The position numbers were made by a program, and so were the translations under genes. Positions 1 through 58,503 of a DNA stretch of 58,503 bases are shown piece by piece; position 1 is the stretch's first letter, and the number at the start of each line of letters is the position of its first letter. Under the pieces are notes generated by a model. That model saw only the letters and a program-made list of their open reading frames with translations, ran no database searches and was not told where the DNA came from. The stretch covers positions 1 to 58,503 of IMG/VR virus record IMGVR_UViG_3300032562_000025. The stretch is one strand, 5' to 3'. The stretch comes from a virus.

Positions 1-1794
1 AATGGGAGTGCGGCAAGCGGGAAAACCTACCATGCTGCAAGCTCAGGGATAGCGTCAAATAGCCCATCATACCTTGAGATCTGTAACCTGACCATTCAGA
101 ATATCTTCATCAATACAGGCGGAAATGGTTCAGGGGCAACAGATTACACAGGGTTATTGACAAGGAACATTTTCATTGATGATGGAAGTGGGAGTTACTC
201 GAATGTGAATATCCATAACAATACCCTTAATAATGCCCGAACGGGTATATGGATGGCTTTTGAAGGGATAACCGTATCAGCCGTGAATATCTACAGCAAT
301 ATCATGGTAGATCACGCATGGACAATAATGATAGGCGCTGGTAGTAATAACTCGGTAATATCAGGCGTTGACATCTATAAGAATGAGTTTTCCGACTGGC
401 ATTTGTGGCAGTATCCAACGGCACAATATCACACAGATGGTTTGATTATTTACAGCAATACAGGGGCATCGACATCGCATTACGCCGGGAAGTTTCGAGA
501 CAATTATGCCCATGGCAACCTTGGAGCGGGTAGTCCTTCTGGTTTTATCGGTTCTGGTTGCGGTGGTCAGAATTTTCTTATCTATAATAACCTGTTCGTC
601 TGCAATAACGTAGACGGAGGTGAAACGAAAGGGGCATGTATAGTTGATTACAATGCAGGCCCTACAGGATGCACGGCAGGGCAACCAGTCAACACTACAC
701 TTTATAACAATACAATAATAGGCACGGCAACGCAGGCCAGTGGACAGGCGGGGCACGCTATAAAAGCGGCAAGAGCCGGAATCTACATGACGGTTAAGAA
801 CAACATATTTGTTAATTATTATGTGCCGCTTTATGATATGAACACTGATTTAAGCGGTTTTAGTGGTGCGAACGGCTCAGCAGATTACAATTTATATTAT
901 GGACACACCTATGCCGCCGCCTTTAACGATGGTGGAACTAAAGTATCCATAGCTACGTTTAAATCAACCTATAGCCAGGAGAATCACAGCGTAGCCGCTA
1001 ATCCTTCCATCGACGCAAACTATAAACCCGATGCAGTGGGCGACCCTATTGTGGCAGCAGGGGCAGACTTAACATCATTGGGAATTAATACCGATAAAGA
1101 CGGCAATGCTCGCCCTTCCGGTTCGGCTTGGACAATTGGGGCTTACGAATGGAACACAACTCCCGATACGACCCCACCCGCCTTAGTAACTATGACCGTT
1201 AATGTTTCAGGAACAACCGCCACACTAGTTTTAAATGAAAATGTCACGGTCAACTATGGCACAGGTTTTACCCTTGATTGTAATGGAGGAGTAGGAGAAG
1301 GCCTCTCTTTCGTCAGCGAAACTGTTGGAACCATCCTTTTTAACATCACAGGTAGGGCGATAGATATTGCTGAAAGTTGCACGTTTGGCTACACTACTGT
1401 CACCGATGGCATTGAAGATGCGGCAGGGAATGACCTTGCATCCATTGTGGGCGGGGCAGTAACCAACTCCTCAACCCATACCCCGACAGAAATCACTTAC
1501 ACAGTCACACCCTCAACATCAAAAGGATGTGCAGTGGCACCCGTTACGGCAAAGACGGTAGTCACGGGGACTACAACAACTTTTGCTTGCGCCCCCGATT
1601 ATAATTATACCTGCACAAATTGGACAGGAACGTGCGGTGGATCAGGGACAACCACTTTGACGACCTCGGCAATAACAGCAGACTGTACGGTGATTCAGCC
1701 ATGCAAACAAACGTATCCTGATGTGTCAATATGCGTTGCGGGAAGTTGTGCGACATGGACATTAGGCTCGGGGCCAGTAGTGACATTTCATTAA
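1..1794 (+). CDS. C-terminal part of a right-handed beta-helix tail spike / secreted surface protein (partial, 5' end missing)
   Basis: Frame 1 is open from the first base, so the gene starts upstream; the ATG at 157 is internal. The first ~380 residues are Asn/Gly-rich repeats of the kind found in right-handed parallel beta-helix (pectate-lyase-like) proteins, closing with a GAYEW motif. Two small C-terminal domains follow: an Ig-like/SwmB-like repeat (about window codons 385-490) and a Cys-rich InlB B-repeat-like module containing TGTCGG (about 495-565). The fold suggests a host-surface polysaccharide-binding or degrading spike; no catalytic residues can be assigned. The N-terminus is probably the fragment at 58293-58503. 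The GC content is higher than in the central window. Confidence 0.8.
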   Translation, partial: NGSAASGKTYHAASSGIASNSPSYLEICNLTIQNIFINTGGNGSGATDYTGLLTRNIFIDDGSGSYSNVNIHNNTLNNARTGIWMAFEGITVSAVNIYSNIMVDHAWTIMIGAGSNNSVISGVDIYKNEFSDWHLWQYPTAQYHTDGLIIYSNTGASTSHYAGKFRDNYAHGNLGAGSPSGFIGSGCGGQNFLIYNNLFVCNNVDGGETKGACIVDYNAGPTGCTAGQPVNTTLYNNTIIGTATQASGQAGHAIKAARAGIYMTVKNNIFVNYYVPLYDMNTDLSGFSGANGSADYNLYYGHTYAAAFNDGGTKVSIATFKSTYSQENHSVAANPSIDANYKPDAVGDPIVAAGADLTSLGINTDKDGNARPSGSAWTIGAYEWNTTPDTTPPALVTMTVNVSGTTATLVLNENVTVNYGTGFTLDCNGGVGEGLSFVSETVGTILFNITGRAIDIAESCTFGYTTVTDGIEDAAGNDLASIVGGAVTNSSTHTPTEITYTVTPSTSKGCAVAPVTAKTVVTGTTTTFACAPDYNYTCTNWTGTCGGSGTTTLTTSAITADCTVIQPCKQTYPDVSICVAGSCATWTLGSGPVVTFH

Positions 1795-1795
1795 A

Positions 1796-2083
1796 ATGGA
1801 GACGACATTGAGTGAAGAGACGACACTGAAATTCAAATTGGTAACTTTGGCAACAATCTCAATCGGGATTCTGAGTGCATGCATGATAGTCGCAGCAATA
1901 TGGATTACAAACATTTCAACCACTCAAGCCGACCTTGCAAAAGTACAAAGTACTCACGGAGAGGACATAGCGACACTTAAACAAAATGATATAAACCAAA
2001 AGGAAGCTCTATCTTATATCGTGAATCGTGTAGACGAAATAAGGAACGACCAGATAAGGCGATACAATCCAAGGAGTAAATAA
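1796..2083 (+). CDS. Small single-membrane-span protein with coiled-coil tail
   Basis: A 95-aa protein with a polar N-terminus, one hydrophobic segment at about residues 14-37 (ATISIGILSACMIVAAIWI) and a charged helical C-terminus rich in Gln, Asp and Asn. It starts one base after the spike stop and is probably translationally coupled to it. Topology and position resemble small membrane proteins of phage lysis or superinfection-exclusion modules, but there is no diagnostic motif. Function unknown. Confidence 0.6.
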   Translation: METTLSEETTLKFKLVTLATISIGILSACMIVAAIWITNISTTQADLAKVQSTHGEDIATLKQNDINQKEALSYIVNRVDEIRNDQIRRYNPRSK

Positions 2084-2084
2084 C

Positions 2085-2216
2085 ATGGGGAAGCAAAGCG
2101 ATTTACCTTATACCTCTGCAAATGTGGAATGTGTTTGTGCCACGGCAAGGAGCGAAAACCTACTCAACAGGATAAAGCCGATATTAAACGTGAGTGGGAG
2201 AATATCCGGTTCATAA
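2085..2216 (+). CDS. Possible 43-aa ORF (alternative to the overlapping zinc-ribbon frame)
   Basis: The ATG at 2085 lies 8 nt after AAGGAG (2071-2076), a good ribosome site, and encodes 43 residues beginning MGKQSDLPYT. The sequence shows no recognisable features, whereas the overlapping +2 frame encodes a convincing Cys-rich protein. Either this is the real gene, or it is the correctly initiated 5' end of a gene whose remainder is in the other frame because of a frameshift. Confidence 0.3.
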   Translation: MGKQSDLPYTSANVECVCATARSENLLNRIKPILNVSGRISGS

Positions 2217-2248
2217 AATGGGAGTGTAAATCATGCCAGAGCAAATAA
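2129..2248 (+). CDS. Small zinc-ribbon-like protein, start uncertain or frameshifted
   Basis: From the ATG at 2129 this frame gives 39 residues with CLCHG near the start and CKSC at the end; the open frame extends upstream to 2084 and adds CKCG just before that ATG. The two Cys pairs look like a zinc ribbon. No ribosome site fits the ATG at 2129, whereas a good one precedes the ATG at 2085 in a different frame, so a frameshift or assembly error near 2105-2120 is plausible. It overlaps the next gene by 16 nt. Confidence 0.35.
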   Translation: MCLCHGKERKPTQQDKADIKREWENIRFIKWECKSCQSK

Positions 2249-2448
2249 TATGTCCACTTTGTAAACAACCCACAGATGGTGTTACGAGTGTAACTGGGAA
2301 TCAGGTATGTTCTAATCCCAATTGCTTAATTAAAGAGTTTGGTATCAGGACGGCCAATGAACAGGAAGCATACGCAAAGACATTTAAGTGGGCAACATTG
2401 AAGAAAGCAACACAGCCGACGGAGGGGAAACCATCGGTATGGAAGTGA
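2233..2448 (+). CDS. Small zinc-ribbon protein
   Basis: A 71-aa protein with two Cys pairs, CPLC (residues 7-10) and CSNPNC (about 27-32), a likely structural zinc site at the N-terminus. The rest is a short charged helix. It lies in the cluster of small genes downstream of the spike and overlaps the next gene slightly. Function unknown; small zinc ribbons of this type are common phage accessory proteins. Confidence 0.55.
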   Translation: MPEQIICPLCKQPTDGVTSVTGNQVCSNPNCLIKEFGIRTANEQEAYAKTFKWATLKKATQPTEGKPSVWK

Positions 2449-2651
2449 AACGAACTATCAAACATTATTTGTCAGTTGCCCTATTTCTAACCTCAATTTT
2501 GCCCCTCACTGCACTTTTACAGGAGGTAAGGGAGGATAAGACGCAGGCAATGATAAAAATGGATTGTGGGGCATCCTGTGAGCATGAAATTACAGGCTTG
2601 GAGATTCGGGAAGGTGAAATCATCAATAAACTATTGGAGGGAGAGAAATGA
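2439..2651 (+). CDS. Small membrane protein, possible spanin-like lysis component
   Basis: Start chosen at the ATG at 2439, behind GGAGG at 2421-2425, rather than at 2388. The 70-aa product has one N-terminal hydrophobic segment (SVALFLTSILPLTALL) followed by a charged, helix-prone tail. Its stop overlaps the start of a lipoprotein gene (ATGA). An inner-membrane protein coupled to an outer-membrane lipoprotein is the usual arrangement of i-spanin and o-spanin, but the soluble part is short and no family motif is visible, so the role is an inference from position. Confidence 0.45.
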   Translation: MEVKRTIKHYLSVALFLTSILPLTALLQEVREDKTQAMIKMDCGASCEHEITGLEIREGEIINKLLEGEK

Positions 2652-3037
2652 AAGCAATTATCGGTTTGCCAACGGTGGCAAGGGCATCGGTTATGGTTAT
2701 TTTGGCAGTAATGTTGTTGGCGGGATGTGCAGGATTCTCGAACATGGGTGCCAAGGAAGTTATGAAGGTCGAAGAGGCCATTGTGTCCCTTGGACAGTCT
2801 AAGCTCACCGTACCATGCAAAGCGGGAATTATGGCGGGGCTTACCATTGCACCGGATACGAATAAATCAGTTGAAAATTTGGTTAAGGCAATGAATATGC
2901 TGGTTGATCCGAAAGATCCTGAATACATCAAATGCTATGGAGAGGCTCTTTACTTCTCGTTTCTTATTCACGGTGCATCTGATGTCAGCGATAAAATTAT
3001 ATCGAAATTGACTGAGCTTGGGGTGATACTTCCATGA
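2648..3037 (+). CDS. Predicted lipoprotein (lysis-module candidate)
   Basis: A 129-aa protein with a type II signal sequence: basic N-terminus, hydrophobic stretch and lipobox LAGC (Cys about residue 27), so it should be lipidated in the cell envelope. The mature part has two further Cys residues and is mostly helical. It overlaps its neighbours on both sides by ATGA, so it is translated from one mRNA with the DUF1353 and holin-like genes. It could be an o-spanin-like or surface-exclusion lipoprotein; the domain itself is unrecognised. Confidence 0.6.
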   Translation: MKAIIGLPTVARASVMVILAVMLLAGCAGFSNMGAKEVMKVEEAIVSLGQSKLTVPCKAGIMAGLTIAPDTNKSVENLVKAMNMLVDPKDPEYIKCYGEALYFSFLIHGASDVSDKIISKLTELGVILP

Positions 3038-3435
3038 TAACCAAATCAGAGTTTATAACCGATCTGGTCATTGAGTTGATTGACGAAGAGAAGAACATCT
3101 GGAAACTCCACGAACCTCTGATCTATCATAGTGTCCTCGCAAAGTGTTCTATCTGCGTACCAGAGGAGTTTATGACAGACCTTGCCAGTGTGCCGCGTGT
3201 ACCTATTCTGTACTTACGATGGGGGAACCGAGCCCATAGAGAAGCCGTCATTCATGATTACCTTTACTGTATTAATTCAGAGCCTGTCGTCACATTTGAC
3301 CAAGCTAACGATATTTTCAAAGAGGCCATGATTTCAAGAGGGAAGCCGGAAGATATTGTCGGGCCAATGTATGAAGGGGTTTGTGTCGGGGGTAAGTCAC
3401 ATTTTCATAAACGATACGTGGAGGATAAGCTATGA
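3034..3435 (+). CDS. DUF1353 family phage protein
   Basis: A 133-aa protein with the DUF1353 signature: FMTDLASVPR in the middle, then an AHREAVIHDYLY block and a helix around DQANDIFKEAMISRG. DUF1353 proteins are phage and prophage proteins of unknown biochemical role, often placed near lysis or tail-end genes, as here. Overlaps the lipoprotein upstream and the holin-like gene downstream by 4 nt each. Confidence 0.8.
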   Translation: MITKSEFITDLVIELIDEEKNIWKLHEPLIYHSVLAKCSICVPEEFMTDLASVPRVPILYLRWGNRAHREAVIHDYLYCINSEPVVTFDQANDIFKEAMISRGKPEDIVGPMYEGVCVGGKSHFHKRYVEDKL

Positions 3436-3584
3436 AGTTTGATAACAACACCATTGCCCTTATCGGCCTGCTTATCATAGCCTTTGCATCGTTGTTCGCT
3501 ATGCCTGCTATTTCAGAAAAGGTTATCACGCTGATTGCTGGTGGAATAATTGGGTTTATGGCGAAGGAGAAAGGATCAGAGTAG
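3432..3584 (+). CDS. Holin-like small protein with two membrane spans
   Basis: A 50-aa protein from the ATG at 3432 to TAG at 3582-3584. It has two hydrophobic stretches, TIALIGLLIIAFASLFAM and VITLIAGGIIGFMA, with a short turn between them and a charged C-terminus (KEKGSE), as in class II holins. It is the last gene of the rightward cluster, overlaps DUF1353 by ATGA and is followed by the hairpin at 3601-3646. No endolysin is recognisable nearby, so holin is an inference from topology and position. Confidence 0.5.
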   Translation: MKFDNNTIALIGLLIIAFASLFAMPAISEKVITLIAGGIIGFMAKEKGSE

Positions 3585-3600
3585 TTATATATTTATAATT

Positions 3601-3646
3601 AGAGGTAACGTAATTTTTACGTTAATAATATAATTACGTTACCTCT
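3601..3646. repeat. 15-bp perfect inverted repeat built from the dispersed palindrome, between convergent genes
   Basis: AGAGGTAACGTAATT (3601-3615) is mirrored exactly by 3632-3646. The left arm continues into a full CGTAANNNTTACG core (3609-3621) with the GAGGTA tail; the right arm supplies a second half-site with TTACCTC. It sits in the 80-bp gap between the rightward holin-like gene and the leftward 3665 gene, where a bidirectional terminator is expected, although the flanking T-runs are weak. Confidence 0.8.
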
Positions 3647-3664
3647 TTAACTTAATTTATTACT

Positions 3665-4297
3665 TTACTGGATTTGATAAAACTTAATAATAAATTGTGG
3701 ATTTGCCGTTGATGTATGATAACCTGGCAATACCGCCAGCGCACCAGTCGAACCACCATTCGCATATTGTTCTGACGATCCCCCGCTTAATCCTCCGCCA
3801 ATACCGCCCGTTGTCACGCTGTCCTTAAACTGGACAACATACCTGATATTGCCCTTCAAACCCTGTGCCTTGTCAATGAGTGTTTTCTCAAGATCTTCAA
3901 GTCGTATCCGTGATAGGAATGAACCACTATATATGGCGAGGACCTTCACGACCACATCCTTCTTGTAATCAAGCGGGATAAGGGCAGGGTTGGCGAACTT
4001 TGGAAGGGTCGTATAATCGCCGATTCTACCATTAAGAAGGATAGGAAGTTCAATGGGAGTTATATTTGGAGTTGTCAGCAATGGCCTGTCTGTGACTACT
4101 GACACGCCAGTATTGTTGTTCATGGGTGCATTGATACCCTGCACCTGTCCTTGAAGTTGCCCCTGTTGCTGACCCTGCGTTTGTGCCTGTAGGCTTGTGA
4201 CTGTGATTTTTGCCGGTTCATTGCACTGCTGATTCGCAAATACCGGACTTGCCATTAATACCAATACTAATGCTACCATTACTAAGTTCTTTCTCAT
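3665..4297 (-). CDS. Secreted protein with Gln-rich linker, unknown function
   Basis: Start placed at 4297, where AAAGGAGGTAAC precedes the ATG, rather than at the longer 4363 start. The 210-aa product has a clear signal peptide ending PVFA, then a Gln/Gly-rich linker (QGQQQGQLQGQVQG) and a globular domain of about 130 residues followed by a Gly/Ser-rich loop (GGIGGGLSGGSS). It should be exported to the periplasm or surface. No family recognised. It is the last gene of the leftward block and converges on the holin-like gene. Confidence 0.6.
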   Translation of the reverse strand: MRKNLVMVALVLVLMASPVFANQQCNEPAKITVTSLQAQTQGQQQGQLQGQVQGINAPMNNNTGVSVVTDRPLLTTPNITPIELPILLNGRIGDYTTLPKFANPALIPLDYKKDVVVKVLAIYSGSFLSRIRLEDLEKTLIDKAQGLKGNIRYVVQFKDSVTTGGIGGGLSGGSSEQYANGGSTGALAVLPGYHTSTANPQFIIKFYQIQ

Positions 4298-4359
4298 TTT
4301 GTTACCTCCTTTTATTTTGATATATACAACTCTTGTTTTCCCAAATTGTCTTGAATGAG

Positions 4360-4851
4360 TCATTCTCCCTCCATCCCTTTAATCAGCATTAACAACGCTG
4401 GTGATTTGATTGTGCCGGTCAAGTTGCAATTATTACATTTTTGACGGTCTGGATTCCATTGTGCGATAGGGCATTTGATTAGGCCCCATTCCTGATGATC
4501 ATAGAGATATTGCAGGAAGTTATCGGCTTGAAGTTGAGCGTTTACAACCATTGTGGCATTTTCTTCTCTCTCCCAAATTTCATAGGCAGTTTGTCTTAAA
4601 TATTTATCCCACACTTCCGGCATCTGCTCAACAATCTTGTCGATGGTATCGTAGGATAGGCGGGAGCCAGTGAAGGGATTGTATTGAGCAGTATGCAGAG
4701 GATACGGAGTATTTGAACAATTTTTTAGTGTTCTAACACCACATGAGCAATATCTAAATTCTATTCCATCAATATCAGTTTCATATCTATCCCACTCATG
4801 CCAGCACATCCCCAGCAACTTCGCCATAAATTCTGCTTTCCAGTCGTTCAT
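4360..4851 (-). CDS. Hypothetical early protein with Cys clusters
   Basis: Start placed at 4851 (residues MNDWKAEF), directly behind CAAGGAGGATT, not at 4920. The 163-aa product has an N-terminal CWHEW, a CSCG pair and a C-terminal CNNCNLTG, suggesting zinc binding at both ends. The central part is helical and acidic. The N-terminal layout resembles phage sandwich-fold proteins of unknown role, but I cannot assign it. Its mRNA leader is the structured element at 4866-4947. Confidence 0.55.
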   Translation of the reverse strand: MNDWKAEFMAKLLGMCWHEWDRYETDIDGIEFRYCSCGVRTLKNCSNTPYPLHTAQYNPFTGSRLSYDTIDKIVEQMPEVWDKYLRQTAYEIWEREENATMVVNAQLQADNFLQYLYDHQEWGLIKCPIAQWNPDRQKCNNCNLTGTIKSPALLMLIKGMEGE

Positions 4852-4865
4852 AATCCTCCTTGAAA

Positions 4866-4947
4866 GGGTAGGGACAGGCACGTCGTGACTTGTTTTTCCT
4901 TGCTCAAGGGATGACCACACGTCTTAGTTATGCGTTTCGCCCTACCC
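4866..4947 (-). ncRNA. Structured 5' leader element A
   Basis: GGGTAGGG at 4866-4873 pairs perfectly with CCCTACCC at 4940-4947, enclosing about 66 nt. Inside is a 28-nt block (4895-4922), containing TTCCTTGCTCAAGGGA as an internal hairpin, that recurs with three differences at 18426-18453. The element lies between two leftward genes; on the minus strand its last arm is followed within a few bases by the ribosome site of the gene starting at 4851. A cis-acting regulator, RNA-processing site or attenuator is possible. No known riboswitch class recognised. Confidence 0.55.
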
Positions 4948-4953
4948 ATTTTA

Positions 4954-5178
4954 TTATTTTCTTTTTGTGCAGGAACACGGTCTGTAAAAACAGATATGTC
5001 CTCCTTTTGTGTATGGTTTACTCTTGAAACTCCCCTTTCCATAACAGAAATGACAATTAGGGTTTGGCTCTTTGTCAAGTTCCGTCATTGAATGATCTAC
5101 TTGATTGAGCAACTCCTCAAATGTCTCTTCTACTTCTTTACTCTGGAATGTGTGGATGTGCCCGCTCTGATCGTCCAT
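4954..5178 (-). CDS. Small protein with DnaJ-like zinc finger
   Basis: A 74-aa protein. The acidic helical N-terminus is followed by CHFCYGKGSF and a second cluster CFYRPCSC, the CxxCxGKG pattern of DnaJ-type zinc ribbons. It belongs to the run of small leftward genes and precedes structured element A. Probably a zinc-binding accessory protein; target unknown. Confidence 0.6.
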   Translation of the reverse strand: MDDQSGHIHTFQSKEVEETFEELLNQVDHSMTELDKEPNPNCHFCYGKGSFKSKPYTKGGHICFYRPCSCTKRK

Positions 5179-5179
5179 T

Positions 5180-5362
5180 CTATTCCTCCTTTAAAATCCC
5201 ATCGGTCAGCAACATTGCCTCATCATTATGCTCTGGGTGATTATCTATAATGTGATTTGCCATTTTCAGCCACCCAGACCGTCTTTTACCTTTCTTGGTT
5301 GTATACCATATGGGAGTTGTAAATACACAATATTTACAATGGATTATCCCTCTCGTAAACAT
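5180..5362 (-). CDS. Small C2H2-like zinc-finger protein
   Basis: Start set at 5362 (MFTRG), which has GAAGGAGGGAAT immediately upstream; a longer in-frame start at 5386 lacks this. The 60-aa product contains CKYC and a distal HIIDNHPEH, giving a C2H2-like finger with a long basic loop (TTKKGKRRSGW). It could bind nucleic acid. Two bases separate its stop from the start of the 4954 gene's reading frame, consistent with co-translation. Confidence 0.55.
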   Translation of the reverse strand: MFTRGIIHCKYCVFTTPIWYTTKKGKRRSGWLKMANHIIDNHPEHNDEAMLLTDGILKEE

Positions 5363-5417
5363 ATTCCCTCCTTCATCCACTTCCAAGCTGGATGTTCAAT
5401 TTTGCCTTGACTACATT

Positions 5418-5558
5418 TTACATCCAACCACTTAAAAGTTTAATAGCTTTCTTTCTAAACTTAAGTAAGTCCCAACCAGCATAGTCATCCTCGCACTTAT
5501 CAAATTTCCAGGTCAGCCATCCAAGTTGTCTATTAAATTCCCTTTTAATCTCAACCAT
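5418..5558 (-). CDS. Small hypothetical protein
   Basis: A 46-aa ORF from the ATG at 5558 (behind GAGGTTTAAA) to TAA at 5418. The sequence is rich in Trp, Lys and Asp (RQLGWLTWKFDKCEDDYAGW). No motif recognised. It lies between the DUF3987 gene and the zinc-finger gene, in line with the operon. Supported by ribosome site and placement only. Confidence 0.45.
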   Translation of the reverse strand: MVEIKREFNRQLGWLTWKFDKCEDDYAGWDLLKFRKKAIKLLSGWM

Positions 5559-5569
5559 TTTAAACCTCC

Positions 5570-6823
5570 TCATTTATTTTTATGCTTTTCATTATATTCA
5601 TCAGTCAATTTAACATAAAAGTCAGCATTATAAAACCACACACCACCTTCACCCTTCGGCCCAATAAACTGTTTAACAACACGCCCAGTTCGAGTTACCG
5701 TATTCATTACGTTATCAAATTTACTTGAATCCAAATCCCTCCAAGTCATGTCAATTAATTCCTTTTCATTAATTGCTTTTCTCAAATTCATTATCTGAAA
5801 TATTGTATCAATCTCTGAAGTTACTTCAGATTTACCAACAGCACGAAAGACATTGACCATATCAACTTCAATTTCTTCAATCAATTGAATTGATTCTTGA
5901 ATATAATCCCATTCCATACTTAACTTGCTTGTTTTTGCTGCTCCACAAACTTGAGCAACTTTCAATATGTAAGATGGTTTCCTTGAATACCAACCATTGA
6001 ATGTTGGATCTTTACATAAACGATCAGGATTATCTTCCTCATATTCATTATACCAATTATCCCACTTTTCACCTGAATCCTTAGAAAATTCATAATTTCC
6101 TACCATTCTTGAAATCACAAATAAGTCATCAATTAAATGTGCTTCCAATTTTTGAATTTCCTTACTATTTACCGGCCTCGAACATTTCTTATATTTTTGT
6201 GTAGCCCAGATGAATAATATTCTACTTGTCAAACCACCACCAATTGCTGAACTTGGAAAACATGAAGCAACTGAATCTGGTGTTGTAGCTGCAATTAAAT
6301 TTAAGAAAGGTGATGGAATCTTATTCGAACCTGAATGTTTTGTTCTGTACTTCCATGGAATTTCCTTTGAATCAAATAAATCAGTAAGCAAGACAAGCAT
6401 TTTTGTATTTTCCTTTTTCTGACCTAAAAATGATTCAAATTCCCTTGAGACGATGTTCAATGAAGAATGTCTAAATAATGTCCCATCTGGCATTTGTTCA
6501 TCAGTTGCTGATGTTTCCAAATCGTCGAGCAATGCTTCCTTCGATGTTGCATCTGCTGACTGAACCAACTCGGTTATGTTTGACATTATCTTAACACCAA
6601 AATCAATAGCTTGGCTCTTACGAGCCCGACCTGGTTCAGCAACAAATACTAAGTAAAGATTTGGATAAACACGCAATCGGCCCAAATTTAAGCAAATTTT
6701 TTTTCTCAATGCTCCAGCAATTACTGAAATTCCTGTCCATTTTTGAAATAACCTTGCTGGTTCGGTGTCCTCAGTATATTGCATATATGTTTTAAGCCAA
6801 TCCTTCAACTTACGATCAGCCAT
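5570..6823 (-). CDS. DUF3987-like helicase/primase-type ATPase
   Basis: A 417-aa protein resembling the DUF3987 family of phage and mobile-element replication ATPases: N-terminal WTGISVIAGALRKKI block, a P-loop-like AEPGRARKSQ at about residues 62-71, an acidic segment before VSREFESFLGQ (Walker B-like region), LLTDLFDS, and an AATTPDS-SCFPSSAIGGGLTSR arginine-finger region. The P-loop is atypical: Arg replaces the usual Gly before Lys-Ser. Its place beside the polymerase suggests it is the replicative helicase or helicase-primase. Overlaps the upstream gene by 8 nt. Confidence 0.65.
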   Translation of the reverse strand: MADRKLKDWLKTYMQYTEDTEPARLFQKWTGISVIAGALRKKICLNLGRLRVYPNLYLVFVAEPGRARKSQAIDFGVKIMSNITELVQSADATSKEALLDDLETSATDEQMPDGTLFRHSSLNIVSREFESFLGQKKENTKMLVLLTDLFDSKEIPWKYRTKHSGSNKIPSPFLNLIAATTPDSVASCFPSSAIGGGLTSRILFIWATQKYKKCSRPVNSKEIQKLEAHLIDDLFVISRMVGNYEFSKDSGEKWDNWYNEYEEDNPDRLCKDPTFNGWYSRKPSYILKVAQVCGAAKTSKLSMEWDYIQESIQLIEEIEVDMVNVFRAVGKSEVTSEIDTIFQIMNLRKAINEKELIDMTWRDLDSSKFDNVMNTVTRTGRVVKQFIGPKGEGGVWFYNADFYVKLTDEYNEKHKNK

Positions 6824-7178
6824 TGATAATATCCCTGACCATTTGGTTTGAAATTAAACTTGACTTTGGTATTATTGGTATATTTAATTCATTTGCTAAC
6901 TTAATTTCGTCTTTCATTCCATTGGATATACACTCACCATATAACCATATTTCATCAATTATTCCTCGCTTAAATAATTCCTTACTATTTGCAATTCCTC
7001 TCATTCGTTCTCTCTTATTATCATCATTTAAGGCTAAGCAATCACTAATGTAAGGTGCATATGGAATAACATTATTAATTATTATATTTATATTTCTTAT
7101 AATATTTAATATTTTAGCTATATTATCTTCAACATTTCCACTTATCGGGTGAGCTATAAATACAACTTTAACTGACAT
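6816..7178 (-). CDS. DUF4406-like / nucleoside 2-deoxyribosyltransferase-fold protein
   Basis: A 120-aa protein with N-terminal beta strand VVFIAHPISG, a mid segment AYISDCLAL and ECISNGMKDEIKLANELNIPI near the C-terminus, matching the layout of DUF4406 proteins, which adopt a nucleoside 2-deoxyribosyltransferase fold (binding of nucleotide sugar by the SxGM-E region). In phages these are linked to nucleotide salvage or modification. It lies between helicase and polymerase genes and overlaps both. Confidence 0.6.
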   Translation of the reverse strand: MSVKVVFIAHPISGNVEDNIAKILNIIRNINIIINNVIPYAPYISDCLALNDDNKRERMRGIANSKELFKRGIIDEIWLYGECISNGMKDEIKLANELNIPIIPKSSLISNQMVRDIING

Positions 7179-9558
7179 AATCTACCTCCCTTAAATCCTT
7201 CCAATTGTAACCGTATTTAAAATCAGAATCGACAATCATTTCTTCATGATTAACCATTATGACTTCCCTCATATGCTTCCTTAAATAATGCATCGCTTCG
7301 TACATTGTATCGTCAGTATCCTTAACCAAGACATAAACTGCATCATGCAATTGAAGCCATAAATGAATTAAGTCCACAATTTCATTATCTTCATACATTC
7401 TTACAATTGAACGATTCATTAAGTCACCAATCGTTGACTGTGGCTTGTATGAAAAGGCAGACTTAAATAATGAATCTCCCCATCTTTCTAAAAACCGATG
7501 CTGTCTTCCAAATAAATTAGCTAACGTTCGTGTTTGTCTCAATTCCTCAATAATTGAAGCTTGCCAAATTTTAAGTAATGGATTAGCAATATCATCCCTT
7601 TTTAATAATGACCTTGCCTCACCCAATGAGCAACCCAAGTGATCGGACAACGTCCCAGGCCCCATATCATAATTCCTTGCATGACGGATTGTTTTTCCCA
7701 CTTTCCTCATCTTCGGAGTTACATCATTTATATCTACACTGAATAAATCGGCTGCCTTCAAAATATGAACGTCCCATTCCTTATGCTTTTTACGCTCAGA
7801 AGTGGTTTTCCCAAATGATTCCTTAAACACCGAAATCATCCTTCGATCATTACTTAAATAAGCAACAACAACTGCTTCAGCTTGAATATAATCTGAAGTG
7901 ATGATTCTAAATCCCTTAGGTGCAATATACATTGATCTCGTGATTTCAGGAATGTTCTGCAAATTACCCGAACCGAAGGGAAGGATTATTGATTCAGATG
8001 AAGACCATCTTCCAAATGACTTCCTTCCTTCATCATCTTCATCCTTTGAATCAATTTTCTTACCTGTTATATTATACGAAGTATGAACCTTACCTTCAGG
8101 GCTTATATCAACATTAAGAAAGTTCAATAAGGTAAGGTTTTTCTTATGCTCAAGGATTAATGTAAATCCTGGATTATCCTTAACTGTCCGTTCCAAATAT
8201 TTAAGTGCATTTTTATCTGTGGTTATTTTTCGCTCATCACTTGCCTTCTTCCTTCGTTTATACTGAGTTGGTATATTAAGATCAGTATATAATAATTGTT
8301 GTAATTGTTTACTTGAACGATAATTAATTTTCTTCCCGAATAATTCCTCCAATCCTTTTTCAGTACTTTCAATAATTCCTTCAACTTCCTTAAGCAATCG
8401 TAAGCGTTCATCTTCATCAATCAATGTCCCTTGCAATTGAAGCATCATCGCTGGAGGTAATTGGCGCATTTCCCAATTATAAACATCCGTTTGATTAACT
8501 TCATTTAACTTTTTACTAAGCACATCAGCAATTCCATACATATTACAAACGTCACAAGCATTGTAATAAGATGGATGCTGAGTGTTGAAATGTTTCCAAG
8601 GTGGAACATCCAAACAAATTGAAGCCAAAAAACCCAAATCCCTTGGAAGTTCAGGCCATACGATATGAGCTGCAATTAATGTATCCATATGAATTCGCTT
8701 AATATGAATACCATGATTAAGCATTGTAACGATTGCATCGTAAGATGCGTTCTGAATGATGATTTCCTTTTCCTCAAGGACACGAGCAATCCAATACCAT
8801 AATTCAAACTCATCATTTTCAGGATAACAAGGAGACATTCCTCGCATTATCCAAGTTGACATTGCGTAATTCCTTGAATGGCCAAGGCCAATAATTGAGA
8901 TATGACTTCCTGGCTGAACGGTTTCAACGTCCAAGCCAATGACTTTCTTACCAGGGTCAATTAAGATTTCCCTACAATAATTAATAAATTGTTCCCTTGA
9001 TGCATCAGGGATAATTATTCGATTATCAACTGGCATTTGTGGATGCTTTGAGTGGAATTTTGCTTTCTTTAAATCCATAAGTGTTGGGAAGAAATTCTTA
9101 AACTCACGATTGATATTACTTGGATGATATGTGCATATAACCTTTTGGCCTTGAACTAAGTTTGAAGGAATGGTATATCCCCTAAACTTACTTATTGCTT
9201 TTTCACCAGTTAATGCCCACAACGCATATGATCCTAAGCCAATAACAACATTAGGCTTATTCCTTTCAATGTCTTCCTTCAATTCCTGAATCCATCCGCT
9301 TAATTCAGGTTTGGGCATGGTACATTCCTTATCAAGAAAATATTGATCCATCCTGTTGAATTGAGGTCGCTTCCTTGCCACGTTGACAATCAAACATTCA
9401 GCTCGATTAATCCCCGCTTGACTCAATAACCAGTTTAATGTTTTACCTGAAACTCCATTGTTTGAAAATGGCAAACCTTCCCTATCTTCATTTTCACCTG
9501 GAGCTTCGCCCACTATCATTATCTTTGAATGTTTTGGGCCAGTTAAACCAACGTACAT
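7168..9558 (-). CDS. Fusion of family-4-type uracil-DNA glycosylase and family A DNA polymerase
   Basis: Start set at 9558 (MYVGLTG) because GAAGGAG lies 9 nt upstream and only 1 nt separates it from the preceding stop. Of 796 residues, the first ~190 are a UDG domain: GEAPGENEDREGLPF with the SGKTL loop, and YHPS near residue 160. Next comes a 3'-5' exonuclease domain (DVET, NASYDAIV, YNACDV). The polymerase domain has motif A SDYIQAEAVVVAYL, motif B KVGKTIRHARNYDMG and motif C QLHDAVY, each altered from the usual DYSQIELR, F-x-x-Y and HDE forms. It is the replicative polymerase; the UDG domain could repair or police uracil. Confidence 0.85.
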   Translation of the reverse strand: MYVGLTGPKHSKIMIVGEAPGENEDREGLPFSNNGVSGKTLNWLLSQAGINRAECLIVNVARKRPQFNRMDQYFLDKECTMPKPELSGWIQELKEDIERNKPNVVIGLGSYALWALTGEKAISKFRGYTIPSNLVQGQKVICTYHPSNINREFKNFFPTLMDLKKAKFHSKHPQMPVDNRIIIPDASREQFINYCREILIDPGKKVIGLDVETVQPGSHISIIGLGHSRNYAMSTWIMRGMSPCYPENDEFELWYWIARVLEEKEIIIQNASYDAIVTMLNHGIHIKRIHMDTLIAAHIVWPELPRDLGFLASICLDVPPWKHFNTQHPSYYNACDVCNMYGIADVLSKKLNEVNQTDVYNWEMRQLPPAMMLQLQGTLIDEDERLRLLKEVEGIIESTEKGLEELFGKKINYRSSKQLQQLLYTDLNIPTQYKRRKKASDERKITTDKNALKYLERTVKDNPGFTLILEHKKNLTLLNFLNVDISPEGKVHTSYNITGKKIDSKDEDDEGRKSFGRWSSSESIILPFGSGNLQNIPEITRSMYIAPKGFRIITSDYIQAEAVVVAYLSNDRRMISVFKESFGKTTSERKKHKEWDVHILKAADLFSVDINDVTPKMRKVGKTIRHARNYDMGPGTLSDHLGCSLGEARSLLKRDDIANPLLKIWQASIIEELRQTRTLANLFGRQHRFLERWGDSLFKSAFSYKPQSTIGDLMNRSIVRMYEDNEIVDLIHLWLQLHDAVYVLVKDTDDTMYEAMHYLRKHMREVIMVNHEEMIVDSDFKYGYNWKDLREVDYVS

Positions 9559-9559
9559 T

Positions 9560-10876
9560 TTATTTATTCTCCTTCTGCTTTTCAATCCACTGCCCAATCC
9601 TTTCAACTGTAATCAAATAAGATTCATCCGAAATGTCGCAAGCAATTACGCTTAACTTTTGTTCAAGCCCCGCTTCAATAAATGCTCCACTCCCCATAAA
9701 TGGATCAGCCATAACCATACCCGGCAATGTGCATCGCTTAATTAATTCCATGCCAAGAGCTAATGGTTTTTCAGCTCCATGCTTTTTCTCACTTGGATTC
9801 ATTCGTGGCAACTGAATCCAATCAACCTTCCCTTCAACAATTAACTTCGATTCTGCTTTTCGAGCAAATAAACACATTTCATATGCTGAAGTTGGCCATT
9901 TACTTGGTTGGTTGGATTGTCCACTTGAACCCTTAATCCAGACAAACGGTTTTACATGAACAATCCAGCCGGCTTTTTCAAATATTTCCTTAATCTTCCA
10001 AAAATTCTCAGGGCCCAAAAACACCCAAGCATGTGCGTTGTCCTTTGTAAATCGGTAAGATTCAATTGCTAATGCTTCATATAAATCAAAGGCAATATCA
10101 TGGTCATCTTCATAAGTGAAACCCGTACCTGAAAACTCACCACCAGTTTGCCCACCGATTCCGATAGCAATTTCATCAATATCAATTCCATAAATCGGAT
10201 CAGTTAAAAGTAAATCAACTGATTTACTCGGAATTGTTTTCATAAAAACCTTCGCATCTGCCTTTGAAATAATCACTGGCAATTCAACATCCTTCGTCAT
10301 TTCTTTATATTTTTCAAGTGCATCAATACGTCTTACAACATTTTCAATGCCTTTGGCTGCTTTCTTAATCTCGGTTTTTGTTTTTGCTTCTTTCAATTCA
10401 GGATATTTGTGAATCATTTCTGCCAATTGTAACGCTTCCCTTACGTTACCTTCCGTTCTGCCCATTACTTCAGCCGTATCTTCAAGTCGCCAACCTTCAG
10501 GATTTGAACGATCTGAAGCTGACCCATGACGTTCAATCCTTATCCGATGCAATTCTTCAATTGCTAAAACTTCTTCAGCAGGAGTGAAATTTTCTCTCTG
10601 CAAATTTTCTTCAATTTCCATTTCTCTCATTTCACTTTTATCAAGTGTATCGTTAAAACAACAGTGTGCATTTATACCTAAAATCATGCAAGCGGCTAAT
10701 CGCCGACCACCTGCAATTAATTCATAATTTCGATTTATCAATATGGGTAATAACTGACCATACTTTTTGATTGAGTCGGCCAATTCATTTATTTTATTTA
10801 TATCTTGTCGAACACGTGGTAAATCTTCATTAATTTTAATTTGAGATGGATTAACTTCGAGGATTTCCTTACCCAT
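9560..10876 (-). CDS. ParB-like nuclease/HTH domain fused to N4/N6 DNA methyltransferase
   Basis: A 438-aa protein. Residues ~1-110 form a ParB/Srx-like domain (DLPRVRQDINKINELADSIKKYGQ in two parts, then AGGRRLAACMILG and ENLQREN), and ~110-170 a ParB-type HTH (LEDTAEVMGRTEGNVREAL). Residues ~205-430 are an N6-adenine/N4-cytosine methyltransferase with catalytic DPIYGI (usually DPPY) and SAM-binding DPFMGSGAFIEAGL. Such fusions occur in phages and mobile elements. It may methylate specific sites or bind a dispersed DNA motif. Start at 10876 follows TAAGGAGAAATTAA. Confidence 0.85.
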   Translation of the reverse strand: MGKEILEVNPSQIKINEDLPRVRQDINKINELADSIKKYGQLLPILINRNYELIAGGRRLAACMILGINAHCCFNDTLDKSEMREMEIEENLQRENFTPAEEVLAIEELHRIRIERHGSASDRSNPEGWRLEDTAEVMGRTEGNVREALQLAEMIHKYPELKEAKTKTEIKKAAKGIENVVRRIDALEKYKEMTKDVELPVIISKADAKVFMKTIPSKSVDLLLTDPIYGIDIDEIAIGIGGQTGGEFSGTGFTYEDDHDIAFDLYEALAIESYRFTKDNAHAWVFLGPENFWKIKEIFEKAGWIVHVKPFVWIKGSSGQSNQPSKWPTSAYEMCLFARKAESKLIVEGKVDWIQLPRMNPSEKKHGAEKPLALGMELIKRCTLPGMVMADPFMGSGAFIEAGLEQKLSVIACDISDESYLITVERIGQWIEKQKENK

Positions 10877-10891
10877 TTAATTTCTCCTTAT

Positions 10892-11134
10892 TCATTCCAT
10901 TTTCATCTTCATTAAATCTTTTTGAGACAATCCCAACTTCTTAATCAATTCCTTTTCAGAGTCCGTCAACGTAAAATTTACGTTACCTGACTTCTTTCCT
11001 TTTGTAACCTTAACTTTTGAAGCAATATATGTTTGAATGTCAATATTCCTTCGTTTACGATATTCAGCAAACATTTTAACTTGTTCATCGTGAGTTGATT
11101 GAAGGAATAATGGTTTTAACTGTTCAAATCTCAT
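10892..11134 (-). CDS. Hypothetical basic early protein
   Basis: An 80-aa, Lys-rich protein whose C-terminal half (SEKELIKKLGLSQKDLMKM) looks helical and HTH-like. The stretch VTKGKKSGNVNFTLTD is encoded by a copy of the dispersed palindrome (10970-10989). Lies 15 nt upstream of the ParB-methyltransferase gene and overlaps the preceding ORF by ATGA. Function unknown. Confidence 0.5.
   Translation of the reverse strand: MRFEQLKPLFLQSTHDEQVKMFAEYRKRRNIDIQTYIASKVKVTKGKKSGNVNFTLTDSEKELIKKLGLSQKDLMKMKME
10970..10989 (+). repeat. Dispersed palindrome, type I tail (inside a gene)
   Basis: Core CGTAAAATTTACG (10970-10982) followed by TTACCTG. One of the few intragenic copies; on the minus strand it encodes GNVNFTLT of the 10892 gene. 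Confidence 0.85.
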
Positions 11135-11310
11135 TTAATTACTCCATCCTTTTTCAATGATCTTCTCATGAAATCTGCGACAAGTTGTTCGTTTGATTCT
11201 TCCTTGAGTTGATCAGATGAACCAACTGAAGTTTCATAGCCAAACTCATCTTTAGCTTTACCATAATTCTTTTCATGACAAATCTTCATACCTAACTTTA
11301 ACTTTTCCAT
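11131..11310 (-). CDS. Small hypothetical protein behind a structured leader
   Basis: A 59-aa ORF from the ATG at 11310 (GGGAGGTAAATT ribosome site) to TGA at 11131; overlaps the next gene by ATGA. The composition is acidic/basic and helical (EKNYGKAKDEFGYETSVG). No family recognised. Its leader is the three-way-junction element at 11328-11433. Confidence 0.5.
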   Translation of the reverse strand: MEKLKLGMKICHEKNYGKAKDEFGYETSVGSSDQLKEESNEQLVADFMRRSLKKDGVIK

Positions 11311-11327
11311 AATTTACCTCCCAAAAA

Positions 11328-11433
11328 TAAGGGAAGGATGGTGTGCCGCAGATTATTATCCTCTACGCTGCCTTTCACACCACTTTCATATCGGTTTGTT
11401 GAGGAACCTACACCGATACTATCCCTTCCCTTA
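11328..11433 (-). ncRNA. Structured 5' leader element D: three-way junction
   Basis: Helix P1: 11328-11339 pairs with 11421-11433, 12 bp with one bulged C (TAAGGGAAGGAT against ATCCCTTCCCTTA). It encloses two hairpins: GGTGTG 11340-11345 with CACACC 11376-11381, extended by GCAG 11348-11351 with CTGC 11368-11371; and TATCGGT 11389-11395 with ACCGATA 11412-11418. On the minus strand P1 is followed by TTATTTTTGGGAGG and then the ATG at 11310, so it could act as a switch between termination and access to the ribosome site. It lies just downstream of the ssDNA-binding gene. Confidence 0.6.
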
Positions 11434-11440
11434 ATTTAAT

Positions 11441-11992
11441 TTACGTTGTTACCTGAACCATCCGGTCAATCTCATTGCTGAATCTGCCTTCATACTCACG
11501 AATTTTGATTTTGACATCCACGCTCAACCCAATCCATTCCTTATTTGCAATTGCTTCAGCTACAATTTTCCCGCTATTCATATTAACCTTCATGTTCTTG
11601 GAAAACTGCATAAGCATATTTATTTTTGCCTGCCTTTTCGTTCCCCTTCCACTCGAATCGGGAATATTTTCGTCTCCAGGCAACGGCATCCAATTCCTGT
11701 AAAAATGTTTACTTCCATCAAGTGGAGTCTCACCATCACTCATCAAACCACCATTGTCGTTAAGGACGACTTCCCACTGAATTGCTTGTTTCTCAACATT
11801 AAATGTTACGTTTGTCACTGCACCGTGGTAAGTTCCGTTCGGAACCAATGGACTTGCCTTCCACTCACCATCAAGATCAAAATCAGTCTGAATACCAATG
11901 CCATCACCCATGCCTGGAACAAAACCTCCTTCATTTGATTTTTCATACTCTGGAACAAATTCATCGCTTGTTGCTTCGTTACGCTTAGCCAT
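11441..11992 (-). CDS. Probable ssDNA-binding protein (DUF669-like)
   Basis: A 183-aa protein with an acidic, disordered N-terminus (~40 residues) followed by a beta-rich domain: VPNGTYHGAVTNVTFNVEKQAIQWEVVL. This matches DUF669-type phage proteins, which sit in recombination modules and are thought to bind or coat ssDNA. Next to Sak4-like and Cas4-like genes, it fits a replication/recombination set. Its own leader has two stable hairpins (12020-12085). Confidence 0.6.
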   Translation of the reverse strand: MAKRNEATSDEFVPEYEKSNEGGFVPGMGDGIGIQTDFDLDGEWKASPLVPNGTYHGAVTNVTFNVEKQAIQWEVVLNDNGGLMSDGETPLDGSKHFYRNWMPLPGDENIPDSSGRGTKRQAKINMLMQFSKNMKVNMNSGKIVAEAIANKEWIGLSVDVKIKIREYEGRFSNEIDRMVQVTT

Positions 11993-12019
11993 GTTATTGG
12001 CCTCCTTTAAATATATTTT

Positions 12020-12085
12020 AGCTCATTACTGAGCTTGCTGCCTTTTGTTCTTTGTACTTATTTACTCCTATGCCCAATGTTGGGC
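12020..12085 (-). promoter_or_regulatory. Two hairpins in the leader of the ssDNA-binding gene
   Basis: AGCTCATTACTGAGCT (12020-12035) forms a 6-bp stem; on the minus strand its loop is GTAA, a GNRA tetraloop. GCCCAATGTTGGGC (12072-12085) forms a 5-bp stem with a 4-nt loop. Both lie in the 104-nt gap between the 12097 gene and the ssDNA-binding gene, upstream of its GGAGG site. They probably stabilise or attenuate the mRNA. Confidence 0.5.
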
Positions 12086-12096
12086 TGGTGCTTTGA

Positions 12097-12285
12097 TTAA
12101 ATTGAATCTCCATTGATTCCCTTTACTCTTCTATTTAACTCACTTACCGTTTCCTGATATTGTCTTTCAAGATGTGGGGCTAAAATTGGATCTTTACCTA
12201 CTTTTTCAAGATCATTTTTAATCCTATCTCCAAAGGCAATACGATTTTGTAATTCTTGGTCAGTACATTCATTAACTGGCTTCAT
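12097..12285 (-). CDS. Small hypothetical protein of the recombination module
   Basis: A 62-aa, helix-prone protein (DQELQNRIAFGDRIKNDLEK) without recognisable motif. It overlaps the Sak4-like gene by ATGA, so it is translationally coupled. Possibly an accessory factor of the annealing or recombination complex; this is inferred only from position. Confidence 0.5.
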   Translation of the reverse strand: MKPVNECTDQELQNRIAFGDRIKNDLEKVGKDPILAPHLERQYQETVSELNRRVKGINGDSI

Positions 12286-13022
12286 TTTTTCACCACCTTG
12301 TTTAAATGTTGCATAACTTCAATATAATTGTTACCAACAAAATCAGGAAGTAAATGTTCAATTCCACTCAAACGTGATCTTGCCCGTAAAAATCCAATTG
12401 GTACTGTTTGAAGTAAATATATTGTTTTGATTACTCCATTAATATTTTCCCTTTTTGTTGTAGCATAATAAACTTCATCGAAATAACCAGTAATTAATTT
12501 TGGTAGTTGGCCAGGTAATGATGGGTCAACTCTAATAACTGCACCTGTTGCTTTATCTGTAATAATTTCATCATGAGAAATTAAAACAATATTACAAGGT
12601 AAACTTATAATTTGTCTTAATTTACCCTCCATTAAGTTTCTTACTAATGAATAGTGTACTTGCCATAATGGACCACCTGCTTCATTCCTCTTCGGGTCAA
12701 GGGCTAATGCCTGTTCCATAGTTACTGACTCCATTGACGTTAAATCATCTACAACTACTGTCTGGTAAACTCCTTCTTTTGCTTTTTTAATAACTTCAAT
12801 ATGTGCTTTTTCGAATTCTCTCCAGCCTTGCTGTGTTAATTGGAATGTATCATAATCAAAATCTTTTCCTTTGTATGAAATTATACTGTTAGAAAAATCA
12901 TAAACATATCCTTTTGTAGGAAAAGTTGAAGCAAATATACTTTTTCCTGTTGAAGGAGGCCCAATAATTAGACATTTAATAAATTCAGTATTAACTGTTA
13001 CATCCATTGCACTTGATGGCAT
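12282..13022 (-). CDS. Sak4-like / AAA_24 recombination ATPase
   Basis: A 246-aa P-loop NTPase. Walker A GPPSTGKS at about residues 21-28 and Walker B TVVVDDL near residue 90 fit the RecA-like core of phage Sak4/AAA_24 proteins, which promote single-strand annealing with a partner SSB. A later VLISHDE matches the sensor region. Flanked by an ssDNA-binding candidate and a Cas4-like nuclease, a typical phage recombination set. Start at 13022 has AAAGGGGTGATTT upstream. Confidence 0.75.
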   Translation of the reverse strand: MPSSAMDVTVNTEFIKCLIIGPPSTGKSIFASTFPTKGYVYDFSNSIISYKGKDFDYDTFQLTQQGWREFEKAHIEVIKKAKEGVYQTVVVDDLTSMESVTMEQALALDPKRNEAGGPLWQVHYSLVRNLMEGKLRQIISLPCNIVLISHDEIITDKATGAVIRVDPSLPGQLPKLITGYFDEVYYATTKRENINGVIKTIYLLQTVPIGFLRARSRLSGIEHLLPDFVGNNYIEVMQHLNKVVKK

Positions 13023-13042
13023 TTTAAATCACCCCTTTAAAT

Positions 13043-13690
13043 TTAGTCAATTATTTTTGGATAAAAATCAACTGGAAACATTGCCTCAATAATTTCAGGC
13101 TTATTTTTAAATGCATCTCTGAAAAATCGTTGAGCAATTACTTTATCATTATCACTTAACTTCATATATTTTTCAAACATTGACTTTGCATAAGTTAATT
13201 CATTCTTGAATGACCATGCCTCGTCAACTTTTGCAAATACTTCAGATCTAATTGAAGATGTTTCTTTAACAAACTTATCATATTCATCTTTCTTTTTTGT
13301 AAACTCCTTTTTAAGCTTTTCATTTGTTATCAGCATATCCCTGACTTTATATATATTCTCCCCTGTGTAATATTTCTCTTGTTGCAATGATAAATCAGTA
13401 TCAGGTTCAGTCCATTGATATGAATAACCTATTCCACTGTAATCATACTTCATTTTGAGTACACTCATTTCAAGAACTTTTTGTGCGTCTTCTGCATTTT
13501 TAAACATCATACTTCCAACTTTAAAAACGATCTCGGTTTTTTGTAAGTCAAATTCACGGTATTCAGGTAATTGTGGTTCCATTACTGGCAAAATACCAGC
13601 AAATGCAATTTCAACATCAATTAAGTTTTGAATCTCATCCTGAGATAATTCCGTCAACTCATCATTAGTTAATTCATTAAAACGCTTCAT
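13043..13690 (-). CDS. Hypothetical protein of the recombination module
   Basis: A 215-aa protein, acidic N-terminus, with a long charged coiled-coil-like segment in the middle (KLKKEFTKKKDEYDKFVKET) and a C-terminal helical part. It lies between the Cas4-like nuclease and the Sak4-like ATPase and may be their partner. No family recognised. Ribosome site CAGGAGGG is clear. Confidence 0.55.
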   Translation of the reverse strand: MKRFNELTNDELTELSQDEIQNLIDVEIAFAGILPVMEPQLPEYREFDLQKTEIVFKVGSMMFKNAEDAQKVLEMSVLKMKYDYSGIGYSYQWTEPDTDLSLQQEKYYTGENIYKVRDMLITNEKLKKEFTKKKDEYDKFVKETSSIRSEVFAKVDEAWSFKNELTYAKSMFEKYMKLSDNDKVIAQRFFRDAFKNKPEIIEAMFPVDFYPKIID

Positions 13691-13719
13691 GTTTAAACCC
13701 TCCTGGTTTATTTATTTCA

Positions 13720-13742
13720 ATTCAGATACCGTAAATATTACG
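13720..13742 (-). repeat. Dispersed palindrome, type II tail
   Basis: Read on the minus strand: CGTAATATTTACG (13742-13730) followed by GTATCTGAAT. Located in the 76-bp gap between two leftward genes; the same tail occurs at 48427 and 52815. The opposite flank also carries TTATC, making the site nearly symmetric. Confidence 0.85.
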
Positions 13743-13766
13743 TTATCAATTTATTGATTAATTGAC

Positions 13767-14870
13767 TTATTCTCCATCCTCAATCAACTCAACATCCCAA
13801 AATTGTTGCTTAAACCCTTCAGGAATGTTCTCAACAAATTCACTCGGTTCAGTGTTACTCGTACATAAGCCATAAAATTGACACTTACGGTTATAATCAA
13901 AGCAAGAATCGAATTGACATGGAAAATAATTACTTTTCTCACATTGATAAATATCTCCGCACGTTTTAAGGAAGGACATTTTCCACTTAAAAATATCATC
14001 ATCTGTAAATATTTGTGGAGTACGTGAAAAATCAATCGTTACCTTTCCATATTCACCTGACTTGCCCTTCCTTGAAAACAACTGGTGCAATGTCACCAAT
14101 GCGCCTGTGGCATCGAAGTTAAGCACACGTTTAGCAGCATAAGAATACCCAATGATTTGAGGGGAACGATATAAACGGGCTTCTTGAATAGCTAACGATT
14201 GTCCAGTTGTCTTAAATTCATCAATCCACTTCGTTTCGTTTAACTTCATTTGTAAATCCAACTTCCCTGTATAAACAATAGGTGGTAAGTAACCAAACAT
14301 TTCAGCTTCAATCTCCGTTTCCAACTCCATTACCAATGAAAACACTTGTTCAGTTGCAATAACTTCCAATGTATTTTGGTCAGCTTCAAAATGAGTAATG
14401 TAATTAATAAATGAAGTGGTACAATTTTCAAAGGTACGATAATCATCCCAGAACATTGCACCTTCACTACTTTCATCCCATGACTTTTTACCAAGTAAGA
14501 TCGCATTATTAATAGCAATACTTCGTTTAGCCCATCCGTATTGCTTAATTGTTCCATAAAACCCTTCCATAAATGCATGAAAACAACTTCCATATCTTAA
14601 TGCAGTTGAGCCATAAATGGATTTAAGACCAAGCATATGGCTTAACTGGAATTTTCGTAAGCATCGAACTGCCGTTGATCGCTTCGTATTGTCCAATCTA
14701 ATTTCAGTCAAATAAGAACGAATTGGTAATGTCTGAACTTGTTCTTGATTTGAATTGGTTAAGAATTGATTTTGATTTGAGTATGATGGTTTTATTATTG
14801 CTTCGGATTCTAAATTGAATTCTTCGATGACTTCAGTATTAAGGACATTAATCTCAATTTCATTTGCCAT
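13767..14870 (-). CDS. Cas4/RecB-like PD-(D/E)XK exonuclease with Fe-S cysteines
   Basis: Start set at 14870 (MANEIEI), behind AAAGGTGGAT; a start at 14879 is 3 codons longer. The 367-aa protein has YTGKLDLQ followed by WIDEFKTTGQ, the D...ExK nuclease core, then a late QEARLYRSPQIIGYSYA helix. A C-terminal cluster (CGDIYQCEK, CQFDSC, KCQFYGLC) resembles the iron-sulphur cysteines of Cas4/AddB-type nucleases. It probably resects DNA ends for the annealing system encoded next to it. Confidence 0.8.
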   Translation of the reverse strand: MANEIEINVLNTEVIEEFNLESEAIIKPSYSNQNQFLTNSNQEQVQTLPIRSYLTEIRLDNTKRSTAVRCLRKFQLSHMLGLKSIYGSTALRYGSCFHAFMEGFYGTIKQYGWAKRSIAINNAILLGKKSWDESSEGAMFWDDYRTFENCTTSFINYITHFEADQNTLEVIATEQVFSLVMELETEIEAEMFGYLPPIVYTGKLDLQMKLNETKWIDEFKTTGQSLAIQEARLYRSPQIIGYSYAAKRVLNFDATGALVTLHQLFSRKGKSGEYGKVTIDFSRTPQIFTDDDIFKWKMSFLKTCGDIYQCEKSNYFPCQFDSCFDYNRKCQFYGLCTSNTEPSEFVENIPEGFKQQFWDVELIEDGE

Positions 14871-14904
14871 TTTATCCACCTTTCCCTCATTTCAGGGTTT
14901 TAAA

Positions 14905-14960
14905 AACATGGCTAAGGATATGTGATCAAGGGGTAGGATTCACATTCCTTAGCTCATGTT
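14905..14960 (-). terminator. Long hairpin C (terminator-like or leader element)
   Basis: AACATG-GCTAAGGA (14905-14918) pairs with TCCTTAGC-T-CATGTT (14946-14960) with one bulge, and inner TGTGA (14921-14925) pairs with TCACA (14940-14944). On the minus strand the stem is followed by TTT, giving a run of five T with the end of the arm. It lies between the 14988 gene and the nuclease gene, so it may terminate or attenuate read-through. Its loop (minus strand CCCCTTGATCA) faintly resembles the CCCTTGAGCA of elements A and B. Confidence 0.55.
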
Positions 14961-14987
14961 GCCTTCAATTAAATGAAGGCTCGAAAA

Positions 14988-15437
14988 TTACAGTTTAAAT
15001 CCGAGTTTTGCAAGAAGAGCCATTGCAACTTCCTGGTCCTCACTGGAAAGACCAGCGATTTTGGACTTAACATCAGACTTACTGATTTTCTCAGCAGCAG
15101 GTGCACGAACTGTCCAATCGTTAGCCATAAGACCATTCCATACTTTTGTGATGGAAGTAACAACTTCCTGCCCTGATTTACCAGCACCGGCATCACCCAA
15201 CTTATGACCAAGACCAAATGGGCCAAGTTTGGCCTGAATTTCCATTGGAAGATCATTAAAATCGAAGTTTAATACCGTTCCGGTCACACCTTCAGTCAAT
15301 GTTACAATCGTACCTTCAAAACTTTTACCGAGTTTTTTCTTTTTTACTTCCGTTTCACCTGCTGGTGTTCCTACTTCATTTACATTTGTATCAAGTTCCA
15401 TACCTTCCTCCTGTTCTCCTTTTGATTTTCTGCTCAT
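14988..15437 (-). CDS. Conserved-looking phage protein of unknown function
   Basis: A 149-aa protein. The charged N-terminus with a KKKK tract is followed by a domain rich in GFGLGHKLGDAGAGKSGQE and a NDWTVRAPAA segment. I have the impression of similar phage early proteins carrying the LGHKLGDA block, but no biochemical role is known to me. C-terminal part looks helical. Overlaps the preceding RHH gene by 4 nt. Confidence 0.6.
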   Translation of the reverse strand: MSRKSKGEQEEGMELDTNVNEVGTPAGETEVKKKKLGKSFEGTIVTLTEGVTGTVLNFDFNDLPMEIQAKLGPFGLGHKLGDAGAGKSGQEVVTSITKVWNGLMANDWTVRAPAAEKISKSDVKSKIAGLSSEDQEVAMALLAKLGFKL

Positions 15438-15637
15438 TTTATATCTCCTTTTTGGTTTATATTCCTCAGGGAATTGCTCCCTTTTAAGGTCTCCTTTTTA
15501 CTTCTTTTCTCCTCAGTGGTAAGGAATAATTCGAGGGAATGTTTCAATAATTCGTCAAGTGTCATGCAACTCCTAACAACATAATCCTTCGCTTTAATAT
15601 ATAAATCAGTATCAATTTTTGCCTGAATGTGTCTCAT
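15434..15637 (-). CDS. Ribbon-helix-helix DNA-binding protein
   Basis: A 67-aa protein. An N-terminal strand (HIQAKIDTDLYIKAKDY) and two helices (CMTLDELLKHSLELFL) match the MetJ/Arc ribbon-helix-helix fold; the C-terminus is a basic tail. A plausible regulator of early transcription and a candidate reader of the operators in this genome. Overlaps the next gene. Confidence 0.6.
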   Translation of the reverse strand: MRHIQAKIDTDLYIKAKDYVVRSCMTLDELLKHSLELFLTTEEKRSKKETLKGSNSLRNINQKGDIK

Positions 15638-15641
15638 TTCT

Positions 15642-15890
15642 TTATCCTTTAAGTGGAGGTATACTAACTGCAGTTATAATTGCATCAAGGGCATCTTCAA
15701 CCGTAATACCACCTTTCATTACATCAGTTAAGATTGACCTTGTATATTCAGTAATATCACTTGTGCAAATACAATCTCCCCACTTACAACTTATTACGCA
15801 AGTATCATTTTTCTCATGGAGTTCCTTATGCTTACATTTTGGTGAGTTACATTTTTCATTGTTTACACATCTAAAACTTTGTCCTTTCAT
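15642..15890 (-). CDS. Cys-rich zinc-binding early protein
   Basis: An 82-aa protein with at least seven Cys in the first half (CVNNEKC, CKHKELHEKNDTC, CKWGDCIC), a likely zinc cluster. The C-terminal half is helical (ILTDVMKGGITVEDALDAI). First gene downstream of the leftward sigma70 promoter at 15935-15963. Function unknown. Confidence 0.55.
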   Translation of the reverse strand: MKGQSFRCVNNEKCNSPKCKHKELHEKNDTCVISCKWGDCICTSDITEYTRSILTDVMKGGITVEDALDAIITAVSIPPLKG

Positions 15891-15934
15891 AAAACCTCCA
15901 TGATTTCATCATTAATCGTTCATTTAATACCCAT

Positions 15935-15963
15935 ATATTATCATAATTCAATGAAGATGTCAA
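15935..15963 (-). promoter_or_regulatory. Sigma70-type promoter, leftward
   Basis: On the minus strand: TTGACA (15963-15958), 17-nt spacer, TAATAT (15940-15935). The -35 is perfect and the -10 matches TATAAT at four of six positions. The spacer begins TCTTCAT and ends TATGA, as in the promoter at 20080-20108, so both may share regulation. Transcription would enter the 15642 gene and run leftward. Confidence 0.7.
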
Positions 15964-16003
15964 TATAAATATTGAAGTTCATGCAATTATATTAAGTTCA
16001 TAA

Positions 16004-16444
16004 TCATAATGGATATAATTTGCATGATAATTCCATTATCTTTTCAATTAATTCCTCCTTACTCATTTCATTTAAGATCATATTACATAATTTGCATCGG
16101 TTGTCAGTTGCATTTAAAACCCTGAATTCTTCTGGCTTAATGGATAAGTGAATCGCAATTAATGCTGTCCTTTCCTCATCCCAAGCCATTTTAAACCATT
16201 GTTCCCTAATGGTGTTACACGTTTTACACTTAATGATTGCAACTAAGTTATACTCCTCAACTGCTTTCTTTTTGGGTGACTTAATAAATGATTTGTTTAT
16301 CTTATTCATTCCTGCCTTAACGATTGCTTCAGGCACAATTCCCAATTTAACTAACAATTCAGCAGTTGCATTTCTCTTATCAATTGGTAAATCGTAAAGG
16401 AGTTGGGTTATCTTGCCTAACTTAATGTCCGTTTTATCACTCAT
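16004..16444 (-). CDS. Zinc-ribbon early protein
   Basis: Start set at 16444 (MSDKTD), 8 nt after AAGGGG. The 146-aa product has a basic helical N-terminal half and a C-terminal half with CKTCN and CKLCN, a two-pair zinc ribbon separated by about 47 residues. Zinc-bridged four-Cys domains of this spacing occur in nucleases and transcription factors, but no catalytic motif is visible. Function unknown. Confidence 0.55.
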   Translation of the reverse strand: MSDKTDIKLGKITQLLYDLPIDKRNATAELLVKLGIVPEAIVKAGMNKINKSFIKSPKKKAVEEYNLVAIIKCKTCNTIREQWFKMAWDEERTALIAIHLSIKPEEFRVLNATDNRCKLCNMILNEMSKEELIEKIMELSCKLYPL

Positions 16445-16456
16445 TTTATTCACCCC

Positions 16457-16798
16457 TTAATTAATTTTAATTCCTAACTTTTTCAAAACATTCATTTCAT
16501 CTTCAGTCAGCCATTTTGAAGTTGATTCCTGTTTTTGAGTTTCCCACTCAGCCCTTCCCAACTCAATAAATTGAGGGCATAAAAATAATCCTATGTTTAG
16601 CGTTAAACCCTTAAACAATGGAAATTTCCTTTCAATGTATTCATGAAACGTATCCTTAATTAATGAATGTGATAGTGTTATTTCTAAGCTCAATGGGCAG
16701 TCACCACCGTAATATTTACGCCCGAAATGGTACTTGTCGCAATTCAGACAAGTGATTAATGAATTATTAAGATTAACGCTTGGAATGTTTGGATTCAT
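16457..16798 (-). CDS. Hypothetical early protein with N-terminal Cys motif
   Basis: A 113-aa protein with CLNCDKYHFGRKYYGGDC near the N-terminus and a hydrophobic central part (GLTLNIGLFLCPQF). The C-terminal LTEDEMNVLKKLGIK resembles that of the 10892 gene (LTDSEKELIKKLGLS), suggesting a shared short domain. Contains a core-only copy of the palindrome at 16708. Function unknown. Confidence 0.5.
   Translation of the reverse strand: MNPNIPSVNLNNSLITCLNCDKYHFGRKYYGGDCPLSLEITLSHSLIKDTFHEYIERKFPLFKGLTLNIGLFLCPQFIELGRAEWETQKQESTSKWLTEDEMNVLKKLGIKIN
16708..16720. repeat. Core-only copy of the dispersed palindrome
   Basis: CGTAATATTTACG matches the 13-bp core exactly but neither conserved tail is present. 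Lies inside the 16457 gene. It may be a degenerate site or a chance match. Confidence 0.5.
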
Positions 16799-16949
16799 TT
16801 TCTTCCTCTCTTTGACTTAAGCACTCACGGATAATTAACTTCCGAATGATTTGGGAATATGATAAGTGTCCGGCAATCTTCCTTAACATTTCAAATTCAT
16901 TCGGCTTTAAGTAAACTGCTGCTTTCATTCGTCCGTTGTAACTGTGCAT
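16773..16949 (-). CDS. Ribbon-helix-helix DNA-binding protein
   Basis: A 58-aa ORF from the ATG at 16949 (GGAGGTTTAAACC upstream) to TAA at 16773. MKAAVYLKPNEFEMLRKIAG followed by SYSQIIRKLIIREC is a typical RHH strand-helix-helix. It overlaps the start of the 16457 gene in another frame, as is common in this operon. A likely transcriptional regulator. Confidence 0.55.
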   Translation of the reverse strand: MHSYNGRMKAAVYLKPNEFEMLRKIAGHLSYSQIIRKLIIRECLSQREEENESKHSKR

Positions 16950-16952
16950 GGT

Positions 16953-17216
16953 TTAAACCTCCAATTTTGGGAAGATATATCCAATTATTTCTTCATCAAT
17001 CAATGGCTGAATTAATTTACCTTCTTCAGCCATAATTAATTGAAATACTGCATCGAATGTAGGTGCAGTTTTATAAATACCCTTATCAAGATAAATTGCA
17101 CACTCAGTTTGTATTTGTTTTTCTCTTCTTATATCTTCATTATAATGATAACTAACCGAAAAATACTTACCAGGAAATTCCTTTCTCATTGCTTCAACAC
17201 ACTCCTTAAATGTCAT
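16953..17216 (-). CDS. Hypothetical early protein
   Basis: An 87-aa, charged protein (MTFKECVEAMRKEFPGKYF at the N-terminus) without recognised motif. Start overlaps the stop of the upstream gene (ATGA) behind GGAGGACAT. Function unknown. Confidence 0.5.
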   Translation of the reverse strand: MTFKECVEAMRKEFPGKYFSVSYHYNEDIRREKQIQTECAIYLDKGIYKTAPTFDAVFQLIMAEEGKLIQPLIDEEIIGYIFPKLEV

Positions 17217-17530
17217 TGGATGTCCTCCTTTTTAATTGGCTCCCATTTTTCAATCTCTTTTAAGATTTCCATCAGATGCCAATAACCACAAAAATCCTTA
17301 GCTGCATCTTCCTTTTCATCCGTCAAATCATTTCCTTTCAACATCTTTTTAAGCTTATCATCCATTCGTAATTTCATTAAGTCTAATGCACTTCCTTTGG
17401 AATAAATGTTGATTGCTTCGAAGGCTGAATTTCCGTAAGCACGGTTTTTCTTAATTAAGAAATTTCCGTATTCAATCATATGCTTCCTTATTAACGATTC
17501 AACTTGTCTTTGTGTTGGTTTCCTTTCCAT
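17213..17530 (-). CDS. Nmad1-like (DUF1599-like) protein
   Basis: A 105-aa helical protein. The pattern KKNRAYGNSAF, then LDLMKLRMDDKLKKML and KEDAAKDFCGYWHLM resembles the nucleotide-modification-associated domain 1 (R/K..YGNS, R..DKL.R, and a late D..GYW), a domain often found next to phage base-modification or nucleotide-metabolism genes. The match is by eye, so the assignment is moderate. Confidence 0.45.
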   Translation of the reverse strand: MERKPTQRQVESLIRKHMIEYGNFLIKKNRAYGNSAFEAINIYSKGSALDLMKLRMDDKLKKMLKGNDLTDEKEDAAKDFCGYWHLMEILKEIEKWEPIKKEDIQ

Positions 17531-17746
17531 GTTTAATCCTCCTTAATTATTTATATTTTATTCATTTTTGCCGGTTTTGGTTTAATTAATCAATGGCAAT
17601 GCCATGCCATTTGACCGGAACATGGTTATTTTCTCGAAAAAATCGAGGTACATGGACAATCATACGCATTTTTGATTTTGCCAATATTAGCCCTCACTAA
17701 GGTTTACATTAATTTCATCCATACCGTAAATTTTACGATACCTCCC
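17531..17746. other. Non-coding gap with one palindrome copy
   Basis: About 215 nt without a convincing gene. Holds the palindrome copy at 17725-17745 and a weak inverted repeat near GGCAATGCCATGCC (17595-17608). I see no clear sigma70 promoter here. Confidence 0.5.
17725..17745 (+). repeat. Dispersed palindrome, type I tail
   Basis: Core CGTAAATTTTACG (17725-17737) plus ATACCTCC; the tail continues CTCATG as at 20253. It lies directly after the stop of the small membrane gene 17747-17833 in the direction of transcription. Confidence 0.9.
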
Positions 17747-17833
17747 TCATGGCAATTTATTCAGTAAAATAACAAACAAAAAACCGAAAATTGGCCAAGC
17801 TAACCATAAGCAAATCACTTCAATAATTTCCAT
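17747..17833 (-). CDS. Very small single-span membrane protein
   Basis: A 28-aa ORF (MEIIEVICLWLAWPIFGF...) consisting almost entirely of one hydrophobic helix. The ATG overlaps the end of the 17820 gene and its stop abuts a palindrome copy. Such mini membrane proteins in early phage operons often target host envelope or protease functions; that is inference. Supported by overlap and hydrophobic pattern only. Confidence 0.4.
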   Translation of the reverse strand: MEIIEVICLWLAWPIFGFLFVILLNKLP

Positions 17834-18026
17834 CACTTCCATAAGTCACCTCATCAATTGGATATTTCTTAATCAAATTCCATGCCCTTCCTTCACTTCC
17901 ACTTTTAATTAATATTTTAATCCTTAAATAAATGGAATAAGGCACGTCCCGATAATGGTATGCTTTTTTATTTGTGTAAATTGTCAACCTTGCTCCGTTT
18001 TCATTATAAGTATATGTTTTTATCAT
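17820..18026 (-). CDS. KTSC-like small protein
   Basis: A 68-aa protein: GARLTIYTNKKAYHYRDVPYSIYLRIK and a C-terminal SGSEGRAWNLIKKYPI resemble the KTSC domain (strand, Y-x-Y-x-x-VP, helix, SxG..N..I). KTSC domains are found in lysyl-tRNA synthetase and phage proteins with unclear role. Moderate visual match. Confidence 0.45.
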   Translation of the reverse strand: MIKTYTYNENGARLTIYTNKKAYHYRDVPYSIYLRIKILIKSGSEGRAWNLIKKYPIDEVTYGSDGNY

Positions 18027-18036
18027 TATTCATTCC

Positions 18037-18264
18037 TCAGCATAACGGACATTCGTCAAAATCTTGCTTTCCGTGAATTGGGCAGTCGTATCCTTCTTCC
18101 TCGTCCTTATCTGCATAATATTTTCTATCTGCTTCAATATAAACTCTCCAATCTTCATCCGTTTCCGTTTCCATTTCTATTTCCAATTCCCGCTCAGGAT
18201 CATATTCAGGAAATTCATCCAATTTATCCTCATTCTTAAATGTTTTAAGTGATATTATTGTCAT
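18037..18264 (-). CDS. Highly acidic protein with C-terminal zinc motif
   Basis: A 75-aa protein dominated by Glu and Asp (ERELEIEMETETDEDW) with a C-terminal CPIHGKQDFDECPLC, a short zinc knuckle. Acidic mini proteins of early phage operons can mimic DNA, but nothing here proves that. RBS AAAGGAG. Confidence 0.5.
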   Translation of the reverse strand: MTIISLKTFKNEDKLDEFPEYDPERELEIEMETETDEDWRVYIEADRKYYADKDEEEGYDCPIHGKQDFDECPLC

Positions 18265-18291
18265 TTTATTCTCCTTTCAAATAAAATTCAT

Positions 18292-18378
18292 TTATCGAAT
18301 AAATTCAAGCCATAAATAATATCCTGCAATTATCCAAGATACAATTGCAATTATTATTGACCAAAATATTATCTTCAT
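18292..18378 (-). CDS. Very small single-span membrane protein behind leader element B
   Basis: A 28-aa ORF from the ATG at 18378 (GAGGTTAATTAAA upstream) to TAA at 18292. The sequence KIIFWSIIIAIVSWIIAGYY is one membrane helix. Its mRNA leader is the structured element at 18399-18482, an elaborate leader for so small a gene. Function unknown. Confidence 0.45.
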   Translation of the reverse strand: MKIIFWSIIIAIVSWIIAGYYLWLEFIR

Positions 18379-18398
18379 TTTAATTAACCTCAATTTGA

Positions 18399-18482
18399 AT
18401 TCACGACTTAAGACAAATTTAAACATTTCCTTGCTCAAGGGAAGACCATACGTACGTTTTTATTTTTGCTTAAGCCGTGAAT
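18399..18482 (-). ncRNA. Structured 5' leader element B
   Basis: ATTCACGACTTAAG (18399-18412) pairs with CTTAAGCCGTGAAT (18469-18482), 14 positions with one mismatch (G·U-type in one orientation). The enclosed 28 nt at 18426-18453 repeats the core of element A (4895-4922) with three differences. An internal hairpin CCTTG-CT-CAAGG and a TACGTA palindrome are visible. Lies between the XRE regulator and an 87-bp membrane-protein gene whose ribosome site follows within about 10 nt. Confidence 0.6.
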
Positions 18483-18487
18483 TTCAT

Positions 18488-18706
18488 TTAAACTTCCTCA
18501 ACAATGATTTTAATTTTCCTTGCAAGTAACATTCCAACAGTTGTTTTCAATGCAATTGCAATATTTTCAAGCATGAACAACGAACATTCCTTTTTGCACC
18601 GCTCAACTTCATTAATATGGGTAACGGAAATTCCAACATTAATTGCAAGTTGTTGTTGGGTTAATCCATTCATTGTCCTGAATATTTTAATATTATTCCT
18701 TACCAT
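18488..18706 (-). CDS. XRE-family (Cro/CI-like) transcriptional regulator
   Basis: A 72-aa, single-domain HTH_3 protein: IFRTMNGLTQQQLAINVGIS (recognition helix region VTHINEVERCKK) and the ENIAIAL hydrophobic helix. The size fits a Cro-like repressor with no oligomerisation domain. A natural candidate to bind the operator-like repeats of the divergent hub 1.3 kb upstream. Confidence 0.8.
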   Translation of the reverse strand: MVRNNIKIFRTMNGLTQQQLAINVGISVTHINEVERCKKECSLFMLENIAIALKTTVGMLLARKIKIIVEEV

Positions 18707-18728
18707 TATTTCACCAATTCCTTAATTT

Positions 18729-19007
18729 TTAAAACCGATACATTTTAAATGCTTCGTCAGTGCATGGAACTAACTTACGAATTGATTCACGATTGAATAC
18801 CTTATCTCCCATTCGTGAAATTTCAGTATATGAATATGTATCCCAAAGGATATAAATTGTCCAGTCATGAATTTGTCCACGAACGGCAACCCATCTTAAT
18901 TGTTTACCCGTATTACACATATTTATTCCTTCAGGTGAATCAGTTACGATTCCCGTTGCAAAGTGACAATGTTCAGGCATTGCTTGTAACATTTCAATGT
19001 CAAGCAT
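18729..19007 (-). CDS. Hypothetical early protein
   Basis: A 92-aa beta-rich protein (LRWVAVRGQIHDWTIYILWD) with several Cys and His but no clear zinc pattern. Start behind GAGGTGAAAA. Possibly a small phage-specific fold; no family identified. Confidence 0.5.
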   Translation of the reverse strand: MLDIEMLQAMPEHCHFATGIVTDSPEGINMCNTGKQLRWVAVRGQIHDWTIYILWDTYSYTEISRMGDKVFNRESIRKLVPCTDEAFKMYRF

Positions 19008-19015
19008 TTTTCACC

Positions 19016-19177
19016 TCATTTTAAATTTATTTTATTCAACTCATCCTTTTTGCAGTGTTTAGCCATATTCTTATCACAAAACTTTTCCCAAGTGCATAAT
19101 GCACAACTTGTTTTTAAAATTAATGATTTTGGTAATTCATTATGCTTCGACTTCATTTCATTCCAGGTCATACACAT
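19016..19177 (-). CDS. Small Cys-rich protein
   Basis: A 53-aa ORF from the ATG at 19177 (AAGGGGATAAATC upstream) to TGA at 19016. Contains CALCTWEKFCDK and a later HC, possibly a zinc site. Helical, Lys-rich. Function unknown. Confidence 0.5.
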   Translation of the reverse strand: MCMTWNEMKSKHNELPKSLILKTSCALCTWEKFCDKNMAKHCKKDELNKINLK

Positions 19178-19199
19178 GATTTATCCCCTTAATTTGAAT

Positions 19200-19448
19200 T
19201 TATTTGTTTACTGATTTTGATTTAGCCATAGGATAAATAATCATATCCAATGATTTCACTCGGCAAACATTCCCAACTGAACAATTCATTACTTCATTTC
19301 TTGCCATTGAAATCAATGATTTTGTTTGTTGTTGACTTCGGTAATATCCGAATGAATACGCTCCATAAATTATGAAGTAAATAACCGATATTAATAATAA
19401 GCCCCATTTAATTCCATTCACAATCTTAATCCTTTTTTCAGTTTTCAT
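19200..19448 (-). CDS. Small membrane protein
   Basis: Start set at 19448 (MKTEKRIK), with GAGGTGGATTGAA upstream; longer starts at 19529 overlap the preceding gene entirely. The 82-aa product has a basic N-terminus, one hydrophobic segment (WGLLLISVIYFIIYGAYSFGYY) and a soluble tail with two Cys (NCSVGNVC). Function unknown. Confidence 0.55.
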   Translation of the reverse strand: MKTEKRIKIVNGIKWGLLLISVIYFIIYGAYSFGYYRSQQQTKSLISMARNEVMNCSVGNVCRVKSLDMIIYPMAKSKSVNK

Positions 19449-19449
19449 T

Positions 19450-19758
19450 TCAATCCACCTCATTAATGAATTTTGAGTAATGTCCGTGACAAATATCATA
19501 TGCCAAGGCATGAAGAATGTCCTTATCATTTGACGTTAATCGGCTTGCAAATGTTGGGCTTAATAAATCCAAAAGAAATTGATTGAAGTAAAAATAATCG
19601 TTTTTGAGATCCTGAATGTGATATTGAGTTGGTTTGCTTAATTGAGACAATAAATCGAAGGCGGTTGAATACGTAATTAAGCGATGAAAACGTACCTGAA
19701 TATCATTTTCATTCAACTTCTCAATTACTTTTGAAGATGTAAAATTTGACCATTTCAT
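19450..19758 (-). CDS. Hypothetical early protein
   Basis: A 102-aa helical protein rich in aromatic residues (LKNDYFYFNQFLLDLLSP). Overlaps the first gene of the operon by ATGA. No recognised domain. Confidence 0.5.
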   Translation of the reverse strand: MKWSNFTSSKVIEKLNENDIQVRFHRLITYSTAFDLLSQLSKPTQYHIQDLKNDYFYFNQFLLDLLSPTFASRLTSNDKDILHALAYDICHGHYSKFINEVD

Positions 19759-20012
19759 AAGTTCACCTGATTTGCAAATGTTTTAAGTACATTTCGAATG
19801 TCCTTCGCATTAATGTTTCTCCAATGTGTAATGTTATTTAAGATATACAAACACTGAATTTTCAATTCATGCCCTTCCATATTTAATGCCGCCTTGCAAT
19901 AATTCACGGCATAATTAAGGGAGGTTGAGTAAGAATTAATATCGGCCAAAATTTGCTTAATACATTTCCTGACATCGTCTTCACTGATTTTGATTTGAGT
20001 TGATTTTTTCAT
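19755..20012 (-). CDS. First gene of the leftward early operon, hypothetical
   Basis: An 85-aa helical protein (KISEDDVRKCIKQILADINSY). It is the promoter-proximal gene of the main leftward operon, 70 nt downstream of the sigma70 promoter at 20080-20108, a position where phages often place host-takeover or regulatory factors. No motif recognised. Confidence 0.55.
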   Translation of the reverse strand: MKKSTQIKISEDDVRKCIKQILADINSYSTSLNYAVNYCKAALNMEGHELKIQCLYILNNITHWRNINAKDIRNVLKTFANQVNL

Positions 20013-20079
20013 TTCGTTCCCCTTTGTGTTTAAATTTTAAACCATTTTCATTAAAAACCATCATTGTATTCATGTATTA

Positions 20080-20108
20080 AATATATCATACAACCATGAA
20101 GATGTCAA
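20080..20108 (-). promoter_or_regulatory. Sigma70-type promoter of the leftward early operon
   Basis: Minus strand: TTGACA (20108-20103), 17-nt spacer, TATATT (20085-20080). Same spacer start (TCTTCAT) and TATGA before the -10 as the promoter at 15935. Starts the long leftward block at 20012. Confidence 0.75.
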
Positions 20109-20174
20109 TGTAATTATTAAGGTTTTGAAATGTTTATTCAGCGTGTTTTATTTAATTAAACGTCAATTTTGCAA

Positions 20175-20223
20175 TGGACAAAACCAAACATCAAACATTA
20201 TTAAACCAATTGTCCATTGTCCA
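20175..20223. promoter_or_regulatory. Left cluster of TTGTCCA operator-like sites
   Basis: TGGACAA at 20175-20181, then TTGTCCA at 20210-20216 and immediately again at 20217-20223. They lie between the leftward promoter and the AT-rich centre. The mirror-image pair is at 20570-20583. Confidence 0.55.
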
Positions 20224-20227
20224 TCAT
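20207..20227 (+). repeat. Left arm of a 21-bp perfect inverted repeat
   Basis: The 21 bases at 20207-20227 are the exact reverse complement of 20566-20586. Spacing between arms is about 338 bp. Each arm holds two tandem TTGTCCA sites. Confidence 0.9.
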
Positions 20228-20252
20228 TCGATTATATTTTAATAAATGGCAT

Positions 20253-20273
20253 CGTAAAAATTACGCTACCTCC
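20253..20273 (+). repeat. Dispersed palindrome, type I tail (hub, left)
   Basis: Core CGTAAAAATTACG (20253-20265), then CTACCTCC; continues CTCATGA. Points towards the AT-rich centre and faces the opposite copy at 20520-20540. Confidence 0.9.
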
Positions 20274-20519
20274 CTCATGACTTTACTTACTATTTATTAA
20301 GCATTTTTCCTTTTAAGCTTATCTTTTCTTAAGTGTTTTCTTTTTAACTCCTTAGTTATCATTATGACCTCTTACCTTTTTGTTATATAATATTATATAT
20401 ATATATACATATATATTAAAATGTAAAACAAATGTAATAACAATAATAACAAATTAAAACAATACAATAAATAAACAATAAACACTTAAAAGTATAACTA
20501 AGTAAAATCATGAATCAAT

Positions 20520-20540
20520 GGAGGTAACGTAATATTTACG
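20520..20540 (-). repeat. Dispersed palindrome, type I tail (hub, right)
   Basis: Plus strand GGAGGTA-A-CGTAATATTTACG; in minus orientation core plus TTACCTCC. Inverted relative to the 20253 copy, so the pair frames the AT-rich centre symmetrically. Confidence 0.9.
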
Positions 20541-20565
20541 ACATCAATTATCAATATATTTTGCC

Positions 20566-20586
20566 ATGATGGACAATGGACAATTG
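20566..20586 (-). repeat. Right arm of the 21-bp perfect inverted repeat
   Basis: Exact reverse complement of 20207-20227. Carries two tandem TGGACAA sites (20570-20576 and 20577-20583). Confidence 0.9.
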
Positions 20587-20604
20587 CAAATTGCACGTTT
20601 GACG

Positions 20605-20625
20605 TTCAATGTTCAACGTTCAACG
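20605..20625 (+). repeat. Three tandem 7-bp TTCAAYG repeats
   Basis: TTCAATG, TTCAACG, TTCAACG in tandem, 40 bp upstream of the -35 of the rightward promoter. An activator or repressor site is likely by position. Confidence 0.6.
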
Positions 20626-20664
20626 TTTGGCCTTAAAATACTCAACCATAACTTAAGAATCAAA

Positions 20665-20693
20665 TTGACAGTACCCTTAATCCATGTTATAAT
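20665..20693 (+). promoter_or_regulatory. Perfect consensus sigma70 promoter, rightward
   Basis: TTGACA (20665-20670), 17-nt spacer, TATAAT (20688-20693): all twelve consensus bases match. Expected start about 20700, giving a ~45-nt leader before the ATG at 20745. Confidence 0.85.
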
Positions 20694-20744
20694 TAAACCA
20701 TAATTAAATCATAATTAAATCATTTAAAAATGGAGGTTTTTAAA

Positions 20745-21509
20745 ATGAATAAGGAAAAAGCTGATAGTTTATTTCAGGAAGTATTAATGGATTGTAAAGT
20801 AGGTCAAAAACGTTATATTGTATATGAAAAACGCTCCGAAGGTGAATCGGCAAGGTTAATGTTAAACCGTGTTAAGGATTTATATGGTAAAAGGAATCCT
20901 TGGCGTCAACTTGAAATTGAAATATATTCAGATACATTAATGGTTAATGGAGTTGAAAAGAAATTCATAATTATTGAAAAGGTTGATCCATTACACCCAA
21001 AGGTTAATTATGAAGTTTTTAAAGAAGATGAAAACGGTAATTTAGTTCCTTGGGTGGATAAAAACGCATACCTTCCCATTATTCGGCAGATTAAGCAATG
21101 GCAACAAGTCAATCCGGCTTCAGGTTATAATGAAATGTTTATTGATTTTAATATGAAATCTTGGGAAAGTGAGCAACGTGATTTATTTACAAAGGTATAC
21201 AATGAATTAAATAAAAATGTTGAGTATAAAATGGAATTTGAAATCCCATTATCAACTTCATTACCAATAAACCCACCAATTCCAACAATTCAAGGTGAAC
21301 AAAACAAAGATGAAATTTTAATGGAATTGAGTCATAAATGGCGTAGGCAATCAAGGGTATATTTGCAAGTTGATAATCCCGATTGCACGTTGGATGATTT
21401 CATTAACATAATGACAATAAATCCATTTACAAAGGAATTGAAAACGGACATCACCAATGATGATATTGAAGTTTTACGGATGTTATACGATGAAATGGCA
21501 GTTAAATAA
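20745..21509 (+). CDS. Hypothetical protein expressed from the strongest promoter
   Basis: Start set at 20745 (MNKEKADSLF) since the upstream ATG at 20730 is part of the ATGGAGG ribosome-site context. The 254-aa product has an N-terminal mixed alpha/beta part (VGQKRYIVYEKRSEGESARLM), a Pro-rich linker (INPPIPTIQGEQ) and a helical acidic C-terminus. It is a monocistronic unit between a perfect promoter and a terminator, suggesting high early expression or a role in replication or regulation. No family recognised. Confidence 0.6.
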   Translation: MNKEKADSLFQEVLMDCKVGQKRYIVYEKRSEGESARLMLNRVKDLYGKRNPWRQLEIEIYSDTLMVNGVEKKFIIIEKVDPLHPKVNYEVFKEDENGNLVPWVDKNAYLPIIRQIKQWQQVNPASGYNEMFIDFNMKSWESEQRDLFTKVYNELNKNVEYKMEFEIPLSTSLPINPPIPTIQGEQNKDEILMELSHKWRRQSRVYLQVDNPDCTLDDFINIMTINPFTKELKTDITNDDIEVLRMLYDEMAVK

Positions 21510-21544
21510 TTCATGAAATGAATTGGTTTACCGATTGAAGTGAA

Positions 21545-21580
21545 AACATGGTATGACCATAATTTAAGCCATACCATGTT
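21545..21580. terminator. Bidirectional rho-independent terminator
   Basis: AACATGGTATG (21545-21555) pairs perfectly with CATACCATGTT (21570-21580), 11 bp, 14-nt loop. Followed by TTTG-TTT on the plus strand and TTTTC on the minus strand, between convergent genes ending at 21509 and 21603. Confidence 0.8.
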
Positions 21581-21602
21581 TTTGTTTAAACCGTTTACGA
21601 AT

Positions 21603-22061
21603 TTATTCGTGGTTATTTTCCCCGTCCTCAAGGGCCAAAATATCCAATTGTTTTGCCGTAAATTTGTACGAAAACAATCCGCCATTGACGGCAGTCCGTA
21701 ACATAATCAACCGTTCAACATCTTCAATTAAATTCAGCGTTTTTATTGTAACCGCAGGTGATTTATCGGTTTTCTCCCGCTCCACGTGGTGACCTTCATT
21801 AATTGCTTCCATTGTTTTCATCATGCCAACGCTCCGTTGCTCAGCGGTGAACCCCGCCTTGATTGTTAATCCCGCAACGGAATCAATAACAACATTCCGC
21901 GCTCCGATCAGGGCAAGACGTTTGAATAATTCATGGTTTTTGTCAAGGGTTAATATCCGTTTGATTCCCCCTGCCATAAATGACATCTCAGCCGTGTTGT
22001 AACTTGCTGATTCTTTTGCCCGCTTCCAATTTTCCGTTGTTTCTGTGTTTTCAATTGTCAT
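21603..22061 (-). CDS. Hypothetical protein next to the iteron-like region
   Basis: A 152-aa protein. The middle segment NVVIDSVAGLTIKAGFTAEQRS and a late helical DVERLIMLRTAVNGGLFS are distinctive, but no family is recognised. The base composition is richer in GC than its neighbours. It is a single leftward gene whose upstream region is the repeat-rich control region at 22088-22476, so it may be the factor that acts there; that is inference. RBS AAGGGG. Confidence 0.55.
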   Translation of the reverse strand: MTIENTETTENWKRAKESASYNTAEMSFMAGGIKRILTLDKNHELFKRLALIGARNVVIDSVAGLTIKAGFTAEQRSVGMMKTMEAINEGHHVEREKTDKSPAVTIKTLNLIEDVERLIMLRTAVNGGLFSYKFTAKQLDILALEDGENNHE

Positions 22062-22087
22062 AATGATACCCCTTGATAATGAATTTA

Positions 22088-22109
22088 CCGTCAGGCGTGC
22101 GCCGTCAGG
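22088..22109 (+). repeat. Direct repeat CCGTCAGG around a GGCG/CGCC palindrome
   Basis: CCGTCAGG at 22088-22095 and 22102-22109, with GGCGTGCGCC between and overlapping. Just upstream of the 21603 gene on its coding strand; operator-like. Confidence 0.55.
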
Positions 22110-22180
22110 ATTGTTGCCAATTTTGATGATTTTGCTTCATGTATTTAATACTGCAATCGCCGTGCCACAATTGTAACGTG

Positions 22181-22394
22181 TTGAAATCATTCATGTTTTT
22201 AAATCAATCATGTTTTTAAACATCCGAAACGTTGAAAAATGTAAACAATTCCGACAGATATTTTATGTAATATTCTCAGGATTTTCATGTAACCATGTAA
22301 AATTATTCGGTTTTTATTCAATTTAGCAAATTGTAAAGAAATTCGACAACGTTGTAAACATTTTCGACATTTTCAGAAACATGAATGATTTCAA
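22181..22394. repeat. 18-bp perfect inverted repeat flanking the iteron-like sites
   Basis: TTGAAATCATTCATGTTT (22181-22198) is the exact reverse complement of 22377-22394. Three of the four iteron-like sites lie between the arms, the fourth just outside. Confidence 0.85.
22191..22220 (+). repeat. Direct repeat TCATGTTTTTAAA x2
   Basis: Two identical 13-bp copies at 22191-22203 and 22208-22220, 17 bp apart start to start (more than one helical turn). They overlap the left arm of the inverted repeat. Confidence 0.7.
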
Positions 22395-22421
22395 TTGGTT
22401 AAAGTGTAATGAAATCCGACA
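22240..22421 (+). repeat. Iteron-like array, four 17-bp direct repeats
   Basis: TGTAAACAATTCCGACA (22240), TGTAAAGAAATTCGACA (22332), TGTAAACATTTTCGACA (22353) and TGTAATGAAATCCGACA (22405), all same orientation; consensus TGTAAANAWWTYCGACA. A weaker fifth is at 22296. Spacings 92, 21 and 52 bp. Such arrays bind replication initiators or repressors. Confidence 0.75.
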
Positions 22422-22455
22422 TGTCAATTTATTGACACATTCCCGAATTTCCCGC

Positions 22456-22476
22456 CGTAAACATTACGATACCTCC
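22456..22476 (+). repeat. Dispersed palindrome, type I tail (packaging-side control region)
   Basis: Core CGTAAACATTACG (22456-22468) plus ATACCTCC. The only copy whose central triplet contains a C. Confidence 0.9.
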
Positions 22477-22587
22477 GTCCGGTTCATTGCAAGCAATCGT
22501 CATGCAATCAATTAATCAATGAATACATTAGTTATACATTTATTCAGTCAATCAATGCAATACAATGGCTGACAATTGGATACATTG

Positions 22588-22633
22588 CTTGGCGTTAGCC
22601 AAGTACCCCCTACCCGTCAAGGGGGATTGACGG
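22588..22633 (+). promoter_or_regulatory. GC-rich hairpin island with mutually exclusive stems
   Basis: CTTGGC-GTTA-GCCAAG (22588-22603) forms a 6-bp hairpin. Next, CCCCCT (22606-22611) can pair with AGGGGG (22620-22625), or CCGTCAA (22614-22620) with TTGACGG (22627-22633); the two overlap and exclude each other. In an otherwise AT-rich control region 200 bp before the packaging operon it could be a packaging (pac/cos) site or an RNA switch. Confidence 0.55.
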
Positions 22634-22818
22634 CCCATGCAGTCGCCACGCCACCCCAAAACCTAACCTTCCCTCCATGTAAACATACTTTTCACTTAAT
22701 TCAAAAGTTAATCGGTAAACCAATCGGACTTCCGATTTCGAAATTAATTAAGCACGGTCTTCGGAAAATAAAAATTTTCAAATTTTTTACAAAAATTAAA
22801 ATAACCTTAAAATAAATA

Positions 22819-22847
22819 TTGACAACTTCCGTATTTAGCGGTATCAT
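22819..22847 (+). promoter_or_regulatory. Sigma70-type promoter of the packaging/late operon
   Basis: TTGACA (22819-22824), 17-nt spacer, TATCAT (22842-22847, five of six consensus). Expected start about 22854, essentially on the first ATGs of the next gene. Confidence 0.7.
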
Positions 22848-22854
22848 TACAATG

Positions 22855-23424
22855 ATGATACCATTTTCACCTCATTCCATTGAAGGGGCATTGGATTTCT
22901 CAAACACAACCGTGTTCAAATTCAATGCCTTAATTAAACCTGAAATAAACATAAATTCATACAAACAACTTTCACTTGAACCGTTGATTTATGGCTGGAA
23001 GGAAATTGGAAAATTACTTAATTGTACCTTAGGTATAATCAGGCATAAATTGAAGCGTGTTCTTCTTAAGGGAAGGTATGTATTTTTTCGCTTAGCGGTA
23101 AATTCGTGTGGTACGATCAGTAGAGTATACTGTACTTATAAATCATTACTTGCTTTATTTATTGCACGCTATTGTGGACTCGATAAAATTCCTGAGGTTC
23201 CTTGTATACTTATTATCGGAACTAAAGGGATATCTAAATTTTTAGGAGTATCTGACGAAGGTTTTAGAAGAAAATATAGAGATGTTTTTGAAAGTGATGG
23301 AATAATATATAAATTAAGTAATAAGTGTAAGCCTTACTTATGTGCCTTTACAAATATGTTAATTGCTTCATTAGTAAAACATCCTGAACTTGATTTTCGT
23401 GAGGCAACATATGTCAGAAAGTGA
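22855..23424 (+). CDS. Double helix-turn-helix DNA-binding protein, first gene of late operon
   Basis: The predicted transcription start coincides with tandem ATGs at 22852 and 22855, so translation may be leaderless; the upstream TTG is part of the -35 box. Two similar HTH-like domains follow: YGWKEIGKLLNCTLGIIRHKL (in parts about 50-70) and GTKGISKFLGVSDEGFRRKY (about 120-140), each ending in a short helix (LLALFIARY; MLIASLVKH). Position before the small-terminase-like gene suggests a packaging-site recognition protein or late regulator. The exact start is uncertain. Confidence 0.55.
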   Translation: MIPFSPHSIEGALDFSNTTVFKFNALIKPEININSYKQLSLEPLIYGWKEIGKLLNCTLGIIRHKLKRVLLKGRYVFFRLAVNSCGTISRVYCTYKSLLALFIARYCGLDKIPEVPCILIIGTKGISKFLGVSDEGFRRKYRDVFESDGIIYKLSNKCKPYLCAFTNMLIASLVKHPELDFREATYVRK

Positions 23425-23827
23425 TTTAAGTCCAGAACAAACAATTAAGGATTTGTTATCCCCGATGCAGAAGGCACTGGAGGAATTGGGAATAACTCCA
23501 GAAATGCTTGGTAAAAAACTCCTTGAAGAAATGAACGCTGAAGAAACTAAATTCTTCTCTCATCAAGGAGAAATTAAGGATTCAGAAAATGTAATTGCTT
23601 GGGATGTTCGTCAGCGGGCAAGGCAAGACGCACATAAGTTAAGGGGTGATTATGCTCCTGAAAAACGTGATTTAAACATCCATGAAGATCATGATTATGA
23701 TCCTGAGGAAGAGTTGATCTTAACAAATGCCGCAAATGAAATTGCTCAAAAACGAATCGCTGAAATGCGAAATGATAATGAGCCAATTGAGCCAACCGAA
23801 CCAATTGAGGAAACAAAAAAGGATTGA
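23411..23827 (+). CDS. Probable small terminase subunit
   Basis: Start at 23411 (MSESDL), behind GTGAGGCAACAT, instead of 23390. The 138-aa product is helical: ITPEMLGKKLLEEMNAEETKF, then WDVRQRARQDAHKLRGDYAPEK, a pattern seen in phage small terminases that ends with a charged tail of PIEPTEPIEE repeats. Its stop overlaps the TTG start of the large terminase (TTGA). It would recognise the packaging site and recruit the motor. Confidence 0.65.
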   Translation: MSESDLSPEQTIKDLLSPMQKALEELGITPEMLGKKLLEEMNAEETKFFSHQGEIKDSENVIAWDVRQRARQDAHKLRGDYAPEKRDLNIHEDHDYDPEEELILTNAANEIAQKRIAEMRNDNEPIEPTEPIEETKKD

Positions 23828-25521
23828 GTTCAAACCACAATCAAGTTGAGTTAAATGAAGCACAACGCTCATTATCCTTGAAAGATGTTGAGCGTTGTTC
23901 TGCTTGGTTTTGGGCTAATCAAAATAATATTAGATTATCTGGTGGAAATTATTCACTTAAAAACCATGAATATCAGGTTGAAATGCTCAATGCCCCTGAA
24001 AAATTAAGATGTCATAAAAAAGGCGCTCAGATGGGTGTCTCTGAAGCTGAAGTTTTAAGAACAATTCATGGAATGATTAATAACCGATATAATCAAGGTG
24101 TATTGTATTTATTCCCAAGTGCTGATGATGTATCTGAATTTTCAAAAGCCCGTTTCAATCCATTAATCGCTGATAATCCTGAATCAATTGGTTCATTTGT
24201 CCGTGCAACTGACTCAGCAACAATTAAGCGTATTGGTCGAGCAATGTTATACTTACGTGGAGCACGTGGAACTGCAAATATTGAAGGCTCAAAAAAGGAT
24301 TCCTCAAAATTAAGATCAATTCCAGTAGATAAAATAGTATATGATGAGTGCGATTTGATGGATCCTGACATGATTGATTTGGCTTCAGAACGTATTTCAC
24401 ACTCATTAATTCAAGAACAAGTATTCCTTAGTACTCCATCAATACCTGACTATGGGATAGATAAAAAGTTTCAAGAATCCGATCAACGTTTATGGATGAT
24501 TAAGTGTAAACATTGTAATGAATGGACTTGTCTCGAATTAGAATTCCCTGAATTAATTACACAACATGAAGATGGTTCCGGTATGCGCTTATGTAGAAAA
24601 TGCAAGCGTGAAATTTATCCTTACAACGGAACATGGGCAGCTCAATATCCTTCGCGTAAGAATAATTATGGAACTTGGATATCTCAATTGAATTCAGCAT
24701 ATGTTGATCCATGGAAAATCCTTCAATTATTTTTAAACCCACCTAACGGAAATATTCAAGAAGTTTACAATTCAAAATTGGGTATGGCTTACATTGCGGC
24801 TGAAAATCGTTTGCAAGCACATGACTTATATCCCTTAATGTCAAATGAAATTGGAATGTTTGACCATCCTGGACCGACAGCAATGGGAGTTGATGTCGGG
24901 AATAACCTTCATGTTACGATAATTGATCGCCCATCTGAAAAATCAAAACGAGTAATTAAGATTGTGGAAATTAATGCAAAAATGAATAAGGAAACACCCA
25001 TTGCTGAAATGATTAATTTCAGTCCAATTCATGATTTGATTAAGCAATTTAATGTTAAATCATGTGTTTTCGACTTCGCTCCCGTACAACAACAAGTAAG
25101 GGCATTTCGTGAATCCGAATTGACTTGTGAAGTGTTCGGTTGCATTTATCAAGAACATCAACGTGGCCCTGCATCTTGGGATGTTGTTGATGGAATTGTT
25201 CGTGTAAATCGTACTGAAATTTGTGATACAACTCATGCGTTATGTATGGAAAAGGGAGCATTGTCCATTCCAAGGCGTTCATCGGAAATTGATGAGTGGG
25301 TTACACATATGTGTAACTTGGCTAAAGTTTTGCAAGAAAATAAGGATACGGGGAGTAAGGAATATCATTATCGTAAGTTAGGCCCCGACCATTATCGTCA
25401 TTCACTTAATTATGCAATTCTCGCTTCACAACGAATTGGTATTTATGTTGCTCCGACAACAAATAAATCAAAGGGATCGAATTGGCGTGGCAATGATGCT
25501 GGTTCGTTTATGTCGGTTTAA
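23824..25521 (+). CDS. Terminase large subunit (GpA-type)
   Basis: A 565-aa protein starting at TTG 23824, overlapping the small subunit. ATPase part: KKGAQMGVSEAE (Walker A of the lambda GpA type, Lys early in the motif), VDKIVYDECDLMD (Walker B), VFLSTPS coupling motif. A zinc ribbon CKHCNEW...CRKCKRE lies at about 230-265. Nuclease part: MGVDVGNN and VFDFAP acidic motifs and a C-terminal DHYRHSLNYA. It cuts and pumps DNA into the prohead. Confidence 0.9.
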   Translation: MSSNHNQVELNEAQRSLSLKDVERCSAWFWANQNNIRLSGGNYSLKNHEYQVEMLNAPEKLRCHKKGAQMGVSEAEVLRTIHGMINNRYNQGVLYLFPSADDVSEFSKARFNPLIADNPESIGSFVRATDSATIKRIGRAMLYLRGARGTANIEGSKKDSSKLRSIPVDKIVYDECDLMDPDMIDLASERISHSLIQEQVFLSTPSIPDYGIDKKFQESDQRLWMIKCKHCNEWTCLELEFPELITQHEDGSGMRLCRKCKREIYPYNGTWAAQYPSRKNNYGTWISQLNSAYVDPWKILQLFLNPPNGNIQEVYNSKLGMAYIAAENRLQAHDLYPLMSNEIGMFDHPGPTAMGVDVGNNLHVTIIDRPSEKSKRVIKIVEINAKMNKETPIAEMINFSPIHDLIKQFNVKSCVFDFAPVQQQVRAFRESELTCEVFGCIYQEHQRGPASWDVVDGIVRVNRTEICDTTHALCMEKGALSIPRRSSEIDEWVTHMCNLAKVLQENKDTGSKEYHYRKLGPDHYRHSLNYAILASQRIGIYVAPTTNKSKGSNWRGNDAGSFMSV

Positions 25522-25530
25522 TCTGATGAG

Positions 25531-25553
25531 CGTAAAATTTACGGTATCTCAAT
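25531..25553 (+). repeat. Dispersed palindrome, type II tail
   Basis: Core CGTAAAATTTACG (25531-25543) plus GTATCTCAAT. In the 65-bp gap after the large terminase gene. Confidence 0.85.
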
Positions 25554-25586
25554 GGGTGAACGAAAAAGGAGAACAGGAGGTTCAAA

Positions 25587-26195
25587 ATGAATATTAATTA
25601 TTTGAATGGAATTTCGAAGGTTATTGGTCATGTTCAAGTTGTTGGAAATGAACGTGGTTATGAACCGGCTTTATATATTATTAATGAGAAATCACCACGA
25701 TTTCAAGGACATTCATTCATTATTGCATTAAGCGCATTTTATAAATACGTAAATCCATTCATCAACAACGCACATCCGAAGTTGATTAAGGAAGATCAGA
25801 TTAAATTTAATGAGCTTACAACACGTTTACATATTGAGAATGAGTCAATAATGAATATAATTACAATTGATAAACGTAAGGAATATATTAAAAATATGGC
25901 TTGTGTTGCATTCGCCTTGGCATTGTATAAAGCAGAAGGAATCCTCCTCGTCACTGGGTATAATTTAGGTCAGTGCATGACCATGTTTGAGATTGAGCCA
26001 ATTCCACAAGCAGCTTGCCAATTGTTACTATTCATTGAGGATTCATTGGACGATTTAAGACGTGCACCAATGCCATTCCCTGATTCAATTTACAATGCAG
26101 GTGGAATGAATGTATCCATTGAAGGGAAAAAGATTTACTCAGGTGATTGGCATATTACAGAGTCGGAATTAATGAAAGAACAATTGATTCAATAA
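25587..26195 (+). CDS. Hypothetical protein between terminase and portal
   Basis: A 202-aa protein with a beta-rich N-terminal third (VIGHVQVVGNERGYEPALYI) and a helical middle (ACVAFALALYKAEGILLV). Ribosome site AGGAGG. Genes here often encode virion-associated or portal-accessory proteins, but no family is recognised. Confidence 0.55.
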   Translation: MNINYLNGISKVIGHVQVVGNERGYEPALYIINEKSPRFQGHSFIIALSAFYKYVNPFINNAHPKLIKEDQIKFNELTTRLHIENESIMNIITIDKRKEYIKNMACVAFALALYKAEGILLVTGYNLGQCMTMFEIEPIPQAACQLLLFIEDSLDDLRRAPMPFPDSIYNAGGMNVSIEGKKIYSGDWHITESELMKEQLIQ

Positions 26196-26205
26196 TAAGG
26201 AATAA

Positions 26206-28482
26206 ATGGAACGTAAAACAACTGATGTTTCAAATTATGTAAGGACATCAAATTTCAATCCACCTTCGGGTGGTTCTTCCTTATCATCAACCGCTGAAAC
26301 TCCAAATTTGACCATAATAAGTGCTCGTGGTTCGATTTTGGAAGGCCAATTGTGGCAACAACGTCTTGCAAATTTGCAAATGTTCAGGAATCAAGCCCGT
26401 CTTCAGCAATCATTAAACCGGATGGAGATGGCAATTGATGAAGATTTTTATGATTCAATTCAACTTGATATCAATGACATTGCAATCTTACAAGAACGTA
26501 AACAACCAATCTTAACATTTAATGTAATTAAGGATACAATTAATTGGCTCCTCGGAACGGAAAAAAAGTTGCGTGTTGATTTTTCAATTGTCTCAAAACA
26601 TAAGGGAGATGAGAAGGAAGCCAAGATTAAATCAGAAATTTTCAAGTTTGATTCGGACATCAACCACGCTGAATATGTTGTATCCAATGCCTTCGCATCA
26701 TCCGTTAAGGCAGGTGTTGGTTGGGTTGAAGCTGGAGCCCAAAACAATAATGATTCTCCAATTTTCATAAGGAATGAGAAATGGAGAAATGTCTGGTTTG
26801 ATCATTTGTCAACGGGCTTAATGCGAAGAATGTCAAGGTTCGTGATAAGGGAAAAGTGGGTCGATTTAGATGTTGCTCAGGTATTATTTGAGGATAGGAA
26901 GGAAGATCTTAAGGTAATGAGTCAGCATGTAAATTCCATTTATCCCTTCAATCCTGATGATATGGTTTTAAGTGATCCTGCTTCGGAGTTTGATGTTGAA
27001 GGACAAATGGATTCGATGTTCTCACCAAGGGGTGAGGTATTAAGGGAACGGGTTAAAATCGTTGAGTGTCAATATCGTATGCCTGCGAAGGTTCAACTTT
27101 TAAGGATGGTAGATAAATCAATCCCTTGGGGATCATTGGAAGGGTCAATTTATCGGAAGGGAAATCAAGATCAGGATTATTTGGTTAAGAATGGATATTT
27201 TGAGACGTTTGAAGTAATGCGAATGATCGTCCGTCATGCTTATTGGTGTGGACGGATTTATCTTAAGGACGTTTTAAGCCCATATAACCATTGGGAATTT
27301 TCATTAATTCCAATCTGGTGTTATGTTCGTGAGCGGGATAATATGCCTTATGGGGTAATTCGTGACCTTCGTGACCCACAAATTGACTTAAATAAGCGTA
27401 AAAGTAAGGCATTATTTTTGATGTCAGCCAATCAAATTCATGCTGAAAAGGGTGCATTTGATGATAAGATGGATGCAATTATTGAAGCTAATCGAGCTGA
27501 TGGTTTCCTTGAGTATAACGTGGGGAAGAAATTTGAAATTGTAAGAAATGCCGATCTTGGAGCAGCTCATTTAAGCATGGCCCATGATGATGAGCGTTTC
27601 ATTCGTTCGATTGCTGGCCATGTTGATCCTCAGGTTGCAGAATCGAAGAAGGATATTTCGGGGAAGGCATTAACTTCCCTTAAGGAAGGAACACAATTAA
27701 CAAGTGGAGTTTTATTTGACAATTATTATTTCGGTCTTCAATTAATTGGTGAGATTCGCTTAACATTGATTGAGCAATTCCGTGATGCTGAGGAAGAAAT
27801 AATGGTTGGGCAGGGCACGAATAAGGAAAGGTATGAAGCAATAAACCAACCACAAGAAGATGGTTCAATTTTGAATCCAATTACAAAGGCAAAATCACGT
27901 TTTGTAATCGCAAAAAGGGATTATCGTGAATCCGTTCGTGCTTCAATGTTGGAAACATTAACTGAAATAACAATGTATTTAACAAAGACCGCACCTCAAG
28001 TTGCAATTGCAATGTTAGACTTGGTCGTGGAATTTATGGACGATCTTGGTCCAATGAAAAGTGACTTAGTCGATCGTATTCGTAAGATAAATAAACAACA
28101 TCCACCAAAATCGGAAATGACTGAAGAGGAATTGAAGAAAGCAATTGAAGTTGATGAAGCTGAAATGAAAAAGAAACAAGCAATGGAACAAATTCAGTTT
28201 ATGATGGAACAGGCGAAGTTAAAATCTATGCAGGCAAAGGGAAATTCTGATGATTCGAAGGCAATTAAGGCAAAAATTGATGGGGTTGTTCGGGAATTGG
28301 AAGGTTACATGGCTGCATTGGAAGTTGCTGAAACAATTCAGCTCAACCCATCGGTCGCTGAAGCTGCTGACATGGTTATTAAGGAATCTAAAAGGGTAAT
28401 TTTGCCTGAAGGAAATGGGCAACAAAATCAGCAAAATCAAGGAAGACAAATTAATCCTGAGCAAAATCAAGGAGGTTTATAA
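26206..28482 (+). CDS. Portal protein (P22-like)
   Basis: A 758-aa protein of the P22-like portal family: an N-terminal flexible part, the conserved block INWLLGTEKKLRVDF (about 108-122), GVGWVEAG, DLRDPQIDLNKRKSKAL, and ALTSLKEGTQLTSG followed by the long stem helix (LTLIEQFRDAEEE). The C-terminus is a coiled-coil, Gln-rich barrel/tail (QQNQQNQGRQ). Forms the dodecameric connector for packaging and tail assembly. Confidence 0.85.
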   Translation: MERKTTDVSNYVRTSNFNPPSGGSSLSSTAETPNLTIISARGSILEGQLWQQRLANLQMFRNQARLQQSLNRMEMAIDEDFYDSIQLDINDIAILQERKQPILTFNVIKDTINWLLGTEKKLRVDFSIVSKHKGDEKEAKIKSEIFKFDSDINHAEYVVSNAFASSVKAGVGWVEAGAQNNNDSPIFIRNEKWRNVWFDHLSTGLMRRMSRFVIREKWVDLDVAQVLFEDRKEDLKVMSQHVNSIYPFNPDDMVLSDPASEFDVEGQMDSMFSPRGEVLRERVKIVECQYRMPAKVQLLRMVDKSIPWGSLEGSIYRKGNQDQDYLVKNGYFETFEVMRMIVRHAYWCGRIYLKDVLSPYNHWEFSLIPIWCYVRERDNMPYGVIRDLRDPQIDLNKRKSKALFLMSANQIHAEKGAFDDKMDAIIEANRADGFLEYNVGKKFEIVRNADLGAAHLSMAHDDERFIRSIAGHVDPQVAESKKDISGKALTSLKEGTQLTSGVLFDNYYFGLQLIGEIRLTLIEQFRDAEEEIMVGQGTNKERYEAINQPQEDGSILNPITKAKSRFVIAKRDYRESVRASMLETLTEITMYLTKTAPQVAIAMLDLVVEFMDDLGPMKSDLVDRIRKINKQHPPKSEMTEEELKKAIEVDEAEMKKKQAMEQIQFMMEQAKLKSMQAKGNSDDSKAIKAKIDGVVRELEGYMAALEVAETIQLNPSVAEAADMVIKESKRVILPEGNGQQNQQNQGRQINPEQNQGGL

Positions 28483-28877
28483 TGAGTGTAGGTGATCTGA
28501 CTAAATTACCAACAGCGGGCATTCAAGCAGTTGGTCATGTGACAAGTGTAACTGGGACTTCAACCACAATGTATCTTGGATATGACAATGGAAAGGTAAA
28601 AACCTTAACAACATCTGGTGTTGTTGCTGATTTGACTACAAAAGTTATCCTTCCAGGTAAAATTGTTTCACTTGTTTATACTGGACTAACTGCCATTTTA
28701 TGTGCAATAACTGCCGATGGTAAGATTTATAAGATTACATCACTTGGTGTTGTTACGTTACTTAAAAATTTGAATATGGGAGTTTGTGGAGCTTATTATG
28801 TCTCCAATTATTTGTACATTGTCCTGGACTCAATGCAGCAGGAAAAAAGTAATTTACTTAAACTTCAATTGGCATAA
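28482..28877 (+). CDS. Beta-rich protein, possible propeller fragment
   Basis: A 131-aa protein with repeating strand pairs (TTMYLGYDNGKVKTLTT, AITADGKIYKITSLGVVT) reminiscent of beta-propeller blades. Starts on the TAATG overlap with the portal stop. The next gene has related repeats, so the two may be a split or tandem pair. Possibly a capsid decoration or connector accessory protein. Confidence 0.5.
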   Translation: MSVGDLTKLPTAGIQAVGHVTSVTGTSTTMYLGYDNGKVKTLTTSGVVADLTTKVILPGKIVSLVYTGLTAILCAITADGKIYKITSLGVVTLLKNLNMGVCGAYYVSNYLYIVLDSMQQEKSNLLKLQLA

Positions 28878-28886
28878 GGTGGTATT

Positions 28887-29423
28887 ATGAGCTTAACTCA
28901 CTTAACATATATCGGTGAAACGGCTGCAGCTATTATCAGTCATGGTGCAGTAACTTATATAGGAACCTTGAAAGGTAATATATTAAGGATGAATAATGTT
29001 ACTAAAGTGCTAACCAATATTGGTAAAGTACAGGGTGAGATAAGATCATTATCCATTAATTATCCTTTATTATACATAACGGATAATGAAGGTAATATTA
29101 CCACTTACACAATATCCTCATCTGATGATCCGTCCACTTCATACGGTACTGCAGTTATTGATTTTGGAGCTACATTAACAGATGAAGCTACACTGGTAAT
29201 TACAAATATGCCAGCAATGAAAACGACTTCACGTATTATAGTGTTTATTGAGGAAGATGATACAACATCAGATAATAACGCAGAAGCACATAAAAGTCTT
29301 GCTTCATTCTCAACTTGTCATGCAACGAGTAGAGTAGCTGGAGTTGGGTTTACAGCAGCAGTAAGGCTTTGGAATGGATATGCAAGTGGTACGTTTAAAA
29401 TCAATTATATTTATGGAGAATAG
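28887..29423 (+). CDS. Beta-rich virion-associated protein
   Basis: A 178-aa protein. N-terminal repeats (HGAVTYIGTLKGNILRMN, ITDNEGNITTYTI) resemble the preceding gene's blade-like units. The C-terminal half (FGATLTDEATLVIT, VRLWNGYASGTFKINYIYGE) resembles a jelly-roll surface domain. Likely a structural or head-decoration protein by position; unproven. Confidence 0.5.
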   Translation: MSLTHLTYIGETAAAIISHGAVTYIGTLKGNILRMNNVTKVLTNIGKVQGEIRSLSINYPLLYITDNEGNITTYTISSSDDPSTSYGTAVIDFGATLTDEATLVITNMPAMKTTSRIIVFIEEDDTTSDNNAEAHKSLASFSTCHATSRVAGVGFTAAVRLWNGYASGTFKINYIYGE

Positions 29424-29434
29424 GGAGGCTTAAA

Positions 29435-30943
29435 ATGAGTTACGGGCAGAAGATAGTAGGGAGCACATCAGGAAATATAGCTGAAGTTGATGTTAATAAA
29501 AACCTTAATGTGGTAAATCCAAGTACGTCAATTAAGTCAGGTTTTGTTGTTGGTGCAGGTGAGCATGATGCAGGTACACTTCTTGGTACACGCTCAACAA
29601 TTGAAGCGGACTATTCAAGGGATTACCGTGCAAGAGTAGCAGTGGATAATATTTTGTTTAATGAATGGTTTTCAGGCACGACAATTAATACTTCAAAATG
29701 GGCAACGCCAAGTGCAACTGCAACGGTGGCTCAGGCAGCTGGATTGTTGACACTGAATTCAGCTGCTTCATTGGTTTCAGGGCAAGGATGTATTGTAAAG
29801 TCATGGCGAACATTTCCAATTTTTGGTGCATCTGGAATGTATTTTGAAATGAGAGCATCATTGTATTCTGATTCAACACTTTTCAATAACAATACATCTG
29901 AATGGGGTGCAGCAATTACTGCAAATACAGTAGCAACTGCTCCTACTGATGGTATTTACTTCAGATATACAATTGCTGGATTGTATGCGGTGGTTATGAG
30001 TAACTCAGTTGAAGTTTATGCATCACTTTTATCAACAGGATTACTTACAACGTGGCCAACTTTTGACATTACCAAGATTCACCATTATACTATTTACGTT
30101 TCTGAAGATGAGGTTGAATTCTGGATTGATGATAAGTTGGTATATGTTGTTGATCTCCACAATACCAATGTGCCAACTCCAATATCATCTATGCAATTAT
30201 GTGTATATGCAAGATGTATTAATACAGGTACGAATACACTTACTGCGCAAAAAGTCAACATTGCAAGTGTTAATGTGTCAAGTGCAGATATGGAAACAGC
30301 AAAGCCTTGGGCACATAAGATGGCCGGCATGCATGAATCAGTACAATGTATGCCTACTGGTGGTACAACTGGAAAATCATGTACGGCATATACTCAGACT
30401 GCAATGCCAACAGCAGGGACAACAATTTTAGCAACTGCCCTTGGAACAAATGCAGTAGCAGGAATCGGTGGATTTCAACACTTTGCAGGTGCTACTGGTT
30501 TATCCCTAACTGCAGATACAGCATATCAGATATTCTCAACATTAATCCCTGCTCCTACAGTTGCAGAAGCAAAAGGGTTAATGATATGTGGTATTGATAT
30601 TACTTTAATTTCAAGAGTAGCTGTCGGTGTAAATGCCACTGTTGTACCATTTGTCATGGAACTTTGTTTTGGCTGTACTAATGCTGATCCTGCAACGGCA
30701 GAAGCAATAACAACAAATACCACTCCAGTTAAGGGTGTAAGAAAACAGATCATTGGTATGGGTTCGTTATCAATTAATACTGCTGTAGGCACAACAGTAT
30801 CAATGACTTGGCATCCTCAAGTACCAGTATATTGTGAAGCAGGTACATATGTTACAATAACATTCAGACCTGCAATAACATATAGTACTGGCCCTACACA
30901 AGATTATTTATTTGCGTGTGCTGTTGACGGATATTGGGAGTAA
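29435..30943 (+). CDS. Surface/virion protein with concanavalin-like domain
   Basis: A 502-aa protein. Residues ~75-280 (LFNEWFSGTTINTSKWATPS ... VEFWIDDKLVYVVDLHN) match a concanavalin/LamG-like jelly-roll used for glycan binding. The C-terminal ~200 residues form a second beta domain (GGFQHFAGATGLSLTADTAY, PVYCEAGTYVTITFRPAI) with the look of a head-fibre or tail-fibre tip. Located between portal accessory genes and an O-antigen ligase-like gene; probably a head-decoration or receptor-binding protein. Confidence 0.55.
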   Translation: MSYGQKIVGSTSGNIAEVDVNKNLNVVNPSTSIKSGFVVGAGEHDAGTLLGTRSTIEADYSRDYRARVAVDNILFNEWFSGTTINTSKWATPSATATVAQAAGLLTLNSAASLVSGQGCIVKSWRTFPIFGASGMYFEMRASLYSDSTLFNNNTSEWGAAITANTVATAPTDGIYFRYTIAGLYAVVMSNSVEVYASLLSTGLLTTWPTFDITKIHHYTIYVSEDEVEFWIDDKLVYVVDLHNTNVPTPISSMQLCVYARCINTGTNTLTAQKVNIASVNVSSADMETAKPWAHKMAGMHESVQCMPTGGTTGKSCTAYTQTAMPTAGTTILATALGTNAVAGIGGFQHFAGATGLSLTADTAYQIFSTLIPAPTVAEAKGLMICGIDITLISRVAVGVNATVVPFVMELCFGCTNADPATAEAITTNTTPVKGVRKQIIGMGSLSINTAVGTTVSMTWHPQVPVYCEAGTYVTITFRPAITYSTGPTQDYLFACAVDGYWE

Positions 30944-30944
30944 A

Positions 30945-32537
30945 ATGTTAGAATTAATTACGCTTGGTATAATTGTAATTGTCCTTCCCTTACTGAAAAC
31001 CAATATCAGTTTGGGAGGGGCATTTAAAATGAAGGAAAATGTCTTCATAGTTATATCCATAGCGTACCTTTGTTATGCAATGATATTCAGGGGAGTACCC
31101 AATTCTCCCCTGATATATCTTGTTTGCTTTATAACAATGTCAGCAATGTGGTCAACAAATATACATCAATCTTGGCAAGATATTGCAAAGTGGTGGGGAT
31201 TGTATGGCTTATTTGTATTGGTATCATTCTTACCAATGAATACAGTATTAATGATATCAATGATACCAATTCCATTTATGCTTATTTGGGGGTTCATGCA
31301 GAAATTTGGTCTTGAGCCATTTGATAAACTTATGCAATTTATTACCAGTGATTCTTACAAATCAAAATCTTCAATGTTTAATACCTCAATGGGAAATGTA
31401 AGTTATGCAGCTGCTTTTCTTGCACCATATATCTTCATATCAATTTACCTTGGAGTAAATGTATCACAGTGGTTCTTCTTAATTACACCATTCATTGTAG
31501 TGGGAATCATCATTTCGAAGTGTTATTCAGCAATGGTAGGAATTCTTGCAGGATTATGTGTGATGTTTCCATTATTACTTATCCCATTAGTTGTTAGTGT
31601 TTTTGTTCTTGTATATCTTAGAACGTTTTATAGAACAGTATATGATAAATGGGTAGGGAAGAAGGAATACAATTTATTATCAAGGACATATTTTTGGAAG
31701 ATTGCTTTTAATCTATGGCTTAAAAAACCATTGTTTGGCTGGGGAATAAAGACATATCAAAAAGAACAGTTTGTAATGGCACCAAAAATAAATATGACTA
31801 TTTCACGTTTTCCCTTACGTGTTCATAATGATTATATGGAAATGCTTTGTGAGTGTGGACTTATCGGCTTGGTATTGATGGTGTACTTCATTGTTTCGAT
31901 CATTTATCCTGCACTTCAATCAGGTAATTATATTTTACTTGGAGGTATCATATGTTTACTCGTGCATGGAATATTTTTATACACTTTGTCGATATTTTCA
32001 TATGTACCATATATAATTCTGGCCTCTTGTCTTTCAAGTCAGACGATGGAACATATGCAATTACCTCTAATGGTAGCTTTAATATGTTCAGTTGGTTTAA
32101 TAAAAATGGTAATAAATTATGTGATAAAGATACAAATGTCTCATTACTGGACCGCAAAGTTTGAATCTTCAACGAATGCTGGAGATAAATGTGAATATGC
32201 TAAAAAGGCATTAGAAATGACTCCATATGAAGGGACAGTACTTACAAATAGTACACTAACACAAGGACTGATAAGTGCTGAATTAGCAATACCATACCTG
32301 GAAAAATCAATTTATTTCTTTGATGGAACAATGAATCTTGCTGAATTATGGTTGACATATGGAAATACACAAAGGTTGATCGGTGATTATGAAGGAGCGA
32401 AGAAATCATTAAATTATGCTTTGTATTTAAACTCAGATTTAAGTCAAGCAAATTTTATCTTGAGTATGATAAATAAAGCAGAACGAAATTTTAACGGTGG
32501 CGTAAAAATTACGTTACCTCCAAATATGAATAAATAA
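30945..32537 (+). CDS. O-antigen ligase/polymerase-like membrane protein with C-terminal TPR-like region
   Basis: Start at 30945 (MLELITLG) directly after the preceding stop. A 530-aa protein with about ten hydrophobic helices and the Wzy/WaaL-type loop FWKIAFNLWLKKPLFGWG ... SRFPLRVHNDYMEMLCECG, including the HND motif and acidic CECGLIGL. The last ~110 residues are soluble and TPR-like (GDYEGAKKSLNYALYLNSD). Such proteins polymerise or attach surface glycans; in a phage this could change the host receptor. Its last codons are made from a palindrome copy (VKITLPP). Confidence 0.75.
   Translation: MLELITLGIIVIVLPLLKTNISLGGAFKMKENVFIVISIAYLCYAMIFRGVPNSPLIYLVCFITMSAMWSTNIHQSWQDIAKWWGLYGLFVLVSFLPMNTVLMISMIPIPFMLIWGFMQKFGLEPFDKLMQFITSDSYKSKSSMFNTSMGNVSYAAAFLAPYIFISIYLGVNVSQWFFLITPFIVVGIIISKCYSAMVGILAGLCVMFPLLLIPLVVSVFVLVYLRTFYRTVYDKWVGKKEYNLLSRTYFWKIAFNLWLKKPLFGWGIKTYQKEQFVMAPKINMTISRFPLRVHNDYMEMLCECGLIGLVLMVYFIVSIIYPALQSGNYILLGGIICLLVHGIFLYTLSIFSYVPYIILASCLSSQTMEHMQLPLMVALICSVGLIKMVINYVIKIQMSHYWTAKFESSTNAGDKCEYAKKALEMTPYEGTVLTNSTLTQGLISAELAIPYLEKSIYFFDGTMNLAELWLTYGNTQRLIGDYEGAKKSLNYALYLNSDLSQANFILSMINKAERNFNGGVKITLPPNMNK
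32501..32521 (+). repeat. Dispersed palindrome, type I tail (end of O-antigen ligase-like gene)
   Basis: Core CGTAAAAATTACG (32501-32513) plus TTACCTCC; translated as VKITLPP at the extreme C-terminus of the upstream gene. Confidence 0.9.
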
Positions 32538-32548
32538 GGAGGTTTGAA

Positions 32549-33616
32549 ATGGAACCAAAAGAGGATAAAAAGGAAATAATTGAGGATGAAATTAAGGCTC
32601 CAGAAATAACGAACGGGGATATTGCACCTGAAGGATATACTCAATCTGAATGGGATCGTTTATCCAGTGGAGATAAAGAAGGGATTTTAGATTTACTTAA
32701 AAATCCTGACCTTAATGAGGATGAAGATGAAATTGTAGTTGAGGGTGAAATCAAATCGGAAGTTAAGGTTGATGAAGAAGTTAAACCTGAAGTTGTAATT
32801 GAGCCGGTTATTGAACCAATAATTGAAGTTAAAAAGGAAGAAGTTGAAGTTTCAGATATGGACTTGGTTTCATTCAGACCATCGGTGACAAGTAAGGATT
32901 TGGAATCATGGTTGGCAAATCAACCTGAAGATGTTAAAAATAAGTACATTGTTAATGTTCCTTCAGATATGGTTAATGCACATAATTCGGCATTAAGTGA
33001 ATTGAGGACAAAGTTCGATGCTGATGAAATTTCCAGGGATGAATATGAAGATCAGCGAGATGAAATTAAAGAAAAGTTAGCTGAGTATAAAATCGTTGAA
33101 AGGGAACGTTTGCGAGATGCACTTAAGGATGAGGTTACTTGGGACAGGGAACAAGCTGCATTTATGGGTGCAAGGAAGGAATATGTTGGGGAAGTCCAAA
33201 CTGATGGGACAATTAAGAAAACATCGAGAAGTACATTGTTACTTGGTGCATTACAAGCAGCAATTAAGGAAGTTGAGGCCACAACCCCAGGGTTGCCAGG
33301 AATACAATTATTGGTTAAGGCTGACAAAATTGTTAAGGATGCATTTGGATTGAATAAAAAGGTTGAGGAAATTAAGAAAGTTGAGGAAAAAAAGGAGGAA
33401 AAGAAAACTCCAGCAGAAATACTTAAAGAAAAAGGAATTTCGAAGTTACCGGATGAAGCAAATTTGGGGGATGTGCCTGAAGCAGGGAAAAATTTAACAG
33501 AAGATGGATGGGGTGCAATTGATCGCTTACCTGATAAGAAAAGGGAAGAATGGCTTGCTAAGCAACCACAAAAAGTTGTTGATGCTTATGTTAATTCATT
33601 GGCAAGTGGGCGGTAA
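32549..33616 (+). CDS. Probable scaffolding protein
   Basis: A 355-aa protein, very acidic in the N-terminal 110 residues (DEDEIVVEGEIKSEVKVDEEV and VIEPVIEPIIEV), coiled-coil in the middle (SALSELRTKFDADEISRDEYE) and Lys/Glu-rich towards the end. Size, charge, helicity and position before the major capsid gene fit a capsid scaffold. A repeated motif (WDRLSSGDKEGI near the N-terminus, WGAIDRLPDKKREEWL near the C-terminus) is visible. Confidence 0.65.
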   Translation: MEPKEDKKEIIEDEIKAPEITNGDIAPEGYTQSEWDRLSSGDKEGILDLLKNPDLNEDEDEIVVEGEIKSEVKVDEEVKPEVVIEPVIEPIIEVKKEEVEVSDMDLVSFRPSVTSKDLESWLANQPEDVKNKYIVNVPSDMVNAHNSALSELRTKFDADEISRDEYEDQRDEIKEKLAEYKIVERERLRDALKDEVTWDREQAAFMGARKEYVGEVQTDGTIKKTSRSTLLLGALQAAIKEVEATTPGLPGIQLLVKADKIVKDAFGLNKKVEEIKKVEEKKEEKKTPAEILKEKGISKLPDEANLGDVPEAGKNLTEDGWGAIDRLPDKKREEWLAKQPQKVVDAYVNSLASGR

Positions 33617-33619
33617 GTT

Positions 33620-33817
33620 ATGGCACTTAAAAAAGAAATTTCAGTTGGAGATGAATTGGATTTCGATTTGTCTCACCAATCGGGCTTAACTAATGTTAAG
33701 ATACGTTTAACGGAAGTTGTAGGAAGACGAGCAATCTTGGTCATAATGGCGAATAAGGAGTCAGTACCAATTCGTCATACAAAGTGTAATCATTATAAAA
33801 AAGAGAGTATAGGATGA
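33620..33817 (+). CDS. CsrA-like small protein
   Basis: A 65-aa protein: ISVGDELDFDLSHQ, NVKIRLTEVVGRRAILVIMA and ESVPIRH resemble the strand order of CsrA (IGDEI-V-V, VRIGI-A, VHR). CsrA binds GGA in RNA hairpin loops and represses translation. The usual N-terminal MLILTR is replaced by MALKKE, so the match is incomplete. It lies between scaffold and capsid genes, where phage CsrA-like proteins have been seen. Alternative: an unrelated small beta-barrel. Confidence 0.45.
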   Translation: MALKKEISVGDELDFDLSHQSGLTNVKIRLTEVVGRRAILVIMANKESVPIRHTKCNHYKKESIG

Positions 33818-33981
33818 GGATAATTAAATCAACTAATGGATTTGATATTCAAGTTGACAATGAAGCAGTAGCTAAATTATATGGTAGTAACGCTGTACTT
33901 AATAAAATTGCAGTATGTGAAAAACATGAGGTTTCTCACTTGGATGTAGAACAAAATAAAAAATATGCCAGGATGGTTTAA
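33814..33981 (+). CDS. Small hypothetical protein
   Basis: A 55-aa ORF from the ATG at 33814 (overlapping the CsrA-like gene's stop by ATGA) to TAA at 33979-33981. Sequence MRIIKSTNGFDIQVDNEAV and a C-terminal CEKHEVSHLDVEQNKKY. No family recognised; coupled translation supports it. Confidence 0.5.
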   Translation: MRIIKSTNGFDIQVDNEAVAKLYGSNAVLNKIAVCEKHEVSHLDVEQNKKYARMV

Positions 33982-33995
33982 AATGGAGGCACCAA

Positions 33996-35108
33996 GTGGG
34001 ACAAACCATGGTTGGATTAAATGATGCCAAAGCCGTCAAACGGTTTAGTTCAAGCCTTACGGTTGATGCAGCAAGAAAAGGTCAGTGGACTTCGAAGTGG
34101 ATGGGTGGAGGCCCAACTGCAACACAGCCGATTTATTCAGTACCTGATCTGGAAAATCAACGTGGGGAGCAGGTTTCGTTTGATATTTCAATGCAGCTTA
34201 ATTCACAGCCAATTGAAGGTGATGATGAGGCTCGTGGTAAAGGTGAGAAACTATTTTTCTACTCTCAGGTTGTTTATATTGATCAGGAGAGGGAAGTTGT
34301 TTCTACTGGTGGTCGAATGACTCAGAAACGTACACTTCATGATTTGAGACAGGTGGCACGCTCAAGGACGGCAGATTTATGGGGCCGTGTTTTTGACCAG
34401 ATAATTTTCATTTATTTAAGTGGAGCTCGTGGAGTAAATTCGGATTACGTCTTCCCGACGACATGGACAGGAAGGGCGAATAACTCATTAAGTGCACCTG
34501 ATTCAAATCATATCGTTTTTGGTGGAGTTGCTACTGTTAAAGGTGATATGACAGTTACGGATACAATGACCACACTTCCTATTGATAAAGCAGTTGCATA
34601 TGCAAAAATGATGGGTGGTGGAGGGCCGGCTTATTCTGAGGTTCCTCAGATTCAGCCAATTAATGAGTCAGGGGAAGAAGTATTCCTTATGGTAATGAAT
34701 CCTTGGCAGGAATTCAATTTGAGAAGGAATACAACGTCTATGGACTGGGCAGACATTCAGAAACAGATTGCAATGTCTTCAGGGAAAAATTCTGAATTTA
34801 TGAAAGGTGGCCTTGGTATGTGGAATAAGGTTGTCCTTCAGGTACACCAGAATTGTATTCAGTTCAGTGATTATGGTACAGGAAGTGATGTTGCAGCAGT
34901 TCGAGCATTGTTTTGTGGTATTCAGGCTGGAACAATTGCTCAGGGTCAGGGTGGTGGAGCAATGACTTATGGCTGGTTTGAAGAAGCTTATGATGGTGGA
35001 AATCAGCTTGATATTTATACGGATACAAAGTGGGGTTTTGTTAAGACAAATTTCAATGGCAACGATTTTGGAGTTATCGCCATTGATACTGCGGCTGCAA
35101 AACCGTAA
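33996..35108 (+). CDS. Major capsid protein (N4-gp56 / DUF4043 type)
   Basis: A 370-aa protein starting at GTG 33996, 6 nt after GGAGG. Family features: AVKRFSSSLTVDAARKG, then GEQVSFDISMQLNSQPIEGDDEARGKGE (in parts), the DQEREVVSTGGRMTQKRT block and LRQVARSRTADLWGRVFDQI. A late DYGTGSDVAAVRALFCGIQA matches the A-domain. It is the HK97-fold shell subunit and probably the most abundant virion protein. Confidence 0.85.
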   Translation: MGQTMVGLNDAKAVKRFSSSLTVDAARKGQWTSKWMGGGPTATQPIYSVPDLENQRGEQVSFDISMQLNSQPIEGDDEARGKGEKLFFYSQVVYIDQEREVVSTGGRMTQKRTLHDLRQVARSRTADLWGRVFDQIIFIYLSGARGVNSDYVFPTTWTGRANNSLSAPDSNHIVFGGVATVKGDMTVTDTMTTLPIDKAVAYAKMMGGGGPAYSEVPQIQPINESGEEVFLMVMNPWQEFNLRRNTTSMDWADIQKQIAMSSGKNSEFMKGGLGMWNKVVLQVHQNCIQFSDYGTGSDVAAVRALFCGIQAGTIAQGQGGGAMTYGWFEEAYDGGNQLDIYTDTKWGFVKTNFNGNDFGVIAIDTAAAKP

Positions 35109-35136
35109 GAAGTAAAATAAATAAGGAGGTCAAGTC

Positions 35137-35688
35137 ATGACTAATACGCTTAAAATAGCTACTGATCTGTATTCCAAACCTGCCCTTAATGCGTTAGGTG
35201 GGGCAAGAGTATCATATCGGAAAGTTACATTACTTACTACCGATTTGATTACTACACAGATTTATGCCCTTAATATTCTTCCAGCTGGCCATCGGTTGGT
35301 AGATGCTTTTATTGAATCAAAAACACTTGATTCTAATACAAGTAAAACAATTTGTTTGAGTGTTGGTGTATTGAACACTTATTTTGGTGATCCTGCTGCA
35401 ACTGCGGCAGTACCTGCTGCTTATTCAAGTGGTGGAGCAACTGCAACTGATGTTGATCCTCAGTTGGTAAGTGGGCAGAATATAATCACTGCTTCAGTTG
35501 TTGGTCAGGGTGGTGGTCGTGTTCGTGCTGGTATTTCAACATCTTCATACTCATTGACTCCTTCAAATGATATTGGAGTTGATAAAATTAAGGATAGAAT
35601 TATTGCAATGCAGGTTACTTATCTTCCTGCAACTGCAGTCGGTGGTGTTTTTGTAACTGGTCTTGTTGTTGAAAGGGATCAGGAGTAA
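35137..35688 (+). CDS. Virion structural protein next to capsid
   Basis: A 183-aa protein with a beta-rich core (ALNILPAGHRLVDAFIESKT, GGRVRAGISTSSYSL) and Ala/Gly-rich loops. Directly follows the major capsid gene behind AAGGAGG; probably a head-decoration, cement or head-completion protein by position. No conserved motif recognised. Confidence 0.55.
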   Translation: MTNTLKIATDLYSKPALNALGGARVSYRKVTLLTTDLITTQIYALNILPAGHRLVDAFIESKTLDSNTSKTICLSVGVLNTYFGDPAATAAVPAAYSSGGATATDVDPQLVSGQNIITASVVGQGGGRVRAGISTSSYSLTPSNDIGVDKIKDRIIAMQVTYLPATAVGGVFVTGLVVERDQE

Positions 35689-35708
35689 TTAAAGAATGTT
35701 TGTAAATT

Positions 35709-35761
35709 GCAAAATGGGGCAGATGACGGACGTAAAATTTACGTTACCTGCCTCATTTTGC
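35709..35761 (+). promoter_or_regulatory. Composite hairpin around a palindrome copy
   Basis: GCAAAATGGGGCAG (35709-35722) pairs with CTGCCTCATTTTGC (35748-35761), 14 bp with one G·U, enclosing the CGTAAAATTTACG core at 35731-35743. No T-run follows, so it may be a regulatory or processing hairpin rather than a terminator. It lies in the 104-nt gap between structural genes. Confidence 0.6.
35731..35752 (+). repeat. Dispersed palindrome, type I tail
   Basis: Core CGTAAAATTTACG (35731-35743) plus TTACCTGCC; the tail continues TCATTTTG, shared with the 43741 copy. Confidence 0.9.
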
Positions 35762-35792
35762 ATAATCATAAAAGGAGTGAAGGAGGTTCACA

Positions 35793-36458
35793 GTGTTAAT
35801 TGAATGCTTAATTTTGCGTGAAGGAATGACAACCGTACCATTTAAGTTACATAATTATGAGTTTATGCCAATTCCAGGAACAAATGAAGGAGAAATGGGT
35901 ACTTCGGTTTGTAACATTGCTGATCAGGAAGCAATTGATTATTTACTTGGCAATGAGAAAAGAGGGATGAAACCGAAGGCAAGTTTTCGTCCTTATCGTC
36001 CGAAGCAAGCTCAGGATGATATGTATGCAAGACGGGCTGAAAAGGAAAAAGTTACTGGTAAATTTAAGGGTTATTCGATTGAAGTCCTTAATATTATGGG
36101 TAATGATAAGGGGTATGTTATTAAGAAAGATGTTAAAAATGAGCCAATGTCATTTTGTGGGATGAATGGAAAGTGGACTGATGATGTTCAGAAAATCTGG
36201 CCATTTACCAAAATCGGTGATGCTGATACATGGCTGAAATCATTTTTAAGTGGAGTATCAATGGATGCTCCGAAGGTTGACGGTACACCATATCATTGTG
36301 GAGAATGTGAATTGATTTTCAAGGATCCAATTCAACTCGCAGAACACTGGAAAAATGTACATCAGAAAAAAGCGGAGATAATTCCTGAGGATATTGCGAA
36401 AACACTCCCAAATGTTGCTGAAGTTAAAACATACAAGGAAGTTCCAAAAGGTAAATAA
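35793..36458 (+). CDS. Hypothetical protein with C2H2 zinc finger
   Basis: Starts at GTG 35793 behind AAGGAGG. A 221-aa protein. The central part is unremarkable; the C-terminal ~45 residues are a C2H2 finger: YHCGECELIFKDPIQ then LAEHWKNVH. It could bind DNA or another virion protein. A zinc finger in a virion gene cluster is unusual but the family is unknown. Confidence 0.55.
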   Translation: MLIECLILREGMTTVPFKLHNYEFMPIPGTNEGEMGTSVCNIADQEAIDYLLGNEKRGMKPKASFRPYRPKQAQDDMYARRAEKEKVTGKFKGYSIEVLNIMGNDKGYVIKKDVKNEPMSFCGMNGKWTDDVQKIWPFTKIGDADTWLKSFLSGVSMDAPKVDGTPYHCGECELIFKDPIQLAEHWKNVHQKKAEIIPEDIAKTLPNVAEVKTYKEVPKGK

Positions 36459-36460
36459 AT

Positions 36461-37420
36461 ATGAGTTATACAATTGCTGAACTTACAACGGATTTGATTC
36501 AACGGGTTGGACGACTTGAAAATGCAGCTGGCATAACATTGCTAAGTGCCGTTAATTCAATTCAGTCTATGTTAGCTAAACGGTTACTTGATCGTAAATC
36601 CGACTTGCTCGTTGAGCCAAATTCGTTAAGTTTATCGATTCCATTTTACGGTTGTTCTGCAACCTTACCTGATGGTTTCATATCAATGGCTGAGAAGCCA
36701 AAATATCAAGAGCTTTACACTGATTGGATGCTTGGAAATGTGGTTTCTTACAATGTGCTTACTGGTGAGTTGGTTTTATTGGTTACAGATTACGAAGGAA
36801 GTGATACATTAAGTTCTTGGAATATTTCGACAGTACCCGTGCCTGGAGAAGAGTCCCAAACCATTTCTACCTCAACAACCTCCTTTACAGTGATAACTAC
36901 CGGACACAATGCTACCTTATTCATTGACATCGGACTTGTTTTATCTCCAGGCACATCCCTTTACATTACTTCAGGTTCAATGCCGAGTGGATTGAATATT
37001 TATCAGCAAACAATGCAACCATCTTATTTAACGAGTGATGAAGATCATGACGATGTTGAGTGGTGGTCTTGGTATGGTTTATATGGCTGGAATATTGAGT
37101 CACCATCAAGGACACCAAAACATTATAAGATAGTTAATACATTAATGTATATAAGACCGTATGCAATTTATCCACTTATAATAACGGGTAAGTATTTTGG
37201 TTTACCTGCAAAATTGATAAGTACATCAACCTTACCATTTAACGGTTTGTTTGATGAGATTTTTAGAGAAGGTGTTGTAAGGATAATTTCTAAAGGAATT
37301 TCACTTGTTGAAATGGATCAGGACTTCAATTACTTTTTACAAAGGGAATTTGATTCAGTCATTAATTCAAGAATGAGTATTATGGATAAGACAAGAACTT
37401 CACATAGTAATTTTATGTAA
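36461..37420 (+). CDS. Probable head-tail connector/adaptor protein
   Basis: A 319-aa protein. N-terminal helices (IAELTTDLIQRVGRLENAAG, LLSAVNSIQSMLAKRLL) followed by a beta domain (LVEPNSLSLSIPFYGCSATLP). The late part (FDEIFREGVVRIISKGISL) resembles the C-terminal bundle of podovirus adaptor proteins. Adjacent to a DUF6682-like adaptor gene, so tail-assembly connector is likely. A central inserted beta module (TTSFTVITTGHNATLFIDIG) also occurs in the fibre at 54424, suggesting domain sharing. Confidence 0.55.
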   Translation: MSYTIAELTTDLIQRVGRLENAAGITLLSAVNSIQSMLAKRLLDRKSDLLVEPNSLSLSIPFYGCSATLPDGFISMAEKPKYQELYTDWMLGNVVSYNVLTGELVLLVTDYEGSDTLSSWNISTVPVPGEESQTISTSTTSFTVITTGHNATLFIDIGLVLSPGTSLYITSGSMPSGLNIYQQTMQPSYLTSDEDHDDVEWWSWYGLYGWNIESPSRTPKHYKIVNTLMYIRPYAIYPLIITGKYFGLPAKLISTSTLPFNGLFDEIFREGVVRIISKGISLVEMDQDFNYFLQREFDSVINSRMSIMDKTRTSHSNFM

Positions 37421-37442
37421 TGGTATAAGGCGAGGAATTAAT

Positions 37443-38123
37443 ATGGCAATCTTAGATGGTGGATCAGCTTCAGTATCACCTACAACTTCAGTTACATTAC
37501 CAATTACGACTGAAATCATTGTTACTGTTCAAAGACAGTTGCAAGATGTTACTGGAGTATCATATCCAGCTGAAGATTTAATTCCATATATGAACCTTTT
37601 CTTTGCTGAATTAATTGGTGTTGTTCCTTCAGCATATAATGTAACTGAAGATATTGGATTGGTTGCAGGTGCAAAGCAAACATTACCAGAAGGAACTAAA
37701 AAGTTACTTAATGTTATTTGCAATATTTCGGGTAGTGTATATGTTGGGCCGGCTCCTACGATTTTACCAAGATCAACATTGGATACATTGATTCCAAGTT
37801 GGCAATTATTTACTTCTAGTAAGACAGTCCTTAATGTTATAAGAGATGAAGATGATTCTTATGTATTTTATACCTTCCCTCCTCAGCCGGTCGGAACTGA
37901 TCAAAAATTGAGGGTAATTTTATCCATGCTTCCAACAGCGATTGAAGATCAATCAGATGATTTTCCACTTGAAGAATCATACAAATTACCTTGCATTAAT
38001 TATATGTTATACTTAACTTTAAGGGAGGAGACAACAATACCTAACGCTCTTAATAAAGCAAATATGTGTCTTGAAATGTTTTATAAAGAGTTGGGTGTTG
38101 AGATGACTCAGCAAAAGAAGTAA
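37443..38123 (+). CDS. DUF6682-like phage adaptor protein
   Basis: A 226-aa protein: ITTEIIVTVQRQLQDVTGVSYPAEDLIPYMN, GTKKLLNVICNI, PSWQLFTSSKTVLNV and SYVFYTFPPQP fit the layout of podovirus adaptor proteins (segments listed in pieces). C-terminal helices (CINYMLYLTLREE) would pack on the portal. It likely connects the portal to the tail nozzle. Confidence 0.6.
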   Translation: MAILDGGSASVSPTTSVTLPITTEIIVTVQRQLQDVTGVSYPAEDLIPYMNLFFAELIGVVPSAYNVTEDIGLVAGAKQTLPEGTKKLLNVICNISGSVYVGPAPTILPRSTLDTLIPSWQLFTSSKTVLNVIRDEDDSYVFYTFPPQPVGTDQKLRVILSMLPTAIEDQSDDFPLEESYKLPCINYMLYLTLREETTIPNALNKANMCLEMFYKELGVEMTQQKK

Positions 38124-38140
38124 TAAAAAGGGAGTCAGGA

Positions 38141-41020
38141 TTGATAATTAAGATTGAGAAGTTTGGTGGAATAATTCCAAGGGTTGTTGACCCCTTTGCA
38201 CTTCCACCTGAGAATGCACAACAAGCAATTAATTGTCGCTTTGATTTGGGTGGCATTGCTCCATATGCTGAAGATGATGTAATTGATGATTTATATGCAA
38301 CTGGAACTGTTACACTTGCAAATACAAATTTAAGTTTAGTAAACGGGTCTGCATTTTTTGATGCTTCAGGGCCTAATCTTAAATATCCTCGTCGTAAACT
38401 TACCCTTACTGATTCAGCCGGAAAGAAAGCAATTGGTTATATTGGTAGTGAAGGAATTGGGGAGACACTCGATACTAATAAGCTTACTAATGGTGATTTT
38501 ACTTCAGACGCATCTTCATGGAGTGCAACTGATTGTACACTTGCAAGTTCTTCAAATGCTTGTGTAATGACAAGAACAGGTGGAACATCTCAAAAAGCAG
38601 ATCAGGTTGTCGGTGCCTTAACAGTTGGAGCGTTGTTCGAAGGTTCGATTTATATTAAAACTGGATCGAGTGGAGCTGAACTTGCTGAGGTGTTATTTAA
38701 GAATGGATCAACTTCGTTTAGTAAAACATTACTTACAACAGGGTCTTATGTAAAATTATTTATCCGTGGGGTTATTGATGTAGCTGGAAATTGGGGATTT
38801 GAGTTTTATAAAACAACAGCTACAGCTGGCACAATGTTGTTTGATACGGCTTCGCTTAGACAAGTATTAACACCAAGTGCAACTGGTGTAACAATTACCT
38901 CAACCCCTGGAGGCACAACCCAAAATTGGACAAGTATTGAAAGTGGGTTTAATTACAATGATTCGGGTGGATATACTTATGAAATAAGTCCAGTTATTGA
39001 ATCAATGTATAAGTATTATAATTCAGTTGAAGATGCTTTTTTATTATTTTCAGGTGATGTAAATGTTGTTAAGGCACCATTACTTGGAGATATTTTTAAT
39101 CGTGTATTTTATACTGAGGATGGTTTACTTAAGGTAACTGACGAAACATTATTCAATACAACTGGTTCACAATTAATCGGAGCTTGGGTTAATGGATCAC
39201 CTGGTTATGATACATTAACATCCTTACTGAAAGATATAACTTCAGCAATTAATACTGCTGGTACATCTGAAAGTGCTTATAATATTTCGAGTGCATTGGT
39301 TTCAGGACGAACGTATCAACTTGTTGCTAACTTAACACTCAATTCAGGTCAAGCACCAACATTATCATTTACATATCCAACAACTTCCCAATTATTGGTT
39401 GAGGGTTTGAATGTAATACCATTTACTGCAACTTCAGTTGTAACTACAATAACAATGCTTAATACATTAGCATCAAATTGGGAGTGCAAATTTGATTTGT
39501 ATGCAACCCTTGATTTGAATTATCCCTTAGCATATCGTTATCCAAGTCCACCTGCTCCAACAAGTGTTCCGATTGCTACTCCAGTAAGTTCAGTTGGAAA
39601 GGTACATACTTTAGATATAACCGTTGCTGCTTGTGTAGAAAGTAATGGAACCTATAATTTAGTTTTTAGTGGTGGTGGTGGATCATCAGCTGCTGGAACT
39701 TACACGGTACTTTCAAATATCATCACAGCGGTTAATTTAACAGTTCAAGGAAGTGGATATACTTCAGCTCCAACTGTTGAAACAATAAGTACAACTGGAA
39801 CGATTAAGGCAGGAGTTGGGGATATAACACTTCAGGAGACAAGGGGTTGGGTTTATACCTTTGTTAATAAATATGGAGAAGAAGGGCCACCTTCATTGGT
39901 GTCAAACTTAGTTGATGTTTATGATGGAGATACGGTTGCATTAAGTGCAATTGCATCAACTGGTTTTTCGGCATTATATGAATTGACTGGAATAAATATT
40001 TATCGCTTAAATCAATCATTGACTGGATCACAATTTCAGTTTGTTGAGCGCATACTTATAAATGCAACAACATACTCAGATTCGAAATTGGATGCAGCCC
40101 TTGGTGAGCTTTTAGTTACAGATGAATGGGAAAGTCCTCCATCCGGAGCTAAAGGATTGATTGCCTTACCTAATGGAATACTTGCATGTTATTCAGGTAA
40201 TACATTATGCTTAACTCCCCCAAATTATCCTCACGCTTGGCCACCATCTTATCAAAAAGCAGTGGATAGGGATATAATGGGTCTTGGAAGTGTTGGTACA
40301 ACAATTATTGTTCTTACCGAAGGTCAGCCTTATGGTGTTGTTTGCAGTGATCCATTGAACGCAGTAATGGAGCGTATTGATGGTGGCTTGTCAAATATGT
40401 CAAAAAGGAGTGTAGTTCAGGTTGAGACTGCAGGAATAGTTGCTTACGCATCTCCTGAAGGTATAATGACAATTGGGCAAAGTGGAGCTAAATTAGTTAC
40501 TGATGTAATTATGACAAGGGAAGATTGGAATGAAAGGTATAATCCGTCAACGATAAATGCTTATTATTGGCAAGGTAAGTACATTGGGTTTTATACAAAT
40601 GGAAATGTTGAAGCTGGATTTATGCTTGATGTAAGTAATGGGAATTTTGTGGACTTGGATTTTTATGCTACTGCAGGATTTCATGATCTTACTGATGGTA
40701 AATTATACTTAGTCATTGATGATGAAGTTGTATCGTTTAATGATTCACTTGAATTACGGGAATATAATTGGTTAAGTAAGCGATTTATCTTCCTTCCAAC
40801 TTCATTTAATTGGATTAAGGTTGTTGGTTCAACTTATCCAATTGATGTTGAGATTATATTAAGGGATGTACCAGCAACGATATGTCTTACGGTAACTTCA
40901 AGGAAGCCAATTAGGATTGGAAAAACAGGAATTATTGAAACAATTGAAGTAAGGATAATGGGAAGTGCACAGATTTCAGCAATTTATTTATCAAGTATTC
41001 TTGAGGAGATGCCAGTATAA
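38141..41020 (+). CDS. Tail nozzle/tubular protein
   Basis: A 959-aa protein starting at TTG 38141 (AAGGGAGTCAGGA upstream). The N-terminus MIIKIEKFGGIIPRVVDPF and ENAQQAINCRFDLGGI matches podovirus nozzle proteins (FGG..PR.D..LL, A.N..FD.G). A carbohydrate-binding-like domain lies at about 110-250 (TNGDFTSDASSWSATD), a TYEISPV-type beta region in the middle and a beta-propeller-like C-terminus (GTTIIVLTEGQPYGV). Forms the tube through which DNA is ejected. Confidence 0.7.
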   Translation: MIIKIEKFGGIIPRVVDPFALPPENAQQAINCRFDLGGIAPYAEDDVIDDLYATGTVTLANTNLSLVNGSAFFDASGPNLKYPRRKLTLTDSAGKKAIGYIGSEGIGETLDTNKLTNGDFTSDASSWSATDCTLASSSNACVMTRTGGTSQKADQVVGALTVGALFEGSIYIKTGSSGAELAEVLFKNGSTSFSKTLLTTGSYVKLFIRGVIDVAGNWGFEFYKTTATAGTMLFDTASLRQVLTPSATGVTITSTPGGTTQNWTSIESGFNYNDSGGYTYEISPVIESMYKYYNSVEDAFLLFSGDVNVVKAPLLGDIFNRVFYTEDGLLKVTDETLFNTTGSQLIGAWVNGSPGYDTLTSLLKDITSAINTAGTSESAYNISSALVSGRTYQLVANLTLNSGQAPTLSFTYPTTSQLLVEGLNVIPFTATSVVTTITMLNTLASNWECKFDLYATLDLNYPLAYRYPSPPAPTSVPIATPVSSVGKVHTLDITVAACVESNGTYNLVFSGGGGSSAAGTYTVLSNIITAVNLTVQGSGYTSAPTVETISTTGTIKAGVGDITLQETRGWVYTFVNKYGEEGPPSLVSNLVDVYDGDTVALSAIASTGFSALYELTGINIYRLNQSLTGSQFQFVERILINATTYSDSKLDAALGELLVTDEWESPPSGAKGLIALPNGILACYSGNTLCLTPPNYPHAWPPSYQKAVDRDIMGLGSVGTTIIVLTEGQPYGVVCSDPLNAVMERIDGGLSNMSKRSVVQVETAGIVAYASPEGIMTIGQSGAKLVTDVIMTREDWNERYNPSTINAYYWQGKYIGFYTNGNVEAGFMLDVSNGNFVDLDFYATAGFHDLTDGKLYLVIDDEVVSFNDSLELREYNWLSKRFIFLPTSFNWIKVVGSTYPIDVEIILRDVPATICLTVTSRKPIRIGKTGIIETIEVRIMGSAQISAIYLSSILEEMPV

Positions 41021-41304
41021 TGTTTCCAACTATTTCTACAATCACAAATTTTAATGATGTTAAGAGAGCATTGGATAGTATAAGAAGTTATTTTGCAGTT
41101 ACACCTTCAGTTGGGAATGTAAATGTTACACAACCTGCAAATAGTTCAAGGCTTACAATTATTGATGGTAAGGAATTGAAGGTTACGGAAGTATGGGAAT
41201 TACGAAATGTTACTGGTGAATTGGAAAATCAAGTTTTGGATTCAACAAAAATGGTTGAGGTTTTTATTAATGGAGTTCGTGTTAAGTTGGCAGTTTTGAA
41301 GTAA
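41020..41304 (+). CDS. Small hypothetical tail-associated protein
   Basis: A 94-aa protein with a helical N-terminus (TNFNDVKRALDSIRSYF) and a beta C-terminus. Shares TAATG overlap with the nozzle gene. Probably a small tail or structural factor. Confidence 0.5.
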   Translation: MFPTISTITNFNDVKRALDSIRSYFAVTPSVGNVNVTQPANSSRLTIIDGKELKVTEVWELRNVTGELENQVLDSTKMVEVFINGVRVKLAVLK

Positions 41305-41334
41305 TTAAATAAAGGATTAAAAAGGAGAAAGAGG

Positions 41335-42729
41335 ATGAAGGACTTATGTGTGGTAACTTCAATTACAAGGAAGAAAGGGATGTATAATTTGCTTGAAAAA
41401 CAGTTGGATGAGGCTGGAATTGATTTTTATACTGTTGATCAGCAAAGTGATTATGGTGATAATATATTCAGGTTTTGTACTGTTGAAAATAGACTTAATT
41501 TGTTTCAGGATATGGTTACATCACTTGATGATTATGAAAATATTGTAATTGTCGATGGTTGGGATACTTTGTTTTTTGGTAAAAGGGAAGATGTTATTCG
41601 TAACATTCCAAAACATACGGTAATGGTTGCAGCTGAGAAGAATTGTTATCCAAATATTTCAATTGCAAATGATATTCCTGATGAAGGTACACCTTGGAGA
41701 TATGCAAATTTTGGTGGTATGGCAGGTACTCGTGAAAATTTAATTAAGTTTATTGATGAAGTTAAGCGAAATATGCATTTGTCATTAATTGATATGGATC
41801 AAGAAGTTTTGAATGAATTACTTGCTCAAGGTAAAAATTCAACCTTTGTTTTGGATTCAAATACTCAAATATTTTATTGTATGATGGAAGATGAAGGTGA
41901 AATTGTAAATTACAATAATCGTCCACTTAATGTATTAACTGATCAGTTGCCAAATTTTATTCATTTTAATGGTCAGTCAAATCATTCTCATTTTTATTCT
42001 GAATTTGGATTGGCTGAAGATAAAAAAGTAATAAAAACAAAGTTTGATTATATGTTTTGCTTACCTGGAACTCCTTCAAGTGGAACGCAAGGAATAAGTA
42101 CATGGTTGGCAATATATGAACTTATGGCACTTGGGAAAAGTGTAGCAATTAAAACTGCTTCATCATGTAATATTTATCTTGTTAGAAATTTATGCTTAAC
42201 AAATAAATCATTTCAACTTGAACAATTACCATTTGAAGATTATTGTGAAGATTATGACAGGATTGTTTTTGTGGATTCTGATAATTATGTAACTTCAAAG
42301 GATATACTTAAATTAACATCCCATGATGAAGATATTGTAGCTGCTTGGTATGTGCAAGCTCCAAAAGATGTTGAAGCAATTGGTGTTCATATTCCAGCAA
42401 CTTGTGGGGTGTATAGGGATATTAATAAACCCTGGACTGTACGCCCATTTTTAGCTGGAATTATTCCATATATTAAGCGAAATGAAAAGGGATTGGTTCA
42501 AGTACAATATTCAGGAATGGGCTTGATGGTTATTAAGAAAGGAGTATTTGAGTCAATTGGATTCCCTTGGTTTAAATCATGGATTAAGGAATATGAAATT
42601 TGTGGAGTTAAAATGGCTGAGCCTGTAACTGATGATGAGGGTTTTTGTTTAAGGGTTCAGGAAAAAGGATTTAAGATATTTATCGATCCTGAGATTAAAA
42701 TTGGCCACGAAAAACTTACAATTCATTAA
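41335..42729 (+). CDS. Two-domain glycosyltransferase-like protein
   Basis: A 464-aa protein with two GT-A-like halves. N-terminal ~230 residues: YENIVIVDGWDTLFFG and RYANFGGMAGTRENL resemble the PLOD-type (procollagen glycosyltransferase-like) domain. C-terminal ~230: a IVFVDSDNYVTSKDIL DxD motif and later GMGLMVIKKGVFE, like GT2 enzymes. Together with the O-antigen ligase-like gene this suggests glycan remodelling of virion or host surface. Substrate cannot be read from sequence. Confidence 0.65.
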   Translation: MKDLCVVTSITRKKGMYNLLEKQLDEAGIDFYTVDQQSDYGDNIFRFCTVENRLNLFQDMVTSLDDYENIVIVDGWDTLFFGKREDVIRNIPKHTVMVAAEKNCYPNISIANDIPDEGTPWRYANFGGMAGTRENLIKFIDEVKRNMHLSLIDMDQEVLNELLAQGKNSTFVLDSNTQIFYCMMEDEGEIVNYNNRPLNVLTDQLPNFIHFNGQSNHSHFYSEFGLAEDKKVIKTKFDYMFCLPGTPSSGTQGISTWLAIYELMALGKSVAIKTASSCNIYLVRNLCLTNKSFQLEQLPFEDYCEDYDRIVFVDSDNYVTSKDILKLTSHDEDIVAAWYVQAPKDVEAIGVHIPATCGVYRDINKPWTVRPFLAGIIPYIKRNEKGLVQVQYSGMGLMVIKKGVFESIGFPWFKSWIKEYEICGVKMAEPVTDDEGFCLRVQEKGFKIFIDPEIKIGHEKLTIH

Positions 42730-42738
42730 GGGGATTAA

Positions 42739-43182
42739 ATGTTAATTGGTAAACTTAATACAAATGATATTAATTACATCCTGGAAAATATTTCATTCAG
42801 TAGCTTAACTGAACTTGCAATATTTAACAAGTCAATTGAGTCTGCACGAATTAAGTTTATGCATTATATTGGGAAGGAGTTTACTGGTGTATTTTACGAT
42901 AATAACAAAAATCCTCAGGCAATGATTCTTCTTGAGTTAAATGGAGAAGATAAATGGTTGGTTAACTTAATAACGGTAAGTGGAGCATGGAGTAAAATTG
43001 GTATTATTCTTACAAAATTCTTAATGCAAATGAGTTCAGATATGATTGAACGATCAGGTGGTACGATTGAAGCTTATTCACCATTTAGTTTACATAAGTA
43101 TTTCAATTGGTTTGAGTTCATGGGTTTCGTTTGTAAGGAAAAAAATAATAATGTTTATCACTATGTTAAACAGGTGAGGTAA
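42739..43182 (+). CDS. GNAT-like protein, possible internal virion protein A homologue
   Basis: A 147-aa protein with a GNAT-like alpha/beta pattern (FTGVFYDNNKNPQAMILLEL, then a long helix LTKFLMQMSSDMIER and FNWFEFMGFVCKE). Proteins of this type occur at this place in podovirus genomes (T7 gp13-like) and help virion maturation. Active acetyltransferase chemistry is uncertain; the acetyl-CoA P-loop is not obvious. Confidence 0.5.
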   Translation: MLIGKLNTNDINYILENISFSSLTELAIFNKSIESARIKFMHYIGKEFTGVFYDNNKNPQAMILLELNGEDKWLVNLITVSGAWSKIGIILTKFLMQMSSDMIERSGGTIEAYSPFSLHKYFNWFEFMGFVCKEKNNNVYHYVKQVR

Positions 43183-43185
43183 ATT

Positions 43186-43731
43186 ATGGGTGGTGGTGGA
43201 GGTAGTGAGGATGAACTTAAGTATACTTCAGACCAGCAAGCGCAGCAAATAAAAAATGCAAAGCTCTGGAATTATTATGAAGAAAATTATTTACCTCTTC
43301 AGCAAAAGTATATTGCACTGGAAACTGATCCAGCAACAACGAAGCAAGAAGAGAATCAAATTAAGGGTAAGATAAATGCGGAAGCGGTTAAGAAATTAGA
43401 TCCGCTTAAATTAAGTACCAATCCTGTAGCTAATGCAAGGAGTCTAAATAATTTAGGGAAGACAGAGACAACTGCACAAGTTACGGGGGAGGGGCAGGTT
43501 AGGTCGAGGGAACTTGCAAATCGACAAAACATTATAAATATTGGTCAGCAAAAAGAAGTTGGTGCAGTTACTGATTTAAATACATTAGCAGGTAGATCGC
43601 TTGATGTAGCAATAAGTGATTTGGACAGGCAGGAAAAAGTTGGGGCAAGTGCTGATAATGCAATTGGAGCTGGAATAGGAGCTGCCGCTGCCGGTTTAAA
43701 TCGAGCGTGGGATAAGTCAACAACAAAATGA
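43186..43731 (+). CDS. Internal/ejection protein (helical, Ala-rich C-terminus)
   Basis: A 181-aa protein beginning MGGGGGSEDE with long helices (QQAQQIKNAKLWNYYEENYL) and a GAGIGAAAAG C-terminus. Such small helical proteins with Gly/Ala ends are typical of podovirus internal proteins that enter the host envelope with the DNA. The following genes have the same character. Confidence 0.6.
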   Translation: MGGGGGSEDELKYTSDQQAQQIKNAKLWNYYEENYLPLQQKYIALETDPATTKQEENQIKGKINAEAVKKLDPLKLSTNPVANARSLNNLGKTETTAQVTGEGQVRSRELANRQNIINIGQQKEVGAVTDLNTLAGRSLDVAISDLDRQEKVGASADNAIGAGIGAAAAGLNRAWDKSTTK

Positions 43732-43740
43732 AAAATGAAA

Positions 43741-43759
43741 AAGGTAACGTAAATTTTAC
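43741..43759 (-). repeat. Dispersed palindrome, type I tail (reverse)
   Basis: Plus AGGTAA then CGTAAATTTTACG (43747-43759). Minus orientation gives core plus TTACCTTT and TCATTTTTCATTTTG, like the 35731 tail. In the 42-bp gap between ejection genes. Confidence 0.85.
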
Positions 43760-43773
43760 GTCGGGGTGCTTAA

Positions 43774-44349
43774 ATGGCAATGTATGATCCTTCAACGGGT
43801 TCATGGTATGAATATTCTCCTGGAGCAACTACACCTTCAAATACTCCTTATTCAGGACTTGGTGCAAATTTATTTGAGGGTGTTGGTGGAGGAGTTACAA
43901 ATCCAGCATCTTTAAATAAAGTTGCTCGACCAGGAAATGTTGGAAGTGAAGAAACTCCAAATTATGTTGATCCATCTGGTGATCCTCATAATATCGCATC
44001 AAATTTAATTAATGCACAATTTGCTGAGTGGGAAAAAACATTTAAGCCAATTGAGTTGGAACAAATTCAGCAATATTCACCTATTAATCCTTCGGTCTTA
44101 ACAACCGCTGTTGACAAAGCTGAGAATACTGCAACTCAAGCATCAGCTTCAATGGGTGGTATTTTACAAAGGCAGAATGAAAAAATGGGAGTAAATGCAA
44201 CTTCTGATCAAAAGAATGCAATGGGTAGGATGCTTAATTTAAGCACTGCTGAAAATATAGCAAATGCAAAGAATACCGCCCGATCTGATGTAAGGGAACA
44301 AGATCAGCAAATTTTAATGGGCACTTCAACCAATCTTACTAAGGAGTAA
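43774..44349 (+). CDS. Internal virion protein
   Basis: A 191-aa protein with a disordered N-terminus (DPSTGSWYEYSPGATTPSN) and amphipathic helices in the second half (NAMGRMLNLSTAENIANAKN). Ala/Gln-rich, no enzyme motifs. By position part of the ejection-protein set. Ribosome site is weak (GGGGTGCTTAA). Confidence 0.55.
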   Translation: MAMYDPSTGSWYEYSPGATTPSNTPYSGLGANLFEGVGGGVTNPASLNKVARPGNVGSEETPNYVDPSGDPHNIASNLINAQFAEWEKTFKPIELEQIQQYSPINPSVLTTAVDKAENTATQASASMGGILQRQNEKMGVNATSDQKNAMGRMLNLSTAENIANAKNTARSDVREQDQQILMGTSTNLTKE

Positions 44350-44352
44350 TTT

Positions 44353-44772
44353 ATGGGTGGGATAATAAGTACTGGTGAAAATTATCGTAAATTGGCAATG
44401 CAGGGATTTATGCAGGAAAGTGCTGATGCAACGAAAATTGATGAAGTTAATAAAGATCTTGAAGCAAATAAAAAGATGCAGAAGGATAAAACGGGTACTC
44501 AGGCAATGGGTCTTGCTGGGGCAATTGCTCCAAGGGTACTTGATAAAGCTGGAGTTTTTGGAGCTGCACCATCAATTGCTGCTACTGGTTTAGAAGAGTC
44601 AGCAGCATTGAGTACAGGTGTAATGGCACCAACTGCTGAATTGGGAGCTGCTGGTCTGGCTGCTGCTGAAACAACCGTAGGAGTGGGAACTGTATTGGCA
44701 GCAGAAACAGCATCAACTGCATTAGCAGCAGAAAGCTTAATGGAATTTGCCCCTTTGTTATTATTTCTTTAA
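44353..44772 (+). CDS. Ala-rich internal virion protein
   Basis: A 139-aa protein. First third is charged and helical, the rest is an Ala/Thr/Gly-rich hydrophobic region (GAAPSIAATGLEESAALS) ending LLLFL, suggesting membrane insertion during DNA ejection. 3 nt after the preceding stop. Confidence 0.55.
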   Translation: MGGIISTGENYRKLAMQGFMQESADATKIDEVNKDLEANKKMQKDKTGTQAMGLAGAIAPRVLDKAGVFGAAPSIAATGLEESAALSTGVMAPTAELGAAGLAAAETTVGVGTVLAAETASTALAAESLMEFAPLLLFL

Positions 44773-44786
44773 TATGAGGAGAATTT

Positions 44787-46718
44787 ATGGGAAGATTTTT
44801 AAATAGTACACAATCTGATCCGGTTAGTGCAGGTATTAATGCCTATACTTCACTTACTGACTCATTTAATAGGGATGATGCTGCGAAGGAGACAAGGCAG
44901 TTAAATGCCATGAAGATTCAAGAAATGCAAAGGGAAGTTAAGGATAGAAATGAAGCAAGGGAAGATGCTGAAAAGTTTGCTCAGTTAAAAGGTGAAAAGG
45001 ATAAGTTAGATGCAATGGCTGAGAAAATGTCAAACGTAACTGGTATGTCTAAGGAACAAGTAATTGAGATAATGCCGAAGGTTAAACAAGCAATGGATTT
45101 TTCAAAGAATGGTGAGGATGGAAAAATTACACCTGACCATGAAAAGGCAGTGCTCAAGTTGGCAGCTGCAACTAAACAAATACCTGATGATATTAATAAC
45201 TTGGATAAGCACGCAAGTGCAGTTTCAAGTATAAATAAATTCGTGACTCAAATGGGTTCAAACCTTATGTCTAAACCACCTGGAACCTATAAAATAAATA
45301 ATAAGAATTTCATTGATAACTTAAATATTGTTGAAGAGGAAAATAATAATCAAGGAATGAATAAATTTGGTCTTAAGGCGAAAAAATCAATATCTTATAT
45401 TGTTGTTGATACTACAAAAAATCCACCGGCAAGCACAAAGGTGTATAAAATTGATTCTTCACTTAAGGATGGGGAGATGTTTCAGCGTGAAAATAAGACA
45501 AGGGCATTTTCAGCTGACCCTGAAAATAAGGCAAGTGTAATTGGAAATACAGATATAAATAAAATACCAATAAGGATTAATGTTGATAAGGATGGAAATA
45601 GAACTGTATCTACTGTAAGGAGTAAAAGTTTTGAGATTGATGGAAAGGAAGTATTGCTTAATACGATAAGTCCAAGTGGTAAATTACTTAACGATGAAGA
45701 AACAATTGAGCAGTATAAAAAGACAGGTGAGCATTTAGGTATATTTGATACAGTTCAAGATGCAAATGAAGCAGCTGAAAAGTTACATAATTATAAGGTT
45801 GAAGGGGAGGATTTCAGTAAATATACAAAACGAGATCCTAATGATGAATATGAAGCTCCTGAAACATGGATGAGAAGTGGGAAGGGTGATGATGCAATTA
45901 AGCAAAAACCAGTAACACTTGATCAAGCACGGTTTCAAAAAACTGAAGAGCTTAATAACTTGGTTTTGAAAATGAGAGCAAGGAATCCTAAAATTATTGA
46001 GGAATATGCTGAGGAAGTTAAGCAAAGGGATATTAATAAAGAAGTACAAAAAGTGTTTAAGAATGTTCCTGAAGGATTGGATGAGACGAAGAAGCATGAA
46101 TGGCTTAGATCAAACAAACCAGATGGAATTGGATGGAAGGAATGGGGAGAAATAATAAGTCCGAAGGTTGACTTTCAAGCTGCAACGTTTGAACTGAAAA
46201 AATTAGAATTGGAACTTAAGGAAAGAAGGGAAGATTCAAGAGATGTTAAGGATGATAGAAGATATGAATTGGATAAACGAAAAGTTAATGTTTTAGAAAG
46301 TAAAGAAGGACGCCTTGAAAGTGGTGTTAAGGAAGATAAGGAACAAAAAAGAAAAGATTCTGAAATAAAATTACTTGAGAAATATCGTGAAAATGCTCTT
46401 AAGAAAAATCCAGGTGATCCAATATTTGAGGATAAAATAGATACACAAGTGGAGGAAATGACAAAAGCAATTAATAGTGGTAAGGTTAGGACAGCAACCG
46501 AAGCTAAAACTAAAGTTATGAAAGAAGGTAATAAAAAGGAAATTGCATCGGTAAATAAGATTAAGGCATTAAGTGAAAAGTTTCCAGCAGAAAAATTTAA
46601 GGATAGAACCCATACTGATAAAGAAACTGGAATACGTTATATAAGTAAGAAAAATAAATTAACGGATAAGTATGGATGGGTTAAGGATGAAAGTGGAAGT
46701 AGTGGAGATATTGACTAA
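44787..46718 (+). CDS. Large coiled-coil internal virion protein
   Basis: A 643-aa protein, highly charged and helical at both ends (ELKKLELELKERREDSRDV; KDKLDAMAEKMSNVTGMS) with a beta-rich central part (KKSISYIVVDTTKN, GNRTVSTVRSKSFEIDG). Fits the large core/ejection protein of podoviruses. Overlaps the giant gene by ATG/TAATG. No lytic domain recognised. Confidence 0.6.
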   Translation: MGRFLNSTQSDPVSAGINAYTSLTDSFNRDDAAKETRQLNAMKIQEMQREVKDRNEAREDAEKFAQLKGEKDKLDAMAEKMSNVTGMSKEQVIEIMPKVKQAMDFSKNGEDGKITPDHEKAVLKLAAATKQIPDDINNLDKHASAVSSINKFVTQMGSNLMSKPPGTYKINNKNFIDNLNIVEEENNNQGMNKFGLKAKKSISYIVVDTTKNPPASTKVYKIDSSLKDGEMFQRENKTRAFSADPENKASVIGNTDINKIPIRINVDKDGNRTVSTVRSKSFEIDGKEVLLNTISPSGKLLNDEETIEQYKKTGEHLGIFDTVQDANEAAEKLHNYKVEGEDFSKYTKRDPNDEYEAPETWMRSGKGDDAIKQKPVTLDQARFQKTEELNNLVLKMRARNPKIIEEYAEEVKQRDINKEVQKVFKNVPEGLDETKKHEWLRSNKPDGIGWKEWGEIISPKVDFQAATFELKKLELELKERREDSRDVKDDRRYELDKRKVNVLESKEGRLESGVKEDKEQKRKDSEIKLLEKYRENALKKNPGDPIFEDKIDTQVEEMTKAINSGKVRTATEAKTKVMKEGNKKEIASVNKIKALSEKFPAEKFKDRTHTDKETGIRYISKKNKLTDKYGWVKDESGSSGDID

Positions 46719-49700
46719 TGGAACTTGAATTAGACCCCATTGAGAAAGAAGTAAGTAAACCTTCTCCTGCAATTACACAAAAGGGAAGTGGTGGATTGCA
46801 ACTTGATCCAGTTAAGGGTGGTGAAGAATCATCAATGATTGATAAGTTTATGGGAATGTTTAAGCCTAATGATAAACCAACAAACTCTAATTTGATTAAC
46901 TTAATTGGTGATGATGTAAGTAAGGCTGAACCTAAGCAAGTTGACAATTCAGGTGCATTAACTAAAGCAAGTAGAAGAATGATTGAACAAGCAATTAATA
47001 TTAATGCAAGAGTTGTTGGACAAATGGGCTTAATGACGAATCCTGAACCCGCTGAGAATCCTGGTTTACTTACAATGGTTGGTAAGAATATAAATGAAGC
47101 AACGCAAAGACAACTTAGTATTCCCGAAAAATTTCTAAGTTTAAGGGAAACATTAATAAGGCAAGCGCAGTCGGAACCACATAAGACTGAAGGTGAAAAT
47201 ACTCCTGAGCGTAAGTCCAAGACAATTGATTTTATTACTAAAACAATTCCAGATAGTTTGAATAGACTTATATATCAAACAGTACATCAACCTGAACAAT
47301 TGTATAATGCTTATAAACCTTCGGTAAGTAAACTCATTGATGCTTATACTGGTGTGACTAAAGATAGAGGAAAAGATTTAAAGGAAGGTTCTGAAGAATT
47401 TTTAAGTACTACTGGTGAGGTAGTTAAGGGAATTGGTGATTGGTTTAGTAAGGGAATTGGTGGAGTTGAAGATAAGGAAAAGTTTTTAAGATTTTCATTA
47501 GACCAACTTAAGGAAAATTATTCAACTGATCCAGTGGGAAGTGCAGCTTCACTATTTACACTTTATAAAACAATAGGTTCAATTGGTAAAGGTGCAGGAG
47601 TACAAAAAATATCAGACCATTCAAGAGAAGAATGGCTTAATGTTATTGATGAAGAAATGAAGAAACGTGCTCCAAAACAATTGAAGGGGGAAGTTGGGCA
47701 AACTGAGGATATACCATATGCTAAGTGGGAAGATGTTAAACAGAAAGTTTTACCTGAAGGAATGAAAAATGAAATTAAAGCACTTAATGCATCCAAAGAA
47801 CTTATCTTAGATGAAAAAAGTACCAAAGGTAAAATTTATGATGAAGTTGCTAAATCAAGGGAAGAAGCTAAGGTAAGTGAGCCTGAAATCGTTAAATCAT
47901 TACCCAGTGAAGAAAGATTTAAGCATGGTGCATTAGTTCAAATTAATTCCCTTACTCCAGCAATAATTGAAGGCAATGGAATCATTGTTGGCAAGGAAGG
48001 TGGGACACATCCTGATATACTTAAAGAACATGACATGGAGCCGGAGACGGTTCATGAACGTGGATTTACAACTCCTGAAGGATTATTCCTTGATCGAAAG
48101 GAAGGCAAGGAATGGATTGAAAATAATCAACCTGAAATTCATGAAGAATTGGTTAAAATGAATGGTAAGGATTATGAACTTCATTCTCAGGATTATAATA
48201 AGGCTAAGGAAAATTTGAGCGAGGAAAAGGAGGCAATTGATGCCACTGAAAAAGGGAAAGTCCCCGAGGGTAATATCGGAGAATATAGTGGAACTGATAA
48301 GATCGGGGAAACCCCAGAAGCAGGCGAAGGCAATCGCTTACCGGAAGGCGGGGAAATCATTGAAGGAGAAGGGAAGGGAGCTGAAGAAGGATTAAAACTT
48401 GATGAAGGTTCGATTAAGGAACCCGACGCAAAAATTACGGTATCTGAATCGAAATCAATTGAAGAACAAGCAAAGGAATTAGGTTTAACTGCAAAGAAAT
48501 GGCCAGATCATGATATGTATACAATTGTTGATCCTGAGAATAAGGGTAATTTTGAAGTTAGGGTTGGTGAAAACGTAAAGGATAAACTTGAAAAACATCG
48601 GAGTAAGGGATGGGATGAAATTAAACCGAAGGAAGAATTGAAAGGAAGTGATCGTTGGAAATCACCAACCGCTGAATTTTTAAATAAGCAATCTGAAACG
48701 AAGATGCCTCCTGAAGAATGGGGAAAAAGGATTGATGCTTGGGAAAATAAGAATCCACATATTAAGGATGAGAATAAATTTAACGGGTTGAAATCATTTA
48801 TTGAAAGTAAAAAAGGGGATAAAACACTTAATAAAAAGGACATAACTGAATTCCTTGAATTGAGTAAGAAAGATTGGGCAGTGAGGGATCAGGTTGCAGG
48901 TGACACACTTAATAAAAAAGAAAGAGCACGTTGGCAAGAACTTGCTGAGAAAAAAGAATTAAGTGAAATTGAAGAAACTGAATTTGATAAACTACAAGAA
49001 AAAGAAATTGAAGATAAAGATAGATGGGAATCTCATAACATACCTGGAGGAATTAAGGGGAGTGAAAAAGTTTATACGATTTCGCTTAATAAGCCTTCAA
49101 GAATGAAAGCAAATGAACGTCTCGATAAATTTAATACTGAAGCAATAAATAAACATGGAGATGTAAGTAAATGGCCTGATGATGTTTTTGATGAATATAT
49201 GAAACTTAAGGATGAATTTAATAATACTGAATATGGTTATCAATCTCCTCATTTTCCTGAGCAGACGAATGTCATCCTCCACTTCCGGACTCAGGAACAT
49301 CTTGATGCTAATGGAAATAAGGGATTAATGATTGAAACGATTCAGTCGGATTTACATCAAGAAGCTGCAGGACGTTATAAAGGAGATATTGTTTTTAAAA
49401 CAGGCAAAGAAAATGATAAGTGGTTTGTATATGATGTAAAACATAAAAATGATAAAGTTTTTGAGCATAACGGTAAGCAATTAAATGAGGATACAGCTAA
49501 TAAATTAATTAAAAAGTGGAATGATGAACTTCATCTTGATCAATATTATCCACCAAATGCTCCATTCGAAAAAACATGGGCTGAGGTTGGATTAAAACAT
49601 GCCCTTGACATTGCAACTAAAGATCCTGAAATTAAATGGGTTGCTTGGCCGAACGGTAAGGTTCAGATGGAAAGGTGGGGGAAAGATATTACTACTGACG

Positions 49701-52700
49701 AACTTGGTAAAAAACAAGGATCTGATTTCCTTGAAATCCTTTATGACAAGCGCATCCCAAAATTTGCTAAGAAGTATGCTAAGGATTTAGGTGGAGAATA
49801 TAAGGATGATGTGATTAAGTATAAAGCAACTGAATTAGATAATGAAATTCCACAAGAATATGGAATCCATCGAATTGATTTAACTAACAAAATGAGGGAA
49901 TCCATAAACACTGAAGGACAAACATTATTTTCAGATCCATTTGGAATCCACAATGTAGTTAATTGGTTAGGAAGTGGAGATAAAGCAATCAATGATTTTG
50001 TTCACGCAATGGAAGATGCAAAAATCATAGTTAAGACATATAATCCAAAAGAATTTGGAGACAATTTGCCAGATAGAAGGAGTGTTGGATTACCTTCAGA
50101 AAGTCCAGTTACAATAAATGATAAGGATTTACCAAAATGGAAGTTCAATTTATCTCCACATACTGCATTAAGAGGAGCATTTGATCCTAAAAATGATCCA
50201 GTTATTGATAATCTTAAATCGAGAATGAAATATTATGCAAGTAGTAAGGATGCAATAACATATGCTAAGCATGCACTTAAGGATATACCTGATCCTGAAT
50301 TATATGTTAAGGAAAAAATTCAACCATTATTTGATAAGCATGAAGGTTTAATTGATAAACTTAATTTAGTTAGAGATAAACTTGCAACTGAACAAAGGAC
50401 ATTAAGTAAAATTCCAGAACATCGTGGGTATGAAAGGATTCAAAGGGAAGTAGTTAAGCTAACAAAACAATTACGTAAGGCTGAGAAAAAGTTGGAAGAT
50501 CTTACAAGTCCTCATGCTGATAAAAAGTTTGAAGATTTGAAAAATAAAACAATTAAGCAATATGAAGAAAAGATTGCGAGTATGAAAAATGAAGAAGCTA
50601 AGTTAAGAAAGGAAGGTTATCTTAAGGCAATTCAAAAAGTTAAAGAAAAGGTAAGGGAAACTGAAATTAATAAATTAAATGCTCATATAAAACGTGTAAA
50701 GAAAATGATTGACGGAAGGGTTGTTAAAGCAGATAAAATGTATGCTGAATTTAAGCGTATTGCACATTATGAAGATATTGAAAAACGCATTAAGGATTTG
50801 GAAGGTGAGGAAAAATTACTCGAACCTGAATTCAAATTGATGTCTGAGGAATTTGATAAATTATATCCTCAGATGTGTAAGGAATCTTCAGGTGTTCGTG
50901 TATTTGCAAATGCTGATGGTTCATTACCTGAAGGAATAAAATTAACTCCAGAAGAATTAAGAGCATCAAATATGATAAAAGCATATATGGAAATGACACG
51001 AAATGAACTTGAAGATTTAAGAATACCTGTAATCAAAGAAGGTTCATACATGACTCATTTACTTGAGCCATTAATGAAAGGTGATTCATTATTTAAAAAT
51101 ACTAAAATAAAATCAAAGCCAACTTTATTAAGATTCATCTCAAGGATGCCATATTCACGTCCTTGGTTTCCATCTCCTCATGCAGTTATGGAAGCATATA
51201 TTCCAATGGCTGAATATCGTTTAGCTTACCAACCATTTTTAGATAGATGGAGACCATATATTGATTCAATTCAAAAGCCACAACTTAAGGAATACATGGA
51301 GAAATGGCTTGAAGCAAATATGACTAATCAAGATAAAGGAACATGGGATAAGATATTAAATGCTACTGTTGCTTTTGAATATGCAAGAACAATTGGTTTA
51401 TCGTTAAGTGTTGGTATCAAACATTTAGTTAAATTGTTTGGAACTCCTGCTGAGTATGGTACAATTTCAATGGTTAAGGGATTACCTCATGTAATGGTAT
51501 TACCTTTTCAATCTGGTATTAATTTAGTTAAGGCACACTTTCCAACATTTGCTAAGGCACTTAAAAAGATCGGAGTTGAAGGGCATGATGAACAATTAAG
51601 ATTATTTAAATTGTATGTAAATTCAGGTGATATCATTCGGATGATGACTGAGATTCCAGGCATACAAAAGATGGATGATATATGGTTAAGTGCAGAAACA
51701 AGTAAAACAATTAAGGGTGCTGCAAAAGTATTGGAAATGGCAGTAAGGAATGTAATATCACAGCCAGTTAAAACTGTTGAAATGTTTGATAATGGTGCTT
51801 CAATTATGGCTGGAGTTATTGCTGGAATGAAGAAAGGTGTTAATCCAATAATGATTGACAGGCACATAATTGAAAGTATTCTTGATGTAAATTTTAGAAG
51901 TGGGCCTGATCAAGCATTGTATCAAAAAAATGTTTTGTTAAGGGCGTTGTCAATGTTCCAACAAACACCACAAAAACTTGTTGAGCGTATTGGTAAGTGG
52001 GGCCATGATGCATTTGCAGTTACTAAGGATGAAAATGGTAAGTGGCAAATTGGTAAGAAAGATATTTATGGAACTCATGGATTTTCAAAACTATTTAGAT
52101 TCTTAATTTATGTTGGAATTGCTGAGTCAATAGCAAGAGAAAATGATACTTCATTACTTGGAATTGCAGTAGCACATATTCCATTTACTGGAGAATTAGT
52201 TGAACCGACGAAAGAATTTCCATTTTATGAGTGGAAAAAACCAAAGATTACAACATCACCTGTATTCCAGGATTTGTATGATTTAAGTAAAAGTAACATT
52301 ATGGATGTAGTTATGAATCGGGTTACTGATTTTAATGTTTTAAGCAAAATGGATAAATATAATAAGGAGACATATCCTACTTCGTATGATTCATCACTTA
52401 AGTATATACTTGGCTTAAGGCGTGTTGGTTCATCCTTTGATAATTATGCAACTGAATTATCCTCAAAAAAAGTTTTCAGCCAGCCAACTGCTGAAAGTAA
52501 ATTGAAAAGCGACTTAACAAAAATGTATAAAAGGGGTATTATTGAGAGTAAGGATTTAACTGATGCTGTTAAGGATAAGTTAATTACACAGAAAGAAAAG
52601 GAAAGTATTATTGAAAAAAGTAAAGAAAATTTAACTGCAATTGAAGCAAATCGTATGGATTATACTGAATTAATTAATGGAGTTAAGCATGCTGATGAGG

Positions 52701-52819
52701 AAGAATTAAAAATTATAAAACCAATTTTACTTAAAAAAGTTACTAATGCTCATGCAAACGGGAAGATAACTGGAAGTTTATATAAGGAGTATATGGAAGG
52801 AATAAGGGAATTGCCGTAA
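46718..52819 (+). CDS. Giant polyvalent ejection protein
   Basis: A 2033-aa protein. Residues ~760-1050 contain the large polyvalent-protein-associated domain signature: [31 protein letters not shown], then [18 protein letters not shown] and [15 protein letters not shown]. Before it is a low-complexity acidic linker (~480-600). After it come long coiled coils (~1170-1450) and a helical C-terminal region of ~600 residues with hydrophobic helices ([10 protein letters not shown]). Likely ejected into the host with DNA, carrying several activities; catalytic chemistry unassigned. Confidence 0.7.
48427..48449 (+). repeat. Dispersed palindrome, type II tail (degenerate, in coding sequence)
   Basis: CGCAAAAATTACG (one mismatch to core) plus GTATCTGAAT; encodes AKITVSE within the giant protein's acidic linker. 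Confidence 0.75.
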
Positions 52820-52837
52820 AATTTACGGTATCTGAAT
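52815..52837 (+). repeat. Dispersed palindrome, type II tail (overlaps stop codon)
   Basis: Core CGTAAAATTTACG (52815-52827) plus GTATCTGAAT. The TAA of the giant gene lies inside the core, and the next gene begins 20 nt later. Confidence 0.9.
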
Positions 52838-52856
52838 AATGCGGAGGTTAAGCAAA

Positions 52857-53138
52857 GTGAATATGAATAGAGATTTACCACTTGAAGAAGGATATTATAT
52901 TTTCAATGTCGTGTGTAAGGAAGAAGGTGGGCCTGAAATCGTGGCAAGGATGTTGACGATTAAGATAAGGGAGGCACAAAAGGATTGGGATATTGAATTT
53001 ATAAGTAATGCTAAAATTGACGCAGACTCAGGTGGTCATGGACGCTCGATATATTTCGGGGCTCAATGTACTGTCTTACGTAAAAAGAAAAGAATGGATG
53101 AGGCTAAAATTCCTCCAGCAGCGGTGAAAATAAAATGA
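52857..53138 (+). CDS. Small hypothetical protein
   Basis: Start set at GTG 52857, 9 nt after GGAGG; the ATG at 52839 lies upstream of that ribosome site. The 93-aa product is beta-rich (GYYIFNVVCKEEGGPEIVARM) with a basic C-terminus (TVLRKKKRM). Overlaps the ATP-grasp gene by ATGA. Function unknown. Confidence 0.55.
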   Translation: MNMNRDLPLEEGYYIFNVVCKEEGGPEIVARMLTIKIREAQKDWDIEFISNAKIDADSGGHGRSIYFGAQCTVLRKKKRMDEAKIPPAAVKIK

Positions 53139-54427
53139 AAGATTTATCTAAACTCAAATGTAGGGTTTATGATTATGGTTTATTTACTTCAGTTGCAATG
53201 GCACTTGGACCATTAAACAATGGCTTTGGAACTGTTGAGTATTATTCACCTTGGATGGATTCCTTCCCCTCCCCGAATAAGCGATATATTGGAAGGGACA
53301 TTCCTGGCCTTACCCGAATATGGGAGTTCTGGGATGATCTTGACTCAGTTGATACGTTTGTTTTCCCTGATGTTGGTGACGTGTCTGAACAACGTGAGTT
53401 GAGACGGCAAGGTCGAGCCGTATTTGGAACTGGCGGGATTAAAAAGGATAAGGATATTGCTGAACTTGAAGTTGATCGTGAGTTATTTAAGAAAACATTA
53501 ATTCGTCGTGGTTTGGCTGTACCCAAATGGAAGTTGATTAAGGGTATTGACAATTTACGACAATATGCTAAGGACAATCCAGGGTTTTGGGTTAAGCCAA
53601 ATGTTGGAGAACGGGGAGTATTTGAAACATTTTATGTTGATTCTTATGGTACTTCAGCAAGTAAGCTTGACCAAATTGCCCATGACTTAGGAGTTGCAAG
53701 AAATGTATGTGAATTTATGACAGAGAAACCAATTGAAGGAAGTGAACCTGGAGATGATATGTTCATCTGCAATGGAATTCCATTTGAAATGGGCTTATAC
53801 GGTTGGGAGAATAAGGGTGATTCATATTCATGCCGAGTGATTAAAATGAATGAAGTTGTTTTACCACTTAAAAAGATACATACTGCAATGCTTCCAATTT
53901 ATAAGGATACAAATGTCAACGGAGCAATTTCAACTGAAGTAAGAGTAGGTAAAAATAAGGTTCCATATTTCAGTGATATTTGTTCACGTTTCGGAAATCC
54001 TCCAGCTGGTGTTATAACATCCATCTATGAAAATTTTCCTCAGATTGTTCATGGAATTGCACATGGAGAAATAATTGAGCCTAAATTCAGGGCTAAATTT
54101 GGGGCTGAGTTAAGTGTTGATTCAGCTGATGCTGGAACCGAACCTGTCCCGTTTGAATTTAATCCTAAGAATGATTTACTTACTATTAAGTTAAGAACAG
54201 TATGTAAGGTTGGCGGAATTTTTACTCATATTCCTTTTCCAAGAAATGGTTCAACAATTGTTAAGGCTGTGGGATTGGGAAATACACAAGATGAGGCTGA
54301 AGCAAATTGTATGGAAGCTGCTGAAAAATTTCAGTGTCCTCATAAAAGTTATAATAAAACTTCATTTGATGACTTACGCAAATGTATTGAAGAAGGAAAA
54401 GCAAATGGCCTTGGAGGAACATTATGA
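53135..54427 (+). CDS. ATP-grasp (PurD-like) ligase-type protein
   Basis: A 430-aa protein whose layout follows GAR synthetase/ATP-grasp enzymes: N-terminal TVEYYSPW and VDTFVFPDVGD, then DRELFKKTLIRRGLAVPKWKLIKG, the lid FWVKPNVGERG, EFMTEKPIEGSEPGDDMF, a late SDICSRFGNPPAG (metal-binding end) and an AVGLGNTQDEAE tail. It would form an amide or phosphoester bond using ATP. Phage homologues exist but their substrate is unknown to me; peptide or capsid modification are possibilities. Confidence 0.65.
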   Translation: MKDLSKLKCRVYDYGLFTSVAMALGPLNNGFGTVEYYSPWMDSFPSPNKRYIGRDIPGLTRIWEFWDDLDSVDTFVFPDVGDVSEQRELRRQGRAVFGTGGIKKDKDIAELEVDRELFKKTLIRRGLAVPKWKLIKGIDNLRQYAKDNPGFWVKPNVGERGVFETFYVDSYGTSASKLDQIAHDLGVARNVCEFMTEKPIEGSEPGDDMFICNGIPFEMGLYGWENKGDSYSCRVIKMNEVVLPLKKIHTAMLPIYKDTNVNGAISTEVRVGKNKVPYFSDICSRFGNPPAGVITSIYENFPQIVHGIAHGEIIEPKFRAKFGAELSVDSADAGTEPVPFEFNPKNDLLTIKLRTVCKVGGIFTHIPFPRNGSTIVKAVGLGNTQDEAEANCMEAAEKFQCPHKSYNKTSFDDLRKCIEEGKANGLGGTL

Positions 54428-56178
54428 GTGGAACGATATTTGAAACAATTAAGATGAGAAGAGATACACTTGCAAACTGGACGGTTAATAATCCAATTTT
54501 AGAGCAGGGTGAAATTGGGTATGAGTATGATACATATCGAATTAAGTTTGGTAATGGTATTACTCATTATTTAAGTCTTCCTTACATTGGAAATGTATAT
54601 TCAAATTCAGTTACAACAATGACAGTCGGAACCGGAAGTAAAACATTCTTACTTGATGTTGGATTGGCATTTGCTCCAAATATGGTTGTAACAATTTCTT
54701 ATGCAACTGATCCTACAGTTTATATGATTGGTGTGGTTACGAGTTATAATCCAACTACTGGATATATTATCATTAATGTCACTTCAGTTGCTGGGTCAGG
54801 ATCGAGTTTAACTTCTTGGATTATATGGGCATCAAGTGGTGCACAAGGGCCTCAAGGTGTTGCTGGGCCACAAGGTATTCAAGGAACTCCAGGTAATTCA
54901 GGAACAAATGGAGTTGGTGTTCCTTCAGGTGGAGAAGTTGGACAAATCTTAGCAAAAAGTACAGTTACGGATTATGCTACTGAATGGATTGGGCAGATGC
55001 ATCCAAGTGCACGACAAACTGTTTTATCATCATTACTCGATGCAAATGGCTTACCAAATTTTATTTCAGTTGGAACGGGCTTGTCCGTAAATATTGCAGC
55101 ATTAGCAACACCAATCTTACTTTCATTTGCTGCGGGATTTGACGAACTTGGTGAGATTAATTACATTGGAGAAATAAGTGCTGATACTACAATTCCTTCA
55201 CTTACTGCAAATGTTATAAATTATTTATATGCTGAGCGTAATGCAATTACCGGAGCAATTACGTTGGGAGCAACTCCATATAAACCTAATTATGATGTTG
55301 TGAGTAAATCTCAATATGCTTCAACATATCCAACTCAAGATGCTTCCCATGTGAAGGCACTTTACCATGATGCAAATTTTTACCCATACTTTGCTACTGA
55401 TCCAACTAAATCACTCACTGGAACAATGAATGATAATTCATGGAGAAGTGTATATTATTCAGGTGTTCAGTATAGGTTTCATGTTGATCTTGGAACTGCT
55501 AAACTTATAGATAGGATAATGGTTGAAAATTTTCATGATTCAGGAACTGCAACTGATAATGGAGTAGGTGTATTTGAAGTATGGGGATCGAATACTGGAA
55601 GTTCTTTTGCTGAACTTACATATGGAACTGATACTGGATGGGATTTACTTACCACAAGTAAGGCAAGTTTAGTACATCATTACACCGCAGACGTTTCAGA
55701 TCCTCAGTATATAACGGTTACAAATACAACTCCATACCGTTATTATGCTGTAAAATGTGTCTCAAGTGATGGTGTTACATCAGTTGGAATACGAAGAATT
55801 GAATTTCAGCAAAAAGTTGATAATAGTTACTGGTTTGACATTATTAATTATATAATGAATAAATCAGTAAGTTCAGTTAATTATCCAAAGCAAATAGTGT
55901 TCCTTGGTGAAGCATTATGTGGTGTTTCAACAGTTACAAGTGTAGTTAATTATGCTTTAAATGGAGTTTATAATAGTGGTAATGTGGCTACAACTGCTAT
56001 TTTAACCACCAAGAATCATAATATTGGGACTGATTTAATTAACTTAACATTAAGTGAAGGAGAAGAAGGTGGAAGAAGGCAAATTGCAAGTGTTGATTTA
56101 GTTGGACTTACACATAAATCAGTAAGTTGGGTAGCAGCATTAGGTACTTCACGGTTAATAATTAAAAGGTTATTTTAA
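54424..56178 (+). CDS. Tail fibre with collagen-like and F5/8-type discoidin domains
   Basis: A 584-aa protein. N-terminus: MRRDTLANWTVNNPILEQGE and KFGNGITHYLSLPY, the attachment motif of many phage fibres. Next a beta module (~60-135), then a collagen-like run (GPQGVAGPQGIQGTPG, ~140-170). A discoidin/galactose-binding-like domain lies at about 330-450 (FHVDLGTAKLIDRIMVENF, FEVWGSNTGSSF, YRYYAVKC). The C-terminus is beta-rich. A receptor-binding fibre; overlaps the ATP-grasp gene by ATGA. Confidence 0.75.
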   Translation: MSGTIFETIKMRRDTLANWTVNNPILEQGEIGYEYDTYRIKFGNGITHYLSLPYIGNVYSNSVTTMTVGTGSKTFLLDVGLAFAPNMVVTISYATDPTVYMIGVVTSYNPTTGYIIINVTSVAGSGSSLTSWIIWASSGAQGPQGVAGPQGIQGTPGNSGTNGVGVPSGGEVGQILAKSTVTDYATEWIGQMHPSARQTVLSSLLDANGLPNFISVGTGLSVNIAALATPILLSFAAGFDELGEINYIGEISADTTIPSLTANVINYLYAERNAITGAITLGATPYKPNYDVVSKSQYASTYPTQDASHVKALYHDANFYPYFATDPTKSLTGTMNDNSWRSVYYSGVQYRFHVDLGTAKLIDRIMVENFHDSGTATDNGVGVFEVWGSNTGSSFAELTYGTDTGWDLLTTSKASLVHHYTADVSDPQYITVTNTTPYRYYAVKCVSSDGVTSVGIRRIEFQQKVDNSYWFDIINYIMNKSVSSVNYPKQIVFLGEALCGVSTVTSVVNYALNGVYNSGNVATTAILTTKNHNIGTDLINLTLSEGEEGGRRQIASVDLVGLTHKSVSWVAALGTSRLIIKRLF

Positions 56179-56200
56179 AATAAATTAAGGAGGATTTAAA

Positions 56201-56638
56201 ATGAGAAAGTTTTTATTGTTTTTGATGTTCATCGTAATATTTACGCTACCTCCAATGATCCCAAATTCATACTCTGCAACAACGTGCGTTGTTTCTCAGG
56301 TTGATTTGGATAACATATCACGGATTACTTGGGTGTGTACGGGTGCTTCAGGTACGGGTACTGCATCCAAGGCAGTTCGTGGGTGGGTTTACAATGTTGA
56401 TGTTACTCCAGGCGGAACTGGTCCGACAGTTGGAAGTGGGTTTACATTAGTTACTTCAGATAGCAATGTTGATGTTATGGGAGCTAATGCATCTGCAATG
56501 TTTGCAGCTACACCAACAAGGGCAGTACCATTATCAAGTGGCTGGGTTAATGGTACATTAAGTCCAGTGATAAGTGGCAATGTTGTTGTTAATGCAGTTG
56601 TTACAATACGGGCATGGATCTGGAAACAAAATAATTAA
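56201..56638 (+). CDS. Secreted or virion-associated small protein
   Basis: A 145-aa protein with an N-terminal hydrophobic signal (FLLFLMFIVIFTLPPM, cleavage near SYSA) then a beta-rich Ser/Gly/Ala domain with two Cys. The signal contains a palindrome copy (56233), so VIFTLPP is encoded by the repeat. Export would be unusual for an assembled virion part; it may modify the host surface. Function unknown. Confidence 0.55.
   Translation: MRKFLLFLMFIVIFTLPPMIPNSYSATTCVVSQVDLDNISRITWVCTGASGTGTASKAVRGWVYNVDVTPGGTGPTVGSGFTLVTSDSNVDVMGANASAMFAATPTRAVPLSSGWVNGTLSPVISGNVVVNAVVTIRAWIWKQNN
56233..56253 (+). repeat. Dispersed palindrome, type I tail (inside signal peptide)
   Basis: Core CGTAATATTTACG (56233-56245) plus CTACCTCC. 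Encodes VIFTLPP in the signal sequence of the 56201 gene. Confidence 0.9.
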
Positions 56639-56653
56639 GGAGGTGATAATTAT

Positions 56654-57556
56654 ATGAAATTAAGAATATTTATTATTACATTTATTTTAGTTTTTATATC
56701 TTCATTTTCATTTGCAGGAGCACCTCCTCCTTTTATAATGGGTTATGGAAATGGTGGTACTGTTTCACTTGCTGCTATTACTGGTGTTGATATTACTCTT
56801 AATCCTCTCCGTAATGACTGTACAAATGGTACAGTACCTTATTTCACTGGTGGAGTATGGACGTGTGCGGCAACCCTTAATATGCAATTCGGTGATGCCG
56901 CAGCTCAAGGAATAGGCTCAACCGCAGGACATCTTGGCTTGTTATGGTTTAAGCTGGCGACCTCAACAACTGGCAAGACATATAGTTTTGTATTCCCTCA
57001 CACTGACGATAGGACGGTCACGTGGCAGGATACCGATGGAACGGTGGCATTTACGAGCCAGACCTTCTATATCGGTACAACTCAGGTAGCAATTAACAGG
57101 GCCTCAAACGCTTTGACGCTGGCAGGGTTGACATTTACCTCCCCCGTTATTGGTGATGCGACAGGAACATCCCTCGCAACTACTGGAATCATAGACGGCA
57201 AGGTTAATGTCACGGTAACAACCAACGCCACTACGATTGATTCAGCCGTTCAGAAGCAGGGATACTTCATAAACAATGGCGATTCGGCAGCAAAAGGAAT
57301 CTACACGCTACCTACAGCAGCCCTCGGATTGCAATATTGCATTGCTCTCTATTCAGAGCACGCTACAGGTGCAACGGCTGTAATGAAGTTCCAGACATCG
57401 GCAGCAGCACAATATATCGCTCTGGATGGAGTTAGGACGGCATCAGGGGGATTGATCAAATCCACAGGGGCGGCGGGTGATTCTGCCTGTGTTGTCGGGA
57501 TAAGCACGACTGAATGGGTGGCGTTTCATAGCAGTGGAACGTGGAGCAAAGATTGA
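56654..57556 (+). CDS. Secreted beta-rich fibre-like protein, mosaic gene
   Basis: A 300-aa protein with signal peptide (FIITFILVFISSFSFAGAP) and a C-terminal beta-rich domain typical of fibre shafts and tips (TTNATTIDSAVQKQGYFI, GLQYCIALYSEHATG). The 5' ~200 bp are AT-rich like the upstream genes, whereas from about 56860 codons become GC-rich, suggesting a recombination point inside the gene. Probably surface or tail protein. Confidence 0.6.
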   Translation: MKLRIFIITFILVFISSFSFAGAPPPFIMGYGNGGTVSLAAITGVDITLNPLRNDCTNGTVPYFTGGVWTCAATLNMQFGDAAAQGIGSTAGHLGLLWFKLATSTTGKTYSFVFPHTDDRTVTWQDTDGTVAFTSQTFYIGTTQVAINRASNALTLAGLTFTSPVIGDATGTSLATTGIIDGKVNVTVTTNATTIDSAVQKQGYFINNGDSAAKGIYTLPTAALGLQYCIALYSEHATGATAVMKFQTSAAAQYIALDGVRTASGGLIKSTGAAGDSACVVGISTTEWVAFHSSGTWSKD

Positions 57557-58302
57557 TGAAAAAACTAATCTTAATATTATTTGTAATCCTTCTCATCCCC
57601 TGCATGAGCATGGCTGGTATGCTTCAAGGAATAGTTGGTGGAGGAGGGGCCGTCACTTGTTCAGCCGCCTATTTTTCAGATGATTTCACAGCCGCAGACG
57701 GGGCCGATGCTAAACGGGCAGTGTGGACAGGAGAGACAGATACAGGTTCACTTCTCTCTATAGCGTCAAATGCACTCCTTTTTACCCATACCGCAACCAC
57801 CGTAGGTTATGTGTCAAAAACCCTCGCATCGACCTATACGGAAACATGGACACAGTTCACGTGGAAACCGTCTGATATAGCTATGGGTGGGAATACCACC
57901 TATATGAATATCATATATCTTAGGAATACAGGGGCGGCTAACTCTATCTACGTAAGGGTATTAAATAACGCAGGTGGCTCGATAACAAAAGTATTTCTTT
58001 ATTATTATACCGATGCTGCGGTATCAACGGAAGTGGGGAACTACACGTTCAACCCTTCTAATGGAACAACCTACACATTTAAAATTCATACTAAAATATC
58101 TACTGATGTAGACACAAGCGATGGCGTTGCCACGCTCTATATTGACGGTACAAGCAGAATAACGGCCAGCAATTTAGACTTTTTTACCTATGCAGACATC
58201 AAATATGTTGACCTCGGCAATAAGTATTCAACCTTCACGGATACGGCAGGGAAAACATTCACATTTGATAACTTTTCCATAAGAGGTGACGATTGTTTCT
58301 AA
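57556..58302 (+). CDS. Secreted concanavalin/LamG-like protein
   Basis: Start at 57556 (MKKLILILF), whose ATG overlaps the preceding stop (TGATG). The 248-aa product has a signal peptide ending SMA, then a jelly-roll domain (DDFTAADGADAKRAVWTGE, ATLYIDGTSRI, KTFTFDNFSIRG) of the concanavalin-like type, expected to bind glycan. GC-rich codons throughout. Neighbours are other secreted surface or tail proteins. Confidence 0.6.
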   Translation: MKKLILILFVILLIPCMSMAGMLQGIVGGGGAVTCSAAYFSDDFTAADGADAKRAVWTGETDTGSLLSIASNALLFTHTATTVGYVSKTLASTYTETWTQFTWKPSDIAMGGNTTYMNIIYLRNTGAANSIYVRVLNNAGGSITKVFLYYYTDAAVSTEVGNYTFNPSNGTTYTFKIHTKISTDVDTSDGVATLYIDGTSRITASNLDFFTYADIKYVDLGNKYSTFTDTAGKTFTFDNFSIRGDDCF

Positions 58303-58503
58303 AACGACTGATAATATGTATTGTTCTTTTATTGGGGTTTTCTTCAATATCCTTTGCAGAGGACATTTATCTTGCCTCGGCCTCAGCCGGTGACGATTCC
58401 GGTTCGTCTTGTGCTAACGCAAAAATATATACCTGGTTCGCCACGGCTGGTAATTGGGGGGCAGGTGCAGGGAAGATCAGCGCAGGCGATACTGTCCATG
58501 TTT
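58293..58503 (+). CDS. N-terminus of a secreted beta-helix spike (partial, runs off the window)
   Basis: Starts at TTG 58293 behind AAGAGGTG and stays open to the end. Signal peptide LIICIVLLLGFSSISFA, then EDIYLASASAGDDSGSSCAN and an AGKISAGDTVHV block, the usual start of extracellular right-handed beta-helix proteins. It is very likely the missing N-terminal part of the gene at 1-1794, or a paralogue. It overlaps the preceding stop by 10 nt. Confidence 0.75.
   Translation, partial: MFLKRLIICIVLLLGFSSISFAEDIYLASASAGDDSGSSCANAKIYTWFATAGNWGAGAGKISAGDTVHV

What the first reader, a model, noticed from the sequence alone, without database searches (positions are those of the whole stretch)
4866..4947. 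Structured leader A shares a 28-nt core with leader B 13.5 kb away
4895-4922 and 18426-18453 agree at 25 of 28 positions (core TTCCTTGCTCAAGGGA, then GACCA-ACGT), yet the closing helices differ completely in sequence (GGGTAGGG/CCCTACCC versus a 14-bp stem) while both close the element. Conserved loop with covarying stem is the signature of a functional RNA. Both lie immediately before a ribosome site in the leftward early operon.
Basis: partly seen in the sequence, partly recalled or inferred. Interest (0 to 1): 0.72.

Follow-up and report, generated by a model that had tools for sequence, protein, structure and literature searches.

The report
Twin hairpins in a phage operon
An uncultivated phage carries, in two gaps between genes of its early operon, hairpins with unrelated stems but an almost identical 28-base tip, which probably mark the messenger RNA for some shared control; no relative was found, so the function is unproven.

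Summary
It is the best non-overlapping 28-base repeat in the window, and none of 20 dinucleotide shuffles reached it. Each core is enclosed by its own inverted repeat (A 8 bp, B 15 bp), unrelated between the two and better than shuffled flanks. A and B each fill an intercistronic gap of the leftward early operon, from the upstream stop codon to 15-20 nt before the next start. "Covariation" is not shown: the stems are not alignable, no third copy exists, and G-U pairs point to opposite strands in A and B. Exact-pattern scans of IMG/VR and GTDB, a covariance model on ~60 relatives and Rfam found no homologue; sister phages (70% and 48% identical DNA polymerase) lack the core. The operon has other intercistronic hairpins without the core; one gap is strongly structured in the sister phage too, with different sequence. 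Best reading: intercistronic mRNA hairpins, two carrying a shared tip recognised by an unknown factor. Rivals: a DNA binding site in a hairpin, or a recently copied sequence without function. A separate, stronger signal was noticed: 14 dispersed CGTAANNNTTACG palindromes (9 in the sister phage, none in 19 other records).

The parts
4866..4947 (-). Element A: enclosing stem 4866-4873/4940-4947 around the shared core; fills the gap between ORFs 4954-5178 and 4360-4851
4895..4922 (.). Shared core, copy A (TTTCCTTGCTCAAGGGATGACCACACGT on +)
   Evidence: 26/28 identical to copy B
18398..18483 (-). Element B: 15-bp stem 18398-18412/18469-18483 around the shared core; fills the gap between ORFs 18488-18706 and 18292-18378
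18426..18453 (.). Shared core, copy B (TTTCCTTGCTCAAGGGAAGACCATACGT on +)
4360..4851 (-). Gene after A, 163 aa; no Pfam/PHROG match; homologue in sister phage G001 with a 7-nt gap upstream, so no leader
4855..4861 (-). Shine-Dalgarno AAGGAGG of the gene after A
18292..18378 (-). Possible gene after B: 28-aa peptide, hydrophobic by inspection
   Evidence: no PHROG match
18488..18706 (-). Gene before B: 72-aa Cro/C1-type HTH protein
   Evidence: Pfam HTH_3 E=1e-6
11328..11433 (-). Intercistronic structure C (10-bp stem, two inner hairpins); no shared core
   Evidence: z -3.5
14905..14960 (-). Intercistronic hairpin D; no shared core; the same gene-to-gene gap is strongly structured in G001 with different sequence
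   Evidence: gap z -7.5

Best explanation
A and B are intercistronic cis-acting hairpins of the leftward early mRNA. The enclosing stem runs from just after the upstream stop codon to just before the downstream ribosome site and probably sets processing, stability or ribosome access there; only its presence, not its sequence, seems to matter. The shared 28-nt tip is probably a recognition site for one trans-acting factor (phage or host RNA-binding protein, nuclease or small RNA), putting the two downstream small genes under common post-transcriptional control. Shown: the shared core, the two unrelated enclosing stems, their exact placement, and other hairpins in the same operon. Inferred: transcription through them, folding in RNA, a shared binding factor, and any effect on expression.
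For: Core 26/28 with non-homologous flanks; flank pairing significant for each copy; same orientation and placement in the operon; structures C and D in other gaps of the operon; the D gap strongly structured in both this phage and G001 (z -5.9 and -5.4) with different sequence; the gaps hold no obvious coding sequence, and one promoter-like site at the operon head is oriented to transcribe the minus strand.
Against: Only two copies, so no covariation test. A's fold on the operon strand is not exceptional (z -1.3), and the tip hairpin is weaker on that strand (U-G becomes C-A). Sister phages lack the core, and the homologue of the gene after A has no leader in G001. No RNA-seq data exist.
Confidence: 0.42

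Rival explanations
1. DNA-level binding site: the dyad CCTTG-CT-CAAGG with its one-sided extension GACCA-ACGT is an operator or roadblock for a phage DNA-binding protein (for example the HTH protein encoded just upstream of B), embedded in a hairpin that helps stop or pause transcription.
For: The core centre is a perfect 5-2-5 dyad. The same phage has another dispersed palindrome family, one copy of which (35731) also sits inside a larger hairpin, 35708-35762, and G001 15556-15611 shows the same arrangement. An HTH gene adjoins B.
Against: Only two sites; the conserved block is 28 bp and asymmetric; both lie inside the operon rather than at a promoter; two independent enclosing stems are not needed for a double-stranded site.
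Confidence: 0.22
2. Recent copying: a short sequence was transferred between two intercistronic gaps (by recombination, or as a palindromic insert into hairpin loops) and has no present function.
For: Absent from all relatives. Both places are in gene-variable parts of the operon, and the homologue of the gene after A lies in the B neighbourhood of G001, so material moves between these two regions.
Against: Copying would also carry flanks, yet identity stops sharply at the core and both flanks form good, unrelated stems.
Confidence: 0.2
3. CRISPR-repeat mimic (solitary repeat unit, RNA anti-CRISPR): the plus-strand core, a hairpin followed by AUGACC, resembles a type I-E repeat.
For: Layout resemblance only (hairpin then AUGA-CC), from memory of type I-E repeats. 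About the right length.
Against: No array with this repeat in GTDB genomes (25 single hits, about the chance number, nearly all in long open frames). No Rfam match of any kind to the core. Shorter stem than type I-E repeats. No good promoter-like site near A on the plus strand, although promoters are a criterion for such candidates (PMC10651486).
Confidence: 0.04
4. Plus-strand antisense RNAs: A and B are read from the opposite strand as small RNAs against the operon.
For: A's stem and the tip hairpin are more stable on the plus strand.
Against: No good plus-strand promoter near A; B's stem is better on the minus strand.
Confidence: 0.06
5. Chance resemblance of two intergenic hairpins.
For: A 16-base exact match alone is nearly expected once in 58.5 kb.
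Against: 26/28 was not reached in 20 shuffles, and both copies are intergenic, in the same orientation and inside significant stems.
Confidence: 0.06

Closest known systems
RNase III processing sites between the early genes of phage T7 (own knowledge; no open paper on them was found in the library)
   Same: Hairpins in intercistronic gaps of a polycistronic early mRNA, with stems that vary in sequence
   Different: Here a 28-nt tip is nearly identical in two hairpins; cleavage untested; unrelated phage
Phage translational operators bound by RNA-binding proteins (for example T4 gp43 or RNA-phage coat protein operators; own knowledge)
   Same: Hairpin with conserved unpaired bases close to a ribosome site
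   Different: Core lies about 40-50 nt upstream of the start codon; no binding protein known
Racr / solitary CRISPR repeat units (PMC10651486)
   Same: Short phage-encoded hairpin of CRISPR-repeat length
   Different: No matching CRISPR array found, no promoter near A, enclosed in a larger stem
Mycobacteriophage stoperators (PMC9283540, PMC6550527)
   Same: Repeated sites inside phage operons
   Different: Only two copies of the A/B core; the comparison fits the separate CGTAANNNTTACG family better

Membership tests
Known Rfam RNA families | Covariance-model score above the gathering cutoff | tested here: not met
   No match in the whole window; only chance-level matches around A and B
Intercistronic RNase III-type processing hairpins | Long stem in a gap between genes of one operon | tested here: met
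Intercistronic RNase III-type processing hairpins | Cleavage by RNase III in the transcript | not testable with these tools
   needs transcript end mapping
Racr / solitary repeat unit | Near-identity to a CRISPR repeat of a host | tested here: inconclusive
   No array in GTDB with the exact pattern, but the host is unknown and may not be held
Racr / solitary repeat unit | Promoter within 250 bp upstream | tested here: not met
   No promoter-like site near A on either strand; only weak, chance-level sites near B
Intrinsic terminator | G+C-rich stem directly followed by a U run | tested here: not met
   A and B are not among the terminator-like sites
Leader peptide / coding sequence | Shared open frame with start codon and ribosome site | tested here: not met
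   the frame with silent differences (VWSSLEQG) closes in B after a few codons and has no ribosome site

The most novel reading that the evidence does not exclude
A new phage RNA motif: a 28-nt hairpin tip with a conserved 3' single strand, displayed on exchangeable stems in several leaders of one early operon, bound by a dedicated phage or host factor to coordinate the downstream accessory genes.
Probability: 0.15. Interest if true: 0.55.

Novelty: new variant of a known kind. Interest (0 to 1): 0.33.

Why it matters
If the shared tip is bound by one factor, this phage uses a modular RNA tag (constant tip, free choice of stem) to put accessory genes under common control, a design rarely documented in phages. 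The sister-phage comparison also suggests that intercistronic hairpins persist in the same gap while their sequence turns over, which can be tested in this phage group.

Tried and rejected
Homologues by exact pattern: TTGCTCAANNNNNGACCANACGT in IMG/VR, none. CTTGCTCAAGNNNNGACCA, 68 hits with no convincing enclosing stem (L047, the best by flank, reads through as a protein, judged by eye). AAGGGANGACCANACGT, 13 unrelated. CCTTGCTCAAGGNNNGACCA in GTDB, 25 hits, about the chance number, nearly all in long open frames. Covariance model of the core over 1.06 Mb of window and relatives: only A and B; the next hits have E of about 2. blastn to phages and plasmids: nothing credible. Relatives of the gene after A in IMG/VR by peptide pattern: none. 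A self-cleaving ribozyme was considered; no hammerhead-type core is shared by A and B, and Rfam gave none. Search by relatives in the genome search is not possible for a virus record.

Full report
Setting. The window is a virus record (G000) of 58.5 kb. A leftward operon (about 20.0 to 3.7 kb) holds an A-family DNA polymerase with a UDG domain, a DUF3987 protein, a ParB-methyltransferase fusion and many small ORFs; the rest reads mostly rightward. The nearest relative found is IMGVR_UViG_3300036884_000265 (G001; polymerase 70% identical), then IMGVR_UViG_3300005326_000051 (G002, 48%). No reference phage is close.

The observation. Copy A (4895-4922) and copy B (18426-18453) agree at 26 of 28 bases. 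They are the best 28-mer repeat in the window apart from overlaps; the other pairs at 25 or more belong to a palindrome family. One of 20 dinucleotide shuffles gave a pair at 25, none at 26. Outside the core, identity stops at once.

Enclosing pairing. A is closed by GGGTAGGG/CCCTACCC, and B by a 15-bp stem that is uninterrupted on the minus strand. With the core held out and the flanks shuffled 2000 times, A's flanks pair better than all shuffles on the plus strand and at p=0.0145 on the minus strand; B's flanks beat all shuffles on both. The stems are therefore real and independent. They are not covariation in the strict sense, because the stem columns of A and B cannot be aligned as homologous and there is no third sequence.

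Strand. The operon is read on the minus strand, but the plus strand gives A the better fold (z -3.2 against -1.3) and the tip the stronger hairpin (UUCCUU/AAGGGA includes a U-G pair that becomes C-A on the other strand). B's stem prefers the minus strand (G-U in place of A-C). The data do not choose, and a DNA-level role stays open.

Placement. Each element starts just after the upstream stop codon and ends 15 nt (A) or 20 nt (B) before the next start codon, next to a strong (A) or weak (B) Shine-Dalgarno sequence. Other gaps of the operon also hold strong structures: C at 11328-11433 and D at 14905-14960. The D gap is strongly structured in G001 too (z -5.9 and -5.4), although the sequences differ. 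Intercistronic hairpins are thus a habit of this phage group; A and B are special only in sharing the tip.

Relatives. No homologue of the core was found in IMG/VR by three patterns, in GTDB by one, in 30 related virus records by a 3-mismatch pattern, or by a covariance model over 1.06 Mb. Rfam has nothing. The gene after A has a homologue in G001 (27% identity, E 7e-14) that lies in the region corresponding to B and has only a 7-nt gap before it. So genes move between the A and B neighbourhoods, and this leader is not a fixed companion of the gene.

Mechanism. Most likely these are mRNA hairpins that separate neighbouring genes (processing, stability or ribosome access), two of which display a common recognition tip for an unknown factor. 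The chief rivals are a DNA operator in a hairpin and a recently copied sequence without function. A CRISPR-repeat mimic was tested as far as possible and is not supported. A peptide explanation is not supported: the frame in which both differences are silent (VWSSLEQG) has no ribosome site and closes soon in B; silent positions in some frame are expected because the two differences lie six bases apart.

A stronger signal nearby. The palindrome CGTAANNNTTACG occurs 14 times in the window and 9 times in G001, and in none of 19 other related virus records; the reversed control pattern occurs in neither of these two phages. Sites lie mostly between genes, including the divergent promoter region and the terminator-like repeat between convergent operons. 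Flanks differ between the two phages (CTACCTCC type here, CTAATCT type in G001). This looks like a dispersed operator network and deserves its own study.

Noticed in passing
window 3609, 10970, 13730, 16708, 17725, 20253, 20528, 22456, 25531, 32501, 35731, 43748, 52815, 56233: Fourteen exact CGTAANNNTTACG palindromes, mostly intergenic, often extended to TTACGNTACCTCC on one side. G001 has nine with a different flank; 19 other related virus records have none. Probable dispersed operators, stoperator-like.
   Followed up: partly
window 20090-20670: Region between the divergent operons: 67-nt inverted repeat arms (20207-20273/20520-20586, 81% complementary) around an AT-rich centre, with good promoter-like sites facing outward (20108-20080 minus, 20665-20693 plus) and a palindrome in each arm; z -9.9. 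Candidate control region or origin.
   Followed up: partly
window 35708-35762; L012 15556-15611: A CGTAA..TTACG palindrome sits inside a larger 15-bp hairpin in both phages, with different stem sequences: the same constant-centre, variable-stem layout as A and B.
   Followed up: no
window 14905-14960; G001 34898-35059: Strong intercistronic structures in the same gene-to-gene gap of two sister phages without sequence similarity.
   Followed up: partly
window 3601-3646: Terminator-like 15-bp inverted repeat between the convergent operons, made of operator-like palindromes.
   Followed up: no
window 18292-18378: Possible 28-aa hydrophobic peptide gene after B (MKIIFWSIIIAIVSWIIAGYYLWLEFIR), toxin-like in size and make-up by inspection only.
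   Followed up: no
G001 and G002 contig ends: Both relatives have repeats at their two contig ends, and the window maps circularly permuted onto G001, so the genomes are circular or permuted.
   Followed up: no
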